Positions 1 through 64,000 of a DNA stretch of 64,000 bases are shown piece by piece. Source of the DNA: Variovorax sp. PAMC26660 (lineage in GTDB: Bacteria; Pseudomonadota; Gammaproteobacteria; Burkholderiales; Burkholderiaceae_C); the NCBI RefSeq assembly GCF_014302995.1, contig NZ_CP060295.1:1550001-1614000 (forward strand), in the 5' to 3' direction. Each line of letters starts with the position of its first letter. Position 1 is the stretch's first letter. The notes beneath the pieces were generated by a model. It saw only the letters and a list, made by a program, of their open reading frames with translations, searched no databases and had not been told where the DNA came from. Made by a program: the position numbers and the translations under genes.

Positions 1-813
1 GCGGATCAAACGGTTCAGGCCCGGTTCTTCCTGGCCGATTTCGGCGAGGAACATCTTCTTGTCCTCGTCGTCCATCTCGGACAGGTCGGCTTCGATCTTG
101 GCGCAGATGGCGACCACGGGCGCGCCCTGCTTGGCGGCGTATTCGCGCAGGCGGTCGAGGTACGGGTTGTTCTCGAAGCCATCCTCGGCCACATTGCCCA
201 CGAACATCGCGGGCTTGGCGGTGATCAGCGTGAACGTCTTGACCAGCGGCTGCTCTTCCTTCGTGAATTCCAGTGCACGCACCGGTGTGTTCTCGTTCAG
301 CGCGGCCTGGCAGCGTTCGAGCAAGGCAACCAGCTTCTGCGCTTCTTTGTCGCCCGAACGGGCAACCTTGGTGTGGCGGTGCAGCGCCTTCTCGACCGTG
401 GCGAGGTCGGCCAGGCAGAGTTCGGTCTGGATCACTTCGATGTCGGAGATCGGGTCGACCTTGCCGGCCACGTGGATCACGTTCTCGTCGTCGAAGCAGC
501 GCACCACGTTGACCGTAGCGTCGGTCTCACGGATGTGCGCCAGGAACTTGTTGCCCAGGCCTTCACCGGTGCTGGCACCGGCCACAAGGCCGGCGATGTC
601 GACGAACTCGACGATGGCAGGCACCACGCGCTCGGGCTTGACGATCTCGCTCAGTTGCGCGAGCCGCGGATCGGGCACTTCCACCACGCCCACATTGGGC
701 TCGATGGTGCAGAACGGATAGTTTTCCGCTGCGATGCCGGCCTTGGTCAACGCATTGAAAAGGGTGGATTTACCGACGTTGGGCAGGCCGACGATGCCGC
801 ATTGCAAACTCAT
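1..813 (-). CDS. ychF: YchF, ribosome-associated Obg-family ATPase (C-terminus cut by window edge)
   Basis: Encodes the first 271 residues of YchF, an Obg-related P-loop NTPase that binds ribosomes and in this family prefers ATP over GTP. The protein opens [18 protein letters not shown], with the P-loop GLPNVGKS at about residues 9-16, followed by the G3-type DIAG motif and the helical coiled-coil insertion. The family is about 363 residues long, so the TGS end lies outside the window. The start is the ATG at 811-813, at the usual position directly before the first beta strand. The gene is divergent from the ribose operon, and the roughly 200 bases between them hold two LacI-type operators nearer the ribose side. 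Identity is essentially certain from the N-terminus. Confidence 0.97.
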
Positions 814-925
814 GGGGGGTCCTCTTGGGTAACCGGCGATTTTAGGCGAGCAAGGTTTCAGGCCCGCCCAGGAGGTCTTCGGGCCACCTTTCATGGCCGC
901 GAAACCTCAGGGTTAGCACCGATTA

Positions 926-949
926 GCAAACGTTTGCGCAAACGTTTCC
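926..949. promoter_or_regulatory. Two abutting LacI/RbsR-type operators upstream of rbsB
   Basis: The perfect palindrome GCAAACGTTTGC (926-937) is followed immediately by GCAAACGTTTCC (938-949), which differs from it at one base. Both carry the central CG step and AAACGTTT core typical of LacI/PurR/RbsR-family operators. They sit 68-91 bases upstream of the rbsB start, and the operon encodes its own LacI-family regulator (4622-5734). Binding by that regulator is inferred. Confidence 0.8.
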
Positions 950-1016
950 GCTGGTTAACATCGGAGCCCCGGCCAGAGACCGGCGTACCGCTCAACCACC
1001 TCAGGAGACACACACC

Positions 1017-1970
1017 ATGAAGTTCACCCGCCGTACCCTGCAAAGCGCTGCCGCACTGACGCTGCTGGGCGCCATTGCCGCATCGCCCGCCTTCGCCCAG
1101 GACAAGCCGAAGGTCGCGCTGGTCATGAAGTCGCTGGCCAACGAGTTCTTCCGCACCATGGAAGACGGCGCCAAGGCGCACCAGAAAGCCAACGCCTCGC
1201 AGTACACGCTGGTGGCCAATGGCATCAAGGACGAGACCGACACCTCCGCCCAGATCAAGATGGTCGAGCAGATGATGGCGCAGAAGATCAATGCGCTGGT
1301 CATCGCCCCCGCCGATTCGAAGGCGCTGGTGCCGGTGATCAAGGCAGCCATCGACAAGGGCATCCTGGTGGTCAACATCGACAACCAGCTCGACGCCGCC
1401 GCGCTCAAGGAAAAGGGCATCCAGGTGCCCTTCGTCGGCCCCGACAACCGCGCCGGCGCCAAGCTCGTCGGCGACGCACTCGCCAAGGACCTGAAGTCGG
1501 GCGACAAGGTCGGCATCATCGAAGGCGTGTCGACCACCTTCAATGCGCAGCAGCGCACGCTGGGCTATCAAGATGCCATGAAGGCCGCCGGCGTGACGGT
1601 GGTGGGCGTGCAGTCGGGCCAGTGGGAAATCGACAAGGGCAACACCGTGGCCGCCGGCATGCTGCGCGAACACCCCGATCTGAAGGCGCTGCTCGCCGGC
1701 AACGACAGCATGGCGCTGGGCGCGGTCGCAGCGGTCAAGGCCGCCGGCAAGACCGGCAAGGTGCTGGTGGTGGGCTACGACAACATCGGCGCCATCAAGC
1801 CCATGCTGAAGGACGGCCGCGTGCTCGCCACCGCCGACCAGTTCGCCGCCAAGCAGGCCGTGTTCGGCATCGAGACCGCGCTGAAGGCCATCGCCGACAA
1901 GAAGGCGCAGTCGGCCATGCCCGCCGAAGTGAAGACCGACGTGGTGCTGGTCACCAAAGACTCCAAGTAA
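1017..1970 (+). CDS. rbsB: Ribose ABC transporter, periplasmic substrate-binding protein RbsB
   Basis: Periplasmic sugar-binding protein delivering ribose or a related pentose to the RbsAC importer. Residues 1-27 form a classical Sec signal (KFTRR basic start, hydrophobic core, ASPAFA cleavage site), so the mature chain starts near QDKPKV. The body is a type I periplasmic binding protein (317 residues, usual length), with the first strand VALVMKSLANEFF and later the repeated NIDNQLDA and GYDN signatures of the ribose/galactose group. The ATG follows a CAGGAGA ribosome-binding site. It is the first gene of rbsBACRKD, downstream of the tandem operators. Ribose is inferred from rbsK and rbsD in the same operon; another sugar cannot be excluded. 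Confidence 0.92.
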   Translation: MKFTRRTLQSAAALTLLGAIAASPAFAQDKPKVALVMKSLANEFFRTMEDGAKAHQKANASQYTLVANGIKDETDTSAQIKMVEQMMAQKINALVIAPADSKALVPVIKAAIDKGILVVNIDNQLDAAALKEKGIQVPFVGPDNRAGAKLVGDALAKDLKSGDKVGIIEGVSTTFNAQQRTLGYQDAMKAAGVTVVGVQSGQWEIDKGNTVAAGMLREHPDLKALLAGNDSMALGAVAAVKAAGKTGKVLVVGYDNIGAIKPMLKDGRVLATADQFAAKQAVFGIETALKAIADKKAQSAMPAEVKTDVVLVTKDSK

Positions 1971-1988
1971 ACCGAGAGAGCGAAGACG

Positions 1989-3611
1989 TTGAACGCAGCA
2001 CCCGCCATGAATTCCAGTCCCGCCGTGCCCGTGCTCTCGCTGAGCGCACTCGGCAAGGACTATGCGGCGCCGGTGCTCGACGACGTCTCGCTCCTGCTCA
2101 ACGCCGGCGAGGTGCTCGCGCTCACGGGCGAGAACGGCGCGGGCAAGAGCACGCTGTCGAAGATCGTCTGCGGCCTGGTGCAGCCCACGCGCGGCCAGAT
2201 GCTGCTCGACGGCAAGGCCTTCCGGCCGGGCTCACGCCGTGACGCCGAGCGCCAGGGCGTGCGCATGGTCATGCAGGAGCTGGGGCTGGTCACCACGCTG
2301 TCGGTGGCAGAGAACCTGCTGCTCGACCGCCTGCCCAACAAGACCGGCTGGATACGCAAGGCCAGGCTGCACGAGCTGGCCGCGCGCCAGCTCGCCAAGA
2401 TCGGCATGGAGAACATCGACCCCGCCACGCCGGTGGCGCGGCTGGGCATCGGCCAGCAGCAGATGGTCGAGATCGCCCGCAACCTGCAGGACGACACGCG
2501 CGTGCTGGTGCTCGACGAGCCCACCGCCATGCTCACCCCGCGCGAGACCTCGCACCTGTTCGAGCAGATCGAACTGCTGAAGGCGCGCGGCGTGGCCATC
2601 GTCTATGTGTCGCACCGCCTCGAAGAACTTCAGCGCATTGCCGACCGCGTGGCGGTGCTGCGCGACGGCCGATTGGTCGACGTGCGCGCCATGGCCGGCG
2701 TGCGCGAATCCGAACTGGTGCAGCGCATGGTGGGGCGCGAGGTGCACGAGCACGAAGGGCGCGAGCGCCGTGTCGCCGGGCCGGTGCTACTGAGTGCACG
2801 CGGCCTGGGCCGGGCGCAGGTGGTGCGCGATGTCGACATCGACCTGCGCGCCGGCGAAGTCATGGGCCTGGCCGGGCTGGTGGGCTCGGGCCGGACCGAA
2901 CTGGTGCGGCTGCTGTTCGGCGCCGACCGCGCGGACCGCGGCGAAATTTCCCTCTACGACGCCGCGTCCGGCACGCAGCCGACGCAGCGCGCGCGCAAGG
3001 GCTGGCGCTCGCCGATGCAGGCCATCCGCGCCGGCATCGGCCTGGTGACGGAAGACCGCAAGTCGCAAGGCCTCTTGCTCACCCAGTCGATCCGCGTCAA
3101 CGCCACGCTGAGCGACCTGGGCGCGATCTCGCATGCCGGCTGGCTGCTGCGCGCCAAAGAGCGCGGCATCGCGCAACGCCTGGTGGAGCTGCTGCGCATC
3201 CGCTCGCGCAGCATCGAACAACCGGTTGCCACCCTGAGCGGCGGCAACCAGCAGAAGGTGGTGTTCGCACGCTGGCTGCACCGCGAATGCAAGGTGCTGC
3301 TGCTCGACGAACCGACGCGCGGCGTGGATGTCGGCGCACGCGCCGACCTGTACGCCGAACTCGACCGCATGACCGACGCCGGCAAAGCGCTGCTGATGGT
3401 GTCGAGCGACCTGCGCGAGCTGATGGCCATGTGCGACCGCATCGGCGTGATGAGCGCCGGCCGGCTGGTCGCGGTGTTCGAACGCGGCGAATGGAGCGAA
3501 CAATCGCTGCTGGCCGCCGCGTTCAGCGACGCGACAGGACGCGCCGCCACGCCCATCACGCCAGCCCCTACTTCCGCCGCGCCGACCCCGGCCACCGCAG
3601 ACACACCATGA
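1989..3611 (+). CDS. rbsA: Ribose ABC transporter ATPase with two nucleotide-binding domains, RbsA
   Basis: Energises sugar import with RbsB and RbsC. The chain holds two ABC domains, as usual for RbsA/MglA (540 residues here, slightly long because of a Pro/Ala/Thr-rich tail). The first has Walker A GENGAGKST at 47-55, a modified signature around IGQQQM and Walker B VLVLDEPTAML. The second has the degenerate Walker A GLVGSGRTE, the canonical signature LSGGNQQK near residue 415 and Walker B LLLDEPTRGVD. The chosen start is TTG at 1989, because GAGAGAG lies about 9 bases upstream; the in-frame ATG at 2007 has no good ribosome-binding site and is the alternative. The stop overlaps the rbsC start (ATGA), implying coupling. 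Confidence 0.93.
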   Translation: MNAAPAMNSSPAVPVLSLSALGKDYAAPVLDDVSLLLNAGEVLALTGENGAGKSTLSKIVCGLVQPTRGQMLLDGKAFRPGSRRDAERQGVRMVMQELGLVTTLSVAENLLLDRLPNKTGWIRKARLHELAARQLAKIGMENIDPATPVARLGIGQQQMVEIARNLQDDTRVLVLDEPTAMLTPRETSHLFEQIELLKARGVAIVYVSHRLEELQRIADRVAVLRDGRLVDVRAMAGVRESELVQRMVGREVHEHEGRERRVAGPVLLSARGLGRAQVVRDVDIDLRAGEVMGLAGLVGSGRTELVRLLFGADRADRGEISLYDAASGTQPTQRARKGWRSPMQAIRAGIGLVTEDRKSQGLLLTQSIRVNATLSDLGAISHAGWLLRAKERGIAQRLVELLRIRSRSIEQPVATLSGGNQQKVVFARWLHRECKVLLLDEPTRGVDVGARADLYAELDRMTDAGKALLMVSSDLRELMAMCDRIGVMSAGRLVAVFERGEWSEQSLLAAAFSDATGRAATPITPAPTSAAPTPATADTP

Positions 3612-4591
3612 CCGCACCTGCTTCGACATCCACCTCGCCTTCCGCGCTCAAGGGCCAGTTGGGCACCTACCTCGGCCTGACCGTCGTGCTCGTCGGAATG
3701 ATCGCGCTCTTCGGCTCGATGAGCGAATACTTCCTGACGCGCGAGACCTTCGTCTCGATCGCCAACGAAATTCCCGCGCTGGCCGTGATGGCGATCGGCA
3801 TGACCTTCGTGCTGATCATCGCGGGCATCGACCTGTCGGTCGGCTCGGTGCTGGCGCTCAGCGCGGCCGTGACGGCGGCCGCGATTCTCGAATGGAAGCT
3901 CTCGGTGCCGCTGGCGGCTGCGCTGGGCCTCGCCACCGGACTGGTATGCGGCACGGTGACGGGCGCGGTGTCGGTCGCATGGCGGCTGCCGAGCTTCATC
4001 GTCTCGCTGGGCATGCTCGAAGCGGTGCGCGGCGGTGCCTACCTCGTGACCGATTCGCGCACACAGTACGTGGGCGATGCCATCTCCGGCCTGGCCGCGC
4101 CGTGGATCGGCGGCATCTCGGCCGCCTTCGTGCTGGCGGTGGTGCTGGTGGTCGTGGGGCAGATGGTGCTCACGCGCACGGTGTTCGGCCGCCATGTCGT
4201 GGGCATCGGCACCAACGAAGAAGCCATGCGCCTGGCGGGCGTGGACCCGCGGCCGATCCGCATCATCGTGTTCGCCGTCACGGGCCTGCTGGCCGGGCTC
4301 GCGGGGCTGATGCAGTCGGCACGGCTCGAGGCGGCCGACCCGAATGCCGGCGTCGGCATCGAGCTGCAGGTGATCGCGGCCGTGGTCATCGGCGGCACCA
4401 GCCTGATGGGCGGACGCGGCTCGGTGGTCAACACCTTCTTCGGTGTGCTGATCATCGCGGTGCTCGAAGCCGGGCTGGCGCAGGTGGGCGCGAGCGAGCC
4501 GAGCAAACGCATCATCACGGGCGCGGTGATCGTGGTGGCGGTCATCATCGACACCCTGCGCCAGCGCCGGGCCGACCGTCGCCTGGCCTGA
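3608..4591 (+). CDS. rbsC: Ribose ABC transporter permease RbsC
   Basis: Inner-membrane permease of the ribose importer, BPD_transp_2 family, 327 residues. Eight or more hydrophobic segments are visible, starting with YLGLTVVLVGMIALFG. The family signature AGIDLSVGSVLAL is at about residue 80, and the coupling region includes GIGTNEEAMRLAGV. The ATG at 3608 overlaps the rbsA stop by four bases. The protein ends in a basic cytoplasmic tail, and rbsR follows after 30 bases. Confidence 0.93.
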   Translation: MTAPASTSTSPSALKGQLGTYLGLTVVLVGMIALFGSMSEYFLTRETFVSIANEIPALAVMAIGMTFVLIIAGIDLSVGSVLALSAAVTAAAILEWKLSVPLAAALGLATGLVCGTVTGAVSVAWRLPSFIVSLGMLEAVRGGAYLVTDSRTQYVGDAISGLAAPWIGGISAAFVLAVVLVVVGQMVLTRTVFGRHVVGIGTNEEAMRLAGVDPRPIRIIVFAVTGLLAGLAGLMQSARLEAADPNAGVGIELQVIAAVVIGGTSLMGGRGSVVNTFFGVLIIAVLEAGLAQVGASEPSKRIITGAVIVVAVIIDTLRQRRADRRLA

Positions 4592-4621
4592 CACCCCACC
4601 GAATCAGGAACAGACAAGCAC

Positions 4622-5734
4622 ATGGCCACCATCAAGGACGTCGCACTCCAGGCGGACGTATCCGTCACCACCGTGTCGCACGTGGTCAACGACACCCGCC
4701 ACGTGAGCGCCAAGGTGCGCGAGCGCGTGGAACTCGCCATCCGCGAACTGGGCTACGTGCCCAACGCAATGGCACGCAGCCTGAAGAGCAACACCACGTC
4801 GACGCTGGGCATGCTGATTCCGAACAGCTCCAACCCCTACTTCGCCGAGATCGTGCGCATCGTGGAAGACCGCTGCTTCGGCGCCGGCTACACGCTGGTG
4901 CTGTGCAACACCGACGACGAGCCCCATCGCCAGAGCGTCTACCTGCAGGTGCTGGCCGAGCGCCGCATCGACGGGCTGATCGTGGTGTCGACCGGTGCCG
5001 GCGACGACGATTCGCTCGTGACCCAACTGCGCGGCCTGCGCATTCCGACCGTGCTGGTCGACCGCGAGATCGCCGACCCGGCCTGCGACCTGGTGGAAAC
5101 CGCGCACATGCAGGGCGGCCTGCTCGCGGTGCGGCACCTGCTGTCGCTGGGCCACAAGCGCATCGCCTGCATCGGCGGGCCGGTGGGCGTGATGCCGAGC
5201 GAACAACGCATCGAAGGCTGGCGCATGGCGCTGGCCGAGATCGGCGCCACACCCGATATTGCGAATGCCGATGCGCTGCTGTGGCGCGGTGGCTTCACCA
5301 GCCAGGGCGGCTACGAGGCCATGCACGCCATCCTGCGCACCGAAGAAAAGCCCTCGGCCGTGTTCGTCTGCAACGACCTGATGGCCATCGGCGCACTGCG
5401 CGCGGCGCATGAAAGCGGCGTGCACGTGCCTGACGAACTCTCCATCGTCGGCTTCGACGACATCGAACTCTCTGCCTACACCAGTCCGCCGCTCACCACG
5501 GTGGCGCAGCCCAAGGAACGCATCGGCGCGCTGGCGGTCGACATGCTGCTGGAGCGCGTGGGCGGCAAGCGCCGCGATGCGCGCAAGGTGGTGCTGCAGC
5601 CCGAATTGCGCGTGCGCGCCTCGACGGCGCGGCATGCGAGTTTTCGCGAAGCCACCGCCCCCTCTTCTGCTTCGTCTGCGGCAGTCGCCGCCGAAACGCC
5701 TTCAACGGAAACCCGAAAGTCCCGCACCCCGTGA
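4622..5734 (+). CDS. rbsR: LacI-family repressor of the ribose operon
   Basis: DNA-binding sugar-responsive repressor. The N-terminal helix-turn-helix (ATIKDVALQADVSVTTVSHV) and the hinge helix (NAMARSLKSN) that inserts at the central CG of the operator are clear. A periplasmic-binding-protein-like effector domain follows (GMLIPNSSNPYFAEIV and VGFDDIELSAYTSPPLTT). The length of 370 residues exceeds the usual 330-340 because of a Ser/Ala/Thr-rich tail. It sits inside the operon it probably controls, between rbsC and rbsK, which gives autoregulation; the tandem operators at 926-949 fit this class. The name rbsR rests on context. Confidence 0.88.
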   Translation: MATIKDVALQADVSVTTVSHVVNDTRHVSAKVRERVELAIRELGYVPNAMARSLKSNTTSTLGMLIPNSSNPYFAEIVRIVEDRCFGAGYTLVLCNTDDEPHRQSVYLQVLAERRIDGLIVVSTGAGDDDSLVTQLRGLRIPTVLVDREIADPACDLVETAHMQGGLLAVRHLLSLGHKRIACIGGPVGVMPSEQRIEGWRMALAEIGATPDIANADALLWRGGFTSQGGYEAMHAILRTEEKPSAVFVCNDLMAIGALRAAHESGVHVPDELSIVGFDDIELSAYTSPPLTTVAQPKERIGALAVDMLLERVGGKRRDARKVVLQPELRVRASTARHASFREATAPSSASSAAVAAETPSTETRKSRTP

Positions 5735-6717
5735 GTCCGCAGTCTTCTTCCAGCCACAGCAGCAGTAGCAACACCAACGGCAGCCAGTCACCACGCATCG
5801 TGGTGCTTGGCAGCCTCAACATGGACCTGGTGCTGCGCGTGCCGCACGCACCGGCCGCGGGTGAAACCCTGCTGGGCCATTCGATCGCCACCATTCCCGG
5901 CGGCAAGGGCGCCAACCAGGCGGTGAGTTGTGCGCGCGAAGGCGGGCAGGTGCAAATGATCGGCTGCGTTGGCGACGACGCGCACGGTGCGGCTCTGCGC
6001 GACGCGCTGCAGCACGATGGCATCGACACCGCGGCGCTGCGCACCGTGGCGGACGAACCGACCGGCACCGCGCTCATCCTGGTCGAAGACAGCGGCCAGA
6101 ACCGCATCGTGATGATTCCGGGCGCCAATGCGAAGGTCGAGATCGACGAAGCCACGCTGCGCCAGCAAGTGCAAGGCGCGGCCTTCCTCGTGACGCAGTT
6201 CGAGACGCCGATGGACCAGGTCGCGCGTGCCATTGCCGTGGCGCACGGCGCGGGCTGCAAGGTGCTGCTCAACCCGTCGCCGGTGCAGGCGATTGCCGAG
6301 CCGCTGTGGTCGCAGATCGACACGCTGGTGGTGAACGAGATTGAAGCGCAAACGCTGTGCGGCCAGTCGGCCGACAGCCCGCAGGAAGCGGCCGTCGCAG
6401 GGCAGGCGCTGCGCGCCAAGGGCATCGCGCGCGTGGTCGTCACGCTCGGCGCGCGCGGTGCGGTGGCGGTCGACGCCGATGGCGCACGCCATCATCCCGC
6501 GCCGAAGGTGCAGGCGGTCGATACCACTGCCGCTGGAGATACCTTCCTGGGCGCGCTCGCCGTGGCACTGGGCGAAAGCCAGTCCTTTGACGAAGCTGTG
6601 CGCCTGGGCATCCGCGCCGCTGCGCTGTGCATTCAGCAGCCCGGCGCCCAACCCTCCATTCCGCAGCGCGACGCCGTGCTGCGCAGCCCCATGCCCCCCG
6701 ACTGGATCTCGCTGTGA
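5731..6717 (+). CDS. rbsK: Ribokinase RbsK
   Basis: Phosphorylates ribose to ribose 5-phosphate in the cytoplasm. PfkB-family features are plain: the GGKGANQAV substrate/phosphate region near residue 55, and the ATP-anion-hole/catalytic motif DTTAAGDTFLGAL near residue 264, whose last Asp is the catalytic base (the more usual form is DTTGAGD). The GTG start at 5731 overlaps the rbsR stop (GTGA). It yields an unusual 22-residue Ser/Asn/Gln-rich leader before the first beta strand RIVVLGSLNMD. No better start is visible, so the leader seems real but may be dispensable. Length 328, against about 305 for the family. Confidence 0.93.
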   Translation: MSPQSSSSHSSSSNTNGSQSPRIVVLGSLNMDLVLRVPHAPAAGETLLGHSIATIPGGKGANQAVSCAREGGQVQMIGCVGDDAHGAALRDALQHDGIDTAALRTVADEPTGTALILVEDSGQNRIVMIPGANAKVEIDEATLRQQVQGAAFLVTQFETPMDQVARAIAVAHGAGCKVLLNPSPVQAIAEPLWSQIDTLVVNEIEAQTLCGQSADSPQEAAVAGQALRAKGIARVVVTLGARGAVAVDADGARHHPAPKVQAVDTTAAGDTFLGALAVALGESQSFDEAVRLGIRAAALCIQQPGAQPSIPQRDAVLRSPMPPDWISL

Positions 6718-7106
6718 AACGCTCTGCGCTGCTGCATGCCGAACTCTCCCAAGTGATTGCCGCTCTGGGCCACGGCGACATGCTCGTGATCGGCGATGCC
6801 GGCCTGCCGATTCCCGACGGCCCCCGGCGCATCGACCTCGCGCTCATGCGCGGCGTGCCGCTGATCACCGACGTGTTGAAGGCCGTGCTGTCGGAGATGC
6901 AGGTGGAGAGCATCGTGGTGGCCGACGAGGCGCTGGGCGATGCGAAGAAGTTGCCGGGTTGGTATCCGCAGTCGCTCGGCATCGCGCCGCAGACCGTGTC
7001 ACACGAGGAGTTCAAGCGCCGCAGTGCGAAAGCTCGCGCCATAGTGCGCACGGGCGAATGCACGCCCTACGCCAACATCATTCTTGTCGCGGGCGTGAGC
7101 TTCTGA
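6714..7106 (+). CDS. rbsD: D-ribose pyranase RbsD
   Basis: Interconverts beta-pyranose and furanose forms of ribose, making the form RbsK uses. The 130-residue chain fits the family (130-140) and ends in the conserved CTPYANIILVAGVSF. The catalytic His is H20 when counting from the GTG at 6714 (ALGHGD), and the adjacent GDAGLPIP motif is intact. The GTG overlaps the rbsK stop (GTGA). Last gene of the operon. Translation from farther upstream would add a low-complexity leader inside rbsK and is less likely. Confidence 0.93.
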   Translation: MKRSALLHAELSQVIAALGHGDMLVIGDAGLPIPDGPRRIDLALMRGVPLITDVLKAVLSEMQVESIVVADEALGDAKKLPGWYPQSLGIAPQTVSHEEFKRRSAKARAIVRTGECTPYANIILVAGVSF

Positions 7107-7155
7107 CTCTCTGAGGGCTGTGGGGCTACGTTGGGGCGCTGCTGTTCAGGGCGTC

Positions 7156-7245
7156 GCTCACGCCGACACGGTGCTCTTTTTCGCGAATGTCCCCCGCTTC
7201 GCTCCTCCTTTATTTAGCGAAAAAGAGCACCGTATCGACGTGAGC
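7156..7245. repeat. Long hairpin repeat, copy 1 (29-bp stem, 32-nt loop)
   Basis: Arms 7156-7184 and 7217-7245 are complementary at 27 of 29 positions and share the inner sequence GGTGCTCTTTTTCGC. They enclose a loop of 32 bases (7185-7216). The sequence at 7184-7215 recurs exactly, inverted, in copy 2. The element lies between convergent rbsD and the MOSC gene and could end transcription in both directions. No gene is visible at 7107-7429; the two repeats fill most of it. Confidence 0.85.
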
Positions 7246-7293
7246 CTTGGACAGAGCGGTCGTTGATCGCAGGATCAATAGCAGCGTGTCCAG

Positions 7294-7385
7294 GTGCGAA
7301 TGACGCCGGGTGCTCCCCGCAGCGAAATAAAGGAGGAGCGAAGCGGGGGACATTCGTGGAGGGGAGCACCTGGTGTCGTTCGCAC
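7294..7385. repeat. Long hairpin repeat, copy 2 (25-bp stem of different sequence, same loop inverted)
   Basis: Arms 7294-7318 and 7361-7385 are complementary at 22 of 25 positions, with the inner stem GGTGCTCCCC/GGGGAGCACC. The enclosed bases 7325-7356 are the exact reverse complement of 7184-7215 in copy 1 and include AAAGGAGGAGCGAAGCGGGGG. Stem sequences differ between the copies except for GGTGCTC, while the loop is invariant. Confidence 0.85.
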
Positions 7386-7429
7386 TCGCCCTGAATGAAC
7401 CCATCCCACTCAAACGCCCAGAACGCGTG

Positions 7430-8311
7430 TCACTCGAAGCGGTAGTTCGCCCCCACAGCCTGCCCCACCTTGAGCATGTGCTCCACACCCTGAATGACGA
7501 TGCAGTTCATCCCAAAGATGATGCCGCCATCGACACGCGCGTCCGCGCGGTAGGTACGCAACGTGTTGCCAACCTCGGGACTGCTGACAGCCGTCGCCGG
7601 GTCGATGTCGGGAATCGGGCAGCGCGTGCAAGGCTTGACGGGGCGCAACTCGGCCTCGCCTTCGCCCGTCGTGACGTGCAGCGCGTCGACCCGGTCTTCG
7701 TCGTGCGACTCGATGCCGGCCAGCACGATGTTGGCCCTGAAGCGCTCGATGCCCACGGGGTCGTGGCCTTGCGCCGCGAGCCGGTCGTTCAGCTCGGCCA
7801 GCGAGCCTTCGCTCGCCACCAGCAACGGAAAGCCGTCGGCAAACTGGTTCTGCGCCTCGACGCCATCGGTCCACTTCATGCTCGACAGGCGTTTTTGCTC
7901 CGGGTCGAAACGCACCAGGCGCAAGGTCTGCGGCTTGCCCGGCTCGGAGAGGAAGTCGCTGAACCACTGGGCGGCGATGTCGCCCATGTCGTAGGCGGCC
8001 ACTTCATCCTTCCACACACGCACGCGCGCCGGCTTTTCGACGCGGTCGAAAGCCAGGTGCAGCGCCAGCATGCCGGGGGCGCGCAACACCACTTCCATGT
8101 GCTTCATCTGCGGCCGGATCAGCGCCATGCGCGGCAACTGGCGCTGGGTGACGAACTCGCCCTGGGCGTCGACCACCATCCAGGCGCGGTCGAATTCGAG
8201 CCCGGTCTCGGTCAGCAGTACTTCGGGAAGCTCCACGCCGCCGCAGGACTTGACCGGGTAGATGAACAGGCGCGCGATGGTGGCTTCGAGATCGAAAGCG
8301 GGCTGGGACAC
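7430..8311 (-). CDS. MOSC domain-containing protein (YcbX-like)
   Basis: A 293-residue protein with the MOSC N-terminal beta-barrel (LFIYPVKSCGGVEL) and a C-terminal MOSC domain containing the conserved Cys in KPCTRCPIPDID. MOSC proteins bind the molybdenum cofactor or handle activated sulfur; YcbX-type members reduce N-hydroxylated compounds. There is no C-terminal ferredoxin domain, unlike Escherichia coli YcbX. The GTG at 8309-8311 is chosen because AAGGA lies about 9 bases upstream and the barrel starts soon after. Divergent from the UbiH-like gene. Confidence 0.85.
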   Translation of the reverse strand: MSQPAFDLEATIARLFIYPVKSCGGVELPEVLLTETGLEFDRAWMVVDAQGEFVTQRQLPRMALIRPQMKHMEVVLRAPGMLALHLAFDRVEKPARVRVWKDEVAAYDMGDIAAQWFSDFLSEPGKPQTLRLVRFDPEQKRLSSMKWTDGVEAQNQFADGFPLLVASEGSLAELNDRLAAQGHDPVGIERFRANIVLAGIESHDEDRVDALHVTTGEGEAELRPVKPCTRCPIPDIDPATAVSSPEVGNTLRTYRADARVDGGIIFGMNCIVIQGVEHMLKVGQAVGANYRFE

Positions 8312-8416
8312 GGTGGGGGTTCCTTGGAAATCGGCTGCGATTGTCCCGCATCGCCTCGGCGGGAAGACCTTCGCGCACCGGGGGCAGGCGCCGGTCGCCC
8401 ACGAACGGGCAACTCC

Positions 8417-8422
8417 TACAAT
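8417..8422 (+). promoter_or_regulatory. Probable -10 element placing the mRNA start at the ATG
   Basis: TACAAT ends 6 bases before the ATG at 8429. A sigma-70 start about 7 bases downstream of the hexamer would fall on the A of the start codon, giving a leaderless transcript. No ribosome-binding site is seen and no convincing -35 is visible. Confidence 0.45.
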
Positions 8423-8428
8423 TGTGAA

Positions 8429-9556
8429 ATGGCCCTCCCTCCAGAAGTTTGCATTCGCGGCGCCGGCATCGTCGGCCGCACGCTGGCCCTGCTGCTCGCG
8501 CGCGAGCGTGTGCGCGTTGCGCTGATGGTGCCGCCGGCCACGCAGGGCAAGGAAGACATCCGCGCCTACGCGCTCAATACCGCCTCCCGCACGCTGCTCG
8601 AATCGCTGCGCGCCTGGCCCGACGCGGCCCATGCCACGCCGGTGCGCGAAATGCTGGTGCATGGCGACGAAGGTGGCCGCGTGCAGTTCAGCGCCGCGCG
8701 CCAGAAGGTCGATGCGCTGGCCTGGATCGTCGATGTGCCCGCACTCGAACAGCAACTTGCCGACGCGGTGCGCTTCCAGCCCCAGATCGAAGTCGTGACC
8801 GAGGCAGTGCCCGCGCCGCTGACCGTGGTGTGCGAAGGCAAGGCCAGCGCCACGCGCGCGGCGCTCGGCGTGAGCTACGAGGTCACGCGCTATCCGCAGC
8901 ATGCAGTGGCGGCCCGCCTCGATGCCGACCAGTCGCACGACGGCAATGCCCGCCAGTGGTTCAACGACAGGGGCGAAGTGCTCGCGCTGTTGCCGCTCGG
9001 CGGCACGCACGGCAAGTCGCTCGCGCTGGTGTGGTCGGTCGACCAGTTGCGCGCGCCGGCCCTGTTGGCGCAAGGCGACGAGGAATTCAATGCCGCCGTG
9101 AGCGAGGCCAGCCATGGTGCGCTCGGTGCGCTTCGGCTTACCAGCGAGCGCGCGGCATGGCCGCTGCAGCGTGCGATTGCCGACCGCTGGACCGGCGTGA
9201 TGCCGGGGCAACCTGCCCGTTCGTGGGCGCTCGCGGGCGATGCCGCGCACACGGTGCATCCGCTCGCGGGCCAGGGCCTGAACCTCGGCCTGGCCGATGT
9301 GGCCGCGCTGGCCGACGTGATCCGCAACCGCGACTACTGGCGCAGCGTGGGCGATGCCCGCCTGCTGCGCCGCTACGAACGCGCCCGCCGCGCCGATGTG
9401 CTGCAGATGAGCCTCGCCACCGACGGATTGCAGCAACTTTTCTCGCACAACGTGGGTCCACTCCCTGCATTGCGCAACTGGGGCATGCGCGGTTTCGACC
9501 GCACGCGCCTCGTCAAGCACTGGATCACTGCTCAGGCCATGGGCCTGAAGGCATGA
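8429..9556 (+). CDS. FAD-dependent monooxygenase of the UbiH/UbiF family
   Basis: Flavoprotein hydroxylase, 375 residues. The N-terminal dinucleotide fold has IRGAGIVGRTLAL at about 8-20. The family motif GDAAHTVHPLAGQGLNLG, which contacts FAD, is near residue 270. Ubiquinone ring hydroxylases have this architecture; the motif with the DxxHxxxP element is typical of UbiH/F/I. The middle region is somewhat short, so the exact ring position cannot be assigned. The ATG at 8429 starts at the first strand and has no ribosome-binding site but a close -10-like hexamer. The stop overlaps a possible ATG of the next gene. Confidence 0.82.
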   Translation: MALPPEVCIRGAGIVGRTLALLLARERVRVALMVPPATQGKEDIRAYALNTASRTLLESLRAWPDAAHATPVREMLVHGDEGGRVQFSAARQKVDALAWIVDVPALEQQLADAVRFQPQIEVVTEAVPAPLTVVCEGKASATRAALGVSYEVTRYPQHAVAARLDADQSHDGNARQWFNDRGEVLALLPLGGTHGKSLALVWSVDQLRAPALLAQGDEEFNAAVSEASHGALGALRLTSERAAWPLQRAIADRWTGVMPGQPARSWALAGDAAHTVHPLAGQGLNLGLADVAALADVIRNRDYWRSVGDARLLRRYERARRADVLQMSLATDGLQQLFSHNVGPLPALRNWGMRGFDRTRLVKHWITAQAMGLKA

Positions 9557-9582
9557 CGCAAAACTCTTCAACGGATCTCCCG

Positions 9583-10305
9583 ATGACACTCGTACGCAAC
9601 CTTCTTCTCGCCGCCTGCACGCTGGGTGCGGTCGTGGCCGCCACCGCCGGCGAAGCCGAGATCCGCAAGAACCTGCCCGCGCGCATTCCGCAGTTTCCGA
9701 CCATCGACGAAGTCTCGAAGTCACCGGTGCCGGGCCTGTACGAAGTGCGCGTGAACGGCTCGCAGATCTTCTACACCGACGAACAGGGCAACTACCTGCT
9801 GCAGGGCAACCTGATCGACGTGAAGACCCGCAAGAACCTGACCGAAGAGCGCGTGGACAAGCTCACTGCGGTCGCCTTCGACCAACTGCCGCTGAAGGAC
9901 TCGATCAAGATCGTGCGCGGCAACGGCAAGCGCAAGCTGGCGGTGTTCGAGGACCCGAATTGCGGCTACTGCAAGCGCTTCGAGAAAGACATGAAGACGG
10001 TCGACAACGTGACCGTCTACCTGTTCCTCTATCCGGTGCTCGGACCCGACTCGACCATCAAGTCGCGTGACATCTGGTGCAGCAAGGACAAGGGCAAGGC
10101 CTGGGGCGACTGGATGGAAGCCAGCGCCAAGCCCGCCACCGCCGCCAGCGGCTGCGACGTGACCGCGTTGCAGCGCAACGTCGAGTTCGGCCGCAAGTAC
10201 AACATCACCGGCACGCCCACGCTGATCTTCAGCGACGGCACCCGCACGCCGGGCGCCATTCCCGCAGAGCAGGTCGAGAAGCAACTCGCCGCTTCGTCCA
10301 GCTGA
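9583..10305 (+). CDS. DsbC-family periplasmic thiol:disulfide interchange protein
   Basis: Periplasmic disulfide isomerase/thiol-reductase like DsbC/DsbG. The chosen ATG at 9583 begins a short signal peptide (TLVRNLLLAACTLGAVVAATAGEAE), followed by an N-terminal dimerisation-like domain (VPGLYEVRVNGSQIFYTDE) and a thioredoxin fold with the active site NCGYC (residues about 126-130) and cis-Pro loop ITGTPT. The in-frame ATG at 9553 overlaps the preceding stop (ATGA) and would add ten polar residues; it is the alternative start. The stop overlaps the next ATG (TGATG). Length 240 fits the family. Confidence 0.9.
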   Translation: MTLVRNLLLAACTLGAVVAATAGEAEIRKNLPARIPQFPTIDEVSKSPVPGLYEVRVNGSQIFYTDEQGNYLLQGNLIDVKTRKNLTEERVDKLTAVAFDQLPLKDSIKIVRGNGKRKLAVFEDPNCGYCKRFEKDMKTVDNVTVYLFLYPVLGPDSTIKSRDIWCSKDKGKAWGDWMEASAKPATAASGCDVTALQRNVEFGRKYNITGTPTLIFSDGTRTPGAIPAEQVEKQLAASSS

Positions 10306-12164
10306 TGGCAACGAAAGCCATCTCGCGGCGCGCGGCCGTTGCAGCGCCTGTGGCAGGCGTGCGCTATCGCGTCGAATGCGCGGACCTGCATGCGCACCTC
10401 TTCGCCGTCACGCTGACCATCGACGCGCCCGCCGCGCAGCAGCGCGTGACGTTGCCGGTATGGATTCCGGGCAGCTACCTGGTGCGCGAGTTCTCCAAGA
10501 ACCTGCAGGGCCTGCGCGCCACGCAGGGCCGCCGCAAGACGGTGCTGACGCAGCTCGACAAGTGCAGCTGGCTGGTCGAATGCACGCCGGACCAGCCGCT
10601 GGTGCTGCAGTACCAGGTCTGCGCGTATGACAACTCGGTGCGCACCGCCTGGCTCGATGCCGAGCGCGGCTTCTTCAACGGCACCAGCGTGTGCCTGCGG
10701 GTCGAAGGCCAGACCGATGCGCCGCACGCGATCGACATCGTTGCGCCGGCACCGTCGGCCGACGAAGGCGCGCGCTGGTCGTGTGCCACCGCCCTCGTCC
10801 CCTCGAAGATCGACAAGCACGGCTTCGGCAGCTACCAGGCTTCAGGCTACGACGAACTGGCCGACAGCCCGGTCGAAATGGGCGCTTTCTGGAGCGCTGA
10901 ATTCGAAGCCTGTGGTGTGCCGCATCGCTTCGTGATAGCGGGTGCCGCAGCCTCGTTCGATGGCGAGCGGCTGATCGCCGACACCAAGGCCATCTGCGAG
11001 ACCGAGATGCGCTTCTGGCACGGTGACAAGGTCGGCAAGCGCGGCGGCCCGAAGCTGCCCATCGACCGCTATGTCTTCATGCTCAACGCAGTCGACGACG
11101 GCTACGGCGGGCTGGAGCATCGGCATTCCACGGCGCTGATCTGCAATCGCCGGGACCTGCCGCAGCGCGGCGAGAAGAAAAAGCAGCCCGAGGGCTACAC
11201 CACGCTGCAGGGCCTGATCAGCCACGAGTACTTCCACACCTGGAACGTCAAGCGCATGCGGCCCGCCGAGTTCGCGCGCTACGACTACAGCCAGGAAAAC
11301 TACACACAGCTGCTGTGGTTCTTCGAGGGCTTCACCAGCTACTACGACGACCTGCTGCTGCGCCGCGCCGGCCGCATCGACGATGCGGCCTACCTGCGCC
11401 TGCTGAACAAGACCATCAACCAGGTGATGCAGACGCCGGGCCGCCTCGTGCAGCCGGTGGCCGATGCGAGCTTCGATGCCTGGGTCAAGTACTACCGCCA
11501 AGACGAACAGACGCCCAACAGCACGGTGAGCTACTACACCAAGGGCGCGCTGGTGGCGCTGTGCTTCGACCTCACGCTGCGCCACGAAGGCAAGGGCACG
11601 CTCGACGACGTGATGCGCCACCTGTGGACGCACAGCAGCGGCGGGCCGATCAGCGAAGCCGATGTGGCTGCGGCACTCGAAGCCGTGAGCGGCCGTTCGT
11701 ATGCGGTGGAACTCGCGCGCTGGGTGCACTCGACCGAAGAGCTGCCGCTGGCGCAACTGCTGCGCGCCCATGGTGTCGCCACGCTGGAAGATCCTTCGCA
11801 ACAGGCGCAGGTGCTGGGCCTGCGCGTGGCCGAAGCCAATGGCAGTGTGCAGGTGAAGGTGGTGCTGCGCGGTGGCGCGGCCGAGAAGGCCGGCTTTTCC
11901 GCGAACGACGAGTGGATCGGCATCGAGCTGCCCGCCGTTGGCAAGAAGGGCCAGCAGCGGCCGGCACAGGCCTGGCGCATCGCCAAGCTCGACGACCTGG
12001 CACTGTACCTGGGCGATGCGACGAAGTTCACTGCCATCGTCGCGCGCGATCGCAAGCTGTTGAAGTTGCCGCTGGTACTGCCCACGGGGGTGACCACCTG
12101 GCGGCTGTTCGCGCACGACGCCGCGAAGGTGGCGGCCTGGCTGGCGCCGGCGGCGCAGCGCTGA
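10305..12164 (+). CDS. M61 (glycyl aminopeptidase) family metallopeptidase with PDZ domain
   Basis: A 619-residue zinc peptidase. The gluzincin motif HEYFHTWN has the zinc-binding His at 307 and 311 and the catalytic Glu at 308. The downstream FFEGFTSYYDD supplies the third zinc ligand, Glu. An N-terminal beta-sandwich precedes it (VWIPGSYLVREFSKN), and a PDZ-like domain follows at about 505-560 (LRVAEANGSVQVKVVLRGG). This is the usual layout of the bacterial M61 family. No signal peptide is evident, only a basic Ala-rich start, so the enzyme may be cytoplasmic. The ATG overlaps the upstream stop, suggesting coupling to the dsbC-like gene. Confidence 0.9.
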   Translation: MATKAISRRAAVAAPVAGVRYRVECADLHAHLFAVTLTIDAPAAQQRVTLPVWIPGSYLVREFSKNLQGLRATQGRRKTVLTQLDKCSWLVECTPDQPLVLQYQVCAYDNSVRTAWLDAERGFFNGTSVCLRVEGQTDAPHAIDIVAPAPSADEGARWSCATALVPSKIDKHGFGSYQASGYDELADSPVEMGAFWSAEFEACGVPHRFVIAGAAASFDGERLIADTKAICETEMRFWHGDKVGKRGGPKLPIDRYVFMLNAVDDGYGGLEHRHSTALICNRRDLPQRGEKKKQPEGYTTLQGLISHEYFHTWNVKRMRPAEFARYDYSQENYTQLLWFFEGFTSYYDDLLLRRAGRIDDAAYLRLLNKTINQVMQTPGRLVQPVADASFDAWVKYYRQDEQTPNSTVSYYTKGALVALCFDLTLRHEGKGTLDDVMRHLWTHSSGGPISEADVAAALEAVSGRSYAVELARWVHSTEELPLAQLLRAHGVATLEDPSQQAQVLGLRVAEANGSVQVKVVLRGGAAEKAGFSANDEWIGIELPAVGKKGQQRPAQAWRIAKLDDLALYLGDATKFTAIVARDRKLLKLPLVLPTGVTTWRLFAHDAAKVAAWLAPAAQR

Positions 12165-12168
12165 ACAG

Positions 12169-12756
12169 CTAGCTAAAGTGCTCCGCCGCGGCGGGGTGCC
12201 GCACGAAAAGCATCGGCTGCGGCTCGCCGACCAGCACGCACGGCTTGCCGGTGCGGCGGCAGTGGTCTTGCACACGCCAGTAGGCGCCGTGGCTCACGCA
12301 GCCGGTCTGGCAGATGACGAGATCGGCGGCGCGCAGGCCGGCCTCAAGTGCGGGGTCGTCGGCATCGTCGCCGCCGTCGTGCTGCAGGTAGCGGCCACCG
12401 GCGATTTCGACCAATTGCCGCGCCAGCGACGGCGCCGCTTCTTCGCGACCGACGCACAGCACGGCCTTTTCGCGCAGGTCGGCGGGTACATCCTGTTCCG
12501 GCGGCATGACATGGCGGCGGCGGCCCGGTGCCAGCAGCGCGTGCAGGCGCTTGGGCAGCGGGCTACCCGCAACGGTGCGAGCCGCAAGCTCCTCACGCAC
12601 GATGGCAATGGCCGAATCGCGCGCCACCAGGGCGCCACGCAGGCGCACGATCTGCGCTTCGAGCCTTTCGACGAGCGCGGCCTGCTCGACCAGCAGGCGC
12701 GAGCAGCGCTCCTGCACCCGGGCATAAGCCCGCAGCAACACGGCATGTTCTTGCAT
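12169..12756 (-). CDS. DUF2325 domain-containing protein
   Basis: A 195-residue protein with an N-terminal coiled coil (heptads around VEQAALVERLEAQIVRLRGAL) and a C-terminal DUF2325 domain starting at KAVLCVGREEAAPSLARQL and including DLVICQTGCVSHGAYWRVQD. The function is unknown; in betaproteobacteria these genes are often found near iron-related genes. The ATG at 12756 is preferred because GGAG lies 6 bases upstream. In-frame ATGs at 12768, 12777 and 12792 have no such site. A Fur-like dyad lies just upstream. Confidence 0.8.
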   Translation of the reverse strand: MQEHAVLLRAYARVQERCSRLLVEQAALVERLEAQIVRLRGALVARDSAIAIVREELAARTVAGSPLPKRLHALLAPGRRRHVMPPEQDVPADLREKAVLCVGREEAAPSLARQLVEIAGGRYLQHDGGDDADDPALEAGLRAADLVICQTGCVSHGAYWRVQDHCRRTGKPCVLVGEPQPMLFVRHPAAAEHFS

Positions 12757-12782
12757 CGGGAACTCCATGGCGGGCATTCTAG

Positions 12783-12799
12783 TTGAGAGCAATTCTCAA
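12783..12799. promoter_or_regulatory. Fur-box-like dyad upstream of the DUF2325 gene
   Basis: TTGAGA-GCAAT-TCTCAA is a perfect 6-bp inverted repeat with a 5-base spacer; in the other orientation it reads TTGAGAATTGCTCTCAA. It resembles the GAGAATnnTTCTC form of Fur sites in betaproteobacteria and lies 27 bases upstream of the proposed start. Binding by Fur is inferred. Confidence 0.45.
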
Positions 12800-12821
12800 T
12801 TGGAGCCAATTACCCGGTCGC

Positions 12822-13157
12822 TCAGTGGGCTACGGACTTGGAGAAGACATTCACGACCACCACGCCCGCAATGATCAGCCCGAGACCCGCAATCGCCGGC
12901 CCGTCGAGCTTTTGCCCGAACCACAGCCAACTGACCAGCGAAATCAGCACGATGCCGACACCGGACCAGATTGCATACGCGATGCCCGTCGGAATGGTCC
13001 GCAGGGTCAACGACAGGAAAAAGAAGGCGACCACATAGCCGGCCACGGACGCCACGGTGGGCCAGAGTTTGGTGAAGCCGTCGGAGCCCTTGAGAAAGCT
13101 GGTGGCAATCACCTCGGCAATGATGGCGACGAACAGGTAGGCGTAGTTGGATGTCAT
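12822..13157 (-). CDS. Small multidrug resistance (SMR/EmrE-type) exporter
   Basis: Inner-membrane proton-coupled exporter of cationic compounds. The 111 residues form four hydrophobic helices. The essential membrane Glu is E15 within [18 protein letters not shown], matching Glu14 of EmrE, and [14 protein letters not shown] and [16 protein letters not shown] match helices 3 and 4. EmrE-type members have this Glu and the KxSxGFT motif; guanidinium exporters (SugE/Gdx) differ there. The DUF2325 gene follows 65 bases downstream on the same strand with its own putative regulatory dyad. Confidence 0.9.
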
Positions 13158-13336
13158 TGGCGCCGACTCTATGGAAACTCGCCGCCCCGCGCCACCCGCG
13201 CTGGCGGAGCCCCTGCATCAACCCCGGGGCATCGCCCGCAAATTTGACGGCCCGCAAGGGCTGTGCGCAAAACCTGCGGCCCGTGGCCATGCTGGGTATA
13301 GTGAAGCGCGTTTTTTCCCCTTCCCCCGGAGACACC

Positions 13337-14116
13337 ATGAGCTACGAAAACATCGAAGTGCGGACCGAAGCAGGCAAGGTCGGCATCGTCACCCTCAATC
13401 GCCCGAAGGCGCTCAATGCGTTGAACGACGCGCTGATGACCGAACTGGGCCAGGCCCTGAAGGCCTTCGACGCCGACGATGCCATCGGCTGCATCATCCT
13501 GACGGGCAGCGAGCGCGCGTTCGCCGCAGGCGCCGACATCGCCGCGATGGCCAAGTACAGCTTCATCGACACCTACAAGAACGACTACATCACGCGCAAC
13601 TGGGAAACCATCCGCTCGATCCGCAAGCCGGTGATCGCGGCTGTGAGCGGCTTTGCGCTGGGCGGTGGCTGCGAGCTGGCGATGATGTGCGACTTCATCA
13701 TCGCAGCCGACAACGCGAAGTTCGGCCAGCCCGAAATCAAGATCGGCGTGATCCCTGGCGCCGGCGGCACGCAGCGCCTGCCGCGCGCAGTGGGCAAAAG
13801 CAAGGCCATGGACATGGCGCTCACCGCCCGCATGATGGACGCCGCCGAAGCCGAGCGCGCGGGCCTCGTGAGCCGCGTGGTGCCCTTTGAAAAACTGGCC
13901 GACGAAGCCCTGGGCGCCGCGCTGATCATCGCGGGCTACTCGCAGATCGCAGTGATGGCGGCCAAGGAATCGGTGAATCGCGCGTTCGAGAGCGGCCTGA
14001 GCGATGGCGTGATGTTCGAGCGCCGGCTGTTCCACGCGCTGTTCGCCACGGTCGACCAGAAGGAAGGCATGGACGCCTTCCTCAACAAGCGCCAGCCGGA
14101 TTTCAAGAACGCCTGA
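13337..14116 (+). CDS. Enoyl-CoA hydratase
   Basis: Hydrates 2-trans-enoyl-CoA to 3-hydroxyacyl-CoA in beta-oxidation. This 259-residue crotonase has both catalytic glutamates, E113 (GGGCELAMM) and E133 ([15 protein letters not shown]), spaced as in the rat enzyme, and the oxyanion-hole segment [10 protein letters not shown]. The C-terminal helix ends in a dense family match ([16 protein letters not shown]). The ATG at 13337 follows CCCCGGAGACACC. It stands alone; a -10-like TATAGT at 13297-13302 is plausible. Confidence 0.94.
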
Positions 14117-14164
14117 TCGCCCTGATCGGGGTAGCGCGACGCGCGGCTGCCGTCTCGTCGGCAG

Positions 14165-15502
14165 TCAGCGCGTCAGCAAGGCACGCAGTGCAACGAGCGC
14201 CTGGGCCGGGGGCATGCCGACTGTCGCGATGCCATCGGGCTGCGGCGTCCAGCGCACCTGATCCCCGGCGATCTCGAGCACGGCGATGAGCGCGTCGCCT
14301 CGATAGAGCGCCAGCCGCACCTCGACCGGTGCGACCAGCGGCTGATCGACGGATGTGGCCGAACGGGCCACGGTGTTCACGAGCGCCGCCAACCCTTCGA
14401 TGTCACCGCGCGCATTGCGCACGCCAAGGCCGGAGCGCGCGAAGTCGAATGAAGTCCACTGGTCCAGCGCCGCGAAGGATGCGGCGCCAGATGGCTTTGC
14501 CGCCTTGGCGGCAGCAGACGGCGCCGCCTGGCGCAACGCCCCGGTTGCTTGTGCATCTGCATTGGCTTGGCCGGCGAACGACGACGTGTTGTTGCCTTGC
14601 GTTTCCTTGCGCGTGATCGCCGGGCGCGGCGCGGCTGCCGGAGCTGGTGGTGAAGACGGGCTTCTCTCGAGGTCGACTGTGGGCGGTAGGGCAACCGATG
14701 CGGCCGAGGGTGCCGCACTGTACGCGCGACGCCGCTCACCATCCAATTGCTTTTCGCGTTGCTCGTCGCGCGCGGGAGCTGATTGCTCGGCAGCAATAGC
14801 GGGTGGGGGTGAAGGCGCGATGGGTGCAGGTGCAGCCTGTGCTGGTGCTGGTGCCGATGCCTCCACCGACTTCTTCTGATCGCTCTCGGGCGCCCGGGGC
14901 GCCTGCTTGGCGTATGGCTGCGCTGCGGCGGGCCGCCGGACCTCATCCGCCGTGCTTGCATTGGCCGACTCTTTGGCGCGTGAATCGCGTGGCGCAGCCG
15001 CTGGCGATGCCGGCGCTTGCTGCGCAGCGACCGCAGGTGGCGTCGGCTCCGGCGCTGCAGCGGCTGCCGGCTGACTGGCCTGCGACGTGATCTCCGCAGG
15101 AGGCTGAATCGGTGCCGGCGCCTGGGCAGGCGCGGTCGCTCCTGCAACGCGTGCTTCGCCGTCGAGCTGCGCATCCGGGATCGGTTCGCGATGCCACAGC
15201 ACGGTCACGAAAGTGGCGACGAGCACCGTCGCAAACGCCGCATTCCAGGGCATGCGCGAACGCGGCTTTCCGCCGCCGAGCAGTCGGCGCCACCACGGCG
15301 CGTCGCTTGCACTGTTGGCAGCCGAGGCCGTTGCCGATACAGGCGTTGCGGCCAGGTTGTGCGCCATCTTGCGGATGGCGTCGCGCGTGCGGGGATCGGG
15401 CGTTGCCTCGCTGTCAGGCGCATGGTCAAGCGCGCGGCGCAGCGCGGGGTCGCGCAGAGCGTCATCGCCGTCGAAATTGGTGAGGGTGTCGTTGCCGCTC
15501 AT
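14165..15502 (-). CDS. Probable anti-sigma factor-like membrane protein with a long Ala/Pro linker
   Basis: A 445-residue protein paired with the ECF sigma gene. A cytoplasmic N-terminus of about 90 residues is followed by one transmembrane helix (MPWNAAFATVLVATFVTVLW), then about 230 residues very rich in Ala, Pro and Gln, and a compact C-terminal domain from about SFAALDQWTSFDFARSGLG. No zinc-binding anti-sigma motif (HxxxCxxC) is seen. Single-pass topology and a four-base overlap with the sigma gene (ATGA) support an anti-sigma or sensor role. This is inference from context; the C-terminal domain is unrecognised. Confidence 0.6.
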   Translation of the reverse strand: MSGNDTLTNFDGDDALRDPALRRALDHAPDSEATPDPRTRDAIRKMAHNLAATPVSATASAANSASDAPWWRRLLGGGKPRSRMPWNAAFATVLVATFVTVLWHREPIPDAQLDGEARVAGATAPAQAPAPIQPPAEITSQASQPAAAAAPEPTPPAVAAQQAPASPAAAPRDSRAKESANASTADEVRRPAAAQPYAKQAPRAPESDQKKSVEASAPAPAQAAPAPIAPSPPPAIAAEQSAPARDEQREKQLDGERRRAYSAAPSAASVALPPTVDLERSPSSPPAPAAAPRPAITRKETQGNNTSSFAGQANADAQATGALRQAAPSAAAKAAKPSGAASFAALDQWTSFDFARSGLGVRNARGDIEGLAALVNTVARSATSVDQPLVAPVEVRLALYRGDALIAVLEIAGDQVRWTPQPDGIATVGMPPAQALVALRALLTR

Positions 15503-16164
15503 GTCTTCTGCTCCAGCACCGACAGGTAGCGTTCCATGCAGCCACGCAGTTTCTGCAGTCCGTAGCGAAGGCGGCTCTTCACCGTCTCGAAGCCGATCTC
15601 CAGGCTCGCCGCCAATGCTTCGACGGTCAGCCCGTCTTCGTGGTGCAGCAGGAAGGCGGCACGTTGTTCCGCCGGCAGTTCGTCGAGACAAGTCAGCAGG
15701 CGGCGGCCGGCGGCGCGCCAGAACGCGAGCTCTTCGGCCGACGGATGTGCCGCCGCATCGACGGCGCCGCGCACGCCGCGGTCGAGCGAGGGCACGGGGT
15801 CGCTGTCGTCGTCCGCATGCGCATCGAGTGCCACTTCACGCCCGCTCACCCGCAGACGGTCCATCGCAAGGTTGTGGGCGATGGTGAATGCCCAGGTGCG
15901 CCAGGTGGCGCCTTGCGGCGAGAAACTCTCACGCGCCGAGATGATGCGCACCCAGGTGTCCTGGAACACCTCGTCGGCCTGCGCCACGAGCCGCGCGCCC
16001 AGCAAACGCTTGACGAAGCGAAACAGCCCGCCTTCGTGGCGCGCATAGAGCACATCGAACGCGGCGGCGTCGCCGTGCGCGTAGGCCAGCATCAACTGGT
16101 CGTCGGGCATGGCCTGGTGCTCGGGAGCGTTCTTGGCGGAAGGGGCGCGGGGAAGCGCGGACAT
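15499..16164 (-). CDS. ECF-family RNA polymerase sigma factor
   Basis: Sigma-70 family regulator, 221 residues. Region 2 is at about 20-95 (AYAHGDAAAFDVLYARHEGG, then DEVFQDTWVRII and TWAFTIAHNLAMDRLR). Region 4 is at about 145-205 (LDELPAEQRAAFLLHHEDGL, VEALAASLEIGFETVKSRL). Regions 1 and 3 are absent, as in ECF members. The stop overlaps the start of the downstream membrane protein, its probable cognate inhibitor. The regulon cannot be read from the window. Confidence 0.9.
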   Translation of the reverse strand: MSALPRAPSAKNAPEHQAMPDDQLMLAYAHGDAAAFDVLYARHEGGLFRFVKRLLGARLVAQADEVFQDTWVRIISARESFSPQGATWRTWAFTIAHNLAMDRLRVSGREVALDAHADDDSDPVPSLDRGVRGAVDAAAHPSAEELAFWRAAGRRLLTCLDELPAEQRAAFLLHHEDGLTVEALAASLEIGFETVKSRLRYGLQKLRGCMERYLSVLEQKT

Positions 16165-16274
16165 CGGAGGATTCTCACCTCAGCTTGTACGGGCGGCGGG
16201 AGCTATCGGGGTTGGTGCCGGCAAAAAAACAGCGCGGGCTCGACAGAAGATTTGGGCAAGTTGCCCACATGGAG

Positions 16275-16304
16275 TTGAACTCGGCCCAAAGCCTGGGATA
16301 TAAT
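16275..16304 (+). promoter_or_regulatory. Sigma-70 promoter of the tRNA-Met gene
   Basis: TTGAAC (16275-16280), 18 bases, TATAAT (16299-16304). Transcription would start near 16311, about 23 bases before the tRNA. This is the best sigma-70 match in the window. Confidence 0.75.
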
Positions 16305-16333
16305 CTTGGGCTCGGTGCAAAACTGCCCCGAAC

Positions 16334-16410
16334 GGCTCTTTAGCTCAGTCGGTTAGAGCGATGGAATCATAATCCACAGGTCCGCGGTTCGAATCCGTGA
16401 AGAGCCACCA
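16334..16410 (+). tRNA. tRNA-Met (anticodon CAT)
   Basis: A 77-base cloverleaf: acceptor GGCTCTT/AAGAGCC with encoded ACCA, D arm GCTC/GAGC, anticodon loop ATCATAA giving CAT, and T arm with TTCGAAT. The first anticodon-stem pair is A-C. The 1-72 pair is G-C, so it is not the initiator type. A CAT tRNA could also be the lysidine-modified Ile2; the acceptor and overall form favour elongator Met. Confidence 0.93.
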
Positions 16411-16416
16411 GTCAAT

Positions 16417-16451
16417 AAAAGCCTTGTAAGTCAACCACTTACAAGGCTTTT
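16417..16451 (+). terminator. Rho-independent terminator after tRNA-Met
   Basis: AAAAGCCTTGTAAGT (16417-16431) pairs perfectly with ACTTACAAGGCTTTT (16437-16451) around a 5-base loop, and the T run continues to 16453. It begins 7 bases after the tRNA CCA. Confidence 0.92.
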
Positions 16452-16458
16452 TTGTTTT

Positions 16459-17192
16459 CCGGGGTTCCACGAAGAGATGAAGTTCGTCAAGGCCAGCGGA
16501 CTGCCCGTCGCGATCCATGCACCGCAGGAGGCACCGAACAACGTCGATGCTGTCGACTACGAGCGACGCGGCTATCTGGGACCGGATTTCATGATCGCCC
16601 ATTACGTGCCCGCCAGCGCGGCCGACCTGGCGGCGATGGCACGCACGAAAACACCGCTGTCCTTTGCCACGCATTCCGAACTGCGGCTCAGCGGCACCGG
16701 CGATGCGCGTGCGCGCTCTTCGCAATGCGCAACGCGGGCCTGACCATTTCGCTGTCGAGCGATGCGACCTCCATCGCGCCGCCGGACATGTTCGAGGCGA
16801 TGCACTTCACCTGGAACCTGGGCGTGCCGTGGGCCGGAACGCCGAGCGAGCGATCGAAGGCGGTCGGTGTGCCGGAGGTGATCGAAATGGCAACGATCAA
16901 CGGTGCCATTGCCCTGGGGCTCGGCGACGTCACCGGCTCGATCACCGAGGGCAAGCGCGCCGACATCATTCTGGTGCGCACGCAAGACCTGAACATGGGA
17001 CCGATCGGCAACATCGAGACGGCGATCGTGCAGAGCGGCAGTGCCGCCAACGTCGACACCGTGATGGTCGACGGGCGCATCGTGAAGCGCAACGGGCGGC
17101 TGCAGGGCTACGACACGCGGGGCACCATGCGCCGCGCGCAGCAATCAGCGGACCGGATTCGCACTGCTGCAGGCGATACCTTGAAGCTCTGA
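16459..17192 (+). pseudogene. Amidohydrolase-superfamily gene, 5'-truncated and frameshifted
   Basis: Remnant of a metal-dependent hydrolase of the chlorohydrolase/cytosine-deaminase type. One frame gives MKFVKASGLPVAIHAPQE and DFMIAHYVPASAADLAAMAR up to about 16710. The homology then continues in another frame as LFAMRNAGLTISLSSDAT, through TINGAIALGLGDVTGSITEG, to VMVDGRIVKRNGRLQGYD and a stop at 17192. The shift fits an extra CG in the tract GCGCGTGCGCGC at about 16704-16715. The metal-binding N-terminal third of the family is missing: the sequence starts directly behind the tRNA terminator. Confidence 0.85.
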
Positions 17193-17233
17193 GGTTCGGA
17201 CGAGGCGATACCAGGCAGGCGGACTGGCGCGGT

Positions 17234-18157
17234 TCAAAGCGGCGCTTGCGCGTTGCCCCCGGCTAGCGGCGTCACTTCATTGAGTTCGTAGCCGCGCCGG
17301 TAGATCGACCTCAAGAGAAAGCCGCTGTCGGGCCCCAGCCCCAACTTTCTACGGACATTGGAAACACACACATCGAGCTTTCTGGATTTCGGAGAGCTGG
17401 GCAAGTCGCCCCACAACACCGCGTAGAGCCTCTCGCGCGTCACCATGGAATTCATGTGCCGGAAGAATTCAAGTGCAAGCTCGAATTCCAACGGCTTCAG
17501 CGACACCTTTCGCTCGTTGACCCATGCAGAGCGCCTTCTTGTTTCAAAGCGATAGGGCCCGCAGACCAGATCGTCGCCATCGACCTGAAGTGCCGTCTTT
17601 CGCTGCATCAGCAGTTGCAGTCGCCATTCGAGCTCACGATCGCTGCAGGACAACGGCACCACGTCAACGCTGCCGCAGGCCAGGAACGACTTGCCGATGT
17701 CGGACAAGACACTGAGGCTGTCCTGGGGAGTGACAAGCAGCAAGGGAGCGCGAGCCGCGCTCAAGACGGTTTCCAACTGGGCCTGGAACGCATCGCCTTG
17801 CAGCGCGACCATCACGCATCCAAACTGCCGCCCGACACTCAGCGCAGCAAGCAGGTCTTCTGGCGAATCGAACGCCAGGGAGGCATGACCCAATGCATCG
17901 AGCCGTTGGCGCAAGGCGTTGCGTCGCTCGGCATCGCCATCTACCAGTGCCATGAGAAATGGTCCGTCCTGCTTCGCGTGGTGTGCCTGTGCAGACTGAT
18001 GCAGTGAGTTCGGGGACGCCGCGCCCGTGACTTGCGCACGCCCCAGCGGCCTGGAAGCAACGCGAGACAGCGGCGCCAAGGGGTGCACGCCTACATCCGG
18101 CTGTGCGGCAAACCCGGCTCTTTCGCCGTTGCCCCGCTTTTCCAGGGTCTGGGTCAT
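17234..18157 (-). CDS. OmpR-type winged-helix regulator with degenerate receiver domain
   Basis: About 307 residues. A receiver-like domain (FLMALVDGDAERR onward) is followed by a clear OmpR/PhoB DNA-binding domain (VSLKPLEFELALEFF, RKLDVCVSNVRRKLGLG, IYRRGYEL). The acidic pocket DGD is present. The strand that should carry the phospho-acceptor Asp reads VMVALQGD, with Ala at that site, and the conserved Lys loop reads VVPLSCSD, so phosphorylation is unlikely. The ATG at 18157 has GAAGG 8 bases upstream. In-frame ATGs at 18214 and 18271 would extend it. No partner kinase is adjacent; a lost adhesin gene lies next to it. Confidence 0.75.
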   Translation of the reverse strand: MTQTLEKRGNGERAGFAAQPDVGVHPLAPLSRVASRPLGRAQVTGAASPNSLHQSAQAHHAKQDGPFLMALVDGDAERRNALRQRLDALGHASLAFDSPEDLLAALSVGRQFGCVMVALQGDAFQAQLETVLSAARAPLLLVTPQDSLSVLSDIGKSFLACGSVDVVPLSCSDRELEWRLQLLMQRKTALQVDGDDLVCGPYRFETRRRSAWVNERKVSLKPLEFELALEFFRHMNSMVTRERLYAVLWGDLPSSPKSRKLDVCVSNVRRKLGLGPDSGFLLRSIYRRGYELNEVTPLAGGNAQAPL

Positions 18158-18513
18158 TTCAGATGCCTTCACCCACGTGCTGGAAGAGCCGTCGCTGGTA
18201 TCGCGATACAACATTTTGTTTACTTCAAGAAAGGCACACACGCCCTGGAATGCTGTGTGTGCAACTGGCAAATATCGGGAGAGAAAAACTCTCCGTTCCC
18301 GGGGGCCGATCGACCGGGAGAGAATTTACTTTTGCACTCTCAAAAGCATTTTTTTGAATGTCAAGAAAGCGACTTTTTCCAGCAGAAGAACTTCTTCAAG
18401 CGTGACAATTTTTTGAATTGACATATGCAAATGCATCGAGCCTCGACATGAGGCCCGATGCGCGTGTGAGGTTTGCGACGGTCACGACGCTGCCGTCGAC
18501 CCGTTTCAGCGCG
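18158..18513. other. AT-rich non-coding stretch upstream of the regulator
   Basis: No convincing gene. About 18190-18430 is clearly poorer in GC than its surroundings, with runs such as CATTTTTTTGAATG and GACAATTTTTTGAATTGAC. A small perfect hairpin, GGAGAG-AAAAA-CTCTCC, is at 18278-18294. The stretch probably holds the regulator's promoter and old flanking DNA of the adhesin locus. The regulator could start as far upstream as 18271. Confidence 0.6.
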
Positions 18514-18699
18514 TCACCACTCGTAGCCCACCCCCACGCCAAGGTTGAACTTCTGGCCCGCGTAGGCACCGTTGACCTTGTAGACCCACTTTCCGCTTTC
18601 AGAGCGTGCCGAATACCCGAAGGCAATCGCGTTGTAGCCCGAGTAATGCCCAGTACCGATGGAGACCAGACTCTTCCCCGGCGTCATCGCTTGCGGCAA
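18514..18699 (-). pseudogene. C-terminal anchor remnant of a YadA-type trimeric autotransporter adhesin
   Basis: 61 codons ending in a natural stop read like the YadA membrane-anchor barrel: LPQAMTPGKSLVSIGTGHYS, then AIAFGYSARSESGKW and a final alternating strand ending VGVGYEW with a terminal aromatic residue. The family anchor is about 70-80 residues and follows a long stalk and head, all absent here. The upstream sequence abuts an unrelated regulator fragment on the other strand at about 18700, so the adhesin was deleted up to its last barrel strands. Confidence 0.7.
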
Positions 18700-18705
18700 G
18701 CTGCA

Positions 18706-18834
18706 GACGGCGCCATTGTTCGCCTGCAGGTGTCACAGGCCAACCGGCAAGCAGTGAACAAGGAACTCAAGGCACTGGTGGCTTTGGGTGCGATTAACCT
18801 TGAGTACAACGCCATGACTGACGGTGCTGGACCC
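18706..18834 (+). pseudogene. Fragment of a Crp/Fnr-family helix-turn-helix
   Basis: The frame at 18706-18834 reads IVRLQVSQANRQAVNKELK then ALVALGAINLEYNAMTDG, matching the C-terminal winged helix of Crp-family regulators (compare VRLSQHDLAAMLGLSRQT in the intact gene at 56093). About ten codons between the first HTH helix and the recognition helix are missing. No cyclic-nucleotide-binding domain precedes it, because the adhesin remnant starts 7 bases away. Confidence 0.55.
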
Positions 18835-18914
18835 CGAAGCATGGGGGCATATCGCGAACCCGAGTCGGTGAAACGGGGGACCTTCATTCACGCGGTGGCC
18901 GATAATCCGCGCCG

Positions 18915-19319
18915 ATGCGCTCCTTCGCTTTTGCCCCACGCAACATGCCCGCCGCGCGCGCAGGCATGCGCCGTCCGGGTGTAGGCCTGATCCGCTGGGT
19001 GCTGCTGTGGTTCACGCTGTCGATCGGCGTGGCGGTGGCTTCGCCGGTGGTGCACCCGCAGACTGTGGAACTCGTCTGCGCGAGTGTCGGTTCGATCAAG
19101 GCCATCGTGCACACCGACGACGGTGCGCAGGAGCTGGGTGCCGGCCACATGGACTGCCCGCTGTGCGTGCTGTCCGGCGCACCGCCTGCTGCACCGGCCA
19201 CGTCGTCTCTTCCTGTGCTCGTGCCGCTGGCCCAAGCGGTCCGGCCGATTCCGTCCACGCACATCGCTGCGGTCACTGCCGCACCGATGCCGGCGCGTGG
19301 GCCTCCTGCGTTCTCCTGA
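18915..19319 (+). CDS. DUF2946 family protein
   Basis: A 134-residue secreted or membrane-anchored protein. A hydrophobic segment at about 25-42 (LIRWVLLWFTLSIGVAVASP) looks like a signal peptide or anchor, and the family hallmark HMDCPLCVLSG, with paired Cys and a nearby His, is at about 77-87. The C-terminus is Ala/Pro-rich. The function is unknown; DUF2946 genes commonly sit with copper-handling genes, as here (SCO and PCuAC downstream), suggesting a periplasmic metal role. The start could be the ATG at 18915 or in-frame ATGs downstream. Confidence 0.75.
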   Translation: MRSFAFAPRNMPAARAGMRRPGVGLIRWVLLWFTLSIGVAVASPVVHPQTVELVCASVGSIKAIVHTDDGAQELGAGHMDCPLCVLSGAPPAAPATSSLPVLVPLAQAVRPIPSTHIAAVTAAPMPARGPPAFS

Positions 19320-19423
19320 CTCTGCTTCGGTTCTTCAGCGCGTGATGCCGCCGCAAGGGCGGAAGTTGCATCGCGCGTTCCTGCAACGAGTCGGCGCCCC
19401 TGCGGGCGCTGGAGAGAGCTTTC

Positions 19424-20080
19424 ATGAACAAGACCCTATGGCCGCGCGCATCGGCGTGCGCGGCATCTCCCCGGGCAGGCGTACCTTTGCGCCGCCGCAA
19501 CCTGCTGCTGCTGGCCGGCGGCCTGGCCGCGCTGTCAGTGGCGGGCTGCGACAAGGTGCTGCCCGCCAGCTTCAACGGCGTCGACATCAGCGGCGCCAAG
19601 TACGCGCAGGACTTTCGCCTGACCGACCCCGACGGCCACGAACGCACCCTGGCCGACTACAAAGGCAAAGCCGTGATGATGTTCTTCGGCTTCACGCAAT
19701 GCCCCGATGTCTGCCCCACCGCGCTGGTGCGCGCCGCGGAAATCCGCCGATTGCTCGGCGCCGACGGCGAGCGCCTGCAGGTGATCTTCGTCACCGTCGA
19801 TCCGGAGCGCGATTCGCCCGTGGTGCTGAAGGCCTACACCCAGGCCTTCGACCCGAGCTTCATCGGGCTGTACGGCGACATGCAGAGGACCAGCGAGACG
19901 GCGAAGGACTTCAAGGTTTTCTACAAGAAGGTGCCCACCGGCTCTTCTTACACCATGGACCATTCGGCCTTCAGCTACGTGTTCGATCCGAAAGGAAAGA
20001 TCCGACTGGTGCTGCGCCACGAGCAGAGCGCAGAAGAATGCGCGCAGGACCTGCGGCAGATTCTCAAGACGTCCGCCTGA
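19424..20080 (+). CDS. SCO1/SenC/PrrC family copper-binding lipoprotein
   Basis: Periplasmic, membrane-tethered thioredoxin-fold protein that loads the CuA centre of cytochrome c oxidase. The signature TQCPDVCPTAL gives the copper ligands C93 and C97, and the third ligand is the His in TMDHSAFSYVF near residue 180. The N-terminus has a twin-basic stretch and a lipobox ending LSVAGC at C42, so it is probably a lipoprotein. Length 218 is normal. It follows the DUF2946 gene and precedes PCuAC, its functional partner in CuA assembly. Confidence 0.93.
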   Translation: MNKTLWPRASACAASPRAGVPLRRRNLLLLAGGLAALSVAGCDKVLPASFNGVDISGAKYAQDFRLTDPDGHERTLADYKGKAVMMFFGFTQCPDVCPTALVRAAEIRRLLGADGERLQVIFVTVDPERDSPVVLKAYTQAFDPSFIGLYGDMQRTSETAKDFKVFYKKVPTGSSYTMDHSAFSYVFDPKGKIRLVLRHEQSAEECAQDLRQILKTSA

Positions 20081-20121
20081 GCTTCAACAACCCGATCCAC
20101 ACATTCAAGGAGATTCTTTCC

Positions 20122-20607
20122 ATGACACCCATTGCACGCATCCTCGCCCTCTCCGCGGCTTCGTTCCTCATGGTGGCCACCGCCCACGCGCAAGTCACCG
20201 TCAAGGAGGCGTGGGTCCGCGCCACCGTGCCGCAGCAGAAGGCCACCGGCGCTTTCATGCAACTCAGCGCCGCGAAAGACACGAAGCTGGTATCGGCCAG
20301 CTCACCCGTCACCCCGGTCGTCGAAGTCCACGAGATGGCGATGCAGGACAACGTGATGCGCATGCGGCAGATCCCGGCCCTCGAAGTGCCCGCGGGCAAG
20401 ACGGTCGAACTCAAGCCCGGCGGCTACCACGTGATGCTGCTCGACCTCAAGCAGCAGGTGAAGGAAGGCGACACGGTGCCGCTGACGCTGGTGTTCGAGG
20501 GGAAAGACGGCAAGCGCGAAACGGTCGAAGTGAAGGCGCCGGTGCGGGCGTTGAATGCATCGGCGCAGCCTGCCAGTGCTTCTGCGCACGGCGATCACAA
20601 GCACTGA
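20122..20607 (+). CDS. PCu(A)C-type periplasmic copper chaperone
   Basis: A 161-residue periplasmic cupredoxin-like chaperone that passes Cu(I) to SCO or the CuA site. The signal peptide is residues 1-23 (ending ATAHA). The metal motif H-x-M and further Met/His residues are seen as VHEMAMQDNVMRMRQIP and GGYHVMLLDL. An extra His-rich tail HGDHKH may bind more metal. The start ATG follows AAGGAGATTCTTTCC. It lies 41 bases behind the SCO gene. Confidence 0.92.
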   Translation: MTPIARILALSAASFLMVATAHAQVTVKEAWVRATVPQQKATGAFMQLSAAKDTKLVSASSPVTPVVEVHEMAMQDNVMRMRQIPALEVPAGKTVELKPGGYHVMLLDLKQQVKEGDTVPLTLVFEGKDGKRETVEVKAPVRALNASAQPASASAHGDHKH

Positions 20608-20823
20608 TCAATGGGCGGTGGTTGGCCGCACCCATGGCGCCAGCTTTACATTCGACAGCCCCACGGCCGGCAGCCCACACCACCGAATACCCTGTTTTGG
20701 GGATGGCGCCCGCACACCCGGCCTACAAAAATCGTCATTAGCTAACAAATTTTGACAATTCAAGGCGGGGGCGATGCGCAACAGCATCGACGGCAGTGGG
20801 GAGGCGCACACAGGGGATCTTCG

Positions 20824-21309
20824 GTGCCGCTTACTTACCTTCTCCAACTGGAGCACGCTCGCTTGCCGATGCACGTGACCGACGCGCACGATGTCAGGCG
20901 CGTGTCTGTCCTGAAGGCGACGAGCCTCATCGAGGCCGTGATCGACCCGGCGTTCGATGCGGGCGGCAACTACAGGTTGGCGCAGGCGGCGCTGGTCTTG
21001 TGCATCACCGACGAGGGGTACGCGGAGATCGCAAGAATGCGCGGCCGCGATGCCGGACTGTCATCGGCTCCCGCGAAGAAGAGCCTTGAGCCGATGGCCT
21101 ACCTGCACGACATCGAGCGCTCGCCGTTTCCGCTTCGCGTGGAGGAGCCCGAAGAGATCAACTGCGTCGAGGCGCTGAAGCAGGCCGGTTTCGTCGATGC
21201 GTCGATCAGCCCTGCGCTGAACTGGAAAGACAGCCCCACTCCGCGCGAGCTGGCGATCGTCAGGCGCATCACGCCATTTGGACGGGCGGCGCTTGCGCGA
21301 GGCAGGTAG
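20824..21309 (+). CDS. Hypothetical protein, possible winged-helix fold
   Basis: 161 residues, not recognised. The GTG at 20824 is preceded by AGGGGATCTTCG, a good ribosome-binding site; an upstream in-frame ATG at 20752 lacks one. The segment from about VLKATSLIEAVIDPAFDAGG to LVLCITDEGYAEIARMRGRD looks like a helix-rich domain followed by a winged-helix-like wing (the ITDEGYAEI type is common in transcription factors). Its neighbour at 21419 has a similar organisation. No membrane segment. The function is unknown. Confidence 0.6.
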   Translation: MPLTYLLQLEHARLPMHVTDAHDVRRVSVLKATSLIEAVIDPAFDAGGNYRLAQAALVLCITDEGYAEIARMRGRDAGLSSAPAKKSLEPMAYLHDIERSPFPLRVEEPEEINCVEALKQAGFVDASISPALNWKDSPTPRELAIVRRITPFGRAALARGR

Positions 21310-21418
21310 CCATCGGGTTCATCGGTTGCCCGGCGCGCGTTGCTGGGCGATGGGCCGTCCTGGTGACGCTCTCAATGCCTCGATTTCGCTTTGTGGCAAG
21401 ACCCGTGGAGAATGCGAG

Positions 21419-21877
21419 ATGACCGCCTCAACCTCTGCCCTCCTCTCCCCGGACCATCTTGCCGTTCTGCGCGCAGTTGCCCGCATGGACCTGTCTCTTG
21501 GAATCGCCATCGGCCAGAGCCTGGGCAGACCGGTGACCGAAGACTTGGCGGCACTGCGCGCACAGGGCTACGTGCGGGAAGTTTCCAGCCCCCGGCATGA
21601 CGGAACGCCCAGCCATCTGCAAACGATCACGGCCAAGGGGAGCCAGGCGCTGCAAGCGCAAGACGGGCTGGGCGCCTCCGCGCTGATGCCGACGATCGGC
21701 CCCCGCCCCCCCCTGCGCCGCGAAACGTACACCGGCGGCGAGATGCGCCCGTTCACGGGACGCGCAGGATCGATGGATGCGCTGAAGTACCCGAGCCGGG
21801 TCGGCAACGAACTGCGCTATCGCGACGATGGCAGTGAGCCTGCCCGCAAGGACGCGCCGCCGCGGCGCAAGTCCTAA
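21419..21877 (+). CDS. Hypothetical protein, possible winged-helix fold
   Basis: 152 residues, not recognised. The ATG at 21419 has GGAG about 9 bases upstream. Residues about 10-80 read like a small winged helix ([51 protein letters not shown]). The tail is basic and disordered. It lies 109 bases behind the gene at 20824 on the same strand; the two may be a unit of small DNA-binding proteins. No toxin or antitoxin motif is visible. Confidence 0.55.
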
Positions 21878-21892
21878 GCCAGGTTCGGCGGC

Positions 21893-21918
21893 CGGGTTGT
21901 GGCCGACCGCACAACCCG
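21893..21918. terminator. Hairpin after the gene at 21419, possible terminator
   Basis: CGGGTTGTG (21893-21901) and CACAACCCG (21910-21918) form a perfect 9-bp stem with an 8-base loop, 16 bases past the stop and between convergent genes. There is no T run directly after it, so it may only be a stabilising hairpin. The rest of 21878-22096 shows nothing further. Confidence 0.35.
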
Positions 21919-22096
21919 TCCATCCCCTATCACGCTTTCCTGAATGCCTGCGCCCCCGGCAGATGCCTTTTTTTCCCAGGCACAGGTACTGCCTATTCAA
22001 CAGGCAACGTGGTGGGAAGCCCCGTCAATCCTCGCTTCGCTACCTCGCCTCCCCCGACAACCCACAGAGTTGTCCACAGAAAAATCGAACAAGTCA

Positions 22097-23737
22097 TCAA
22101 ACTGACTTGGCCGCGACATATCCGTTGAACTGCTCGCGCAGCTTGGTCTTGAGCAGCTTGCCGGTGGCTGTATGCGGCAGGCTGTCGACGAAAGCCACGT
22201 CGTCCGGCAGCCACCACTTCACGACCCGTTCCGACAGGAAAGTGAGCAGTTCCTCGCCCGTCACCTCTGCACCGGGGCGCTTCACCACGATGAGCAGCGG
22301 GCGCTCTTGCCACTTCGGATGGGCAATGCCGATCACCGCCGCCTCGGCCACGGCCGGGTGCGCGCTCGCGGCGTTCTCCAGGTCGATGGACGAAATCCAT
22401 TCGCCACCCGACTTGATGACGTCCTTGGCGCGGTCGACCAACTGCACGTAGCCGTCTTCGTCGATGTTGGCGACGTCGCCCGTCGGAAAGAAGCCCTCGG
22501 CGTCGAGCACCGAGCCGCCTTCGCTCTTGAAGTAGCCGCTCGCGATCCACGGGCCGCGCACGTGCAGGTGACCGAAGGCCTTGCCGTCGTGCGGCAGACG
22601 CTGGCCGTCTTCGCCGACGATCTTCAGCTCCACGCCCCACACGCCCCGGCCCTGGCGCATCTTCACGCGCATCTGCTCTTCCTTCGGCATCGCGTAGTGC
22701 TTGGGCAGCAGGTTGCCGATCACGCCGATGGGGCTGGTCTCGGTCATGCCCCAGCCCTGCACGAAGTCGGCGCCGAAGTCGCGCTCGAAGCGTTCGATCA
22801 TGGTGCGCGGCGTGGCGGCACCGCCGACGCCGATGCGCTTGAGGCCCAGGGCGTGCGTGTCGATTTCGGGGTGCGCATCGAAGTACTGGAACAGCATCAT
22901 CCAGATGGTGGGCACGGCCTGCGAGAAACCGACTTTTTCATCGCGCATCAGCTCGTACAGGCTCTGGCCGTCCATGTGCGGGCCGGGCATCACGAGCTTC
23001 ATGCCGGTCATGGCGGCCGCATAGGGCATGCCCCAGGCGTTGGCATGGAACATCGGCACGGCGAGCAGCAGCGTCATCTGCGAGTTGACGCCGAAAGTAT
23101 CGGGCGCGCATTCCATCAGCGAATGCAGCACGGTGGAGCGGTGCGAATACAGCACGCCCTTGGGGTTGCCGGTGGTGCCCGAGGTGTAGCAAAGCGACGA
23201 GGCGGTGCGCTCGTCGAACTCGGGCCAGGTGTAGTCCTCGCTCTGCGCGCCGATCAGCTCGTCGTAGCACAGCAGGTTGGGCACGTCGATGGCGGGCATG
23301 TGCGCGCGGTCGGTCATGGCGATGAAGGCGCGCACCGACTTCAGGCCGGGCGCCAGCTTCTCGACCAGCGGCGCGAAGTTGGCGTCGAAGAACAGCACCT
23401 TGTCTTCGGCATGGTTGACGATGTAGTCGATCTGCTCCGGAAAGAGCCGCGGGTTCACCGTGTGCAGCACCGCACCCGAGCCCGAGACACCGAAGTACAG
23501 CGCCAGGTGACGGTAGGTGTTCCATGCCAGCGTGCCGACGCGGTCGCCGGGTTCGATGTCCAACGCCTTCATCGCATTGGCCACCTGCTTGGAGCGCCGC
23601 CGCAGTTCCGCGTAGTTGGTGCGGTGAACCGGCCCCTCCACGGTGCGTCCGACGATCTCCGCGTGCGGATGGAAGGTGGCTGCGTGGTCGATCAACGACG
23701 AGATCAGCAGCGGGCGGTCTTGCATCAATCCGAGCAT
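22097..23737 (-). CDS. Long-chain fatty acid/acyl-CoA synthetase (AMP-forming)
   Basis: Activates a carboxylic acid to its acyl-CoA through an acyl-adenylate. In 546 residues it shows the AMP-binding P-loop-like motif [11 protein letters not shown], the A5 region GWGMTETSP, and the A7-A8 motifs [20 protein letters not shown]. The catalytic Lys near the end is in [13 protein letters not shown]. The ATG at 23737 has GGAGA about 7 bases upstream. It is close to bacterial medium/long-chain FadD-like and AlkK enzymes, but the exact chain length cannot be read. It is divergent from the nitroreductase gene. Confidence 0.92.
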
Positions 23738-23891
23738 GTGTGTGTCTCCTGTGCGCCGGAAATGGTAGGCAGGCCCCATCGTGCACCCCATCGTCGGAAC
23801 GGACGATTGAAGGCACCCGAGGGTTGCCCCTAACATGGGCCCGCCATGCCGGACGAGCCCCAGCGCCCGGGGGCATCACAAGGACCCTTGC

Positions 23892-24563
23892 ATGAACGTT
23901 CAGGACGCTGTGGCCACCCGCCGCTCGGTGCGCGATTTTCTAGACACGCCGGTGCCGGGCGACGTCATACGCCGCGTGGTCGCGCAGGCGCTGCGCGCGC
24001 CTTCGGGCGGCAACCTGCAGCCCTGGCACCTGCATGTGGTGGGCGGCGACAGCCTGGCCGAACTCAAGACGATCATGCACAACCGCGTGCAGGAAGCGCC
24101 GACCGGCGAAGGCAGCGAATACGACATCTACCCGCGCGAGTTGGTCGCGCCCTATCGCGACCGCCGCTTCGCCGTCGGCGAGGCCATGTACGCGCGCCTG
24201 GGCATTCCGCGCGAAGACAAGGCGGCGCGCCGCGAATGGTTTGCGCGCAACTACCAGTTCTTCGGTGCGCCGCTCGCGCTGTTCTGCAGCGTCGACCGCC
24301 GCATGGGCCCGCCGCAGTGGTCCGACCTGGGGATGATGCTGCAGAACGTGATGCTGCTGCTGCGCGCCGAAGGCCTCGACAGTTGCCCGCAGGAATGCTG
24401 GGCGATCTACCCGCAGACCATCGGGCAGTTCATCTCGCTGCCGCCCGAACGCATGCTGTTCACCGGCATGGCCATCGGCTATGCAGACCGCAGCAGGCCG
24501 CTGGATGCGCTGGTGACCGAACGCGCGGCGCTGGACGAGGTGGCGGAGTTCGTCGGCATCTGA
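23892..24563 (+). CDS. Nitroreductase family oxidoreductase
   Basis: A 223-residue FMN-dependent reductase. The N-terminal FMN phosphate-binding motif RRSVRDFLDTPVP and the PSGGNLQPWHLHVV segment are characteristic, as is the C-terminal CPQECWAIYPQTI region. It is predicted to reduce nitro compounds or quinones with NAD(P)H as a homodimer; the physiological substrate is unknown. The ATG at 23892 follows the AGGACC site. It stands alone ahead of a phosphodiesterase gene 55 bases downstream. Confidence 0.9.
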   Translation: MNVQDAVATRRSVRDFLDTPVPGDVIRRVVAQALRAPSGGNLQPWHLHVVGGDSLAELKTIMHNRVQEAPTGEGSEYDIYPRELVAPYRDRRFAVGEAMYARLGIPREDKAARREWFARNYQFFGAPLALFCSVDRRMGPPQWSDLGMMLQNVMLLLRAEGLDSCPQECWAIYPQTIGQFISLPPERMLFTGMAIGYADRSRPLDALVTERAALDEVAEFVGI

Positions 24564-24618
24564 AGAGCCCGGAACGAAACCTGCTTGATGATGGAGAACC
24601 ACGAGGCTTGTTCCCCCT

Positions 24619-25413
24619 ATGCTCATCGCGCAGATTTCCGATCCCCACGTAAGGCCCGCCGGGCAGCTCTACCAGGGCGTTGCCGACTCGAACCGCATGT
24701 TCGACGAGGCCATCGATCACTTGCACGCACTGGACCGCCAACCCGACCTGGTGCTGCTGACAGGCGACCTCGTCGATGAAGGCCGGCCGCAGGAATACGC
24801 TGAAGTGCGTACCCGGCTCGCAAGGCTGGAGGTTCCGTACCTCGTCATCCCCGGCAACCACGACCACCGCGAGAACTTTCGCGCGGCCTTCGCGGACCAT
24901 GCCTATCTGCCGCACACCGGCGCACTGCACTACTGCATCGACGACCATCCGGTGCGCATCGTCGCGCTGGACTCGTGCATTCCCGGCCTGCATCACGGCG
25001 GTGTCGATGCCGAAGGCCTTGCATGGCTGCAGCGCACGCTGGAGGCCGACCGCAAGAAGCCAACGCTGCTGATGCTGCACCACCCGCCGTTCATGAGCGG
25101 CATTCCCTACATGGATGCCTACCGCTACATGGACACGGCCCCGCTCGAAGCCATCGTGCGTGCGTTCGACAACGTGGAGCGCGTGCTGTGCGGGCACGTG
25201 CACCGCACGATGCTGCGGCGCTGGGCCGGCACGGTCGTGTGTTCGTGCCCCAGCAGCACGACCGAGATCGCGCTGCGGCTGGCCCCCGACGCGGCACCGA
25301 CTTCGTACAAGGGGCGGCCGGGCTGCATGCTGCACCTGTGGGACGAGGTGCACGGCATGGTGAGCCATGTGAGCCACATCGGCGCGATGGAAGGGCCCTA
25401 TCCATTTGCCTGA
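24619..25413 (+). CDS. Metallophosphoesterase of the CpdA class (cyclic nucleotide-type phosphodiesterase)
   Basis: A 264-residue calcineurin-like dimetal enzyme. The motif series is complete: QISDPHV (D-x-H), LLTGDLVDEG (GD), IPGNHDHR (GNHD), then LMLHHPPF and CGHVHRT (GH-x-H). This is the class III cyclic nucleotide phosphodiesterase layout of CpdA, which hydrolyses cAMP; glycerophosphodiesterase activity (GpdQ) is the alternative. The start ATG lacks a strong ribosome-binding site. An AraC gene follows after 59 bases. Confidence 0.88.
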   Translation: MLIAQISDPHVRPAGQLYQGVADSNRMFDEAIDHLHALDRQPDLVLLTGDLVDEGRPQEYAEVRTRLARLEVPYLVIPGNHDHRENFRAAFADHAYLPHTGALHYCIDDHPVRIVALDSCIPGLHHGGVDAEGLAWLQRTLEADRKKPTLLMLHHPPFMSGIPYMDAYRYMDTAPLEAIVRAFDNVERVLCGHVHRTMLRRWAGTVVCSCPSSTTEIALRLAPDAAPTSYKGRPGCMLHLWDEVHGMVSHVSHIGAMEGPYPFA

Positions 25414-25472
25414 TGGCGGCACGGCCCGCGCGGCAGGAGAATGCGCACGGAACCCACCGCCCACGCCAGACG

Positions 25473-26246
25473 ATGCCCAAGGAACGAACGCTCCTCTACA
25501 CCGGACAAGAGTTCGCGGTGGAGCACGTGCGCTTCCACGCGCAGCGCAGCGAGTGGAGCGCGTTCTATACCGTGGCCTCGCAACGCATCGTCTTCCCGAT
25601 GGGCCGCACCATGTTCGATGTGCGCTCGGGGTCCGGCACCTGGCTGGTCGATGGGCTCACTGCCATGCGCTTCGCCGATGCGACGGTCTACCAGATGCGC
25701 CCGAACGCCCACGCCGCGCGGCAAAGCATGGTGGTCAGCGGACACGCTTCACCGCTGCCCGTGGATGCCGCGCCCAACTTCAGCTTTCTGCGGCCGAAGT
25801 CGCTGTACCGGCTCCATGCCGCGCAGCGGCAGCTTCTGACGCGCGGCACGGGTGCAGCCGACGTCGCGGCGCTGGTCGAAGCGCTCGGCACCTCGCGCCC
25901 GCAAGTGCCGCTGACGGGCGCGGTCGCCCGTGCCCGGCGGCTGCTGGCGGAAACCGCCGATCGGAGCACACGCGTGTCCCTGCACGATGTCGCCGACGCG
26001 GTATCGCGTTCTCCGTTTCATCTGGCGCGCAGCTTCCGGCAACAGACCGGATTGAGCCTGCACCAGTACCGCCAGCACCTGCGGCTGGCCTCGGCCATGG
26101 AACGGCTGGTCGATGGCGATCATGAGCTGGCGGGCATCGCGCACGACCTGGGCTACTGCAGCCAGAGCCATCTGGGTGCCGTGTTCAGGCAGGAGGTCGG
26201 CGTGACACTGGGCGAAGCGCGGCGGGTGCTGGGCGCACGAATCTGA
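25473..26246 (+). CDS. AraC-family transcriptional regulator
   Basis: 257 residues. The N-terminal effector-like domain has a short cupin character. The C-terminal AraC double helix-turn-helix is at about 155-250 (VSLHDVADAVSRSPFHLARS then LAGIAHDLGYCSQSHLGAVF and VGVTLGEARRVLG). The second HTH keeps the GYCSQSH/F signature. The ligand is unknown; the neighbours (a phosphodiesterase and an EamA transporter) do not point to one. The stop lies 36 bases before the transporter ATG, so the transporter may be its target. Confidence 0.88.
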   Translation: MPKERTLLYTGQEFAVEHVRFHAQRSEWSAFYTVASQRIVFPMGRTMFDVRSGSGTWLVDGLTAMRFADATVYQMRPNAHAARQSMVVSGHASPLPVDAAPNFSFLRPKSLYRLHAAQRQLLTRGTGAADVAALVEALGTSRPQVPLTGAVARARRLLAETADRSTRVSLHDVADAVSRSPFHLARSFRQQTGLSLHQYRQHLRLASAMERLVDGDHELAGIAHDLGYCSQSHLGAVFRQEVGVTLGEARRVLGARI

Positions 26247-26282
26247 TAGCTGCCACGCGGCGCGGTCGCGAGACTCACCGCG

Positions 26283-27173
26283 ATGGACCGCAACCTTTCC
26301 ACAGGCTTTCTCGCCGCACTGACAGCCGCCTTTGTCGGCAGCGCATGGCAACTCGTCTCGCGCCACGGCGTGACCACCACGCTGGGCCCGATGGAGCTGG
26401 CACTGATGCGCTACGGCATTCCCGCGTTGCTGCTCAGTCCGCTGTGGTTCGGCAAGGGGCTGATCCCGCCGAAGGCCCCACGCATCGCGCTCGTGCTGCT
26501 CGTCATCGGCGGTGGCCTGCCCTTCGGGCTGATGGTGCTGGCCGGCGCGCGCTGGGCACCCGCGAGCCACATGGGCATCTTCATGGCGGGCAGCCTGCCG
26601 CTCTTCACGGCGCTTGGGGCATGGCTTCACAAAGGACAGAAGGTCGGTGGCATCCGCTTGCTGGGGTTGATCTGCATTGCGGCCGGCATGGCGCTGTTTG
26701 CCGCAGGCAGCTTCCGTTCCGGCTCGCTCGACTGGCGGGGTGACCTGCTCTTTCTTGCAGCGGCCATGCTGTGGGCCGTGCACTCGCTGGCCTTCGCACA
26801 TTGCGGGCTCACGCCGTGGCAGGGCGCGGCGTTCGTGAACGGGTGGTCGAGCCTGCTCCTGCTGCCCGTGCTTTGCTTTGTCGGCGCGCCGAAGCTGCTC
26901 AGCGCTCCGTGGCAGGACATTGCGCTGCAAGCTGTCGGGCAAGGCGTGGTCGCAGGTCTGCTGGGGCTGGTGGTCTATATGGTGGCGGTCGCGCGCTTGG
27001 GTGCATCGCGTGCATCCCTGTCTGCCGCGCTGGTGCCAGTGCTGACCACGCTGGGCGCCGCGTGCTGGATGAACGAACCGGTCACTGGTGCGGTGCTGCT
27101 GGCGCTGGCGCTCGTCGTGCCGGGCGTCGTGCTTGCGAGCGGTGCCTTGCGAATTCGCGCAAGGCCGTCCTGA
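26283..27173 (+). CDS. EamA/DMT superfamily transporter
   Basis: A 296-residue inner-membrane protein with ten predicted helices in two EamA halves (first from LAALTAAFVGSAWQLVS, second from WRGDLLFLAAAMLWAVHSLAF). The second half contains the typical GASRASLSAALVPVLTTLGA. A metabolite exporter is likely, but no substrate can be read. It probably shares a transcript with the AraC gene 36 bases upstream. Confidence 0.88.
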   Translation: MDRNLSTGFLAALTAAFVGSAWQLVSRHGVTTTLGPMELALMRYGIPALLLSPLWFGKGLIPPKAPRIALVLLVIGGGLPFGLMVLAGARWAPASHMGIFMAGSLPLFTALGAWLHKGQKVGGIRLLGLICIAAGMALFAAGSFRSGSLDWRGDLLFLAAAMLWAVHSLAFAHCGLTPWQGAAFVNGWSSLLLLPVLCFVGAPKLLSAPWQDIALQAVGQGVVAGLLGLVVYMVAVARLGASRASLSAALVPVLTTLGAACWMNEPVTGAVLLALALVVPGVVLASGALRIRARPS

Positions 27174-27283
27174 TGCTGCAGGCAGCGGCTGCCCGGGCAG
27201 AATGCGCTCCAGAAAATCACTTCGAGGCACACATGGAGAAGCGCATCCTTTCGGTGGCCCGGACCAGCTTGGCGCAGTGAACC

Positions 27284-27889
27284 GTGAAGCGCGTGGTGTT
27301 CATCGAAGGCTTGCCGGGAAGTGGCAAGACCACGCTGGCCAAGCACCTGTGTGAAGTCGAACGGCTGGCTGGCCACGCAAGCGAATGGCATCTGGAAGAG
27401 GCGGCGGACCACCCGGTGCATCCCCACGCGCTCAGCGCACGCAAGGCGCATGACGACTTCCCCTTCCGGTGCCTGCAAAGCTGGCAACGCTTTGCAGACC
27501 GGACCCGATCCGAAGACACGCTGCACATTCTCGAAGGCAGCGCCTTTCAGAGCACGGTGCGCTTCATGCTGGAGCAAGACCGGGAAGGCATCGCCGGATA
27601 CTTCGCGCACTTCGAAGAAATCGTCAGCCCACTGCAGCCGAGCTTCATCTACCTGCGCCCCGTGGACGCCGTGGCTCATTCGCAAGCCACCGCCAGCTTT
27701 CGCGGTCCGAACTGGACACGCAAAGTCGCCGCGTACATCGAACAGACACCCTATGCACGCCGGCGCGGGCTGCGGGGAGAAGCTGGCATGCATCGGTTCT
27801 GGGCGGACTATGCGCAGGTGTGCGATGCGCTGGTGGCGCAGCTCGGGATGCCCGTCACGCCGATTGCCCCAGCCCCGCATCCCCGCTAA
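27284..27889 (+). CDS. P-loop kinase-like protein (AAA_33 / nucleoside-kinase type)
   Basis: 201 residues with Walker A GLPGSGKTT at 9-17 directly after the first strand, a helix-rich middle with HAL/HDDF segments, and a Walker-B-like strand LHILEGSAFQ. Length and motif fit small ATP-dependent kinases that modify nucleosides or small molecules. No family-specific lid is identifiable, so the substrate is unknown. The GTG start is chosen at the start of the first beta strand. A DUF4124 gene follows in 9 bases. Confidence 0.7.
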   Translation: MKRVVFIEGLPGSGKTTLAKHLCEVERLAGHASEWHLEEAADHPVHPHALSARKAHDDFPFRCLQSWQRFADRTRSEDTLHILEGSAFQSTVRFMLEQDREGIAGYFAHFEEIVSPLQPSFIYLRPVDAVAHSQATASFRGPNWTRKVAAYIEQTPYARRRGLRGEAGMHRFWADYAQVCDALVAQLGMPVTPIAPAPHPR

Positions 27890-27898
27890 CCTCACCCC

Positions 27899-28369
27899 AT
27901 GCGCATCCCGGCCGTTTCGCTCCTCCTCTCGATCCTCGCGATGGCGTCGGGCGCGCACGCGGACGTGGTTCGTTGCACGGACGCCAACGGCGCCGTGTCG
28001 TACACCGATGGCGCCTGTCCTTCAGGCAACCGGCAGTCGCGGCAGGTGCCGATCCTCGAATCGCCGCCGCCGGCGCCACGCGCACCATCCGACGAGGCGC
28101 GCCGCCCGGACTACGCATCGCCACCGTCGAGCGCCATGCCCCCTTTGGCGCAGACGCGCCCATCGGGTCCGTCCATCATTCCGCGCAACCCCGATGCCCG
28201 CCCCGTGCAGGAACCCGCACAAGACCCCGGTGTTGTCGTCCTGAGCCCGGACCCGTACTACGACGGCTGGCGCCGCCCGCGACGGCCACCGCCGCATGTG
28301 CATGACCCCGGGCCACCGCCCGGCCAGCGGCCCTGCAACCTCGCGGGCATCAAGCGCAACAACTGCTGA
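27899..28369 (+). CDS. Secreted DUF4124-like protein with Pro-rich tail
   Basis: 156 residues. A Sec signal peptide (RIPAVSLLLSILAMASGAHA) is followed by a DUF4124-type module, DVVRCTDANGAVSYTDGACP. In this family it typically occurs once near the N-terminus of periplasmic proteins of unknown function. The rest is Pro/Arg-rich and low-complexity and ends in Cys residues (RPCNLAGIKRNNC), which may form a disulfide. Start at ATG 27899. Confidence 0.8.
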   Translation: MRIPAVSLLLSILAMASGAHADVVRCTDANGAVSYTDGACPSGNRQSRQVPILESPPPAPRAPSDEARRPDYASPPSSAMPPLAQTRPSGPSIIPRNPDARPVQEPAQDPGVVVLSPDPYYDGWRRPRRPPPHVHDPGPPPGQRPCNLAGIKRNNC

Positions 28370-28389
28370 GCGAGCAAGCGAGCGAACGA

Positions 28390-28839
28390 ATGAGCGAGAG
28401 CCTTCCGTGGGTCGTCTACTGCGACGGCAGCGCCATGCCGAACCCGGGCCGCATGGGCATCGGCGCCGTCATCACCGCGCCTGACGGCAGCCGCCACACG
28501 CTGTCGCAGGCCACGCACACCACGGGCTGCAACAACGAGGCCGAACTGAGGGCGCTGACCCTGGCACTGCAGGAACTGCGGGCCCAGGGCGCCACGGCCG
28601 TGCTGGCCTACAGCGACAACAGCATCCTGGTCGAGCAGCTCGGCGCGGCACACGCCAAGCCGATCGCGCGCATGGCCGAGCTGTTCGACGACGCCCGCGC
28701 GCTGCTCGGCACTTTCGAGCAGGCCAGCATCCGGTGGATTCCGCGCCATCGCAATGGCGAGGCCGACGCGCTGGCACGTGCCGCGCTGGGCTTTGCGCCC
28801 AAGCCGGCCGCCAAGGTCACGAAGAAGAAACGGCGATAG
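28390..28839 (+). CDS. Ribonuclease HI-family protein
   Basis: 149 residues with the RNase H fold. The catalytic set is complete: D12 in VYCDGSAMPNPG, E52 in NNEAELRALTLAL, D76 in AYSDNSILVEQL and D126 in NGEADALARAAL, all spaced as in RNase HI. It cleaves RNA in RNA-DNA hybrids, or acts on a related substrate. It is shorter than RnhA (155), with a Lys-rich tail, and probably a paralogue of the main rnhA. The upstream region is a run of AGCG/AACG-like tetranucleotides. Confidence 0.88.
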   Translation: MSESLPWVVYCDGSAMPNPGRMGIGAVITAPDGSRHTLSQATHTTGCNNEAELRALTLALQELRAQGATAVLAYSDNSILVEQLGAAHAKPIARMAELFDDARALLGTFEQASIRWIPRHRNGEADALARAALGFAPKPAAKVTKKKRR

Positions 28840-28889
28840 CACAGCCGCGCGGCGAAACGGCCGGCCGTCAGGTCCTATCATCGGGCGCC

Positions 28890-29138
28890 ATGACAGAAGC
28901 CACTCCCCTCCCACCCCTTCCCGACCACCTGTCCTCCAACCCGCGCAGCCCGCACCATGTGGCGGCTGTCTTCGAGCACGACGTCGGCATCCGATTCAAC
29001 GGCAAGGAACGCCTCGACGTCGAGGAATACTGCATCAGCGAAGGCTGGATCAAGGTGCCCTCGGGCAAGACCGTGGACCGCAAGGGCCACCCCCTGCTGC
29101 TCAAGCTGAAGGGCAAGGTCGAAGCGTTCTACCGATAG
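28890..29138 (+). CDS. DUF3297 family protein
   Basis: 82 residues of the DUF3297 family, recognised from the segment DHLSSNPRSPHHVAAVFEHD followed by GIRFNGKERLDVEEYCISEG and the C-terminal KTVDRKGHPLLLKLKGKVE. Small cytosolic protein of unknown function, widespread in proteobacteria. The ATG at 28890 has TATCAT 8 bases upstream, suggesting a very short leader. Confidence 0.85.
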   Translation: MTEATPLPPLPDHLSSNPRSPHHVAAVFEHDVGIRFNGKERLDVEEYCISEGWIKVPSGKTVDRKGHPLLLKLKGKVEAFYR

Positions 29139-29168
29139 CCGGACAGCCCGCAGGGCACCGGCCTTTCT

Positions 29169-30188
29169 TCAGCGCCACTGCAACAGCAGCGACCACGGCT
29201 GGCGGCTCATGTGCCGGTCCACACATCCCGCCGCGCCACTCACGGCGCACCCTTCGGGCAGATAGCTCGGGTCCAGCAGGTTCGTTCCGCGCGCAAAGTC
29301 GAGGCGGCGCAGGGTGACCGACTGGACCACGTTGCCGCCCACGGTGTCGAAGCCGGTGGCATCGACGGCCACGACCACATCGCAATGCATCGGCAGCGCA
29401 TCGCCGCCGGTGGAGCGCGTGGCCAGCACCTCGCCGATCTTGTCGTAGGTATCCAGGCCGGCACCGTCGCCCCGCGCCTGGCAGACCAGGTCGCCCACGC
29501 GCGGCGGCGTGCGCATCAGATCGCAGGCACGCATCGCAGAGCGCGTGGGCTGCCCCAGCGACTCGGCCACGCCGGCCTGCCACGCGGCGCCGGCATAGTC
29601 GACATGCGCTTCCGAGAAAACGAACTCCTCGTCACTGAGCCCGGCACGGCGCGCAAGCCAGCTGATGAACGCGGCGGACCAGGGCGAGTCGATCACGGCC
29701 ACCCGGTTCACCGCGACTTCGACGGCGCGCAGGCCGACGTCGTCGAGCCCTTGGTCAGGTCCGCCGCCAGGGCTTTGCGTGGAGGCTGCGGCCGACTGGT
29801 TCAGCGCCTGCGTCAGCAATCGCCGGTCCGCCGGATGTGCACCGCCGAACCGCACCAGCGACGGCAACCTGCTGTCCTGCGGATCGATGGCCCGCCAGTA
29901 GCCGAGCACGCGCTGCCAGGGTGGCATCCCCTTCGCCGTGCGGCGCGTGTCTTCGGCCTCGTAGTCGCCTACTTCGGTCAGGCGACCTTCGGCATCCATG
30001 GTCTGGCCGCCGAAGGCCTGGTGCTCCAGCAGCGCCGCATCGGCCATGGCCAGCGCACGCGGCGGCGACGGAATCTGCACGGCGGTGTCGAGGCAGCCCG
30101 ACATGGCCGATGCATTGCCGCTGAAAGCCAGCACGAGCGCGAGAACGCCCGTGGCCAGCAGGGAAGAAGAAAAGTCGGTGGACGGCAT
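29169..30188 (-). CDS. DUF2272 domain-containing secreted protein
   Basis: 339 residues. The N-terminal hydrophobic signal (LLATGVLALVLAFSGNASA) targets export. The DUF2272 region is at about 150-320 (SPWSAAFISWLARRAGLSDE, then HVDYAGAAW, RVGDLVCQARG and HCDVVVAVDATGFDTVGGN). The DLVC/HCDVV segments look like a Cys/His hydrolase fold (NlpC/P60- or CHAP-like), which fits a periplasmic peptidoglycan or amide hydrolase. The catalytic role is inferred. Confidence 0.8.
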   Translation of the reverse strand: MPSTDFSSSLLATGVLALVLAFSGNASAMSGCLDTAVQIPSPPRALAMADAALLEHQAFGGQTMDAEGRLTEVGDYEAEDTRRTAKGMPPWQRVLGYWRAIDPQDSRLPSLVRFGGAHPADRRLLTQALNQSAAASTQSPGGGPDQGLDDVGLRAVEVAVNRVAVIDSPWSAAFISWLARRAGLSDEEFVFSEAHVDYAGAAWQAGVAESLGQPTRSAMRACDLMRTPPRVGDLVCQARGDGAGLDTYDKIGEVLATRSTGGDALPMHCDVVVAVDATGFDTVGGNVVQSVTLRRLDFARGTNLLDPSYLPEGCAVSGAAGCVDRHMSRQPWSLLLQWR

Positions 30189-30222
30189 GTGGCCGCGAGC
30201 ATAGCCCGCGCCACGCCGCCGT

Positions 30223-31401
30223 TCAGAGCCGCTCGACGATGGTCACGTTCGCCATGCCGCCGCCTTCGCACATGGTCTGCAGGCCGTAGCGCTTGCCGCG
30301 CTGGCCGAGCGCGTGGATCAACGTGGTCATCAGCTTGGTGCCCGAGGCGCCCAGCGGATGGCCCAGCGCGATCGCACCGCCGTTGACGTTCAGCCGCGCC
30401 GGGTCTGCGCCCAGCGTCTGCAGCCAGGCCAGCGGCACCGGCGCGAAGGCTTCGTTGACTTCGTACAGGTCGATGTCCTCGATCTTCATGCCGGCCTTCA
30501 GCAGCGCGCGCTGCGTGGCGGGAATGGGGGCCTCCAGCATGATGACCGGGTCGTGCCCGATCACGCTCATGTGATGGATGCGTGCCAGCGGCTTCACGCC
30601 CAGCGTCTTCAGGCCGCGCTCGTTGACCACCATCAGGCCGCTCGCGCCGTCGCAGATCTGGCTGGCCGTGGCCGCCGTGCAGCGCCCGCCTTCGGCGATG
30701 AGCTTGACGCTGGCGATGCTCTCCAGCGTGGCGTCGTAGCGGATGCCTTCGTCGGTGGTGTGCATCTCGCCCGGCTCGGTGCCATCGGCCAGGCGCACCG
30801 CCACCGGCACGATCTCGCGCTCGAAGCGGCCGGCCTTCGTGGCTTCGATGGCATTGCGATGGCTGTGCAGCGCATAGGCATCGAGTTCGGATCTCTCGAT
30901 GCCGTAGTTCTTCGCGATCATCTCTGCGCCGGTGAACTGGCTGAACTGGATGTCGGGGTAGCGTTTCTGCATGAGCGGGCTCACGTAGAAGCCCAGGCCG
31001 TTCTTCAGCGGCAAGGTGGTGGGCAGGCCCATCGGCACGCGCGTCATGCTCTCGACGCCGGCGGCAATCACGATGTCCATGCTGCCCGACATCACGGCCT
31101 GCGCCGCGAAGTGCAGTGCCTGCTGCGACGAGCCGCATTGCCGGTCGACCGAGGTGGCCGGCACCGACTCGGGCAGGCGCGAGGCCAGCACCGCATTGCG
31201 CGCGATGTTGGCCGACTGTTCGCCCGCCTGGCCGACGCAGCCCATGATGACGTCTTCGACCAGCGCGGGATCAACGTCGGTGCGCTCGACCAGCGCGTTG
31301 AGCACCTGTGCGGCAAGATCGGCCGGGTGCCATCCGGCAAGGCGGCCGTTGCGGCGGCCGCCGGCAGTGCGCGCGGCGGCGACGATATAGGCTTCGGGCA
31401 T
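30223..31401 (-). CDS. Acetyl-CoA acetyltransferase (thiolase)
   Basis: A 392-residue thiolase. The nucleophile C89 is in [13 protein letters not shown], the His in [14 protein letters not shown] and the second Cys in [11 protein letters not shown], the complete catalytic set. It condenses or cleaves acetyl- or ketoacyl-CoA; the beta-oxidation direction is likely beside the short-chain dehydrogenase. The ATG is the one at 31401, close after the repeat-containing spacer. It and the SDR gene upstream probably form a leftward operon. Confidence 0.93.
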
Positions 31402-31437
31402 TGGGGTCTCCTGTTCAAAAGTGGGAATGGGATGGGG

Positions 31438-31462
31438 CTCCCTCCCCCTCTGGGGGAAGGAG
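31438..31462. repeat. Short C-rich/G-rich palindromic repeat between thiolase and SDR genes
   Basis: CTCCCTCCCCCTCTGGGGGAAGGAG forms an imperfect stem and matches the arms of the larger structure at 46811-46909. It is of the dispersed intergenic repeat type and is the only notable content of the 76-base gap. Confidence 0.6.
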
Positions 31463-31477
31463 CGAAAGGCAAAGTCC

Positions 31478-32260
31478 TCAGCGCGGCGCCATGCGGATCG
31501 CCCCATCCAGCCGCACGCTCTCGCCGTTGAAATACCCGTTGGTGATCATCAGCTCGGCCAGCGTCGCGTACTCCGCCGGGTTGCCCAACCGCTTCGGGAA
31601 AGGCACCGACGCCGCCAGTGCCGCCTTCACGTTGTCCGGCGCGCCCTGCAGCAGCGGCGTGTCGAAGATGCCCGGCAGGATGGTGTTGACGCGGATGCCC
31701 TCGCCCATCAGGTCGCGCGCAATGGGCAGCGTCATGCCGACGATGCCGGCCTTCGACGCGGTGTAGGCGGCCTGGCCCATCTGCCCGTCCTGCGCCGCCA
31801 CCGACGCGGTGTTGACGATGGCGCCGCGCTCGCCGTCCTGCAGCATGTCGAGCGTGAGCATGCCGGCCGCCGACTTGGCGATGCAGCGGAAGGTGCCCAC
31901 CAGGTTGATCTGGATGATGCGGTCGAAATTGGCGAGCGGAAAGTGCTTGATCTCGCCGGTGGCCTTGTCGCGGCTCGCGGTCTTCACCGCATTGCCGGTG
32001 CCGGCGCAGTTGACCAGCACGCGCTCCTGCCCGTGCGCGGCGCGGGCCTTGGCGAAGGCCGCATCGACCTGCTCTTCGGAGGTCACGTCGACCTTGCAGA
32101 ACACGCCGCCGAGTTCTTTGGCCAGCGCTTCGCCCTGCTCCGCGTTGAGGTCGAACAGCGCGACCTTCACGCCGTGGCTGGCCAGGCGGCGCGCGGTGGC
32201 GGCGCCCAGGCCCGAGGCGCCGCCCGTGACGACGGCGGCAATGCTGGAATCGAGTTGCAT
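31478..32260 (-). CDS. Short-chain dehydrogenase, 3-hydroxyacyl-CoA dehydrogenase-like (HSD10 type)
   Basis: 260 residues. The cofactor site GGASGLGAA is at 13-21, the NCAGTGNAVKT segment lies where the NNAG motif normally is (Cys-Ala-Gly here), and the catalytic Ser-Tyr-Lys set is in TASVAAQDGQ and AYTASKAG. The HSD10 / 3-hydroxy-2-methylbutyryl-CoA dehydrogenase type is suggested by length and by the paired thiolase, fitting a beta-oxidation-type step. It is divergent from the MalT-like regulator, which may control it. Confidence 0.88.
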   Translation of the reverse strand: MQLDSSIAAVVTGGASGLGAATARRLASHGVKVALFDLNAEQGEALAKELGGVFCKVDVTSEEQVDAAFAKARAAHGQERVLVNCAGTGNAVKTASRDKATGEIKHFPLANFDRIIQINLVGTFRCIAKSAAGMLTLDMLQDGERGAIVNTASVAAQDGQMGQAAYTASKAGIVGMTLPIARDLMGEGIRVNTILPGIFDTPLLQGAPDNVKAALAASVPFPKRLGNPAEYATLAELMITNGYFNGESVRLDGAIRMAPR

Positions 32261-32409
32261 CAGGAGTCCTTGCGGAGAGTGGTTGGCGATGGGGCGATGG
32301 GTTTGTCGCCAGCCAGTTTAGGAAGCAGAATCGGCGGAGGCATCGTCGGAAACGACGGAAATCCGGGCCGCTTCGGCCTCTGCGCCGCCCCTGTCCTTTT
32401 CCGTTCGCG

Positions 32410-35097
32410 ATGTCGCCTCCCACCGCCAGGATTCTCGAAACCAAGCTCAACCCGCCGGCCTCCACCGCCACGCAGGTGCCGCGCACCGCGATCAGTGAAG
32501 AGATCGCCGCCGCAGCCACCGTGAAGCTGGTGCTGGTGCGCGCGCCGGCCGGCTTCGGCAAGACCACCGCCATGGCGCAGATCCGCGAGCGCATGGAGGC
32601 GCAGGGCATTGCCACCGCCTGGCTCACGCTGGACCGCGCCGACAACGACGTCTCGCGCTTCCTGAACTGCCTGGCCGAAGCCGCGCTGCGCCTGGGCGTG
32701 GAAGAGCCGCACGCCAACGGCCCGCTCGATGCGGTGGCGGCGCTGGCCGCGCACGATGCGCCCTTCACCCTCTTTCTCGACGACTTCGAAGTGGTGCAGG
32801 AGCCGGCGGTGCTGGGCCTGGTGCGCGAGATCGTCGAGCACCTGCCGCGCCGCGGGCAGATCGTGATCGGCTCGCGCGGCCTGCCCGACCTGGGCATGGG
32901 GCGGCTGCGCGCGCGCGGCCAGCTCATCGAGATCGACACCGACCGCCTGCGCTTCAGCCTGGAAGAAACCAGCGCCTTCTTCGGCCTGCGCACGGCCCTG
33001 GCCATGCAGGCGCTGCCCGCCGACATGCTGTCGCAACTGCATCGCAAGACCGAAGGCTGGGTGGCCGCCATCTGGCTCGCATCGATGGCGCTGGAGCGGC
33101 ACGGCACCGAAACCGGTTTTGTCGAACGCTTCTCGGGCTCCGACCGCGCGGTGGCCGAGTACCTGGCCGAAGACGTGCTCGCACACCAGCCGAAGGAGAT
33201 TCGCGACTTTTTGCTGCGCACCAGCATCCTGCGCCAGCTCGATGCCTCGGTGTGCCAGGCGCTGAACCCGCGCGTGGACTGCGCCGCCATCCTCGAACGG
33301 CTCGCGGCGTCCAACCTCTTCCTGACGCCGGTGGGCGGCGATGGCGACGCCCGCGCATGGCGCTATCACAGCCTGTTCGCCGACTTCCTGCGCGCGCAAC
33401 TGGCGCGCGAACAACCCGGTGAGATCGAGCGCCTGCACCTCGCGGCCTCGGGCTGGTACGAATCGCAGGACCGCCCCGTGCCCGCGATCGACCATGCTAT
33501 CGAAGGCGGTGACCACCCGTACGCGCTGACCCTGCTCGACAGCTATGCGGCGCAGTTTCTCGAACAGGGCCGCATGCGCATGCTCGCGCGCTGGTTCTCG
33601 GCCATTCCCGAACACCAACTGCGCGAACACCCTTTCCTGCAGCCCATCGCGCTGTGGGCCACCTGCTTCACGCACGGCCCGTGGGACGCAATGCGCATGC
33701 TCGAACAATCGGGCTGCCTCGACAGCCCCATTCCCGAAGTGCGGGCGAGCGCGCACACGCTCGTGCCGCTGCTGCTGGCCATGCAGGACCGGCACGACGA
33801 GGCTTACGAAGTGGGCCGCCAGAGCCTGTCGCGCCTGCCCACGGGGCTGGCCTTTGCCGACAGCGTGCTGCTCAATGCCATGGCCCACATCCTGGCGGTG
33901 CGCGGCGACCAGCACGAGGCGCGGCGCATGCTCGAAGCCGCGCGCGAGCAAGGCAGCAGCACCTTCAACCGCATGTACACCGAGTCGCTGGCCGGCCTGT
34001 TCGACCTGCAGGAAGGCCGGCTGCGGCAGGCCACCGCGCGCCTGCGCATGGCCGTCGATTCGACCCATGCCGTGTCGTACAACCACAGCCACGGCAACGC
34101 CTGGGCCGGCGTGCTGTATGCCGGCGCCGTGTACGAAACCAATCAGCTCGTGCAGGCCGAGCACCTGCTGAACGTGTACCTGCCGCTGGCGCGCGATGTG
34201 GGCCTGCCCGATCACATGATCCTGAGCCATGTGATGCGCTCGCGCATCGCGTTCCACGCTGGTGACATCGACGCGGCTTTCCAGGCGCTGACCGAGCTCG
34301 AATACCTCGGCCATCACCGGCAACTGCCGCGCGTGGTGGCCGGCGCCAAGCTGGAGCGCTCGCGCATGCTGCTGCTGCAAGGCAACGGCCCCGCCTCGCG
34401 CGACGAACTGATGCGCGCCGACGACCCTGCGCTGTGGGAGCGCGAGCGCCGCCAGCGCCTGCCCGCGCACGACCTCGACTACCTGGCGCTGGCCAAGGCG
34501 CGCTGGGACATCGCATTCGGCGACCCGCGCGCAGCGCTGGGCGTGCTCGACGCGGAGATCCATGCCGCGCGCGCCTCCGCGCACAACCGCCGCGCGCTCA
34601 AGCTCAAGGTGCTGCGCGCGATGGCGCTGCAACGCGCCGGCGACATGGCCGCGGCCATCGAAGAAATCGGCGAGGTGCTGCAGACCGCGAGCCAGGAAGG
34701 CTTCGTGCGGCTGATCCTGGACGAAGGCACGGCCGTGGGCACACTGATCCACCGCTACGCCATGGCGATGCAGGAAGCGCCCGCGTCGCGCGGCGGCCAC
34801 ACCGATCCGATCCTGGCCGACTACCTGCAGCGGCTGCTGCAGTTGATCGGGCCGATGGCGACACCGGCCGACGCCGAAGCACCGGCCGGCGACGCGATGA
34901 AGGAACCGCTCACGCGCAAGGAGATCCGCGTGCTGCAACTGCTGGCCGAGGGGTACTCCAACAACGCGATGGCCGAGAAACTTTTTGTGTCCGACAGCAC
35001 GGTGCGCACGCACCTGCGAAACATCAACATGAAGCTGGATGCAAAAAGCCGGACGCAGGCGGTGGCGATCGCGCGCAAGCTCGGCGTGATCCGCTAG
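32410..35097 (+). CDS. MalT-like LuxR-family ATP-dependent transcriptional regulator
   Basis: An 895-residue STAND-type regulator. Walker A APAGFGKTT is near 45, Walker B FTLFLDDFE near 120. A winged-helix segment and tetratricopeptide-like repeats fill the long middle. The C-terminal LuxR HTH reads KEIRVLQLLAEGYSNNAMAE then LFVSDSTVRTHLRNINMKLD. Such proteins sense an inducer through the repeat domain and activate neighbouring genes. It is divergent from the SDR/thiolase pair across 149 bases, so those genes are probable targets. The inducer is unknown. Confidence 0.9.
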   Translation: MSPPTARILETKLNPPASTATQVPRTAISEEIAAAATVKLVLVRAPAGFGKTTAMAQIRERMEAQGIATAWLTLDRADNDVSRFLNCLAEAALRLGVEEPHANGPLDAVAALAAHDAPFTLFLDDFEVVQEPAVLGLVREIVEHLPRRGQIVIGSRGLPDLGMGRLRARGQLIEIDTDRLRFSLEETSAFFGLRTALAMQALPADMLSQLHRKTEGWVAAIWLASMALERHGTETGFVERFSGSDRAVAEYLAEDVLAHQPKEIRDFLLRTSILRQLDASVCQALNPRVDCAAILERLAASNLFLTPVGGDGDARAWRYHSLFADFLRAQLAREQPGEIERLHLAASGWYESQDRPVPAIDHAIEGGDHPYALTLLDSYAAQFLEQGRMRMLARWFSAIPEHQLREHPFLQPIALWATCFTHGPWDAMRMLEQSGCLDSPIPEVRASAHTLVPLLLAMQDRHDEAYEVGRQSLSRLPTGLAFADSVLLNAMAHILAVRGDQHEARRMLEAAREQGSSTFNRMYTESLAGLFDLQEGRLRQATARLRMAVDSTHAVSYNHSHGNAWAGVLYAGAVYETNQLVQAEHLLNVYLPLARDVGLPDHMILSHVMRSRIAFHAGDIDAAFQALTELEYLGHHRQLPRVVAGAKLERSRMLLLQGNGPASRDELMRADDPALWERERRQRLPAHDLDYLALAKARWDIAFGDPRAALGVLDAEIHAARASAHNRRALKLKVLRAMALQRAGDMAAAIEEIGEVLQTASQEGFVRLILDEGTAVGTLIHRYAMAMQEAPASRGGHTDPILADYLQRLLQLIGPMATPADAEAPAGDAMKEPLTRKEIRVLQLLAEGYSNNAMAEKLFVSDSTVRTHLRNINMKLDAKSRTQAVAIARKLGVIR

Positions 35098-35371
35098 CAG
35101 CCGGGTACGCCGTCGACGCGGCGTACATCCTGAAACCGGCGGCCTCGCAAACTGGGTAGGCATGGCCCTCCGCGCGGCCCGCCACCCACAGTACTACGGA
35201 TTCCGGTGATACCGCCGCCCCCGCGCAATCCCTAGCATTCCCTCTGGTGAGTCGAAGCTTCCACCTGCCGCAACGGCCTCCGGCGCGGCTGTGGAACGGT
35301 TCGACCCGCGGGCCCGGAAATCGGTTCGGGGAGTTGTCCACGTCGAGAGCGCTGCAAAGCACGAAGCCACC

Positions 35372-36175
35372 ATGCCCAGAGGAATTCCCAACCCGGCCGC
35401 CATGTATGGCATTTCGCCCCGTGCCTGGGGCTTCGAGGTGTCGATCGTGCGCAACGGCACCCGCTACTACAAGCAGTTCGGGCGGGCCAGCTACGGCAGC
35501 GAGGAACAGGCGCTGCTGCAGGCGCAGGACTGGCGCGACGGCGTCGTGCGCAGCGTGCCGCCGGTGCTGCGGCGCACGCGGGCCGAAAAGCTCCGCGTCA
35601 ACAACACGACGGGCGTGTCGGGGGTCTTCTGCCAGGTTGCGTCCAGCGGCAAGATCCGGGCGTGGGTCGCCAAGACCTACATCGGGCAGGACGAAATACT
35701 TCGCACCGACTTCCCCGTCGATGCCATGGGCCACGCGGCGCAAGCGCTGGCCATCGAGGAACGGGCACGGCAACTGGAGCGCATGGCGGGGCTGTCCAGG
35801 CTGCATCCGGCCGAGGAAGCGATCCGCACGGCGCCTGCGGCCTGCCCCGCCGAGCCGCGCTCGCCCAAGCGCTCGAAGTCGGAAATCAGGCGGTGCACCA
35901 ACTCCAGCGGCGTCAGCGGGGTTCATTTCAAGTCGCCCAACGTCGGGCACCCGGGCTACTGGCTCGCCATCACCTACACCGCGGGCAAGGGCAGCGTGAG
36001 CAAGGCGTTTTCCATCAAGGAACACGGCCCGGACACCGCCAAGCGCCTTGCCATCGCGGAGCGCGAACGTCAGCTTGAACGGAAACTGAACGCTACAGAC
36101 GTATCCACTCTTTCGCCCCGGCAAGAGGTCCGCCAGCAGCACGCGACCACCTCCGAGGCGAGGCAAGACCTGTGA
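35372..36175 (+). CDS. Tandem AP2-like domain protein, first copy
   Basis: 267 residues with three related AP2/ERF-like units. Unit 1 is at about 10-55 (GFEVSIVRNGTRYYKQFG). Unit 2 is at about 78-140 (NNTTGVSGVFCQVASSGKIR, then DAMGHAAQALAIEERARQ). Unit 3 is at about 178-240 (NSSGVSGVHFKSPNVGHPGY, then DTAKRLAIAERERQ). Each has the N-x-(T/S)-G-V-x-G-V start, a sheet with conserved aromatic or basic residues, and a helix. In bacteria such modules usually decorate HNH endonucleases, but none is visible here. It is probably a DNA-binding protein. Start at ATG 35372; its paralogue follows. Confidence 0.65.
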   Translation: MPRGIPNPAAMYGISPRAWGFEVSIVRNGTRYYKQFGRASYGSEEQALLQAQDWRDGVVRSVPPVLRRTRAEKLRVNNTTGVSGVFCQVASSGKIRAWVAKTYIGQDEILRTDFPVDAMGHAAQALAIEERARQLERMAGLSRLHPAEEAIRTAPAACPAEPRSPKRSKSEIRRCTNSSGVSGVHFKSPNVGHPGYWLAITYTAGKGSVSKAFSIKEHGPDTAKRLAIAERERQLERKLNATDVSTLSPRQEVRQQHATTSEARQDL

Positions 36176-36339
36176 AGGTTTCGTGCGCCGTCTCCGGTTT
36201 CGTCTTTAAAAAGCGGCGTGCCGCCGAACTGTCTTCTCGCTTCGGCCAAAATAGCGGCGAAATGCGAGCGCCAATGAGCCCCGCGCGGTTCGGGGAGTTC
36301 ATGAGAAGCAGCAAGGCTGAAGCAATCAGCGCGTCGAGA

Positions 36340-37158
36340 ATGCCCAAAGGTATCCCCAATCCGGCAGCCATGTATGGCATTTACCCCAGGTCCTGGGGTT
36401 TCGAAGTTTCCCTGGTTCGCAATGGCATTCGCCACCACAAGCTGTTCGGCAAGGCCAGCTACGGCAGCGTCGAGCAGGCGCTGCTTCACGCGCAGGACTG
36501 GCGCGATTTCATCGTCAGGAGCGTGCCGCCGGTCGAGCGGCGCGTGCGGGCGCAAAAGCCCCGGGCCAACAACACCACCGGCGTCCCGGGCGTGTTCCAT
36601 CAGATCGCGGCCGGCGGCAAGGTGCGCGGATGGATGGCCAAGACCTACATCGCGCAAGACGAAATATTGCGCGCCGACTTTCCCGTCGATGGCCTGGGCG
36701 ATGCGGCGCACACGCTGGCCGTCATGGAACGCGCGCGGCAACTCAAGCACATGACGGGACTGGCGCGGCTGCATCCGGCCGAGGAAGCGATCCGCATGGG
36801 GCTGTCGGCACACGCGCACGGCCCGCGCTCGCCCAAGCGCTCCAAGTCCGAGATCACCCGGCGCAACAACACCAGCGGCGTGAGCGGCGTTCATTTCAAG
36901 ACGCCCCACGCCGCGCATCTCGGCTACTGGCTGGCCATCACCTACACGGCGGGCAAGGGCTCGGTGAGCAAGGCGTTCTCGGTGAAGGAGCACGGCCCCG
37001 ACATGGCCAAGAGCCTGGCGATTGCCGAGCGCGCGAAACAGCTCGCGGAAAAATTGCGCGGCGAAGAATCCTCGTCTGCCGCTGCCAGCCAGCAGCCACA
37101 ACCACCTCACGTGAAAAAGCGCGGTCGCTCGGCCTCCGGCGCGAAACAGGACAACTGA
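36340..37158 (+). CDS. Tandem AP2-like domain protein, second copy
   Basis: 272 residues, paralogous to the gene before it, with strong similarity throughout: MPKGIPNPAAMYGI against MPRGIPNPAAMYGI, and the same three units (NNTTGVPGVFHQIAAGGKVR; NNTSGVSGVHFKTPHAAHLG). The tail diverges and is Ser/Gln/Pro- and Lys-rich (KKRGRS). Units 2 and 3 are the best conserved. The ATG at 36340 matches the first copy; ATG 36301, with GGGGAG just upstream, could also start it. The two genes are a tandem duplication within 1.8 kb, both upstream of a small unknown gene. Confidence 0.65.
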   Translation: MPKGIPNPAAMYGIYPRSWGFEVSLVRNGIRHHKLFGKASYGSVEQALLHAQDWRDFIVRSVPPVERRVRAQKPRANNTTGVPGVFHQIAAGGKVRGWMAKTYIAQDEILRADFPVDGLGDAAHTLAVMERARQLKHMTGLARLHPAEEAIRMGLSAHAHGPRSPKRSKSEITRRNNTSGVSGVHFKTPHAAHLGYWLAITYTAGKGSVSKAFSVKEHGPDMAKSLAIAERAKQLAEKLRGEESSSAAASQQPQPPHVKKRGRSASGAKQDN

Positions 37159-37255
37159 TGGATCGACACCGAACCGGCTTCGCAGACAAAGCAGCGAAGC
37201 CCGACAGCCAGCGCGCGCCTGCCGCAACGGCCACCCCACCACGAACCGTCCGCCC

Positions 37256-37636
37256 ATGACGACGCTCAAGCCCCTTCACCAACTGCTGCGGGTCGCTTCG
37301 CATCTGCTGGACCAGGCCGCGGCGGATGTCCGCACGACAGACCTGGAGCCGGTCTCGGACAACATCGAAGGCATCGGCCGCGCGCTGATCGAGCTGATCG
37401 AAGTGCAGCGGCGCATCTACGCCCTGCAGCCCGAGCTGCAGCCCAAGTCGCTGGCGGCCTCGCCGCGGGAGGAAGATGCCAACCGGCTCTTCACCCAGTT
37501 CACCATCGAGGCGCTGGAGCTGGAAGACGCCGGCGACACGGCGGCGGCGCGCGAGAAGTACTCGACCTTCATCGGCCTTTCGCCCTCGTACCCGCATCGC
37601 GAGATCGCGCGGGCGGAGCTGCGCCGACTGTCCTGA
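37256..37636 (+). CDS. Hypothetical helical protein
   Basis: 126 residues, not recognised. It is almost wholly helical and acidic (LLDQAAADVRTTDLEPVSDN, IEALELEDAGDTAAAREKYS, REIARAELRRLS), with a TPR-like second half, and has no signal or membrane segment. Start at ATG 37256; it follows the AP2 genes by 97 bases and converges on the acyl-CoA dehydrogenase gene. No function is proposed. Confidence 0.6.
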   Translation: MTTLKPLHQLLRVASHLLDQAAADVRTTDLEPVSDNIEGIGRALIELIEVQRRIYALQPELQPKSLAASPREEDANRLFTQFTIEALELEDAGDTAAAREKYSTFIGLSPSYPHREIARAELRRLS

Positions 37637-37658
37637 TCGGGCGCCCTGCGCCTTCGCC

Positions 37659-38807
37659 TCACAGCGCCCGCGAGATCACCTCTTTCATGATCTCGTTGGT
37701 GCCGCCGTAGATGCGCTGCACCCGCGCGTCGGCATACATGCGCGCCACCATGTATTCGCTCATGTAGCCGTAGCCGCCGAAGAGCTGCAGGCATTCGTCG
37801 ATCACGCGGCCCTGCGTTTCGGAACCCCACAGCTTGGCCATGGAGGCGGTGGCGGTGTCGAGCGTGCCGGCCACGAGGTCTTCGACACAGCGGTCGATGA
37901 AGGCGCGGCCCACCTTGATCTGCGTGGCGATCTCGGCCAGCTTGAACTTGGTGTTCTGGAACTCGGCGATCGGCTTGCCGAAGGCCTTGCGGTCGCGCAC
38001 GTAATCGAGCGTGGCCTGGTAGGCGCCTTCCATCGCCGCGAGCGCGCTCACGCCGATGATGGTGCGCTCGTACGGCAGGTCGCTCATGAGCTGGAAGAAG
38101 CCCTGCCCTTCCTGGCCGCCCAGCAGCGCATCGGCCGGCACGCGCACGTCGTCGAAGAAAAGTTCGGAGGTGTCCTGCGCCTTCATGCCGATCTTGTCGA
38201 GCACGCGGCCGACGCGAAAGCCCTTGCAGCCCTCGGTCTCGACGATGAGGATGGACGTGCCCTTGGCGCCCTGCGTCGCATCGGTCTTGGCCACCACCAG
38301 CACCACGCCGGCCAGGTAGCCGTTGGTGATGAAGGTCTTCGAGCCGTTGATGAGATAGCCGCCGTCCTTCTTCTCGGCGCGCGTGCGCACGCCCTGCAGG
38401 TCGGAGCCGGCGCCGGGCTCGGTCATGGCGATGGCACCGACCATTTCGCCGCGCGCCATGCGTGGCAGGTAGTGGCGCTTCTGCTCCTCGGTGCCGTGGT
38501 TCAGGATGTAGTGCGCCACGATGGCATGCACCGACGTGGCCATGCCGGTGAGCGCGCGGCGCGACATCTCTTCGTAGACCACGGCTTCGTGGCGGAAGTC
38601 GCCGCCGGCGCCGCTGTACTCCTCGGGAATGTCGGCGCACAGCAGGCCGAGCGCACCGGCCTTGCGCCAGACCTCGTGGCCCACGTGGCCGCGCTTGCGG
38701 GCTTCTTCGTCGTGCGGAAGCACTTCGGTTTCGACGAAGCGCACCACGTTGTCGCGGTACAGCTCCAGGTCTTCGTCGCTCCAGGAGCGGCGGAAGTCGA
38801 TGGGCAT
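37659..38807 (-). CDS. Acyl-CoA dehydrogenase
   Basis: 382 residues, FAD-dependent first step of beta-oxidation. The substrate motif YILNHGTEEQKRHYLPRMAR, the EMVGAIAMTEPGAGSDLQG loop and the C-terminal RIYGGTNEIMKEVISRAL are typical. The Glu in SDLPYERTII aligns with the catalytic Glu of the isovaleryl-CoA dehydrogenase branch; the C-terminal site has Gly (YGGT), as usual in that branch. Last gene of the leftward operon 44001-37659. Confidence 0.9.
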   Translation of the reverse strand: MPIDFRRSWSDEDLELYRDNVVRFVETEVLPHDEEARKRGHVGHEVWRKAGALGLLCADIPEEYSGAGGDFRHEAVVYEEMSRRALTGMATSVHAIVAHYILNHGTEEQKRHYLPRMARGEMVGAIAMTEPGAGSDLQGVRTRAEKKDGGYLINGSKTFITNGYLAGVVLVVAKTDATQGAKGTSILIVETEGCKGFRVGRVLDKIGMKAQDTSELFFDDVRVPADALLGGQEGQGFFQLMSDLPYERTIIGVSALAAMEGAYQATLDYVRDRKAFGKPIAEFQNTKFKLAEIATQIKVGRAFIDRCVEDLVAGTLDTATASMAKLWGSETQGRVIDECLQLFGGYGYMSEYMVARMYADARVQRIYGGTNEIMKEVISRAL

Positions 38808-38849
38808 GATGGTTTCCTTGGGTTGTGTTCTTTGGGGGGCGCTGGCGCG

Positions 38850-40409
38850 TCAACCGACGCGGCGGGCCTTGCCAGCCCAGAAGGGCTCGCGCAGTTGAAA
38901 CTTTTGCAGCTTGCCGGCCGCCGACAGCGGCAGCGCATCGCGAAACTCCACGCTGCGCGGACACTTGTAGATGGCGATCTGGTCGCGGCAGTGCGCGATG
39001 ACGGCGTCAGCCTCCAGCGCCATACCTTCGCGCCGCACGATCACCGCATGCACGCGCTCGCCCCACTTGTCGTCGGGCACGCCGATCACGGCGGACATCA
39101 GCACTTGCGGCAATTGGGCGATGGCGTTCTCGACCTCGGCCGAATACACGTTCTCGCCGCCGCTCACGATCATGTCCTTCATGCGGTCGACCACGAAGAC
39201 GTAGCCGTCCTCGTCCATGTAGCCGCCGTCGCCGGTGTGCATCCAGCCGCCACGCAGCGCGGCCTCGGTTTGCTCCGGCTTGTTCCAGTAGCCCTTCATG
39301 ACCATCGGCCCGCGCGCAACGATCTCGCCGACCTGGCCGAAGGGCAGCTCGTTGTCTTCGCCATCGACGATGCGGACTTCGGCGATGGTGATGGGCGTAC
39401 CGGCCGATCGCAGCAGGCGCTCGCGGTCGGGACCGGGCTGGTGGCAGTGCGGCGGCAGCGCGGTGACCACCGGCGACAGCTCCGTCATGCCGTAGACCTG
39501 CGCGAACGCGCTGCCCGGAAAGGCGCGCATGGCCTGGTCGAGCAGCGCCGCATCGATGGGTGCCGCGCCATACGACAGCAGGCGCAGGCTCGACAGGTCG
39601 AACTCCGTAAAACGCGGATGCTCGATCACGCGCTTGATCATGGTCGGCACCAAAAACATTTCAGTGACGCGCGCCGACTGCAGTGTCTGCAGCACCGCCA
39701 GCTCGTCGAACATCGGCACCACATGCACGGGCACCAGCCGCAGCATGCTCTGCAGCGCGATGCCGCAGCCGGCCACATGGAACATGGGCGCCGCGACGAT
39801 GGCCACGGCGTCCTGCGTGTCGCGCGGCAACGCGGCCACCGTGCCCAGTGCGTTGATGCACAGGCTGCCGTGCGAGAGCATCACGCCCTTGGGCTGGCCG
39901 GTGGTGCCGCCGGTGTACATGACGGCCGCCAGCTCGTCGCTGCTGTGCGGTGCGTCGTCGATGGGCACGGCATCGGCCAGCAGCGCCTCGTAGCCGACCA
40001 TGCCTTCGGGCACGGCGCCATCGCCGCAATAGACCACGGTGCGCAGCGAGGCCGAGAGCCTGCGCAGCTCGGCGGCCATCGGCGCGAAGACATCGTCCAC
40101 CAGCAGGATGCGGGTGTCGCAGTCGTCCAGCGAGTAGGCGACCTCCTTCGGGTTCCAGCGGATGTTGACGGGGTTGATGACACCGCCGCCCCACCAGGTG
40201 CCGAAGAAGTACTCGACGAAGCGGTGCGAGTTCAGGCTCATCATGCCGACGCGGTCGCCCGGCTGCATGCCGAGTTGCTTCAGCACGGCGCCGAGCCGCG
40301 CGACGCGGTCGGTGAACTCGCCGTAGCTCAGCCGGTGCTTGCCGCAGACGACGGCGGTGGCCTTGCCTTTCTCGCGGCGGCCCTTGTGCAGGGGTTGGGT
40401 GAGGAACAT
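38850..40409 (-). CDS. Acyl-CoA synthetase (AMP-binding)
   Basis: 519 residues. The core motif YTGGTTGQPKG, the YGMTEL A5 motif, TGDGGYMDEDGYVFVVDRMK (A7/A8) and the C-terminal catalytic Lys in LPLSAAGKLQKFQLRE are present. Related to branched- or aryl-acid CoA ligases. It precedes the dehydrogenase at 37659 in the same leftward operon and would make the acyl-CoA that the operon consumes. Confidence 0.9.
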   Translation of the reverse strand: MFLTQPLHKGRREKGKATAVVCGKHRLSYGEFTDRVARLGAVLKQLGMQPGDRVGMMSLNSHRFVEYFFGTWWGGGVINPVNIRWNPKEVAYSLDDCDTRILLVDDVFAPMAAELRRLSASLRTVVYCGDGAVPEGMVGYEALLADAVPIDDAPHSSDELAAVMYTGGTTGQPKGVMLSHGSLCINALGTVAALPRDTQDAVAIVAAPMFHVAGCGIALQSMLRLVPVHVVPMFDELAVLQTLQSARVTEMFLVPTMIKRVIEHPRFTEFDLSSLRLLSYGAAPIDAALLDQAMRAFPGSAFAQVYGMTELSPVVTALPPHCHQPGPDRERLLRSAGTPITIAEVRIVDGEDNELPFGQVGEIVARGPMVMKGYWNKPEQTEAALRGGWMHTGDGGYMDEDGYVFVVDRMKDMIVSGGENVYSAEVENAIAQLPQVLMSAVIGVPDDKWGERVHAVIVRREGMALEADAVIAHCRDQIAIYKCPRSVEFRDALPLSAAGKLQKFQLREPFWAGKARRVG

Positions 40410-40434
40410 CGGGGTTTGTCTCCGGTCTTTGTGT

Positions 40435-41547
40435 TCAGGCTGCGCTCAGCGGCGCGATGGCTTCGGCGGCCACGCCCCAGCGGCGCAGCAAGGCCGGGCC
40501 GTCGTCGTGCGCCCTGGCTGGCGGCACGACGGGTGCGGTGCGGCTGAAGCGCGGCGCGGGCGCGGGCTGCACCACGCCGCCCACGTTCGCGAAGGTGCCG
40601 CGCGCCACGTTGTGCGGATGTTCGGGTGCTTCGTCCCAATCGAGCACGGGGGCAAAGCAGGCGTCGCTGCCTTCGAGCAGCACGCACCATTCGTCGCGCG
40701 TGCGGGTGCGGAACACATCGGCCATGCGCAGTTTGAGCAGGGGCCAGCGGTCGGCGTCCATCTGCGCGTCGAAGGCCGGGTCGTCGGCGATGCCGCAGCG
40801 CTCGCGCATGAGCGCATAGAACTGCGGCTCGATGGCGCCCACGGCGACGTACTTGCCATCGGCGCAGGCGTAGGTGTCGTAGAAGTGCGCGCCGCCGTCG
40901 AGCATGTTCTCGCCGCGCTGGTTGCTCCACATGCCGGCCGACTTGAAGCCGTACATCATCGAAGACAGCAGCGCCGCGCCATCGGTCATGGCGGCATCGA
41001 CCACCTGGCCCTGCCCGGAACCCTTCGCCTCGTGCAGCGCGGCCAGGATGCCGAAGGCCAGCAGCATCGCGCCGCCGCCGAAGTCGCCCACGTAGTTGAG
41101 CGGCGGCACGGGCGGCTCGCCCGCGCGGCCAATGGCGTGCAGCGCGCCGCTGATGGCGATGTAGTTGATGTCATGGCCCGCCGCGTGCGCGAGCGGCCCG
41201 TGCTGCCCCCAGCCGGTCATGCGGCCGTACACCAGGCGCGGGTTGCGCGCATGGCACTCGGCCGGGCCCAGGCCCAGCCGTTCCATGACGCCGGGGCGAA
41301 AGCCCTCGATGAGCACGTCGGCCTTCGCGATCGCGTCGAGCACCGATTGCGCCGCGCCTTCCGCGCGCAGGTCGACCTGCAGCGTGCTGCGCCCGCGCGC
41401 CAGGATGTCGTGCGGCGCGGTGCGCGTGCCGGGGCGCTCGATGCGGATCACCTCCGCGCCCATGTCGGCGAACAGCATCGCGCAGAAAGGCCCGGGGCCG
41501 ATGCCCGCCATCTCGATCACCCGTAGTCCCTGCAATGGGCCTGCCAT
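40435..41547 (-). CDS. CaiB/BaiF CoA-transferase family protein, alpha-methylacyl-CoA racemase-like
   Basis: 370 residues. The family segments [17 protein letters not shown] and [11 protein letters not shown] are present. The two catalytic positions known for alpha-methylacyl-CoA racemase are visible, His in GHDINYIA and Asp in [11 protein letters not shown]. This supports epimerisation of 2-methylacyl-CoA, which lets branched chains enter beta-oxidation. The ATG is at 41547. Other uses of CaiB-type enzymes (CoA transfer) cannot be excluded, but the motifs favour the racemase. Confidence 0.85.
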
Positions 41548-41636
41548 GGTTTGTCTCCTGTTGCGTGGAGCCATCTTGGCGCGGGGACGGTGGCGCTGCA
41601 TCGTCCAAAGCGACGAATGCAGCGCGCGGGCTGTGG

Positions 41637-42794
41637 CTACGGCGCGTCGTTCGCGGCGCGAAGCCGCGCCACGCGGCGCAGGTGCCACGAGGCCGGGCCG
41701 AACTGGCCTTCGATGAGGGTGGCGCGGCGCACGTAGTGGCCGACCGCCAGCTCTTCCGTCATGCCCATGCCGCCGTGCAGTTGCACCGCACCCTGCCCCA
41801 CGGCCTTGCACGCTTTGCCGACGGCCACCTTGGCGGAAGACACGGCGCGGGCGCGCTCTTGCGCCGTCGCGGTGTCGATGGATTCGCCCACGCTCGCAGT
41901 GAGCGCAGCCGCCTGCTCCAGCGCCATGTGCATGTCGACAAGGCGATGCTGCAGCACCTGGAAGCTGGAGATCGGCACGCCGAACTGCTTGCGCTGGCGC
42001 ACGTAGTCGAGCGTGTCGCGCATCAGGCGGCGCATGACGCCGATGGATTCGGCGCAGATGGCGAGCGTGGCTTCGTCAAGTGCTTGCTCGATCTGCGGCA
42101 GCGCTGCGCCTTCGGTGCCGAGCAGGGCATCGGCGGGCAGATGCACGTTGTCGAAAACGATGTCCGCGGCGCGACCGCCATCGCGCGTCGGGTAGGCGCG
42201 CAGGCGCAGGCCCGGCGTGTCCTTGGGCACCACCAGCAGCGAGAGGCCGTCCGCATCGCAGGGGCCGCCCCGGCTTCGCGCGGTGACGATCAGGTGGCTG
42301 GCCCACGGCGCGGCCTGCACGATGGCCTTATGGCCGTCGAGCCGGAAGCCATCGCCTTCGCGCACGAGGCGCGCCTGCACATCGGCGCGGTCATGCCGGC
42401 TTTGCGGCTCGCTGTGCGCGAAGGCCAGCACGGCCTGCCCCGCGACGACACGTGCGAGCAGTGCATCGGCTTGCGTGCCGGGATGGCGCTGCAGCAGGCC
42501 CGCGCCGATCACCATCGTGGACAGGTAGGGCTCGGCCGCGAGCGCGCCGCCCAGCGTTTTCATCAGCGCGAGATGCGCCACCATGCCGAAGCCCATGCCA
42601 CCGTGCGATTCAGGCAAGGCCGCGCCCAGCAGATCAAGCTCGCGCGACAGGCCTTGCCAGAACGGCGGCGGCGCATCGTCGGCGCGGGCCAGCGCATGCA
42701 GGCGCTGCTCGAAGCCGTGGTGGTTGTCGAGATAGCGCCCGAGGCTGTCGCTCAGCATCGCGAGGGTGTTGTCCTGTTCGGTCCGTGTGTTCAT
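41637..42794 (-). CDS. Acyl-CoA dehydrogenase-like protein, possible non-catalytic partner
   Basis: 385 residues with the acyl-CoA dehydrogenase fold (FKL-like [20 protein letters not shown], then [20 protein letters not shown]). The C-terminal region reads [20 protein letters not shown] and lacks the YxGT/NEI motif of the other two dehydrogenases of the operon. The position of the isovaleryl-type catalytic Glu is occupied by ALDEATLAI, so the active-site status is unclear. It starts 11 bases past the stop of the gene at 42805, so it is probably a subunit partner of that enzyme. Confidence 0.82.
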
Positions 42795-42804
42795 GGCGAT
42801 GTCC

Positions 42805-44001
42805 TCAGCGGGCGAGCAGGTGGCTGGCGACGATGTTGCGCTGCACCTCGTTGGAGCCGGCGTAGATGGAAGCTGCGCGGTCATTGAGGTAGGCCGACAT
42901 CGAGAACACGGCCTCTTCCGGAATGGGCAGCTCGCCTTGCAGTCCGTCATCCAGCGGCAGGTTGGCGGCGGCGTAGTGGCCAGCAATTTCGACGCCGAGT
43001 TCGGTCAGCCGCTGGCGCAGTTCGGAACCGAGCACCTTGCCCATCGACGGGCGAATGCCGTGCGGCTCGCCACGTGCCTGCGCGCGCAGCGACTGCAGCT
43101 CGGTCGCTTCGACGGCGTCGATGGCGCAGTCCATTTCGGCCAGGCGCAAGGCCATGTCGCAGGCCTCGTCGCCGTCGTGGCCGGACGTCGCGAACGCCGC
43201 ATCGGCCGCCGCGCTCAGGCGGCGCAGGCGGGCGCGCAGCATCGGTGCCCACGCACCGCCGCGTTCGTGCTGCAGCAGGTACTTGGCGATGGTCCAGCCC
43301 TGGTTCTCCTCGCCGATCAGCCCTTCGGCGGGCACGCGTACGTCGTCGAAGAACACCTGGTTGAGTTCGTGGTCGCCCGAGATGCTGATGATCGGCCGGA
43401 TGGTGATGCCCGGCGCGGGAATGTCGAAGCACAGGAAGCTGATGCCCTGCTGCGGCTTGCCGCCCGAGGTGGTGCGCACCAGGCAGAACATGCGGTTGGC
43501 GTACTGCGCGTGCGTGGTCCAGATCTTGGTGCCGTTGATGACGTAGTGGTCGCCGTCGCGCACGGCCTTGCATTGCAGCGAAGCCAGGTCGGAGCCCGAT
43601 TGCGGCTCCGAGTAGCCCTGGCACCAGTAGTCTTCGCCCGAGCGGATGCCGGGAAGCCATGCGCGCTTTTGCGCCTCGGTGCCGAAGGCGATGATCACCG
43701 GCGCGACCATGCCGGGGCCCATGGGCGCGCGCGGCGGTGCATCGGCGGCGGCCAGCTCGCTCGCGAACAGGTAGTGCTGCATCGGCGTCCAGCCGGTGCC
43801 GCCGTGTTCGACGGGCCAGTGCGGCACGCTCCAGCCGCGCGCCGCGAGGATACGGTGCCAGCGGTTGCCGAATTCGTGGTCGGTGAAGATGCCGGAGCAG
43901 CGGCGGCCCGCCGCGCGCAACTCGGGCGTCAGCTCGCGCGCGAGGAAGTCGCGCACCTCGTCTCGGAATGCGGTCTCCGCCGCGCTGAGGGTCCAGGCCA
44001 T
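42805..44001 (-). CDS. Acyl-CoA dehydrogenase
   Basis: 398 residues, first gene of the leftward operon. Features: WCQGYSEPQSGSDLASLQC in the FAD/substrate loop, GTKIWTTHAQYA, and the C-terminal SIYAGSNEVQRNIVASHLL. The Glu in LLQHERGGAW is a candidate catalytic residue. Its N-terminus includes PHWPVEHGGTGWTPMQHYLF. Together with the partner encoded next, it resembles the paired dehydrogenases used on bulky side chains such as sterol acids or branched fatty acids. Substrate inferred only broadly. Confidence 0.88.
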   Translation of the reverse strand: MAWTLSAAETAFRDEVRDFLARELTPELRAAGRRCSGIFTDHEFGNRWHRILAARGWSVPHWPVEHGGTGWTPMQHYLFASELAAADAPPRAPMGPGMVAPVIIAFGTEAQKRAWLPGIRSGEDYWCQGYSEPQSGSDLASLQCKAVRDGDHYVINGTKIWTTHAQYANRMFCLVRTTSGGKPQQGISFLCFDIPAPGITIRPIISISGDHELNQVFFDDVRVPAEGLIGEENQGWTIAKYLLQHERGGAWAPMLRARLRRLSAAADAAFATSGHDGDEACDMALRLAEMDCAIDAVEATELQSLRAQARGEPHGIRPSMGKVLGSELRQRLTELGVEIAGHYAAANLPLDDGLQGELPIPEEAVFSMSAYLNDRAASIYAGSNEVQRNIVASHLLAR

Positions 44002-44085
44002 GGTGTCGTCCCGTTGGAATGCACCGGACAGTGTGCGCCCGGAACCCGCCGGGGGCATCGTCGGATCGGACGAAGAAACGTCTTT

Positions 44086-44955
44086 TCAGGCCGCGATGGC
44101 TTCGCGCGGCGCCGGCACCTTCGAAGGCACCGCCATGTGCTGCGCCCAGTCGATGATTTCCAGCGTGCCGTCCGCATGCTCGGCCAGCGCCGTCAGGCTC
44201 TCGACCCAGTCGCCGTCGTTGCAGTAGAGGATGCCGTCGATGTCGCGCATCTCGGCGTGGTGGATGTGGCCGCAGACCACGCCCTGCGCACCGCGCTTGC
44301 GGGCCTCGCGCGCCACGGCGTTCTCGAAGTCGCCCACGTAGCTCACGGCGCGCTTGACCTTGCCCTTGAGGTACTTGGAGAGCGACCAGTACGGCAGACC
44401 CATCCGCGCGCGCAGCGAGTTGAGATGCCGGTTGAGCTTGAGCGTGAATTCGTAAAGCGAATCGCCCACATAGGCGAGCCACTTGGCACACTGGATCACG
44501 CCGTCGAACAGGTCGCCGTGAATGATCCACAGCTTGCGGCCGTCGGCCGTCTCATGAATCCACTCTTCGGCCACGTCGATGCCGCCGAAATTGTGGTGCA
44601 GGTACTTGCGGGCGAACTCGTCGTGGTTGCCCGGAATGAAGATCACGCGCGTGCCCTTGCGCGCCTTGCGCAGCAGCTTCTGGATCACGTCGTTGTGCGC
44701 CTGCGGCCAGTACCAGTGGCGCTTGAGCTGCCAGCCGTCGATGATGTCGCCGACCAGGAACAGCGTCTCGCACTCCGTGTGCTTCAGGAAGTCGAGCAGC
44801 GCGCGGGCCTGGCAACCGGGCGTGCCCAGGTGCAGGTCGGAGATCCACAGCGTGCGAAAGTGCAGCGGTGGGCGTGCGCGATCTTCGTCCTCGGGGTCGA
44901 GGTCCCGGGTCGCGGTGTCGCGCCATGCGCGAATGAAAGCGTCGTCGCGTTGCAT
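44086..44955 (-). CDS. LpxH-like metallophosphoesterase (UDP-2,3-diacylglucosamine pyrophosphatase family)
   Basis: 289 residues. Metal motifs LWISDLHLGT (D-x-H), FLVGDIIDGW (GD), IPGNHDEF (GNHD), IIHGDLFDG and CGHIHHAEM (GHxH) are complete. The pattern belongs to the LpxH/YbbF-related family of lipid A precursor hydrolases; a bacterial paralogue called LpxH2 has this length. It is divergent from the hydroxylase-YhhN gene, which keeps the lipid theme. The ATG at 44955 is chosen because the upstream extension runs through divergent promoter DNA. Confidence 0.8.
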   Translation of the reverse strand: MQRDDAFIRAWRDTATRDLDPEDEDRARPPLHFRTLWISDLHLGTPGCQARALLDFLKHTECETLFLVGDIIDGWQLKRHWYWPQAHNDVIQKLLRKARKGTRVIFIPGNHDEFARKYLHHNFGGIDVAEEWIHETADGRKLWIIHGDLFDGVIQCAKWLAYVGDSLYEFTLKLNRHLNSLRARMGLPYWSLSKYLKGKVKRAVSYVGDFENAVAREARKRGAQGVVCGHIHHAEMRDIDGILYCNDGDWVESLTALAEHADGTLEIIDWAQHMAVPSKVPAPREAIAA

Positions 44956-45037
44956 GGACGGGTAGGCTCTCACTGCCACGTGACCGGACGATGGCGCCCC
45001 CGTGACATCCCGGTGACATGTGGGCCGGCGGCAACGC

Positions 45038-45043
45038 CACAAT
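45038..45043 (+). promoter_or_regulatory. Probable -10 element for a leaderless transcript
   Basis: CACAAT ends 6 bases before the ATG at 45050, exactly as TACAAT does at 8417. Transcription would start on the start codon. No ribosome-binding site is visible. Confidence 0.4.
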
Positions 45044-45049
45044 CGCGCG

Positions 45050-46792
45050 ATGCGCCCTGGCCAGATCATCGTTCTTGCGACCCCTGTGTTCTTTCTTCTG
45101 ATCGCGATCGAATTCGTGGTCGGCCGCGTGCGCGCACGCCGGGGCACGGGGCAGGACACCTACCGCCTGGCCGATGCGGTCAACAGCATCGGGCTGGGCA
45201 TGCTGAGCCAGATCAGCGCGGTGCTCACCGGGCTGCTGCGCATCGGCATCTACACCGCCGTGTATTCGGCGGTGGTGCTGTTTCCGCAGGAGGCGGCCCG
45301 CGATTTCTGGACCACCTGGTACGGCTGGCTGCTGGCGCTGGTGTTCTACGACTTCTGCTACTACTGGCTGCACCGCATGGGCCACGAGTCGGCCGTGCTG
45401 TGGGCGGCGCACGTGGTGCATCACCAGAGCCAGCACTACAACCTGTCGACCGCGCTGCGGCAGACCTCAAGCGGCGCGCTGTTCGGCTGGATCTTCTACC
45501 TACCCATGGCGGTGGCGGGCGTGCCGCCACTGGTGTTCGCGGTGGTGGCATTGGTCGACCTGCTCTACCAGTTCTGGGTGCACACCGAGCAGGTCGGCAA
45601 GCTGGGCTGGTTCGACCGCTGGTTCTGTTCGCCGTCGAACCACCGGGTGCACCATGCCGTGAACGACCACTACCTGGACCGCAACTACGGCGGCATCCTG
45701 ATCATCTGGGACCGCATGTTCGGCACCTTCCGCGAGGAAGACGAACGCTGCGTCTACGGCACGCGCGGCGAGCTTCGCAGCTGGGACCCGCTGTGGGCCA
45801 ACGCAGAGGTGTACTGGGGGCTGGCGAAGGATTCATGGCATGCGAAGAGCTGGACCGACAAGCTGCGCGTGTGGCTCAAGCCGCCCGGTTGGCGGCCGGC
45901 CGATGTGGCGGCGCGCTTTCCGAAGCCGGCGTTCGACATCACGAAGGTGACGCGCTACGAGCCACCGATCAGCCCCGGCGTGCAGTGGTTTGCCGGCCTG
46001 CAATTCCTGTTGTTGCTGGTGGGCGTGGCGCTCTTCCTCTGGGTTTCCGATGCGATGCCGTTGCAGCAGTCGGCCGTCTGGCTGGCCGCGCTGACGGCGT
46101 GCCTGTGGGCCATCGGTTGCGCGCTGCAGGGGCGCCTTTCAGTCACCGAGGTGCTGCTGGTGGAAGCGGCCGCCTTCGCCACCGCGAGCGCGGCGCTGGA
46201 CATTGCGTGGCTGCATCACATCTTCAAGCCGCTGGCGCTGTCGATTGCCATCTTCTTCGCGGCGCGGCGCGCGATGAAAGCCGGCGCGGTGGGCCGGTTC
46301 GATGCGCTGCTGCTCGCGGGGCTGGTCGGCTCGCTCGCAGGCGACGTGCTGCTGATGGGCTCCGCCAGCCTGTTCGTGCCGGGCCTCGTGTGCTTTCTGC
46401 TCGCGCATCTGGCGTACATCGCGCTCTTTCGCATCGGCGTCGGCATGTTCCCGCGGCGCGGCGTGCTGGCGGTGACGCTGCTGATCGGCGTGGCGATGTA
46501 TGTGTTTCTCTGGCAGGGCGGATTGCCGCCGGCCTTGCGCATTCCTGTCGGCATCTATGTGACGGTGATCGCTTGCATGGCGGCGCAGGCCATCGGGCGG
46601 GCTGCGGTATTGCGTGACACCGATCCGTCCGCGCGATGGGTGGCGGTGGGTGCGTGCTTCTTCATGCTGAGCGACGCGCTGCTGGCGACGAATCGGTTCG
46701 TGATGCCGCTGCCGCTGGCGTCGCTGTGGGTGCTGGCCACGTATTACGTGGCGCAGATATTGATCGTTCGGCACGCTCGGCCTGCTGCCTGA
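45050..46792 (+). CDS. Fusion: fatty-acid-hydroxylase/alkylglycerol-monooxygenase-like protein with C-terminal YhhN (lysoplasmalogenase-like) domain
   Basis: 580 residues, membrane protein. The N-terminal 1-300 holds the di-iron histidine boxes of the sterol desaturase/fatty acid hydroxylase superfamily: YWLHRMGHES, AAHVVHHQSQHYNL and NHRVHHAVNDHY, plus a hydrophobic core, closest in pattern to alkylglycerol monooxygenase (ether-lipid O-alkyl cleavage). About 305-365 holds extra helices. About 370-575 is a YhhN/TMEM86-type domain: KPLALSIAIFFAARRAM, LLAGLVGSLAGDVLLMGSAS, FLLAHLAYIALF and ACFFMLSDALLATNRFV, ending TYYVAQILIV. YhhN-type proteins include lysoplasmalogenases that cleave vinyl-ether bonds. 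One chain thus joins two ether-lipid-directed modules. Alternatively it could be a hydroxylase with a YhhN regulatory domain. Confidence 0.85.
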   Translation: MRPGQIIVLATPVFFLLIAIEFVVGRVRARRGTGQDTYRLADAVNSIGLGMLSQISAVLTGLLRIGIYTAVYSAVVLFPQEAARDFWTTWYGWLLALVFYDFCYYWLHRMGHESAVLWAAHVVHHQSQHYNLSTALRQTSSGALFGWIFYLPMAVAGVPPLVFAVVALVDLLYQFWVHTEQVGKLGWFDRWFCSPSNHRVHHAVNDHYLDRNYGGILIIWDRMFGTFREEDERCVYGTRGELRSWDPLWANAEVYWGLAKDSWHAKSWTDKLRVWLKPPGWRPADVAARFPKPAFDITKVTRYEPPISPGVQWFAGLQFLLLLVGVALFLWVSDAMPLQQSAVWLAALTACLWAIGCALQGRLSVTEVLLVEAAAFATASAALDIAWLHHIFKPLALSIAIFFAARRAMKAGAVGRFDALLLAGLVGSLAGDVLLMGSASLFVPGLVCFLLAHLAYIALFRIGVGMFPRRGVLAVTLLIGVAMYVFLWQGGLPPALRIPVGIYVTVIACMAAQAIGRAAVLRDTDPSARWVAVGACFFMLSDALLATNRFVMPLPLASLWVLATYYVAQILIVRHARPAA

Positions 46793-46810
46793 CTTTGTCT
46801 TTCTCTTTCT

Positions 46811-46909
46811 CCCTCCCCTCTCGGGGGAGGGTTGGGGTGGGGGCAAGCGGCGTCACCACTGGGCACGCTCTGCCTGCCCCCATCCCAACCTTCCCCCAGA
46901 GGGGGAAGG
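46811..46909. repeat. Large imperfect palindrome between convergent genes
   Basis: The left arm 46811-46845 (CCCTCCCCTCTCGGGGGAGG and on to GGGGTGGGGGCA) pairs with the right arm 46871-46909 (TGCCCCCATCCCAACC and on to AGAGGGGGAAGG). Inner palindromes lie in each arm. The shared parts also occur at 31438-31462. It may be a bidirectional terminator for the hydroxylase-YhhN gene and the NTF2-like gene. Confidence 0.7.
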
Positions 46910-46927
46910 AGCAGACCCGACGCTCGG

Positions 46928-47308
46928 CTATGCGGGCTTTCGCCCCATCGTCGGTAGGCCGATCTCGAACGACGCCGTCCGGATCAGGCCATCCCTGACC
47001 ACATAGATGCAAACCATCTCCACGGTGCCCACACCCTCGGGGAAGTTGCGCGTCACCACCTCGTGGTCGACCACGACATCCCCCATGACCGAGCGCTGCA
47101 GCAGATGCGCATGAAGATCGGGCTCCGCGAAGCGGACCTCTGTTCGGGCGCGCAACTCGGCGTGCCCGGAAGCCAGCAGCTTTCCCGCCAGTTCGTATTG
47201 CCGGGCGTCTTCGGCATAGGTGGCCAGCCATGCCTGAAGGTCCTTCGCGTTGTAGGCAGCCAACTGGCGCTGGACCACGGCTTCCGCGGAGAAATGAAGA
47301 AGCGTCAC
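46928..47308 (-). CDS. SnoaL-like/NTF2-fold protein
   Basis: 126 residues. The N-terminal helix AVVQRQLAAYNAKDLQAWLA and the following beta-rich half (VRFAEPDLHAHLLQR, VDHEVVTRNFPEGVGTVEMV) match the cone-shaped NTF2 fold. Such proteins act as isomerases, cyclases or steroid-binding accessories; the function here is unknown. Start at ATG 47308; followed leftward from the dmeF gene across only 4 bases, so it is probably cotranscribed. Confidence 0.72.
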   Translation of the reverse strand: MTLLHFSAEAVVQRQLAAYNAKDLQAWLATYAEDARQYELAGKLLASGHAELRARTEVRFAEPDLHAHLLQRSVMGDVVVDHEVVTRNFPEGVGTVEMVCIYVVRDGLIRTASFEIGLPTMGRKPA

Positions 47309-47312
47309 GGGC

Positions 47313-48269
47313 TCAGTCCACGCAGCGCTGGATTTCCACCGTCGAGTGGCGGATTTCCTCGTGCATCGAGAAGCAGGCGCGCACCTCGTCGGCCGTCAGC
47401 GTGAGCGAGTGCGTCACGACGGTGAGCGCGCAGGCATAGGCGCCACGGCCGACGCGCCACACGTGCAGGTCGGCGACGCGGGTTTCAGACTCGGCCAGGG
47501 TGGTTTCCACGCCTTCTCGGATCTCGGCCGTCACCGGGTGGTCCATCTCGCGGTCGAGCAGCACCTTGCCGGTTTCCTTCAGCAGCCCCTTGGCCCAGAT
47601 CGCGACCAGCACCGCGCCGACGATGCCCATCGCCGGGTCGAGCCAGGCCCAGCCGTAGAACCAGCCGCCCAGCAGCGCCGCGATAGCGAGCACCGATGTG
47701 GCGGCGTCGGCCACCACGTGGATGTAGGCGGAGCGCAGGTTCAGGTCGTGGCCATGGCCGTCGTGGTCGTGATGGTCATGCCCGTGGTGCCCATGGTCAT
47801 GGCCGTGGTCGTGATGCGTGCCGCCCAGCAGCCGCGCACAGACCAGGTTGACCACCAGCCCCAGCACGGCCACCGAGATGGCTTCGGGGTAGTGAATGGC
47901 CGAGGGCGACCACAGCCGCTCCAGCGAGCCCGCCACCATCAGCGCCGCGATGCCGAGCAGCACCAGTGCGCTCGCGAAGCCGCCGAGCACCTCGATCTTC
48001 CAGGTGCCGAAGGCGAAGCGCGGGTCGCGCGCGTAGCGCCGCGCAGCCGCATAGGCGAAGGCGCTCAGGCCGATGGCCAGCGCGTGCGAACTCATGTGCC
48101 AGCCGTCGGCCAGCAATGCCATCGAGTTGAACCACCAGCCGGCGCCGATCTCGACGACCATCATCACGGCGGTGATCCACATCACCAGCCGCGTGCTGCG
48201 CTCGGCCGAAACATTGCCGGCGCCGAAATGGTGGTCGTGCTGCCAGGCGCTCAGGTCATGGGTGTGCAT
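47313..48269 (-). CDS. dmeF: Cation diffusion facilitator, DmeF-type Co/Ni/Zn exporter
   Basis: 318 residues with six helices. HADxxHxxxDxxA-type metal site elements are visible (LLADGWHMSSHALAIG and HVVADAATSVLA). A His-rich cytoplasmic loop of about 22 residues (THHDHGHDHGHHGHDHH and onward) follows helix IV, as in DmeF. Exports divalent metals from the cytoplasm. It follows ruvB by 7 bases and precedes the NTF2-like gene. Cobalt/nickel specificity is inferred from the family. Confidence 0.85.
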   Translation of the reverse strand: MHTHDLSAWQHDHHFGAGNVSAERSTRLVMWITAVMMVVEIGAGWWFNSMALLADGWHMSSHALAIGLSAFAYAAARRYARDPRFAFGTWKIEVLGGFASALVLLGIAALMVAGSLERLWSPSAIHYPEAISVAVLGLVVNLVCARLLGGTHHDHGHDHGHHGHDHHDHDGHGHDLNLRSAYIHVVADAATSVLAIAALLGGWFYGWAWLDPAMGIVGAVLVAIWAKGLLKETGKVLLDREMDHPVTAEIREGVETTLAESETRVADLHVWRVGRGAYACALTVVTHSLTLTADEVRACFSMHEEIRHSTVEIQRCVD

Positions 48270-48276
48270 GGGCTTC

Positions 48277-49341
48277 TCAAACTCCGAACAGGTCCTGGCC
48301 GTCCGAGCGGCTGGAAGGCGGGGTCACGCCCAGGTGGCGGTACGCTGCCAGCGTGGCGATGCGCCCGCGCGGCGTGCGTTGCAGGTAGCCCTGTTGAATG
48401 AGGTAGGGCTCGATCACGTCCTCGATGGTGTCGCGCTCTTCGCCGATGCTGGCGGCCACGTTGTCCAGCCCGACCGGGCCGCCGTCGAAGCGGTGGATCA
48501 CGGCTTCGAGCAGCTTGCGGTCCATCAGGTCGAAGCCCTGCGGATCGACGTCGAGCATGGCCAGCGCCTTGTGCGCGATGTCTTCGGTGATGCGGCCGTT
48601 GCCCTTGACCTCGGCGTAGTCGCGCACGCGGCGCAGCAGGCGATTGGCAATGCGGGGCGTGCCGCGCGAACGGCGGGCGATCTCGAAGCCGCCGGTTTCG
48701 TCGGTTTCCACCTTGAGCAGGCGGGCGCTGCGGGTCACGATCAACGCCAGCTCTTCGGGTGTGTAGAACTCCAGCCGCGCGACGATGCCGAAGCGGTCGC
48801 GCAGCGGGTTGGTCAGCATGCCGGCGCGGGTGGTGGCGCCCACCAGCGTGAAGGGCTGCAGGTCGAGCTTGATGCTGCGCGCCGCGGGGCCTTCGCCGAT
48901 CATGATGTCGATCTGGTAGTCCTCCAGCGCGGGGTACAAAATTTCTTCGACGACCGGGCTCAGGCGGTGGATCTCGTCGATGAAGAGCACGTCGTTGGGC
49001 TCCAGGTTGGTCAGCAGCGCCGCCAGGTCCTTGGGCTTTTCGAGCACGGGGCCGGAGGTCTGGCGCAGGTTGACGCCCAGCTCGGCCGCGATGATGTGCG
49101 ACAGCGTGGTCTTGCCCAGGCCAGGTGGGCCGAACAGCAGCACGTGGTCGAGCGCCTCTTTGCGCTTGCGCGCGGCGCCGATGAAGATTTCAAGCTGCTC
49201 GCGCACCTTCGCCTGACCGACATATTCGTCGAGCAGCTTGGGGCGCAAAGCCCGCTCGATGGCCTCTTCGTTGGGCGAAGCAGGGGCTGCGGACACCACG
49301 CGTTGGGGGGCGGGCGCGAAGTCGTCGGTCTGGATGGTCAT
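48277..49341 (-). CDS. ruvB: Holliday junction branch migration helicase subunit RuvB
   Basis: 354 residues of the hexameric AAA+ motor that drives branch migration with RuvA. Walker [17 protein letters not shown], Walker [15 protein letters not shown], sensor [18 protein letters not shown] and the C-terminal winged helix ending [14 protein letters not shown] are all present. N-terminal extension [12 protein letters not shown]. The ATG at 49341 gives the normal length. RuvA is not adjacent; the gene is separated from the ynb-type operon by a dispersed repeat. Confidence 0.97.
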
Positions 49342-49374
49342 TTGAGAGAGGTGTGCGCCAACGAGTTTAGTCCC

Positions 49375-49456
49375 GAGCGCCGCGCCGGGCCGCCCCAAGC
49401 AAGCGAGCGGCCCCCTCGGGGGGCAGCGAGGACACGAAGTGCCGAGCGTGGGGGCC
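49375..49456. repeat. Dispersed GC-rich intergenic repeat, full copy
   Basis: Starts with GAGCGCCGCGCCGGGCCGCC, continues CCAAGCAAGC, then a palindromic GGCCCCCTCGGGGGG section and ends GTGCCGAGCGTGGGGGCC. The first 30 bases (49375-49404) recur exactly at 51940-51969. Typical of multi-copy intergenic repeats in Comamonadaceae genomes. Confidence 0.75.
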
Positions 49457-49460
49457 ATTC

Positions 49461-49490
49461 TTCACTGGCAGAATGCTTCGGCCATATAAC
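49461..49490 (+). promoter_or_regulatory. Probable sigma-70 promoter of the ynb-type operon
   Basis: TTCACT (49461-49466), 18 bases, TATAAC (49485-49490). Transcription would start about 15 bases before the GTG at 49511, with ACGAGGGGAAG as ribosome-binding site in the short leader. Confidence 0.45.
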
Positions 49491-49510
49491 AAACGAGGGG
49501 AAGCCAGCAC

Positions 49511-50137
49511 GTGTCCATCTACGAACTGAAGCCGCGTTTCCAGGCCCTGCTGCGGCCGCTGGTGGTCCGCCTGCATGCGATGGGTGTCACCGCCAACCAG
49601 GTCACGATGGCGGCATGCGTCGTATCGGTCGCGCTCGGGCTCTGGCTTTTCTTTGCCGCCCCCTCGCTCGCGGCCTTCGGGCTCATCCCCGCATGGATGT
49701 TCCTGCGCATGGCCTTCAACGCCATCGACGGCATGCTGGCGCGCGAGCACAACCAGCAAAGCAAGCTGGGCGCCTTTCTCAACGAACTGACCGACGTGGT
49801 CTCCGATGCCGCGCTCTACCTGCCCTTTGCACTGGTGCTGCCGTTCAGCCCGTTCTGGGTCGGCGCGGTGATCGTGCTGGCCGGGCTGAGCGAATTCGCC
49901 GGCGCGCTGGGCCCCACGGTGGGCGCCTCGCGCCGTTACGACGGGCCGTTGGGCAAGAGCGACCGGGCCTTCGTGTTCGGCGCGCTCGGCCTCTACGTGG
50001 CGCTGGGCTGGCCGCTGCCGGGCTGGACGGCCTGGCTGATGCCGCTGGTCGCCGCGCTCGTGGCCTGGACCACCGTCAACCGCATTCGCCGCGCATTGGC
50101 CGAAGCCGATGCTGCCGGCACGGCCGGCCGCCGCTGA
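49511..50137 (+). CDS. CDP-alcohol phosphatidyltransferase family protein, YnbA-like
   Basis: 208 residues, polytopic membrane protein. The family motif is D1-x2-D2-G-x2-A-R-x8-G-x3-D3-x3-D4. Here it reads N70-A-I-D73-G-M-L-A77-R78, G87 and N91-E-L-T-D95, so D1 and D3 are Asn while D2 and D4 remain. Family enzymes transfer a phosphatidyl group from a CDP-linked lipid to an alcohol using two metal ions held by the Asp set. The context (with YnbC/YnbD-like, acyltransferase and CdsA-like genes) matches Escherichia coli YnbA. The GTG start has GAGGGGAAG upstream. First gene of the operon. Confidence 0.85.
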   Translation: MSIYELKPRFQALLRPLVVRLHAMGVTANQVTMAACVVSVALGLWLFFAAPSLAAFGLIPAWMFLRMAFNAIDGMLAREHNQQSKLGAFLNELTDVVSDAALYLPFALVLPFSPFWVGAVIVLAGLSEFAGALGPTVGASRRYDGPLGKSDRAFVFGALGLYVALGWPLPGWTAWLMPLVAALVAWTTVNRIRRALAEADAAGTAGRR

Positions 50138-50171
50138 ACAACACACAACAAGACAGATTCACAGGGATTCA

Positions 50172-51941
50172 ATGACCAACAACACCACCCCACGCGTTCC
50201 GAACGAACTTCATTTCCAGACGCACGACGGCGAATCGCTGTTCTACCGCCACTGGCCCGCCACGGGCGCCACGCGGCGCGGCGCCATCGTGCTGTTCCAT
50301 CGCGGCCACGAGCACGGCGCGCGCATGGCGCACCTGGTCGATGAGCTGAACCTGCCCGACTTCGACTTCTTCGCCTGGGACGCCCGCGGCCACGGCCGCT
50401 CGCCCGGCCAGCGCGGCTACAGCCCGAGCTTCGGCACCTCGGTGCGCGACGTGCAGACCTTCGTGCATCACATCGGCAGCACGCACGGCGTGCCCGAACA
50501 AGACATCCACGTCGTCGCACAAAGCGTGGGCGCGGTGCTGATCGCCACTTGGGCGCACGACTACGCGCCCAAGGTGCGCGGCCTCACGCTGGCGTCTCCC
50601 GCCTTCAAGGTGAAGCTCTACGTGCCGTTCGCGCGCGCCGGGCTGGGGCTGATGCACAAGCTGCGCGGCCTGTTCTTCGTCAACAGCTATGTGAAGGCGA
50701 AGTTCCTCACGCACGACCCCGAGCGCATCGCCAGCTACGAGAGCGATCCGCTGATCTCGCGGCCCATCGCGGTCAACATCCTGCTGGGCCTGTACGAAGC
50801 GGCCGACCGCGTGGTGGCCGATGCCAACGCGATCACGCTGCCGGTGCAACTGCTGATCTCGGGCGCCGACTGGGTGGTGCACCACAAGCCGCAGCACCAG
50901 TTCTTCGAGCGGCTGGGCAGCGCGGTCAAGACCAAGACCGAACTGCCGGGCTTCTTCCATGACACGCTGGGCGAAAAAGACCGCGCGCCCGCGGTGGCGT
51001 CGATCCGCGAATTCATCCTGCAGCGCTTCGACGAGCCGGCCGTACCGGTCGACCGCCGCGAAGCGCACCTGAGCGGCGACACCGCCGATGAATCGCGCGC
51101 GCTGGCCGAACCGCTGTCGCCCCTGTCGCCGCGCGGCGCCTACTGGGCCATGACGCGCGGCGGCCTGCGCGTGGGCGGCACGCTGTCGAGCGGCATTGCA
51201 CTCGGCCACGCGACCGGTTTCGACTCGGGCAGCACGCTCGACTACGTCTACCGCAATCGTCCGGAAGGCAAGGGGCCGCTGGGCAAGTCCGTCGACAACA
51301 CCTACCTGAACTCCATCGGCTGGCGCGGCATTCGCCAACGCAAGATCCACGTCGAAGAGCTGCTGCGCATCGCGATGGAGCGGCTGGCCGAAATGCACCG
51401 CGAAGTGCGCGTGATGGACATCGCGGCCGGCCATGGCCGCTACGTGCTCGACGCGGTGCTGGCGAGCCCGGTCAAGGCTGCGTCGATCCTGCTGCGCGAC
51501 TACAGCGACATCAACGTGCGCGACGGTCGCGCACTCATCGCCGAGAAGGGCCTGGAAGACATTGCGCAGTTCGTGCAGGCCGACGCCTTCGACCGCATGA
51601 GCCTCGCGAGCGTGACGCCGCGCCCCACGCTGGCCGTGGTGTCGGGCCTGTATGAACTGTTCCCCGACAACGAAATGGTCAAGCGCTCGCTCGCGGGCGT
51701 GGGTGACGCGGTGGAAGACCGGGGCTACCTTGTCTACACCGGCCAGCCGTGGCATCCGCAACTCGAAATGATCGCGCGCGCGCTCACCAGCCATCGCCAG
51801 GGCGAAGCCTGGGTGATGCGCCGCCGCACGCAGGTCGAGATGGATCAGCTGGTGGAAGAAGCGGGCTTTCGCAAGATCGACCAGCGGGTCGATGAGTGGG
51901 GGATCTTCACGGTTTCGCTGGCGGTGCGCACCGGGCGATGA
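50172..51941 (+). CDS. Bifunctional alpha/beta hydrolase and SAM-dependent methyltransferase fusion, YnbC-like
   Basis: 589 residues. About 1-290 is a serine alpha/beta hydrolase with a nucleophile elbow in VVAQSVGAVLI (A-x-S-x-G, with S the nucleophile) and GRSPGQRGYSP upstream, related to monoacylglycerol/lysophospholipid lipases. About 400-589 is a class I methyltransferase, with motif I VMDIAAGHGRYVLDAV and a following acidic strand; catalytic details are unclear. The same fusion occurs as YnbC in Escherichia coli beside YnbA, YnbB and YnbD. It suggests hydrolysis and methylation of a lipid product, not yet established. Start at ATG 50172. Confidence 0.82.
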   Translation: MTNNTTPRVPNELHFQTHDGESLFYRHWPATGATRRGAIVLFHRGHEHGARMAHLVDELNLPDFDFFAWDARGHGRSPGQRGYSPSFGTSVRDVQTFVHHIGSTHGVPEQDIHVVAQSVGAVLIATWAHDYAPKVRGLTLASPAFKVKLYVPFARAGLGLMHKLRGLFFVNSYVKAKFLTHDPERIASYESDPLISRPIAVNILLGLYEAADRVVADANAITLPVQLLISGADWVVHHKPQHQFFERLGSAVKTKTELPGFFHDTLGEKDRAPAVASIREFILQRFDEPAVPVDRREAHLSGDTADESRALAEPLSPLSPRGAYWAMTRGGLRVGGTLSSGIALGHATGFDSGSTLDYVYRNRPEGKGPLGKSVDNTYLNSIGWRGIRQRKIHVEELLRIAMERLAEMHREVRVMDIAAGHGRYVLDAVLASPVKAASILLRDYSDINVRDGRALIAEKGLEDIAQFVQADAFDRMSLASVTPRPTLAVVSGLYELFPDNEMVKRSLAGVGDAVEDRGYLVYTGQPWHPQLEMIARALTSHRQGEAWVMRRRTQVEMDQLVEEAGFRKIDQRVDEWGIFTVSLAVRTGR

Positions 51942-51969
51942 GCGCCGCGCCGGGCCGCCCCAAGCAAGC
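51940..51969. repeat. Exact 30-bp partial copy of the dispersed repeat
   Basis: Identical over 30 bases to 49375-49404. It overlaps the last two bases of the YnbC-like stop codon, and the sequence that follows supplies GGAGG, the ribosome-binding site of the YnbD-like gene. Confidence 0.75.
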
Positions 51970-52002
51970 TCGCGCCGCAGTGCGCAGCACGGAGGCTTTC
52001 CG

Positions 52003-53349
52003 ATGACCGCCTGGCTCGCGCAGCGGCCCTGGAAGCGCGCCGCCGCATGGCTGGTGTTTTTGGGGCCGCTGTTCTATGCAACCTACGGCTTCGCCAACTG
52101 GTGGGCGACCACCTGTGCGAACGTGCCGTCGATGGCCTTCGAGTGGGAGCGGCACATACCGTTCTGGCCGTGGACCATCTTTCCGTACTGGACGATCAAC
52201 GTCTTCTACGCGCTGTCGCTGTTCCTCGCGCGCAGCAAGCACACGCTGGACCGGCATGCGTTGCGGCTCGTGACGGCGACGCTGATCGCCTGCACCTGTT
52301 TCATCGTCTGGCCGCTGCACTTCAGCTTCGGCCAGCCGCCGGTCGAGGGCGCGCCGGCGTTTCTGTTCAATGCGCTGCGCGGCTTCGACCAGCCTTTCAA
52401 CCAGGCGCCTTCGCTGCACATCGCACTGGCGGTGATCCTGTGGGATTGGTATCGGCAGTTCCTGCGCGCACTGTGGGCGCGGGTGGTGCTGCATGTGTGG
52501 GCGTTCGCGATCTGCGCCTCGGTGCTCACGACATGGCAGCACCACTTCATCGACATTCCGACCGGCGCGCTGCTCGGGCTGGTGTGCGTGTGGCTGTGGC
52601 CGCTGGAACGCGTGGTGTCGATGCCGCGCGCGTGGCGGATCACGCGCGATGCGCAACGCTGGAAGCTCGCGGGCTTCTATGCGATCGGTGCGGTGCTGTT
52701 TCTTGCCGCTGCGTTGTATGGCGGCGGTGTGTGGTTGTGGCTCGCATGGCCGGCGGCATCGCTCGCCTTCGTGGCGCTCAACTACATCGGCTTCGGCGCG
52801 CGCGGGTTCCAGATGAACGGACAGGGCCGCATGGGCTGGGCGGCGCGCTGGCTGTTCGCGCCGTACCGACTGGGCGCAGCGCTCAACGCCTGGCTCTGGA
52901 CGCGCAAGCTCCCGGCCTCCGTCGAAGTGGTGCCAGGCATTCGCCTGGGCCGCCGGCCCACGCACGCCGAATGGCTGGCCGCCGGCAAGCCCCGGCTGGT
53001 GAGCCTGTGCGCCGAGCTGCAGATGCCGGCCGGCGTGCCGCATGCGCGCTGCGTGCCTTTGCTCGATCTGGTCGTGCCGCCGACGGTGCGGCTGCAGCGC
53101 GCGGCGGCGGTCATCGAAGGCCAGCGCCGCAATGCGGACGGTGCACCGGTCTGGGTCTGCTGCGCGCTCGGCTTCTCGCGCAGCGCCGCCGCGGTGATCG
53201 CCTGGCTGGGCCGCTACGGCGCGGTCGGTGGCGTAGCGCAGGCTGAGGACGCCGTGCGCCGCGCGCGTCCGCAGATCGTGCTGCGCCCCGCATGGCGGGT
53301 GTCGCTGGCACCGCTGAATCCGGTGCAGGAGGCAACACCCCATGACTGA
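52003..53349 (+). CDS. Membrane phosphatase: PAP2-like plus dual-specificity/tyrosine phosphatase-like domain, YnbD-like
   Basis: 448 residues. The N-terminal half is a PAP2-type multi-helix membrane domain with PSLHIAL and a HHFIDIPTGALLG segment (the PSxH and HxxxD elements). The C-terminal third contains the Cys-based phosphatase signature C-x5-R as CALGFSRSAAA, preceded by Cys instead of the usual His (VCCALGFSR). The layout matches YnbD. It may dephosphorylate the lipid phosphate or a phosphoinositol-like headgroup. The ATG at 52003 follows GGAGG. The stop overlaps the next ATG region (53342). Confidence 0.82.
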   Translation: MTAWLAQRPWKRAAAWLVFLGPLFYATYGFANWWATTCANVPSMAFEWERHIPFWPWTIFPYWTINVFYALSLFLARSKHTLDRHALRLVTATLIACTCFIVWPLHFSFGQPPVEGAPAFLFNALRGFDQPFNQAPSLHIALAVILWDWYRQFLRALWARVVLHVWAFAICASVLTTWQHHFIDIPTGALLGLVCVWLWPLERVVSMPRAWRITRDAQRWKLAGFYAIGAVLFLAAALYGGGVWLWLAWPAASLAFVALNYIGFGARGFQMNGQGRMGWAARWLFAPYRLGAALNAWLWTRKLPASVEVVPGIRLGRRPTHAEWLAAGKPRLVSLCAELQMPAGVPHARCVPLLDLVVPPTVRLQRAAAVIEGQRRNADGAPVWVCCALGFSRSAAAVIAWLGRYGAVGGVAQAEDAVRRARPQIVLRPAWRVSLAPLNPVQEATPHD

Positions 53350-53788
53350 CAAGGAACGCGCCACCTGCGCGGCGCTGGCCGGGCTGCTGCACGCCGTCAC
53401 CGTGCTGGCCCTCTGGGGCTTCGCGCTGATGTGCATTGCGGCGCTGGTGCTCGCGCTGACGCTGCATTCGCTCTCGACCACGGCCACCATGGGCTTCGGC
53501 GCGGTGCTGGTGCTCGGCGTGCTGGAGCGCTACTTCTCGTTCCGGCTGCGGCTGGACCAGGCGCTGTTCGACGGCCTGGCGCGCGGCACCATTGCATCGC
53601 TGGACGCACTCGACGGCGCGCTTTCTGCGCTCGGCCTGCGCGAGACACCATCGCAGCAACCACAAGCCACACGCCCGCTCGACGACCGCGTGCTCGGCAC
53701 CCGACAGCTCATGCAGCGCCACGCCATCGTGGTCGCCTGCCAGAGCGCCATGTTTCTCCTTGCCTTGATGACACAGGACATCTCTTGA
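53342..53788 (+). CDS. Small membrane protein of unknown function in the lipid operon
   Basis: 148 residues. Two or three hydrophobic segments (VTVLALWGFALMCIAALVLA; MGFGAVLVLGVLERYF; and near the C-terminus MLFALLALM-like) suggest an inner-membrane helical hairpin. Not recognised. It overlaps the upstream gene by 8 bases and is overlapped by the acyltransferase TTG start, so it belongs to the operon. It has no counterpart in the Escherichia coli ynb cluster that I can name. Confidence 0.7.
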   Translation: MTDKERATCAALAGLLHAVTVLALWGFALMCIAALVLALTLHSLSTTATMGFGAVLVLGVLERYFSFRLRLDQALFDGLARGTIASLDALDGALSALGLRETPSQQPQATRPLDDRVLGTRQLMQRHAIVVACQSAMFLLALMTQDIS

Positions 53789-54513
53789 ACGAAGAAGACA
53801 ACAACAACAAGAACGACGGCACGCCCGCCCAGGCGCCCGAAAGCACGGCACTGCGGCGCGGACTGGCCATCGTCGCGGGCAAGCTGATCATCGGCGCGGC
53901 CGGGCTGCTGACCGGCGTGCGCGCGATCTGGTCGGGCACCAGCCCCAAGGCCGAGCAGACGCTGTACTTCGCCAACCACACGAGCCACGGCGACTTCGTG
54001 CTGCTCTGGGCCACGCTGCCGCCCGACCTGCGCGCGCTCACGCGGCCGGTCGCGGGGCAGGACTACTGGATGGCCTCGAAGATGCGCCACTTCATCGGCG
54101 CCGACGTGTTCAACGCGCTGATGATCCGGCGCGACGGCGGAACGCGCGGCGAGAACCCGGTCGACCAGATGAAGGCCGCGCTGGACGGCGGCGACTCGCT
54201 CATCATGTTCCCCGAGGGCACGCGCAACACCGGCGACGACATCCTGCTGCCGCTCAAGAGCGGGCTCTTTCACCTGGCGCGCGCCTGCCCCAACGTGCGG
54301 CTGGTGCCGGTGTGGATCGAGAACCTCAAGCGCGTGCTGCCCAAGGGCACGCTGGTGCCGATTCCGCTGGCCTGCACGGTGCGCTTCGGTGCGCCGATCA
54401 AGCTGGAGGAAGGCGAAGACAAGAACACCTTCATCGCCCGCGCACGCACCGCCATGCTCGACCTGCGCCCCGAATACGACCGCAACGACAAGGCCGAGGG
54501 CGCCGCATCATGA
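53785..54513 (+). CDS. 1-acylglycerol-3-phosphate acyltransferase-like (PlsC family)
   Basis: 242 residues. The acyltransferase motif HxxxxD is NHTSHGDFVLLW near residue 65 and the FPEGTR motif is present. Transfers an acyl chain to a lysophosphatidic-type acceptor. The chosen start is TTG 53785 (N-terminus Asn/Glu-rich), which overlaps the previous stop (TTGA) and has AGGA 6 bases upstream. A longer reading in the same frame would overlap the previous gene. It supplies diacyl lipid to the CdsA-like enzyme next to it. Confidence 0.88.
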   Translation: MNEEDNNNKNDGTPAQAPESTALRRGLAIVAGKLIIGAAGLLTGVRAIWSGTSPKAEQTLYFANHTSHGDFVLLWATLPPDLRALTRPVAGQDYWMASKMRHFIGADVFNALMIRRDGGTRGENPVDQMKAALDGGDSLIMFPEGTRNTGDDILLPLKSGLFHLARACPNVRLVPVWIENLKRVLPKGTLVPIPLACTVRFGAPIKLEEGEDKNTFIARARTAMLDLRPEYDRNDKAEGAAS

Positions 54514-55466
54514 TCGAACTGTCTCCTTTCGCCTGGACCACGCTCAAGCTCTTCGGTGGCGTCTTCGGCGTGCTGGTGCTGGCCTCGGCCATCGGCGCGC
54601 TGCTCAAGTGGCGCGTGGCGCACGGCCAGCCGCATTCGGTGATCGACAACCTCAACTCGCGCGTCAATGCGTGGTGGGTGATGGTGGCGGTGATCGGCGT
54701 GGCCTTCGCGCTCGGCAAGGGCGGCGTGATCGTGCTGTTCTACCTGATCTCGTTCTACGCGCTGCGCGAGTTCATCAGCCTGGCCTACACGCGGCGCGGC
54801 GACCACGGGGCCATCGCGCTGGCCTTCTTCGTCGCATTGCCGGGGCAGTACTTCCTGATCTGGATCGATTGGTACGGGCTGTATTCGATCTACATCCCGG
54901 TCTACGCCTTCCTGCTCCTGCCCATTCTTGCGACGATGGGCGGCGACACGCAGCGCTTTCTGGAGCGCACCTCGAAGATCCAGTGGGGCCTGATGGTGTG
55001 CGTGTTCTGCATCAGCCACGTGCCCGCGCTGCTCACGCTGCAGATTCCGGGCTTCGAGGGCCGCAACCTGCTGCTGATTGCCTTCCTGGTGATCGTGGTG
55101 CAGGGCAGCGACGTGCTGCAGTACGTGTGGGGCAAGCTGTTCGGCAAGCGCAAGGTGGCGCCCGAGCTGTCGCCTTCCAAGACCTGGGAAGGCCTGATCG
55201 GCGGCGTGGCGAGCGCCACCGCGCTGGGCGCCGCGCTCTCCTGGGCCACGCCGTTCAACCCGTGGCAGGCCGCGCTGATGGCGCTCACGATCTGCCTGAT
55301 GGGCTTCTTCGGCGGGCTGGTGATGTCGGCCATCAAGCGCGACCGTGGCGTGAAGGACTGGGGCTCGATGATCGAGGGCCATGGCGGCATGCTCGACCGG
55401 CTCGACTCCGTGATCTTCGCCGCGCCGATCTACTTCCACGCACTGCGCTACTGGTGGGTGCCGTGA
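54510..55466 (+). CDS. Phosphatidate cytidylyltransferase, CdsA/YnbB-like
   Basis: 318 residues, polytopic. The CdsA signature is present near the C-terminus: SAIKRDRGVKDWGSMIEGHG followed by GMLDRLDS, with a substitution in the P/G position preceding HGG. Makes CDP-diacylglycerol from phosphatidic acid and CTP. It overlaps the acyltransferase stop (ATGA). The paralogue YnbB of Escherichia coli sits beside YnbA, so this is probably a second, operon-dedicated cytidylyltransferase. Only its copy status (the housekeeping cdsA lies elsewhere) is assumed. Confidence 0.88.
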   Translation: MIELSPFAWTTLKLFGGVFGVLVLASAIGALLKWRVAHGQPHSVIDNLNSRVNAWWVMVAVIGVAFALGKGGVIVLFYLISFYALREFISLAYTRRGDHGAIALAFFVALPGQYFLIWIDWYGLYSIYIPVYAFLLLPILATMGGDTQRFLERTSKIQWGLMVCVFCISHVPALLTLQIPGFEGRNLLLIAFLVIVVQGSDVLQYVWGKLFGKRKVAPELSPSKTWEGLIGGVASATALGAALSWATPFNPWQAALMALTICLMGFFGGLVMSAIKRDRGVKDWGSMIEGHGGMLDRLDSVIFAAPIYFHALRYWWVP

Positions 55467-56086
55467 GCGCGGCGCGCGCCAAGGCGGCCACGGCGGCGGT
55501 TGTTCCCGAGCGGGTCGCGCACGACACGCCGGTCGACTGCCCCACCGTGGCCGGCTGGGCGCGCTGGCTCAAGCGCCACCACAGCACCGCAGCCGGCGTG
55601 TGGCTGCGCATGGCGAAGAAGGACAGCGGCTTTCCCACGGTGGCCTACGCCGACGTGCTCGAACTGGCGCTGTGCCATGGCTGGATCGACGGCCAGCGCA
55701 AGGGCGAGGATGCGCAGTACTTCCTGCAGCGCTTCACGCCACGTACCAAGCGCAGCATCTGGTCGCAGATCAACCGCGCCAAGGCGCTGAAGCTGATCGA
55801 GGAAGGCCGCATGCAGCCGGCCGGGCTGGCCGAAGTCGAACGCGCCAAGGCCGATGGCCGCTGGGACGCGGCCTACGAGGCAGCGAGCGTGGCCGTCGTG
55901 CCGCCGGACCTGCAGGCGGCGCTCGATGCCAACAAGAAAGCCGCCGCGTTTTTCGCCACGCTGGATGCGCGCAACCGCTACGCGGTGCTGTTCCGCACAC
56001 AGGGCGCGAAGAAAGCCGAGACGCGGGCACGGCGCATCGCGCAGTTCGTCGAGATGCTGGCCAAGGGCGAGAAGATCCACCCCTGA
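55463..56086 (+). CDS. YdeI/OmpD-associated family protein
   Basis: 207 residues. The conserved domain is at about 25-190 (LAKCHGWIDG-type, here CHGWIDGQRKGEDAQYFLQ, then FTPRTKRSIWSQINRAKALK and a C-terminal AAFFATLDARNRYAVLF). Family function is unknown; some members bind or process small compounds. The GTG start overlaps the cdsA-like stop (GTGA), so it is the last gene of the operon by position. Alternatively it is only read-through neighbour to the lipid operon. Confidence 0.8.
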   Translation: MSAARAKAATAAVVPERVAHDTPVDCPTVAGWARWLKRHHSTAAGVWLRMAKKDSGFPTVAYADVLELALCHGWIDGQRKGEDAQYFLQRFTPRTKRSIWSQINRAKALKLIEEGRMQPAGLAEVERAKADGRWDAAYEAASVAVVPPDLQAALDANKKAAAFFATLDARNRYAVLFRTQGAKKAETRARRIAQFVEMLAKGEKIHP

Positions 56087-56092
56087 GCGCGC

Positions 56093-56707
56093 TCAGGTGC
56101 CTGCGGCAATGCGCGCAAGCCGTTCGGCATCGACGATGCGGATGCGCTTGTAGCTCATGTCGATCGCACCCTCTTCCACCAGTCGACCCAGTTCCTTGTT
56201 GATGGTCTGGCGCGACAGCCCAAGCATCGCCGCCAAGTCGTGCTGCGAGAGGCGCACGAGCGGCGCCGCATCGCCCTCCCCCTGTCCGCTGTAGAAGTGG
56301 ATCAGGCTCATCAGCGTGGCGGCCACGCGGCCGTGCACGGAATTGAGCATCTGGTTCTGCAGCAGCACGATGCTCAGCCGCTGGCGCTGCAGGCCCAGCT
56401 TGGCCACGTCGCGCCACAGGATGGGCTCGGCATCGAGCACCGCAATCACGGCATCGCAGGGCAGATGGACGATCACCGAGTCCTCGTGCGCGTGGTAGTC
56501 GTAGGCCAGCGGCACGTCGTCGAGCAGGCGCACCAGTGGCGCCACCTGTCCGGGGCCGAGCAGGGCGTTGACGTACTTGCGCCCTTGGGTGCTCATGCTG
56601 CTGATCTCCAGGCAGCCCGACACCACCACCAGCAGCTCCCGCCGGTGGCGGTCGTGCGCCAGCACCTGCGTGCGCCGGCTGTAGCGCTCCAGGCGCGCCG
56701 ACTTCAT
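56093..56707 (-). CDS. Crp/Fnr-family transcriptional regulator (start uncertain, likely longer)
   Basis: From the first ATG: 204 residues with part of the cyclic-nucleotide-binding beta-roll (RRELLVVVSGCLEISSMSTQ) and a C-terminal winged helix (VRLSQHDLAAMLGLSRQTIN). The same frame stays open to about 56860, and residues before the ATG (ELFSRWPDARRADLMKSARL) look like the normal N-terminal helix of the family. No ATG, GTG or TTG occurs in that extension; only ATT and CTG codons do. It is divergent from a porin gene with a palindrome in between, which suggests autoregulation. Confidence 0.85.
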   Translation of the reverse strand: MKSARLERYSRRTQVLAHDRHRRELLVVVSGCLEISSMSTQGRKYVNALLGPGQVAPLVRLLDDVPLAYDYHAHEDSVIVHLPCDAVIAVLDAEPILWRDVAKLGLQRQRLSIVLLQNQMLNSVHGRVAATLMSLIHFYSGQGEGDAAPLVRLSQHDLAAMLGLSRQTINKELGRLVEEGAIDMSYKRIRIVDAERLARIAAGT

Positions 56708-56852
56708 GAGATCGGCGCGGCGCGCGTCGGGCCAGCGCGAGAACAGCTCGTTCCAGCGCAGCGCGCGCTCCAGCAGCGCGGTGCTTTCTTCAGCATCTCT
56801 GGAGGTGGATGGGGTCGATCGGGCCAGCGGGTTCTCCCTGCCGTGATGTTCG

Positions 56853-56880
56853 CGAATCTGTCAAAGCGTTGACAGATTCG
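56853..56880. promoter_or_regulatory. Perfect 12+12 palindrome between the Crp-family regulator and porin genes
   Basis: CGAATCTGTCAA (56853-56864), spacer AGCG, TTGACAGATTCG (56869-56880), arms fully complementary. Its centre has the TGTCA-N6-TGACA arrangement, one substitution per half from the Crp-type TGTGA-N6-TCACA. Each arm also contains TTGACA. It is a candidate site for the neighbouring Crp-family protein. Confidence 0.7.
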
Positions 56881-56980
56881 GGGGGCTGTCGTTTCTATCG
56901 TAAGGACCGGACATCGACAAGCACACAAGCGGCACCGGCATGCATCCGCATGCGGCAAGCCACACCGGAGACAAGACCAC

Positions 56981-58042
56981 ATGAAGAAGACAAGCACCGC
57001 CGGCCTCGCGCTGGCGGCCTCCTCGCTCGCGCTGGCGCAGAGCAGCGTGACGGTCTACGGCACCGTCGACCTCTACATGGCGCAGGCCAAGTCGGGGAAC
57101 ACCTCGTCGGTGCGGCTCGAAGATGGCGGCCAGACGGCATCGCGCATCGGCTTTCGCGGAACGGAAGACCTGGGCGGCGGCCTCGGCGTGCACTTCACGC
57201 TCGAAAGCGGCTTCGCGCCCGATACCGGCAGCGGCACGCTGCCCGGGCCGGCCATCTCGTTCAGCCGCCAATCCTTCGTCGGCTTTTCGGCGCCGTGGGG
57301 GCAGATCGACGCGGGCCGCATGTACACGCCGATGTTCTATGCGCTGTTCCGGGCCGACCCGTACGGCATCAACTCCGTGTTCTCGCCGATCAACCTGGTG
57401 GCCGCCACCGATGCGCAGCCGGGGCTCACACCCTTCGCGGCCCGTGCCAGCAACATGGTGCGCTACCGCACGCCGGCCAGCAGCGACTTCTTCGCGGACA
57501 TCGCCTATGCACCGGGCGAATCAAGTGCGCCGAGCCACCAGAGCGGCAACTTCTACGGCGGCAGCATGGGCTGGGCGAGCAAGCCCTACTACATCGCCTA
57601 TGCGTTTCAGCGCGCGCGTTCCGGCTCGGCCGCAGCGCCCGTGGCCTCGCCCGCCACCACCACCTACCAGGCGCTGAGCGGTGCGTACGAGCTGCCGGCC
57701 ATCGGGCTGCAGCTCTATGCCAACTACATGCGCAACACCTCGAGCCTGCCCGGCGTTCCGACCGCGAAGCTCGCGAGCCTGGGCGCCACCTACAACGTGA
57801 CGCCTTCGTCGAACCTGATGTTCGAGGCCGTGCAGCGCAAGGTGGCCGGCACCGACCGCTCGCAACTGGCCTGGACGCTGGGCTACGACTACTACCTGAG
57901 CAAGCGCACGGTGCTCTATGCGCGCTGGCTGCGCCTGCTCAACCGGCACGGCGCCTCGGCCTCGCTCGCGACCATCGCGGTCGCGCCCAACAGCGGCAAC
58001 GGCGTGCGCGTGCTCGCCACCGGCATCCGCCACAACTTCTGA
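56981..58042 (+). CDS. Gram-negative porin (general bacterial type)
   Basis: 353 residues, outer-membrane beta-barrel. Signal peptide at about 1-20 (ending LALA), then SSVTVYGTVDLYM, the classical first strand of betaproteobacterial porins, and a Phe C-terminal residue (IRHNF) typical of barrels recognised by the assembly machinery. The strands and loops are regular (GGLGVHFTLESGF, FSRQSFVGFSAPWGQIDAGR). Substrate unspecified; first gene of a catabolic operon following the palindromic operator. Confidence 0.92.
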   Translation: MKKTSTAGLALAASSLALAQSSVTVYGTVDLYMAQAKSGNTSSVRLEDGGQTASRIGFRGTEDLGGGLGVHFTLESGFAPDTGSGTLPGPAISFSRQSFVGFSAPWGQIDAGRMYTPMFYALFRADPYGINSVFSPINLVAATDAQPGLTPFAARASNMVRYRTPASSDFFADIAYAPGESSAPSHQSGNFYGGSMGWASKPYYIAYAFQRARSGSAAAPVASPATTTYQALSGAYELPAIGLQLYANYMRNTSSLPGVPTAKLASLGATYNVTPSSNLMFEAVQRKVAGTDRSQLAWTLGYDYYLSKRTVLYARWLRLLNRHGASASLATIAVAPNSGNGVRVLATGIRHNF

Positions 58043-58064
58043 AACGCCTTCTTCAACTCGCTCC

Positions 58065-60176
58065 ATGGATTTCTTCACTTCCCAGGCCGAATCGCTGTCG
58101 GCCCTGTTCGCACCACGCTCCATCGCGGTGGTCGGTGCCTCGTCCAACCCGCAGAAGATCGGCGGCATTCCGGTCGACTTCCAGCGCCGCTTCGGCTTCG
58201 ACGGCGCGCTCTATCCGGTCAACCCCAATGCCGACCGCATCCAGGACCTGCCCGCATGGCCGAGCCTGCGAGACATCGGCCAACCGGTGGACCTGGCCAT
58301 CCTCGCCGTGCCCGCCGCGCTGGTCGACGGTGCGCTCGACGACGCCATTGCCGCCAAGGTGAAAGGGGTCGTGCTGTTCTCCTCGGGCTTTGCCGAGATC
58401 GGCGCCGAGGGTGCCGCTGCGCAGGTGCGGCTCGGCGACAAGGCGCGCGCGGCCGGTGTGCGGCTCATCGGACCCAACTGCCTGGGCTTCATGAACATCG
58501 CGCGCAATGTCTACGCGACCTTCTCGCCGGCGCCCGGCGTGGGCCGCGTGGCGGCGGGGCGCATCGGACTGGTGAGCCAATCGGGCGCGTTCGGTGCCTA
58601 TGCGTATTCGATGGCGCGAGAGCGCGGCGTCGGACTGTCGCTGTGGGCCACCACCGGCAACGAGGCCGACGTGCAATTCGCCGATTGCCTGGCCTGGCTC
58701 GCGCAGGACCCGGCCACCGACGTGATCATGGGCTACATGGAAGGCTGCCGCGACGGCCCCCGGCTGCGCGCAGCACTGGCGTTGGCACAGGCGAACGGAA
58801 AGCCGGTGGTGATGGTCAAGGTCGGCAGCACGGCGCTGGGCGCGCAGGCCGCCGCCTCGCACACCGCCGCGCTCGCTGGCGACGACGCGGTGTATGACGC
58901 GGTATTCCGTCAGTACGGCGTGCTGCGTGCGCGCAACCTCACCGAGTTCTTCGACCTGGCGCACAGCGCGGCCGTGGCGGGGCGTCCGCGCGACCGCTCG
59001 ATAGGCCTGTTCACGCTGTCGGGCGGCGTGGGTGCGCTGATGGCCGACGAGGCCTCGGCACAGGGCCTCGATGTGCAGCCGCTGAGCGAGGCCGCGCAGG
59101 ACACGCTGCGCAGCTGGGTGCCCTTCGCAGCGCCGCGCAACCCGGTCGACATCACGGGGCAGGTCACCAACGACATGAGCCTGCTGGAGCGCAGCGCCCG
59201 CGTGATGCTCGACGACCGTGGCTTCGCCTCGTGGATGGGGTTCCTGGCTGCTGCGGGTGCATCGGATGCGTTCTGGCCGGTGCTGCGCGGGCTCGTGAGT
59301 TCGCTGCGCGCGGTCTATCCCCACACGCTGCTCGCCATCAGCACGCTGCTGGCGCCGGAGCGCCGCGCCGAGCTGGAAGCAATGCGCTGCCTGGTGTTCG
59401 CCGATCCGTCGGACGGCATCCGCACCATTGCCGCGCTGGCGGGGCTGAAGACGGGCGCTGCGCCTTCGACGGCCTCGGCACCTCCGTCGAATCCGCTGAA
59501 GCTCGCACCCGGCGCGATGTCCGAACCCGACGCGCTGGCGCTGCTTGCCGAAGCCGGCGTGCCCGTGGTGGCGCACCGCGTGGTGCGCAGCGCCGACGAG
59601 GCTGCGGCAGCCGCCGCAGCCATCGGCGATGCAGTGGTCGTGAAGATCGTGAGCGCGGACATCCCGCACAAGTCGGACGTCGGTGGCGTAGCGCTCGGCC
59701 TGCGCGGCGCGGCGCAGGCGCGCGCGGCCTTCGAGCGCACGCGCGACCACGCCCTCACCGCGCGGCCCGATGCACGGCTCGACGGCGCGCTCGTGGCGCG
59801 CATGCTGACCGGCGGCGTCGAATGCATCGCGGGCGTGCACCGCGACCCGGTGTTCGGCCCGGTGCTGATGTTCGGCCTGGGCGGCATCCACGTCGAGACC
59901 CTGCGCGACGTGTCGCTGCGCGCGCTGCCGATCACGCGCGACGACGCACTGGCGATGGTGCGCGGGCTGCGTGCCTTCGCGATCCTCGACGGCGCGCGCG
60001 GCCGTGCGCCAGTCGACCTCGAATCGATCGCCGATGCGCTGTGCGCGCTGGCCGACTTCGCGCTGCGCGCCGGCGACTCGCTCGACAGCGCCGAGATCAA
60101 CCCGCTGATCGCGCGGCCGCTGGCCGATGGCGGCTGCGTGGCGGTCGATGCACTGGTCGTCGGGCGCGGCACATGA
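58065..60176 (+). CDS. Acetate-CoA ligase family protein (ADP-forming type, fused subunits)
   Basis: 703 residues. About 1-130 is a CoA-binding Rossmann domain (APRSIAVVGASSNPQKIGG), 140-300 a succinyl-CoA-ligase-like region (GPNCLGFMN, VSQSGAFGAYAYSM), with the phospho-His candidate in SHTAALAGDDAV at about residue 265. About 490-703 is an ATP-grasp domain (KIVSADIPHKSDVGGVALGL). It makes acyl-CoA from an organic acid and ATP, giving ADP and phosphate. Start at ATG 58065; 22 bases after the porin stop. The acid is unknown. Confidence 0.88.
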   Translation: MDFFTSQAESLSALFAPRSIAVVGASSNPQKIGGIPVDFQRRFGFDGALYPVNPNADRIQDLPAWPSLRDIGQPVDLAILAVPAALVDGALDDAIAAKVKGVVLFSSGFAEIGAEGAAAQVRLGDKARAAGVRLIGPNCLGFMNIARNVYATFSPAPGVGRVAAGRIGLVSQSGAFGAYAYSMARERGVGLSLWATTGNEADVQFADCLAWLAQDPATDVIMGYMEGCRDGPRLRAALALAQANGKPVVMVKVGSTALGAQAAASHTAALAGDDAVYDAVFRQYGVLRARNLTEFFDLAHSAAVAGRPRDRSIGLFTLSGGVGALMADEASAQGLDVQPLSEAAQDTLRSWVPFAAPRNPVDITGQVTNDMSLLERSARVMLDDRGFASWMGFLAAAGASDAFWPVLRGLVSSLRAVYPHTLLAISTLLAPERRAELEAMRCLVFADPSDGIRTIAALAGLKTGAAPSTASAPPSNPLKLAPGAMSEPDALALLAEAGVPVVAHRVVRSADEAAAAAAAIGDAVVVKIVSADIPHKSDVGGVALGLRGAAQARAAFERTRDHALTARPDARLDGALVARMLTGGVECIAGVHRDPVFGPVLMFGLGGIHVETLRDVSLRALPITRDDALAMVRGLRAFAILDGARGRAPVDLESIADALCALADFALRAGDSLDSAEINPLIARPLADGGCVAVDALVVGRGT

Positions 60177-60202
60177 ACGAACAACCACCGGAGACAGATC
60201 GC

Positions 60203-61213
60203 ATGACGACATCGAAGAAGCAACGCACCACGGCCGCCGGACTTGTGCGCGTGCTCGGCATCGGCGCTGCGATGGCCCTCGCGGCAGGCAGTGCATTGGC
60301 AGAAGGCGCCTTCCCGTCGAAGCCGCTGCGCATCATCGTGCAGTACCAGGCAGGCGGCTCCACCGACATCCTTGCGCGCATCGTGGCGGAAGGGCTGTCG
60401 AAGCGACTGGGGCAGCCGGTGGTGGTCGAGAACCGCAGCGGCGCGGGCGGGATCATCGGCACCGACTACGTTGCCAAGAGCGCGCCCGACGGCTACACGC
60501 TGCTGCTGACGGTGCCCGGCCCGGTCACCGCGAACATGGTGCTCTACAGCAAGCTGCCGTACGACCCGCGCACCGACCTGCGCATGGTCTCGGACATCGC
60601 CACCACGCGCACGGTGCTGGCGGTTCACCCTTCCGTGCCGGCCAGGGACTTCAAGAGCCTGATCGCCACGGTGAAGGCCGCGCCCGGCAAGTACACGATG
60701 GGCTCGTGGGGGCCGGGCACGCAGCCGCACCAGATCCAGGTCTACATGGACAAGACCTACGGCCTGCAGACGCTGCACGTGCCCTACAAGGGCGAGAGCC
60801 CGATGGCAGTCGACCTGATCGGCGGCGTCATCAACATGACCGTGGGCTCGATCACCACGCTGCAGCCGTACATCGCGGCCGGCAAGCTGCGCGCGCTGGC
60901 GGTCGCCGGCCCGCGCCGCGCCAGGGCGCTGCCCGATGTGCCGACCTTCGCCGAGCAGGGCTACGCCGACGAGGTCTATGCGCTCACCGGTCCGACCTCG
61001 CTGATGGCGCCCGCGAAGACGCCCGACGCGGTGGTCGAACGGCTCGGGCGCGAAGTCAGCGCGGTGATCCGCCAGCCAGAGGTCAGCCGACGCATCGAGG
61101 AACTGGGCGCCGAGCCGGTCGGCAACCTGCCGGCCGAGGCCACGGCCGCCTACAAGGCCTTCCTTCCCGTGACGCTGCGGCTCACGCAGGCCACGGGCGT
61201 GAAGCTCGACTGA
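60203..61213 (+). CDS. Tripartite tricarboxylate transporter substrate-binding protein (Bug family)
   Basis: 336 residues. After a signal peptide (LVRVLGIGAAMALAAGSALA) come the Bug signatures PLRIIVQYQAGGSTDILARI and VVENRSGAGGIIGTDYVAKS, and later PYKGESPMAVDLIGG. Bug receptors bind dicarboxylates, tricarboxylates or other organic acids in the periplasm; the TctAB membrane partners are not nearby, which is common. The chosen ATG at 60203 has GGAGA 8 bases upstream; an in-frame ATG 30 bases earlier (60173) overlaps the previous gene. Confidence 0.93.
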   Translation: MTTSKKQRTTAAGLVRVLGIGAAMALAAGSALAEGAFPSKPLRIIVQYQAGGSTDILARIVAEGLSKRLGQPVVVENRSGAGGIIGTDYVAKSAPDGYTLLLTVPGPVTANMVLYSKLPYDPRTDLRMVSDIATTRTVLAVHPSVPARDFKSLIATVKAAPGKYTMGSWGPGTQPHQIQVYMDKTYGLQTLHVPYKGESPMAVDLIGGVINMTVGSITTLQPYIAAGKLRALAVAGPRRARALPDVPTFAEQGYADEVYALTGPTSLMAPAKTPDAVVERLGREVSAVIRQPEVSRRIEELGAEPVGNLPAEATAAYKAFLPVTLRLTQATGVKLD

Positions 61214-61261
61214 GCGCCATCCATTCGCATCCCCATGAATTCCAGCAACGAGGTCTTCCCC

Positions 61262-62650
61262 ATGAATGCTCCCGAACCCCATCTCGCCGTCGCCCTCGCG
61301 CGCAAGGCACTCGCCCGCTCGATCGGCCTGGCCGCCTTCGTCTACGGCTATCCGCTCACCGAGACCTACCGCACCTGTGCCATGCAGACCGCGCCGCAGG
61401 GCGAACGCCGCACCGGTGCCTCGCACGGCTCGGATGTGCGCGCGCCGCTGAACACGCTGCACCATGCGCCGCGCCCTTCCACCGACGAAGACCGCGACGT
61501 GGTGACGCCTGCCAACGACCTGCTCTACACCATCGCGTGGATTCACCTGGCCCACGGGCCGATGCTGCTGACGGTGCCTGCGTCGGCGCGCCATCCGGGG
61601 CGCTACTTCGTGCTGCCGCTGTACGACGCGTACACCGAGAACTTCGAGAACCTGGGGCCGCGCAACTGCAATCCCGAGGGCGAGACCGTGGTGCTCGTCG
61701 GCCCTGGCGGCACGGTGCCGGAATCGCTCGCCGGCCACCGCGTGGTGCGCTGCCCGACCGACCTCGTCTGGCTGATCGGCCGCATCCTGGTAGGCGACGA
61801 GAGCGACTGGCCGGCCGCGCGTGCGCTGCAGTCCGAGATCGGGCTGGCGCCTGCTCCCGGCACAGCACTGCAGGGGCGGCCGGCCGCCGTCGAGCACTGG
61901 GCCGGCCCGCCCGTGGACGCCATGGCCGCCGCCTTCGAGCACGACGAGCCGGCCGCGCAGGTGGCGCCGCGCTTCTTCACAAACATGTGCCACGCGCTGG
62001 CCGAATCACCGGGCCGGGTGGAAGACCGCGCAATGGTGGCCTGGTTCGGCCAGGTCGGGCTGCGAGCGGATGCCGCGTTTGCATGGGAGTCGCTGGATGA
62101 GCCGGCACGCGAGGGCCTGCTCGAAGGCTTTGCCGAAGGCGTGCAGCTGATCGCGGCCACGGGCCGCAACCGCCGCCCCAAGCCCTGGTCGATGACACCA
62201 GCGACCGGACGCTACGGCAACGAATTCCTCGGCCGCGCCCGCACGGCCTACCTGGGCCTTGGCGCGCTGGCCACCAGCGAGGCGGTGTACGCGGCGGCGC
62301 ATCACGACGCGAAGCAGGAGCCGCTGGATGGCCAGCGCAGCTACGCGATGCGCTTCGAGGCGGACGACCTGCCGCCGGCGGATGCCTTCTGGTCGGTGAC
62401 GCTTTACGACGCAGACCGTTTTCTCTATTCCAACGAGATCAGGCGCCATGCGATCGGCGACCGCACGCCCGGTTTGAAGCGCGCAGCGGACGGCAGCCTG
62501 GAGATCAGGCTGAGCCACGCGCGTCCGGCCGACACCGCCAACTGGCTGCCCACGCCGGCCGGTCGCTTCTACCTGATCCTGCGCATGTACTACCCGCGCG
62601 AAGGCGTGCAGAGCTGGCGCATTCCTGCACTGCAGGCACAACAAGGCTGA
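61262..62650 (+). CDS. DUF1254/DUF1214 domain-containing protein, first copy
   Basis: 462 residues. The N-terminal DUF1254 region has FVYGYPLTETYRTC and DVVTPANDLLYTIAWI; the C-terminal DUF1214 region has ADAFWSVTLYDADRFLYSNE and RHAIGDRTPGL. Family enzymatic activity is not established. No signal peptide is evident. The ATG at 61262 is preferred because GAGG precedes it at suitable spacing; ATG 61235 has none. It is paired with a second DUF1254 gene 3 bases downstream, suggesting a hetero-oligomer or successive steps. Confidence 0.85.
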   Translation: MNAPEPHLAVALARKALARSIGLAAFVYGYPLTETYRTCAMQTAPQGERRTGASHGSDVRAPLNTLHHAPRPSTDEDRDVVTPANDLLYTIAWIHLAHGPMLLTVPASARHPGRYFVLPLYDAYTENFENLGPRNCNPEGETVVLVGPGGTVPESLAGHRVVRCPTDLVWLIGRILVGDESDWPAARALQSEIGLAPAPGTALQGRPAAVEHWAGPPVDAMAAAFEHDEPAAQVAPRFFTNMCHALAESPGRVEDRAMVAWFGQVGLRADAAFAWESLDEPAREGLLEGFAEGVQLIAATGRNRRPKPWSMTPATGRYGNEFLGRARTAYLGLGALATSEAVYAAAHHDAKQEPLDGQRSYAMRFEADDLPPADAFWSVTLYDADRFLYSNEIRRHAIGDRTPGLKRAADGSLEIRLSHARPADTANWLPTPAGRFYLILRMYYPREGVQSWRIPALQAQQG

Positions 62651-62653
62651 GCG

Positions 62654-63991
62654 ATGCAAGCGAACACCGATACCGAACTGCACACGCTGGCCGAAGAGGC
62701 CGTCGTCTACGCCTTTCCGCTCTACGAGATGGGCCGCATGCGCGCGGCCACCTCGCCGCAGCGCACCGACATCGCCGGCGAGGCGCCGAAGCCCCAGCGC
62801 TGGTGCAACGTGTTCACGCACGCGCGGCAGTTGCTGGGCGCGGGCAAGAGTCGCGTGGTGACGCCGAACAATGACACGCTCTACACCAACGCATGGCTCG
62901 ACCTGGTCGACGGCCCGCTGGTGATCGACGTGCCGGACACGGCCGGGCGCTACTACGTGCTGGGCCTGCTCGACTTCTACACGAACCCCTTCGTGCACAT
63001 CGGCCAGCGGCTCACGGGCACGGGCGCGCGTTCGTTCCTCGTCACGCCGCCGGGCTGGCGCGGCGAACTGCCTGCCCCATTCCGTGAGGCCGGCGCGCAC
63101 ATCGAAGCGCCCACGCGCTGGCTGTGGATCATCGGCCGCATCCTGGTCGACGGGCTGCAGGACGTGCCTGCGGTCAATGCGCTGCAGGATGGTTTTCTCG
63201 TTCGCACGCTCGATGACTGGCAGGCCGGCAAGCCTTCAAAGCCGAAGCCCTTCGACCCGGCCTGCGACCCGAAGGCACCGCTGACCGCCGAACACTTCGC
63301 GGCGCAGGTGAACCGTGCGCTGCGCGAGAACCCGCCGCCCGCGCGTGATGCCGAATTGATCGCCCGCTTCGCCCAACTCGGGCTCGGGCCTGATGCCGGC
63401 GCATTCGACGAAGCGCAACGTACCGTGCTGCAGGACGCGCTCGATACCGTGCTGCCGCGGCTACGCAACGCGCAGTCCGGCGCCTCGACTTCCACCGGCT
63501 GGGTGCAGATGCCGCTGGTCGAAGGCAGCTTCGGCGACGACCATCTGGCGCGCGCGCTGGTGGCGCTCAAGTACATCGGCATGCTCGAAAGCCGCGAGGC
63601 GACCTATCCGCTCGCATGGCACGACGCCTCGGGCCGCAAGCTGCGCGGAAGCGGCCGCTACACGCTGCGATTCGCGCCCAATGCGATGCCACCGGTCGAG
63701 GCCTTCTGGTCGCTCACGATGTACGACTGCCGCGACTACATGCTGGTCGACAACCCTATCGACCGCTATGCCATCGGCGACCGCACGCCCGCGCTGCGCC
63801 GCGATGCCGACGGCGGGCTCACGCTGCACATCCAGCATGCGCGCCCCGACAGCGAAGCCGCGCAGGCGAACTGGCTGCCCGCGCCCGAAGGCGATTTCTA
63901 CCTTTGCCTTCGCGCCTATGTGCCGCGCACCGAAATGCTGGACGGCCGCTATGCGTTGCCGGCGCTGGTCCGCACCGGGGAGGCCGCATGA
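62654..63991 (+). CDS. DUF1254/DUF1214 domain-containing protein, second copy
   Basis: 445 residues, paralogue of the previous gene with the same two-domain plan (YAFPLYEMGRMR and VVTPNNDTLYTNAWLDLVDG, then EAFWSLTMYDCRDYMLVDNP and RYAIGDRTPAL), but clearly diverged in between. It starts 3 bases after the previous stop (TGAGCGATG). Its own stop overlaps the next gene start (ATGA at 63988). Function unknown; operon position links it to organic-acid uptake and CoA activation. Confidence 0.85.
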   Translation: MQANTDTELHTLAEEAVVYAFPLYEMGRMRAATSPQRTDIAGEAPKPQRWCNVFTHARQLLGAGKSRVVTPNNDTLYTNAWLDLVDGPLVIDVPDTAGRYYVLGLLDFYTNPFVHIGQRLTGTGARSFLVTPPGWRGELPAPFREAGAHIEAPTRWLWIIGRILVDGLQDVPAVNALQDGFLVRTLDDWQAGKPSKPKPFDPACDPKAPLTAEHFAAQVNRALRENPPPARDAELIARFAQLGLGPDAGAFDEAQRTVLQDALDTVLPRLRNAQSGASTSTGWVQMPLVEGSFGDDHLARALVALKYIGMLESREATYPLAWHDASGRKLRGSGRYTLRFAPNAMPPVEAFWSLTMYDCRDYMLVDNPIDRYAIGDRTPALRRDADGGLTLHIQHARPDSEAAQANWLPAPEGDFYLCLRAYVPRTEMLDGRYALPALVRTGEAA

Positions 63992-64000
63992 GCACGAACA
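63988..64000 (+). CDS. Start of the next operon gene (cut by window edge)
   Basis: ATGAGCACGAACA begins at 63988, overlapping the upstream stop by four bases (ATGA). Only four codons (MSTN) are visible, so identity cannot be given; the overlap implies cotranscription with the DUF1254 pair. Confidence 0.5.

Follow-up and report, generated by a model that had tools for sequence, protein, structure and literature searches.

A single open reading frame in the 64,000-nucleotide stretch of the Variovorax sp. PAMC26660 genome analyzed here (the window) encodes a 580-residue protein in which a hydroxylase module of the alkylglycerol monooxygenase (AGMO) type is fused to a YhhN (lysoplasmalogenase-type) module. 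From comparison with the characterized enzymes, we infer that the fusion may be a bifunctional inner-membrane enzyme that breaks ether-linked glycerolipids, a reading that we consider about evenly balanced between right and wrong. The halves are already named in databases, the protein appearing as “lysoplasmalogenase family protein” at NCBI and as “alkylglycerol monooxygenase” at JGI. Among the matches listed in searches of titles and abstract openings, no paper dealt with a bacterial AGMO or with an AGMO-YhhN fusion, and the parts of the AGMO and lysoplasmalogenase literature that were available contained no report of bacterial AGMO activity. AGMO is described as labile and difficult to purify, and as the only known enzyme that degrades alkylglycerols and lyso-alkylglycerophospholipids (PMC7911779). 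A bacterial AGMO relative fused to a lysoplasmalogenase would offer another protein for study, and the retained catalytic residues of both enzymes make bacterial ether-lipid breakdown directly testable.

One reading frame joins two modules

The initial annotation had proposed that this frame joins an ether-lipid hydroxylase-like module to a YhhN-like module, and Pfam searches confirmed the fusion with matches far above the curated cut-offs for both halves. The FA_hydroxylase domain was matched at residues 93-226 (E 3.5e-30, 105.6 bits against a cut-off of 31), and the C-terminal ~200 residues scored as YhhN (PF07947), as had been predicted, at residues 389-574 (E 9.9e-42, 143.1 bits against a cut-off of 25.6) over profile positions 2-180 of 182. 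The histidine boxes lie within the N-terminal module as described, but the 300 residues first assigned to that module are too few: it extends to residue ~386, with the match to animal AGMO reaching residue 363 (Table 1).

The start methionine is the same as in aligned homologs. Both domains were present in all of the best 120 of 7995 scored homologue matches, and the fusion was encoded in each of 80 loci taken from 548 relatives by genome contig search, which argues against a frameshift or a chance join. Among the matches listed, the nearest named relatives of the protein are from Variovorax. The host genome is a single contig of 7.39 Mb, rated 100% complete, of which the window covers positions 1550001-1614000, and the YhhN module of the fusion is the sole YhhN that it encodes.

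Table 1. Features of the fusion gene (window coordinates) and of the gene run holding the AGPS-like flavoprotein (L209 and C1 coordinates).
Feature	Position	Strand	Basis or content
AGMO-YhhN fusion CDS, 580 aa	45050..46792	+	Open frame from the ATG at 45050; coordinates include the stop
AGMO-type module, residues 1 to ~386	45050..46207	+	Animal AGMO profile match 9-363; end of the paralog
FA_hydroxylase core, residues 93-226	45326..45727	+	Pfam PF04116; holds the di-iron ligands
Di-iron ligands within the FA_hydroxylase core			H108 H112 H121 H124 H125 H178 H198 H201 H202
Further FA_hydroxylase core residues			Q138 D210 N212 Y213 W220 D221; scan against the list of PMC7911779
Helix, residues 365-382	46142..46195	+	Helices of the AlphaFold2 model
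YhhN module, residues 389-574	46214..46771	+	Pfam PF07947
YhhN module residues			K393 G431 D432 H453 G534 S541 D542 Y565; scan against the TMEM86 list of PMC11994398
AGPS-like gene run	L209 3562-10448; C1 about 7272061-7278947

The hydroxylase half is of the AGMO type

Gibbon AGMO (TMEM195; E.C. 1.14.16.5) aligned to the window protein with 37% identity over 319 residues (blastp). When a profile of eight bacterial modules was compared with a profile of 14 animal AGMOs using hhalign, window residues 9-363 matched gibbon AGMO 42-387 with a probability of 100% (E 6.5e-71, 35% identity). Nine histidines and six further residues are given as essential in human AGMO (PMC7911779, Figure 2 legend), and all 15 are present in the fusion, at the human spacing save for one inserted residue. 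The complete set was also found in 79 of 80 named fused loci, with 13 of the 15 at the remaining locus.

This 15-residue scan is only mildly specific, since other hydroxylases of the same genome score 8 to 14. As controls, further FA_hydroxylase proteins of the host kept 13 (L082), 14 (L085), 13 (L087), 8 (L088) or none (L089) of the residues, and the hydroxylase encoded at 729569 (L127) kept 13. Overall similarity separates the AGMO type better than the residue count does: among the eight host FA_hydroxylase proteins over the Pfam cut-off, the fusion scored 208 bits and an unfused paralog 195 bits against gibbon AGMO, with 137, 76, 65, 48.5, 48.5 and 19 bits for the other six. The view that the histidine boxes are AGMO-like and not generic was thus borne out by the gibbon AGMO match together with the 15 essential residues, and the hydroxylase does have ether-lipid relatives. 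Apart from its bacterial origin, the fusion differs from AGMO in carrying YhhN where AGMO has the last part of its C-terminus. The Pfam model of that C-terminus (PF24858) gave no match at E up to 10, which weighs against the AGMO reading, although the hhalign alignment covers its first part. Among PDB sequences, no relative of gibbon AGMO or of the window protein was found at a meaningful E-value.

The hydroxylase could instead act on another membrane lipid (ornithine lipid, lyso-phospholipid or some other bacterial lipid), with YhhN clearing the product or a different lysolipid, so that the AGMO and lysoplasmalogenase names would describe ancestry only. The sole NCBIfam match of the fusion is consistent with this, being to the ornithine lipid hydroxylase OlsE (NF052566), with which it has the hydroxylase superfamily core in common. 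However, the match reaches 62 bits against an equivalog cut-off of 475, and is best regarded as generic because animal AGMO itself scores 55 bits on the same model. The retention of every AGMO-essential residue likewise speaks for an AGMO-type substrate, and together with the YhhN evidence below leads us to regard a different lipid substrate as unlikely, though it deserves serious attention.

The YhhN half retains the TMEM86 residues

All eight catalytic residues proposed for TMEM86A/B are present in the YhhN half, and changes at seven of the eight are reported to lower TMEM86 activity (PMC11994398). With its full-length Pfam domain, the module resembles the YhhN/TMEM86 lysoplasmalogenases (E.C. 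3.3.2.2), and eight helices are predicted for it in the AlphaFold2 model if residues 365-382 are counted. It differs from them in not standing alone, the position of the first helix apparently being taken by the last helix of the AGMO module. Helix 365-382 would appear to serve as the last AGMO-module helix and, by position, as the first of the eight YhhN helices.

Bacterial YhhN proteins assayed elsewhere are lysoplasmalogenases, which argues against a substrate outside the ether lipids, but the family is also described as common in bacteria that do not synthesize plasmalogens (PMC9052158). Plasmalogens are stated to be absent from most aerobic bacteria (PMC9131029), which again favors some other lipid.

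It is also conceivable that a single module is catalytically relevant, the other having been retained from a chance fusion as a membrane anchor or stabilizer. Compared with the window protein across 61 loci (L020-L080), the YhhN half averaged 64.3% identity vs 82.5% for residues 1-230, so the YhhN half diverges faster, and the presence of the unfused paralog in the same genome points the same way. Despite this divergence all eight YhhN residues were found in 80/80 named fused loci, and the near-complete retention of the 15 hydroxylase residues weighs equally against a passive partner, which makes the loss of function of one half improbable.

In a separate observation, five genomes from a single family encode standalone YhhN proteins (L103, L105, L109, L117 and L118) that showed G-N or A-N in pairwise alignment at the TMEM86 Ser-Asp pair, where a change lowered TMEM86 activity; these proteins may not be lysoplasmalogenases.

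Co-occurrence of AGMO and YhhN within and beyond the fusion

The frequency of the fusion was surveyed in 250 genomes of the host’s family, of which 97 had full-length AGMO matches and 103 had YhhN. The two were fused in 41 genomes and encoded separately in 42; a further 20 genomes had YhhN alone, 14 had AGMO alone and 133 lacked both. One of the fused genomes (G423) is doubtful owing to a broken frame, and one of the separate cases (G554, from which L181 comes) could be a fusion split in the assembly. In Comamonadaceae the fusion is an established form. With the 41 fused genomes left out, separate AGMO and YhhN genes were strongly associated (both/AGMO only/YhhN only/neither, 42/14/20/133; odds ratio 20, p 3.6e-17), as they were when counted by genus after removal of the 28 genera in which a fusion occurs (29/9/9/66; odds ratio 23.6, p 1.2e-11), collapsing to genus being the only means by which kinship was handled in these statistics.

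Separate AGMO and YhhN genes were neighbors in three genomes (L162, L163 and L164), in each case with an AraC-type regulator adjoining. The AraC-type, YhhN and AGMO genes are consecutive on one strand in L162, and AGMO is convergent with an AraC-type/YhhN pair in L163 and L164; Pfam assigned nine of the nine genes to AraC-type, YhhN or FA_hydroxylase. As separate genes both co-occur and neighbor each other, the link between AGMO and YhhN extends past the fusion. The unfused Pseudomonadota forms share the pairing of families with the fusion and differ in being separate genes, with the regulator beside them in these three loci. Most unfused bacterial AGMO forms carry ~40 further residues where the fusion has YhhN.

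The AraC-type regulator of L162-L164 has an Arabinose_bd domain, and its inducer could point to the substrate. In the fixed-spacing or pairwise residue scans of unfused proteins, misses at H201 in L157/L163, L160 and L164 and at K in the YhhN proteins of L163 and L164 resemble, by eye, one-residue or loop-length shifts, and an H to Q change in the YhhN of L164 looks real.

The fusion and gene surveys were scoped to Pseudomonadota. Across 398 genomes of this phylum, YhhN was present in 24/32 with full-length AGMO, in 52/75 whose sole match was a shorter AGMO-like hydroxylase, and in 30/291 that had neither. The shorter AGMO-like hydroxylases associate with YhhN about as often as full-length AGMO does, a further point in favor of a lipid substrate other than an ether lipid. 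Returning to ether lipids as the preferred substrate, it is a tenable but somewhat less than even prospect that a large share of the Pseudomonadota breaks down ether lipids aerobically by means of a bacterial AGMO and YhhN. The two would be encoded separately in many lineages and as neighbors next to an AraC-type regulator in others, and in Comamonadaceae they are fused. If true, such a system would explain why YhhN is kept by many plasmalogen-free bacteria. Because AGMO and YhhN co-occur even where they are not fused, the hypothesis is general and can be tested, and the fusion would provide a lead on the purpose of YhhN in organisms without plasmalogens as well as a handle on aerobic bacterial ether-lipid breakdown.

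A probable early origin of the fusion

The unfused AGMO-type paralog of the host (L125) is 377 aa long and 54% identical to the fusion, and it stops where YhhN starts in the fusion. By eye, its gene shares a strand with nearby beta-ketoacyl-synthase-like and GNAT-like genes (L125 4869-7314, near C1:2481000). Of the 85 AGMO-related rows placed in one tree, all 49 fused rows grouped in a single clade (SH-aLRT 98) that also held L181, the paralog L125 and L140, and the 24 other unfused bacterial rows lay outside it. The long-branched unfused L125 and L140 lay among fused rows in both trees, and a constraint keeping the fused rows together was not rejected in the second (AU p 0.196). The trees are thus compatible with one early origin, and the simplest reading would be a single early fusion with possible later loss of YhhN.

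Possible role in the breakdown of outside ether lipids

A survey of the host genome for ether-lipid synthesis covered HGD-D, PF10520 and AGPS-like genes. No HGD-D protein, which belongs to the anaerobic route to plasmalogens, was found in the genome. A gene of the PF10520 lipid-desaturase family is present (C1:201771-202259; L122 9730-10296), lying by eye near phosphonate-type genes; it was found in 4/250 family genomes, two of these without YhhN, and in 0/14 control genomes. In all four PF10520 proteins examined, as judged by spacing, Arg replaces the histidine specific to PEDS1 and Asn replaces F118. Histidine 131 (mouse numbering) is reported to be kept in PEDS1 and not in FAD4 (PMC8960569), and the host protein, which unlike the PEDS1/CarF plasmalogen desaturases is without it, is therefore perhaps FAD4-like. 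Its rarity, its neighbors and the absent histidine counter its candidacy as a plasmalogen desaturase.

The genome also encodes an AGPS-like flavoprotein of 516 aa, whose best matches among PDB sequences are alkyl-DHAP synthases (2uuu, 1.9e-45; 4bby, 9.8e-38), followed by the next family at 1.9e-30, and which has an SHHHGVG stretch in common with the alkyl-DHAP synthases. Its gene is part of a run that encodes an MFS transporter, an FGGY kinase, a GlpD/GlpO-type oxidase, the flavoprotein and a glycerol-3-phosphate antiterminator (Table 1). Judged from these families, the run looks catabolic and might serve to break down alkylglycerol (phosphate).

Were the host to synthesize alkyl or alkenyl lipids itself, the fusion could recycle them, and the AGPS-like and PF10520 proteins would be the pieces of such a home-made cycle. 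However, the catabolic-type surroundings of the former, the substituted residues and patchy distribution of the latter and the failure to find HGD-D render such a cycle quite improbable. Breakdown of, or protection against, ether lipids from outside is a better fit than synthesis by the host itself.

Chemically, hydroxylating an alkyl ether at carbon 1' and adding water to a 1'-alkenyl ether lead to one hemiacetal, from which a fatty aldehyde is released. In the proposed mechanism, the N-terminal di-iron module would hydroxylate carbon 1' of the O-alkyl chain in the fashion of AGMO, and the C-terminal module would hydrate the 1'-alkenyl bond of lysoplasmalogens in the fashion of TMEM86/YhhN. 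Since the two reactions would converge on this unstable hemiacetal, and from it give a fatty aldehyde and a glycerol(phospho) residue, one protein could cope with both classes of ether lipid. The known enzymes divide this work, AGMO being described as cleaving alkyl, not vinyl, ethers and lysoplasmalogenase as acting on the vinyl ether of lysoplasmalogens (PMC9131029). The substrates would be O-alkyl and O-alkenyl lysolipids that are probably scavenged rather than home-made, and scavenging or detoxification of ether (lyso)lipids met in soil would be the likeliest use, as the genome survey found no convincing ether-lipid synthesis set. Scavenging or protection has likewise been proposed for the YhhN of plasmalogen-free bacteria (PMC9052158, PMC9471318). 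Genes for a Biopterin_H protein and for a pterin-carbinolamine dehydratase are present, which makes a tetrahydropterin cofactor plausible; the dehydratase gene lies, by eye, among housekeeping genes and does not adjoin the fusion.

The lipid-gene neighborhood is nearly confined to Variovorax

The initial annotation had further drawn on an LpxH-like gene and a ynb-type lipid operon beside the fusion. Neighbors were surveyed at the 80 named fused loci (32 from Variovorax and 48 others), with >1.2 kb to the left of the gene available in 79/80 and >2.5 kb to the right in 77/80. Both sets of genes are indeed present, but they are not widely conserved. The LpxH-like gene occurred at 31/80 loci (Variovorax 30/32, others 1/48), and the ynb-type trio was matched at 23/80, with its CDP-alcohol transferase at 22/32 Variovorax loci and 1/48 others, so the local lipid-gene context is nearly restricted to Variovorax. 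A lipid-locus context for the fusion was therefore rejected beyond that genus. The broadly common neighbor is instead a convergent ruvB (72/80; Variovorax 31/32, others 41/48). The lack of conserved lipid-gene neighbors counts against an ether-lipid function. A CDF gene was found at 19/80 loci and acyl-CoA dehydrogenases at 15-16/80. Within the ynb-type trio of the window, one reading frame (50130-51941) combines an alpha/beta hydrolase (Hydrolase_4) with a Methyltransf_20 domain.
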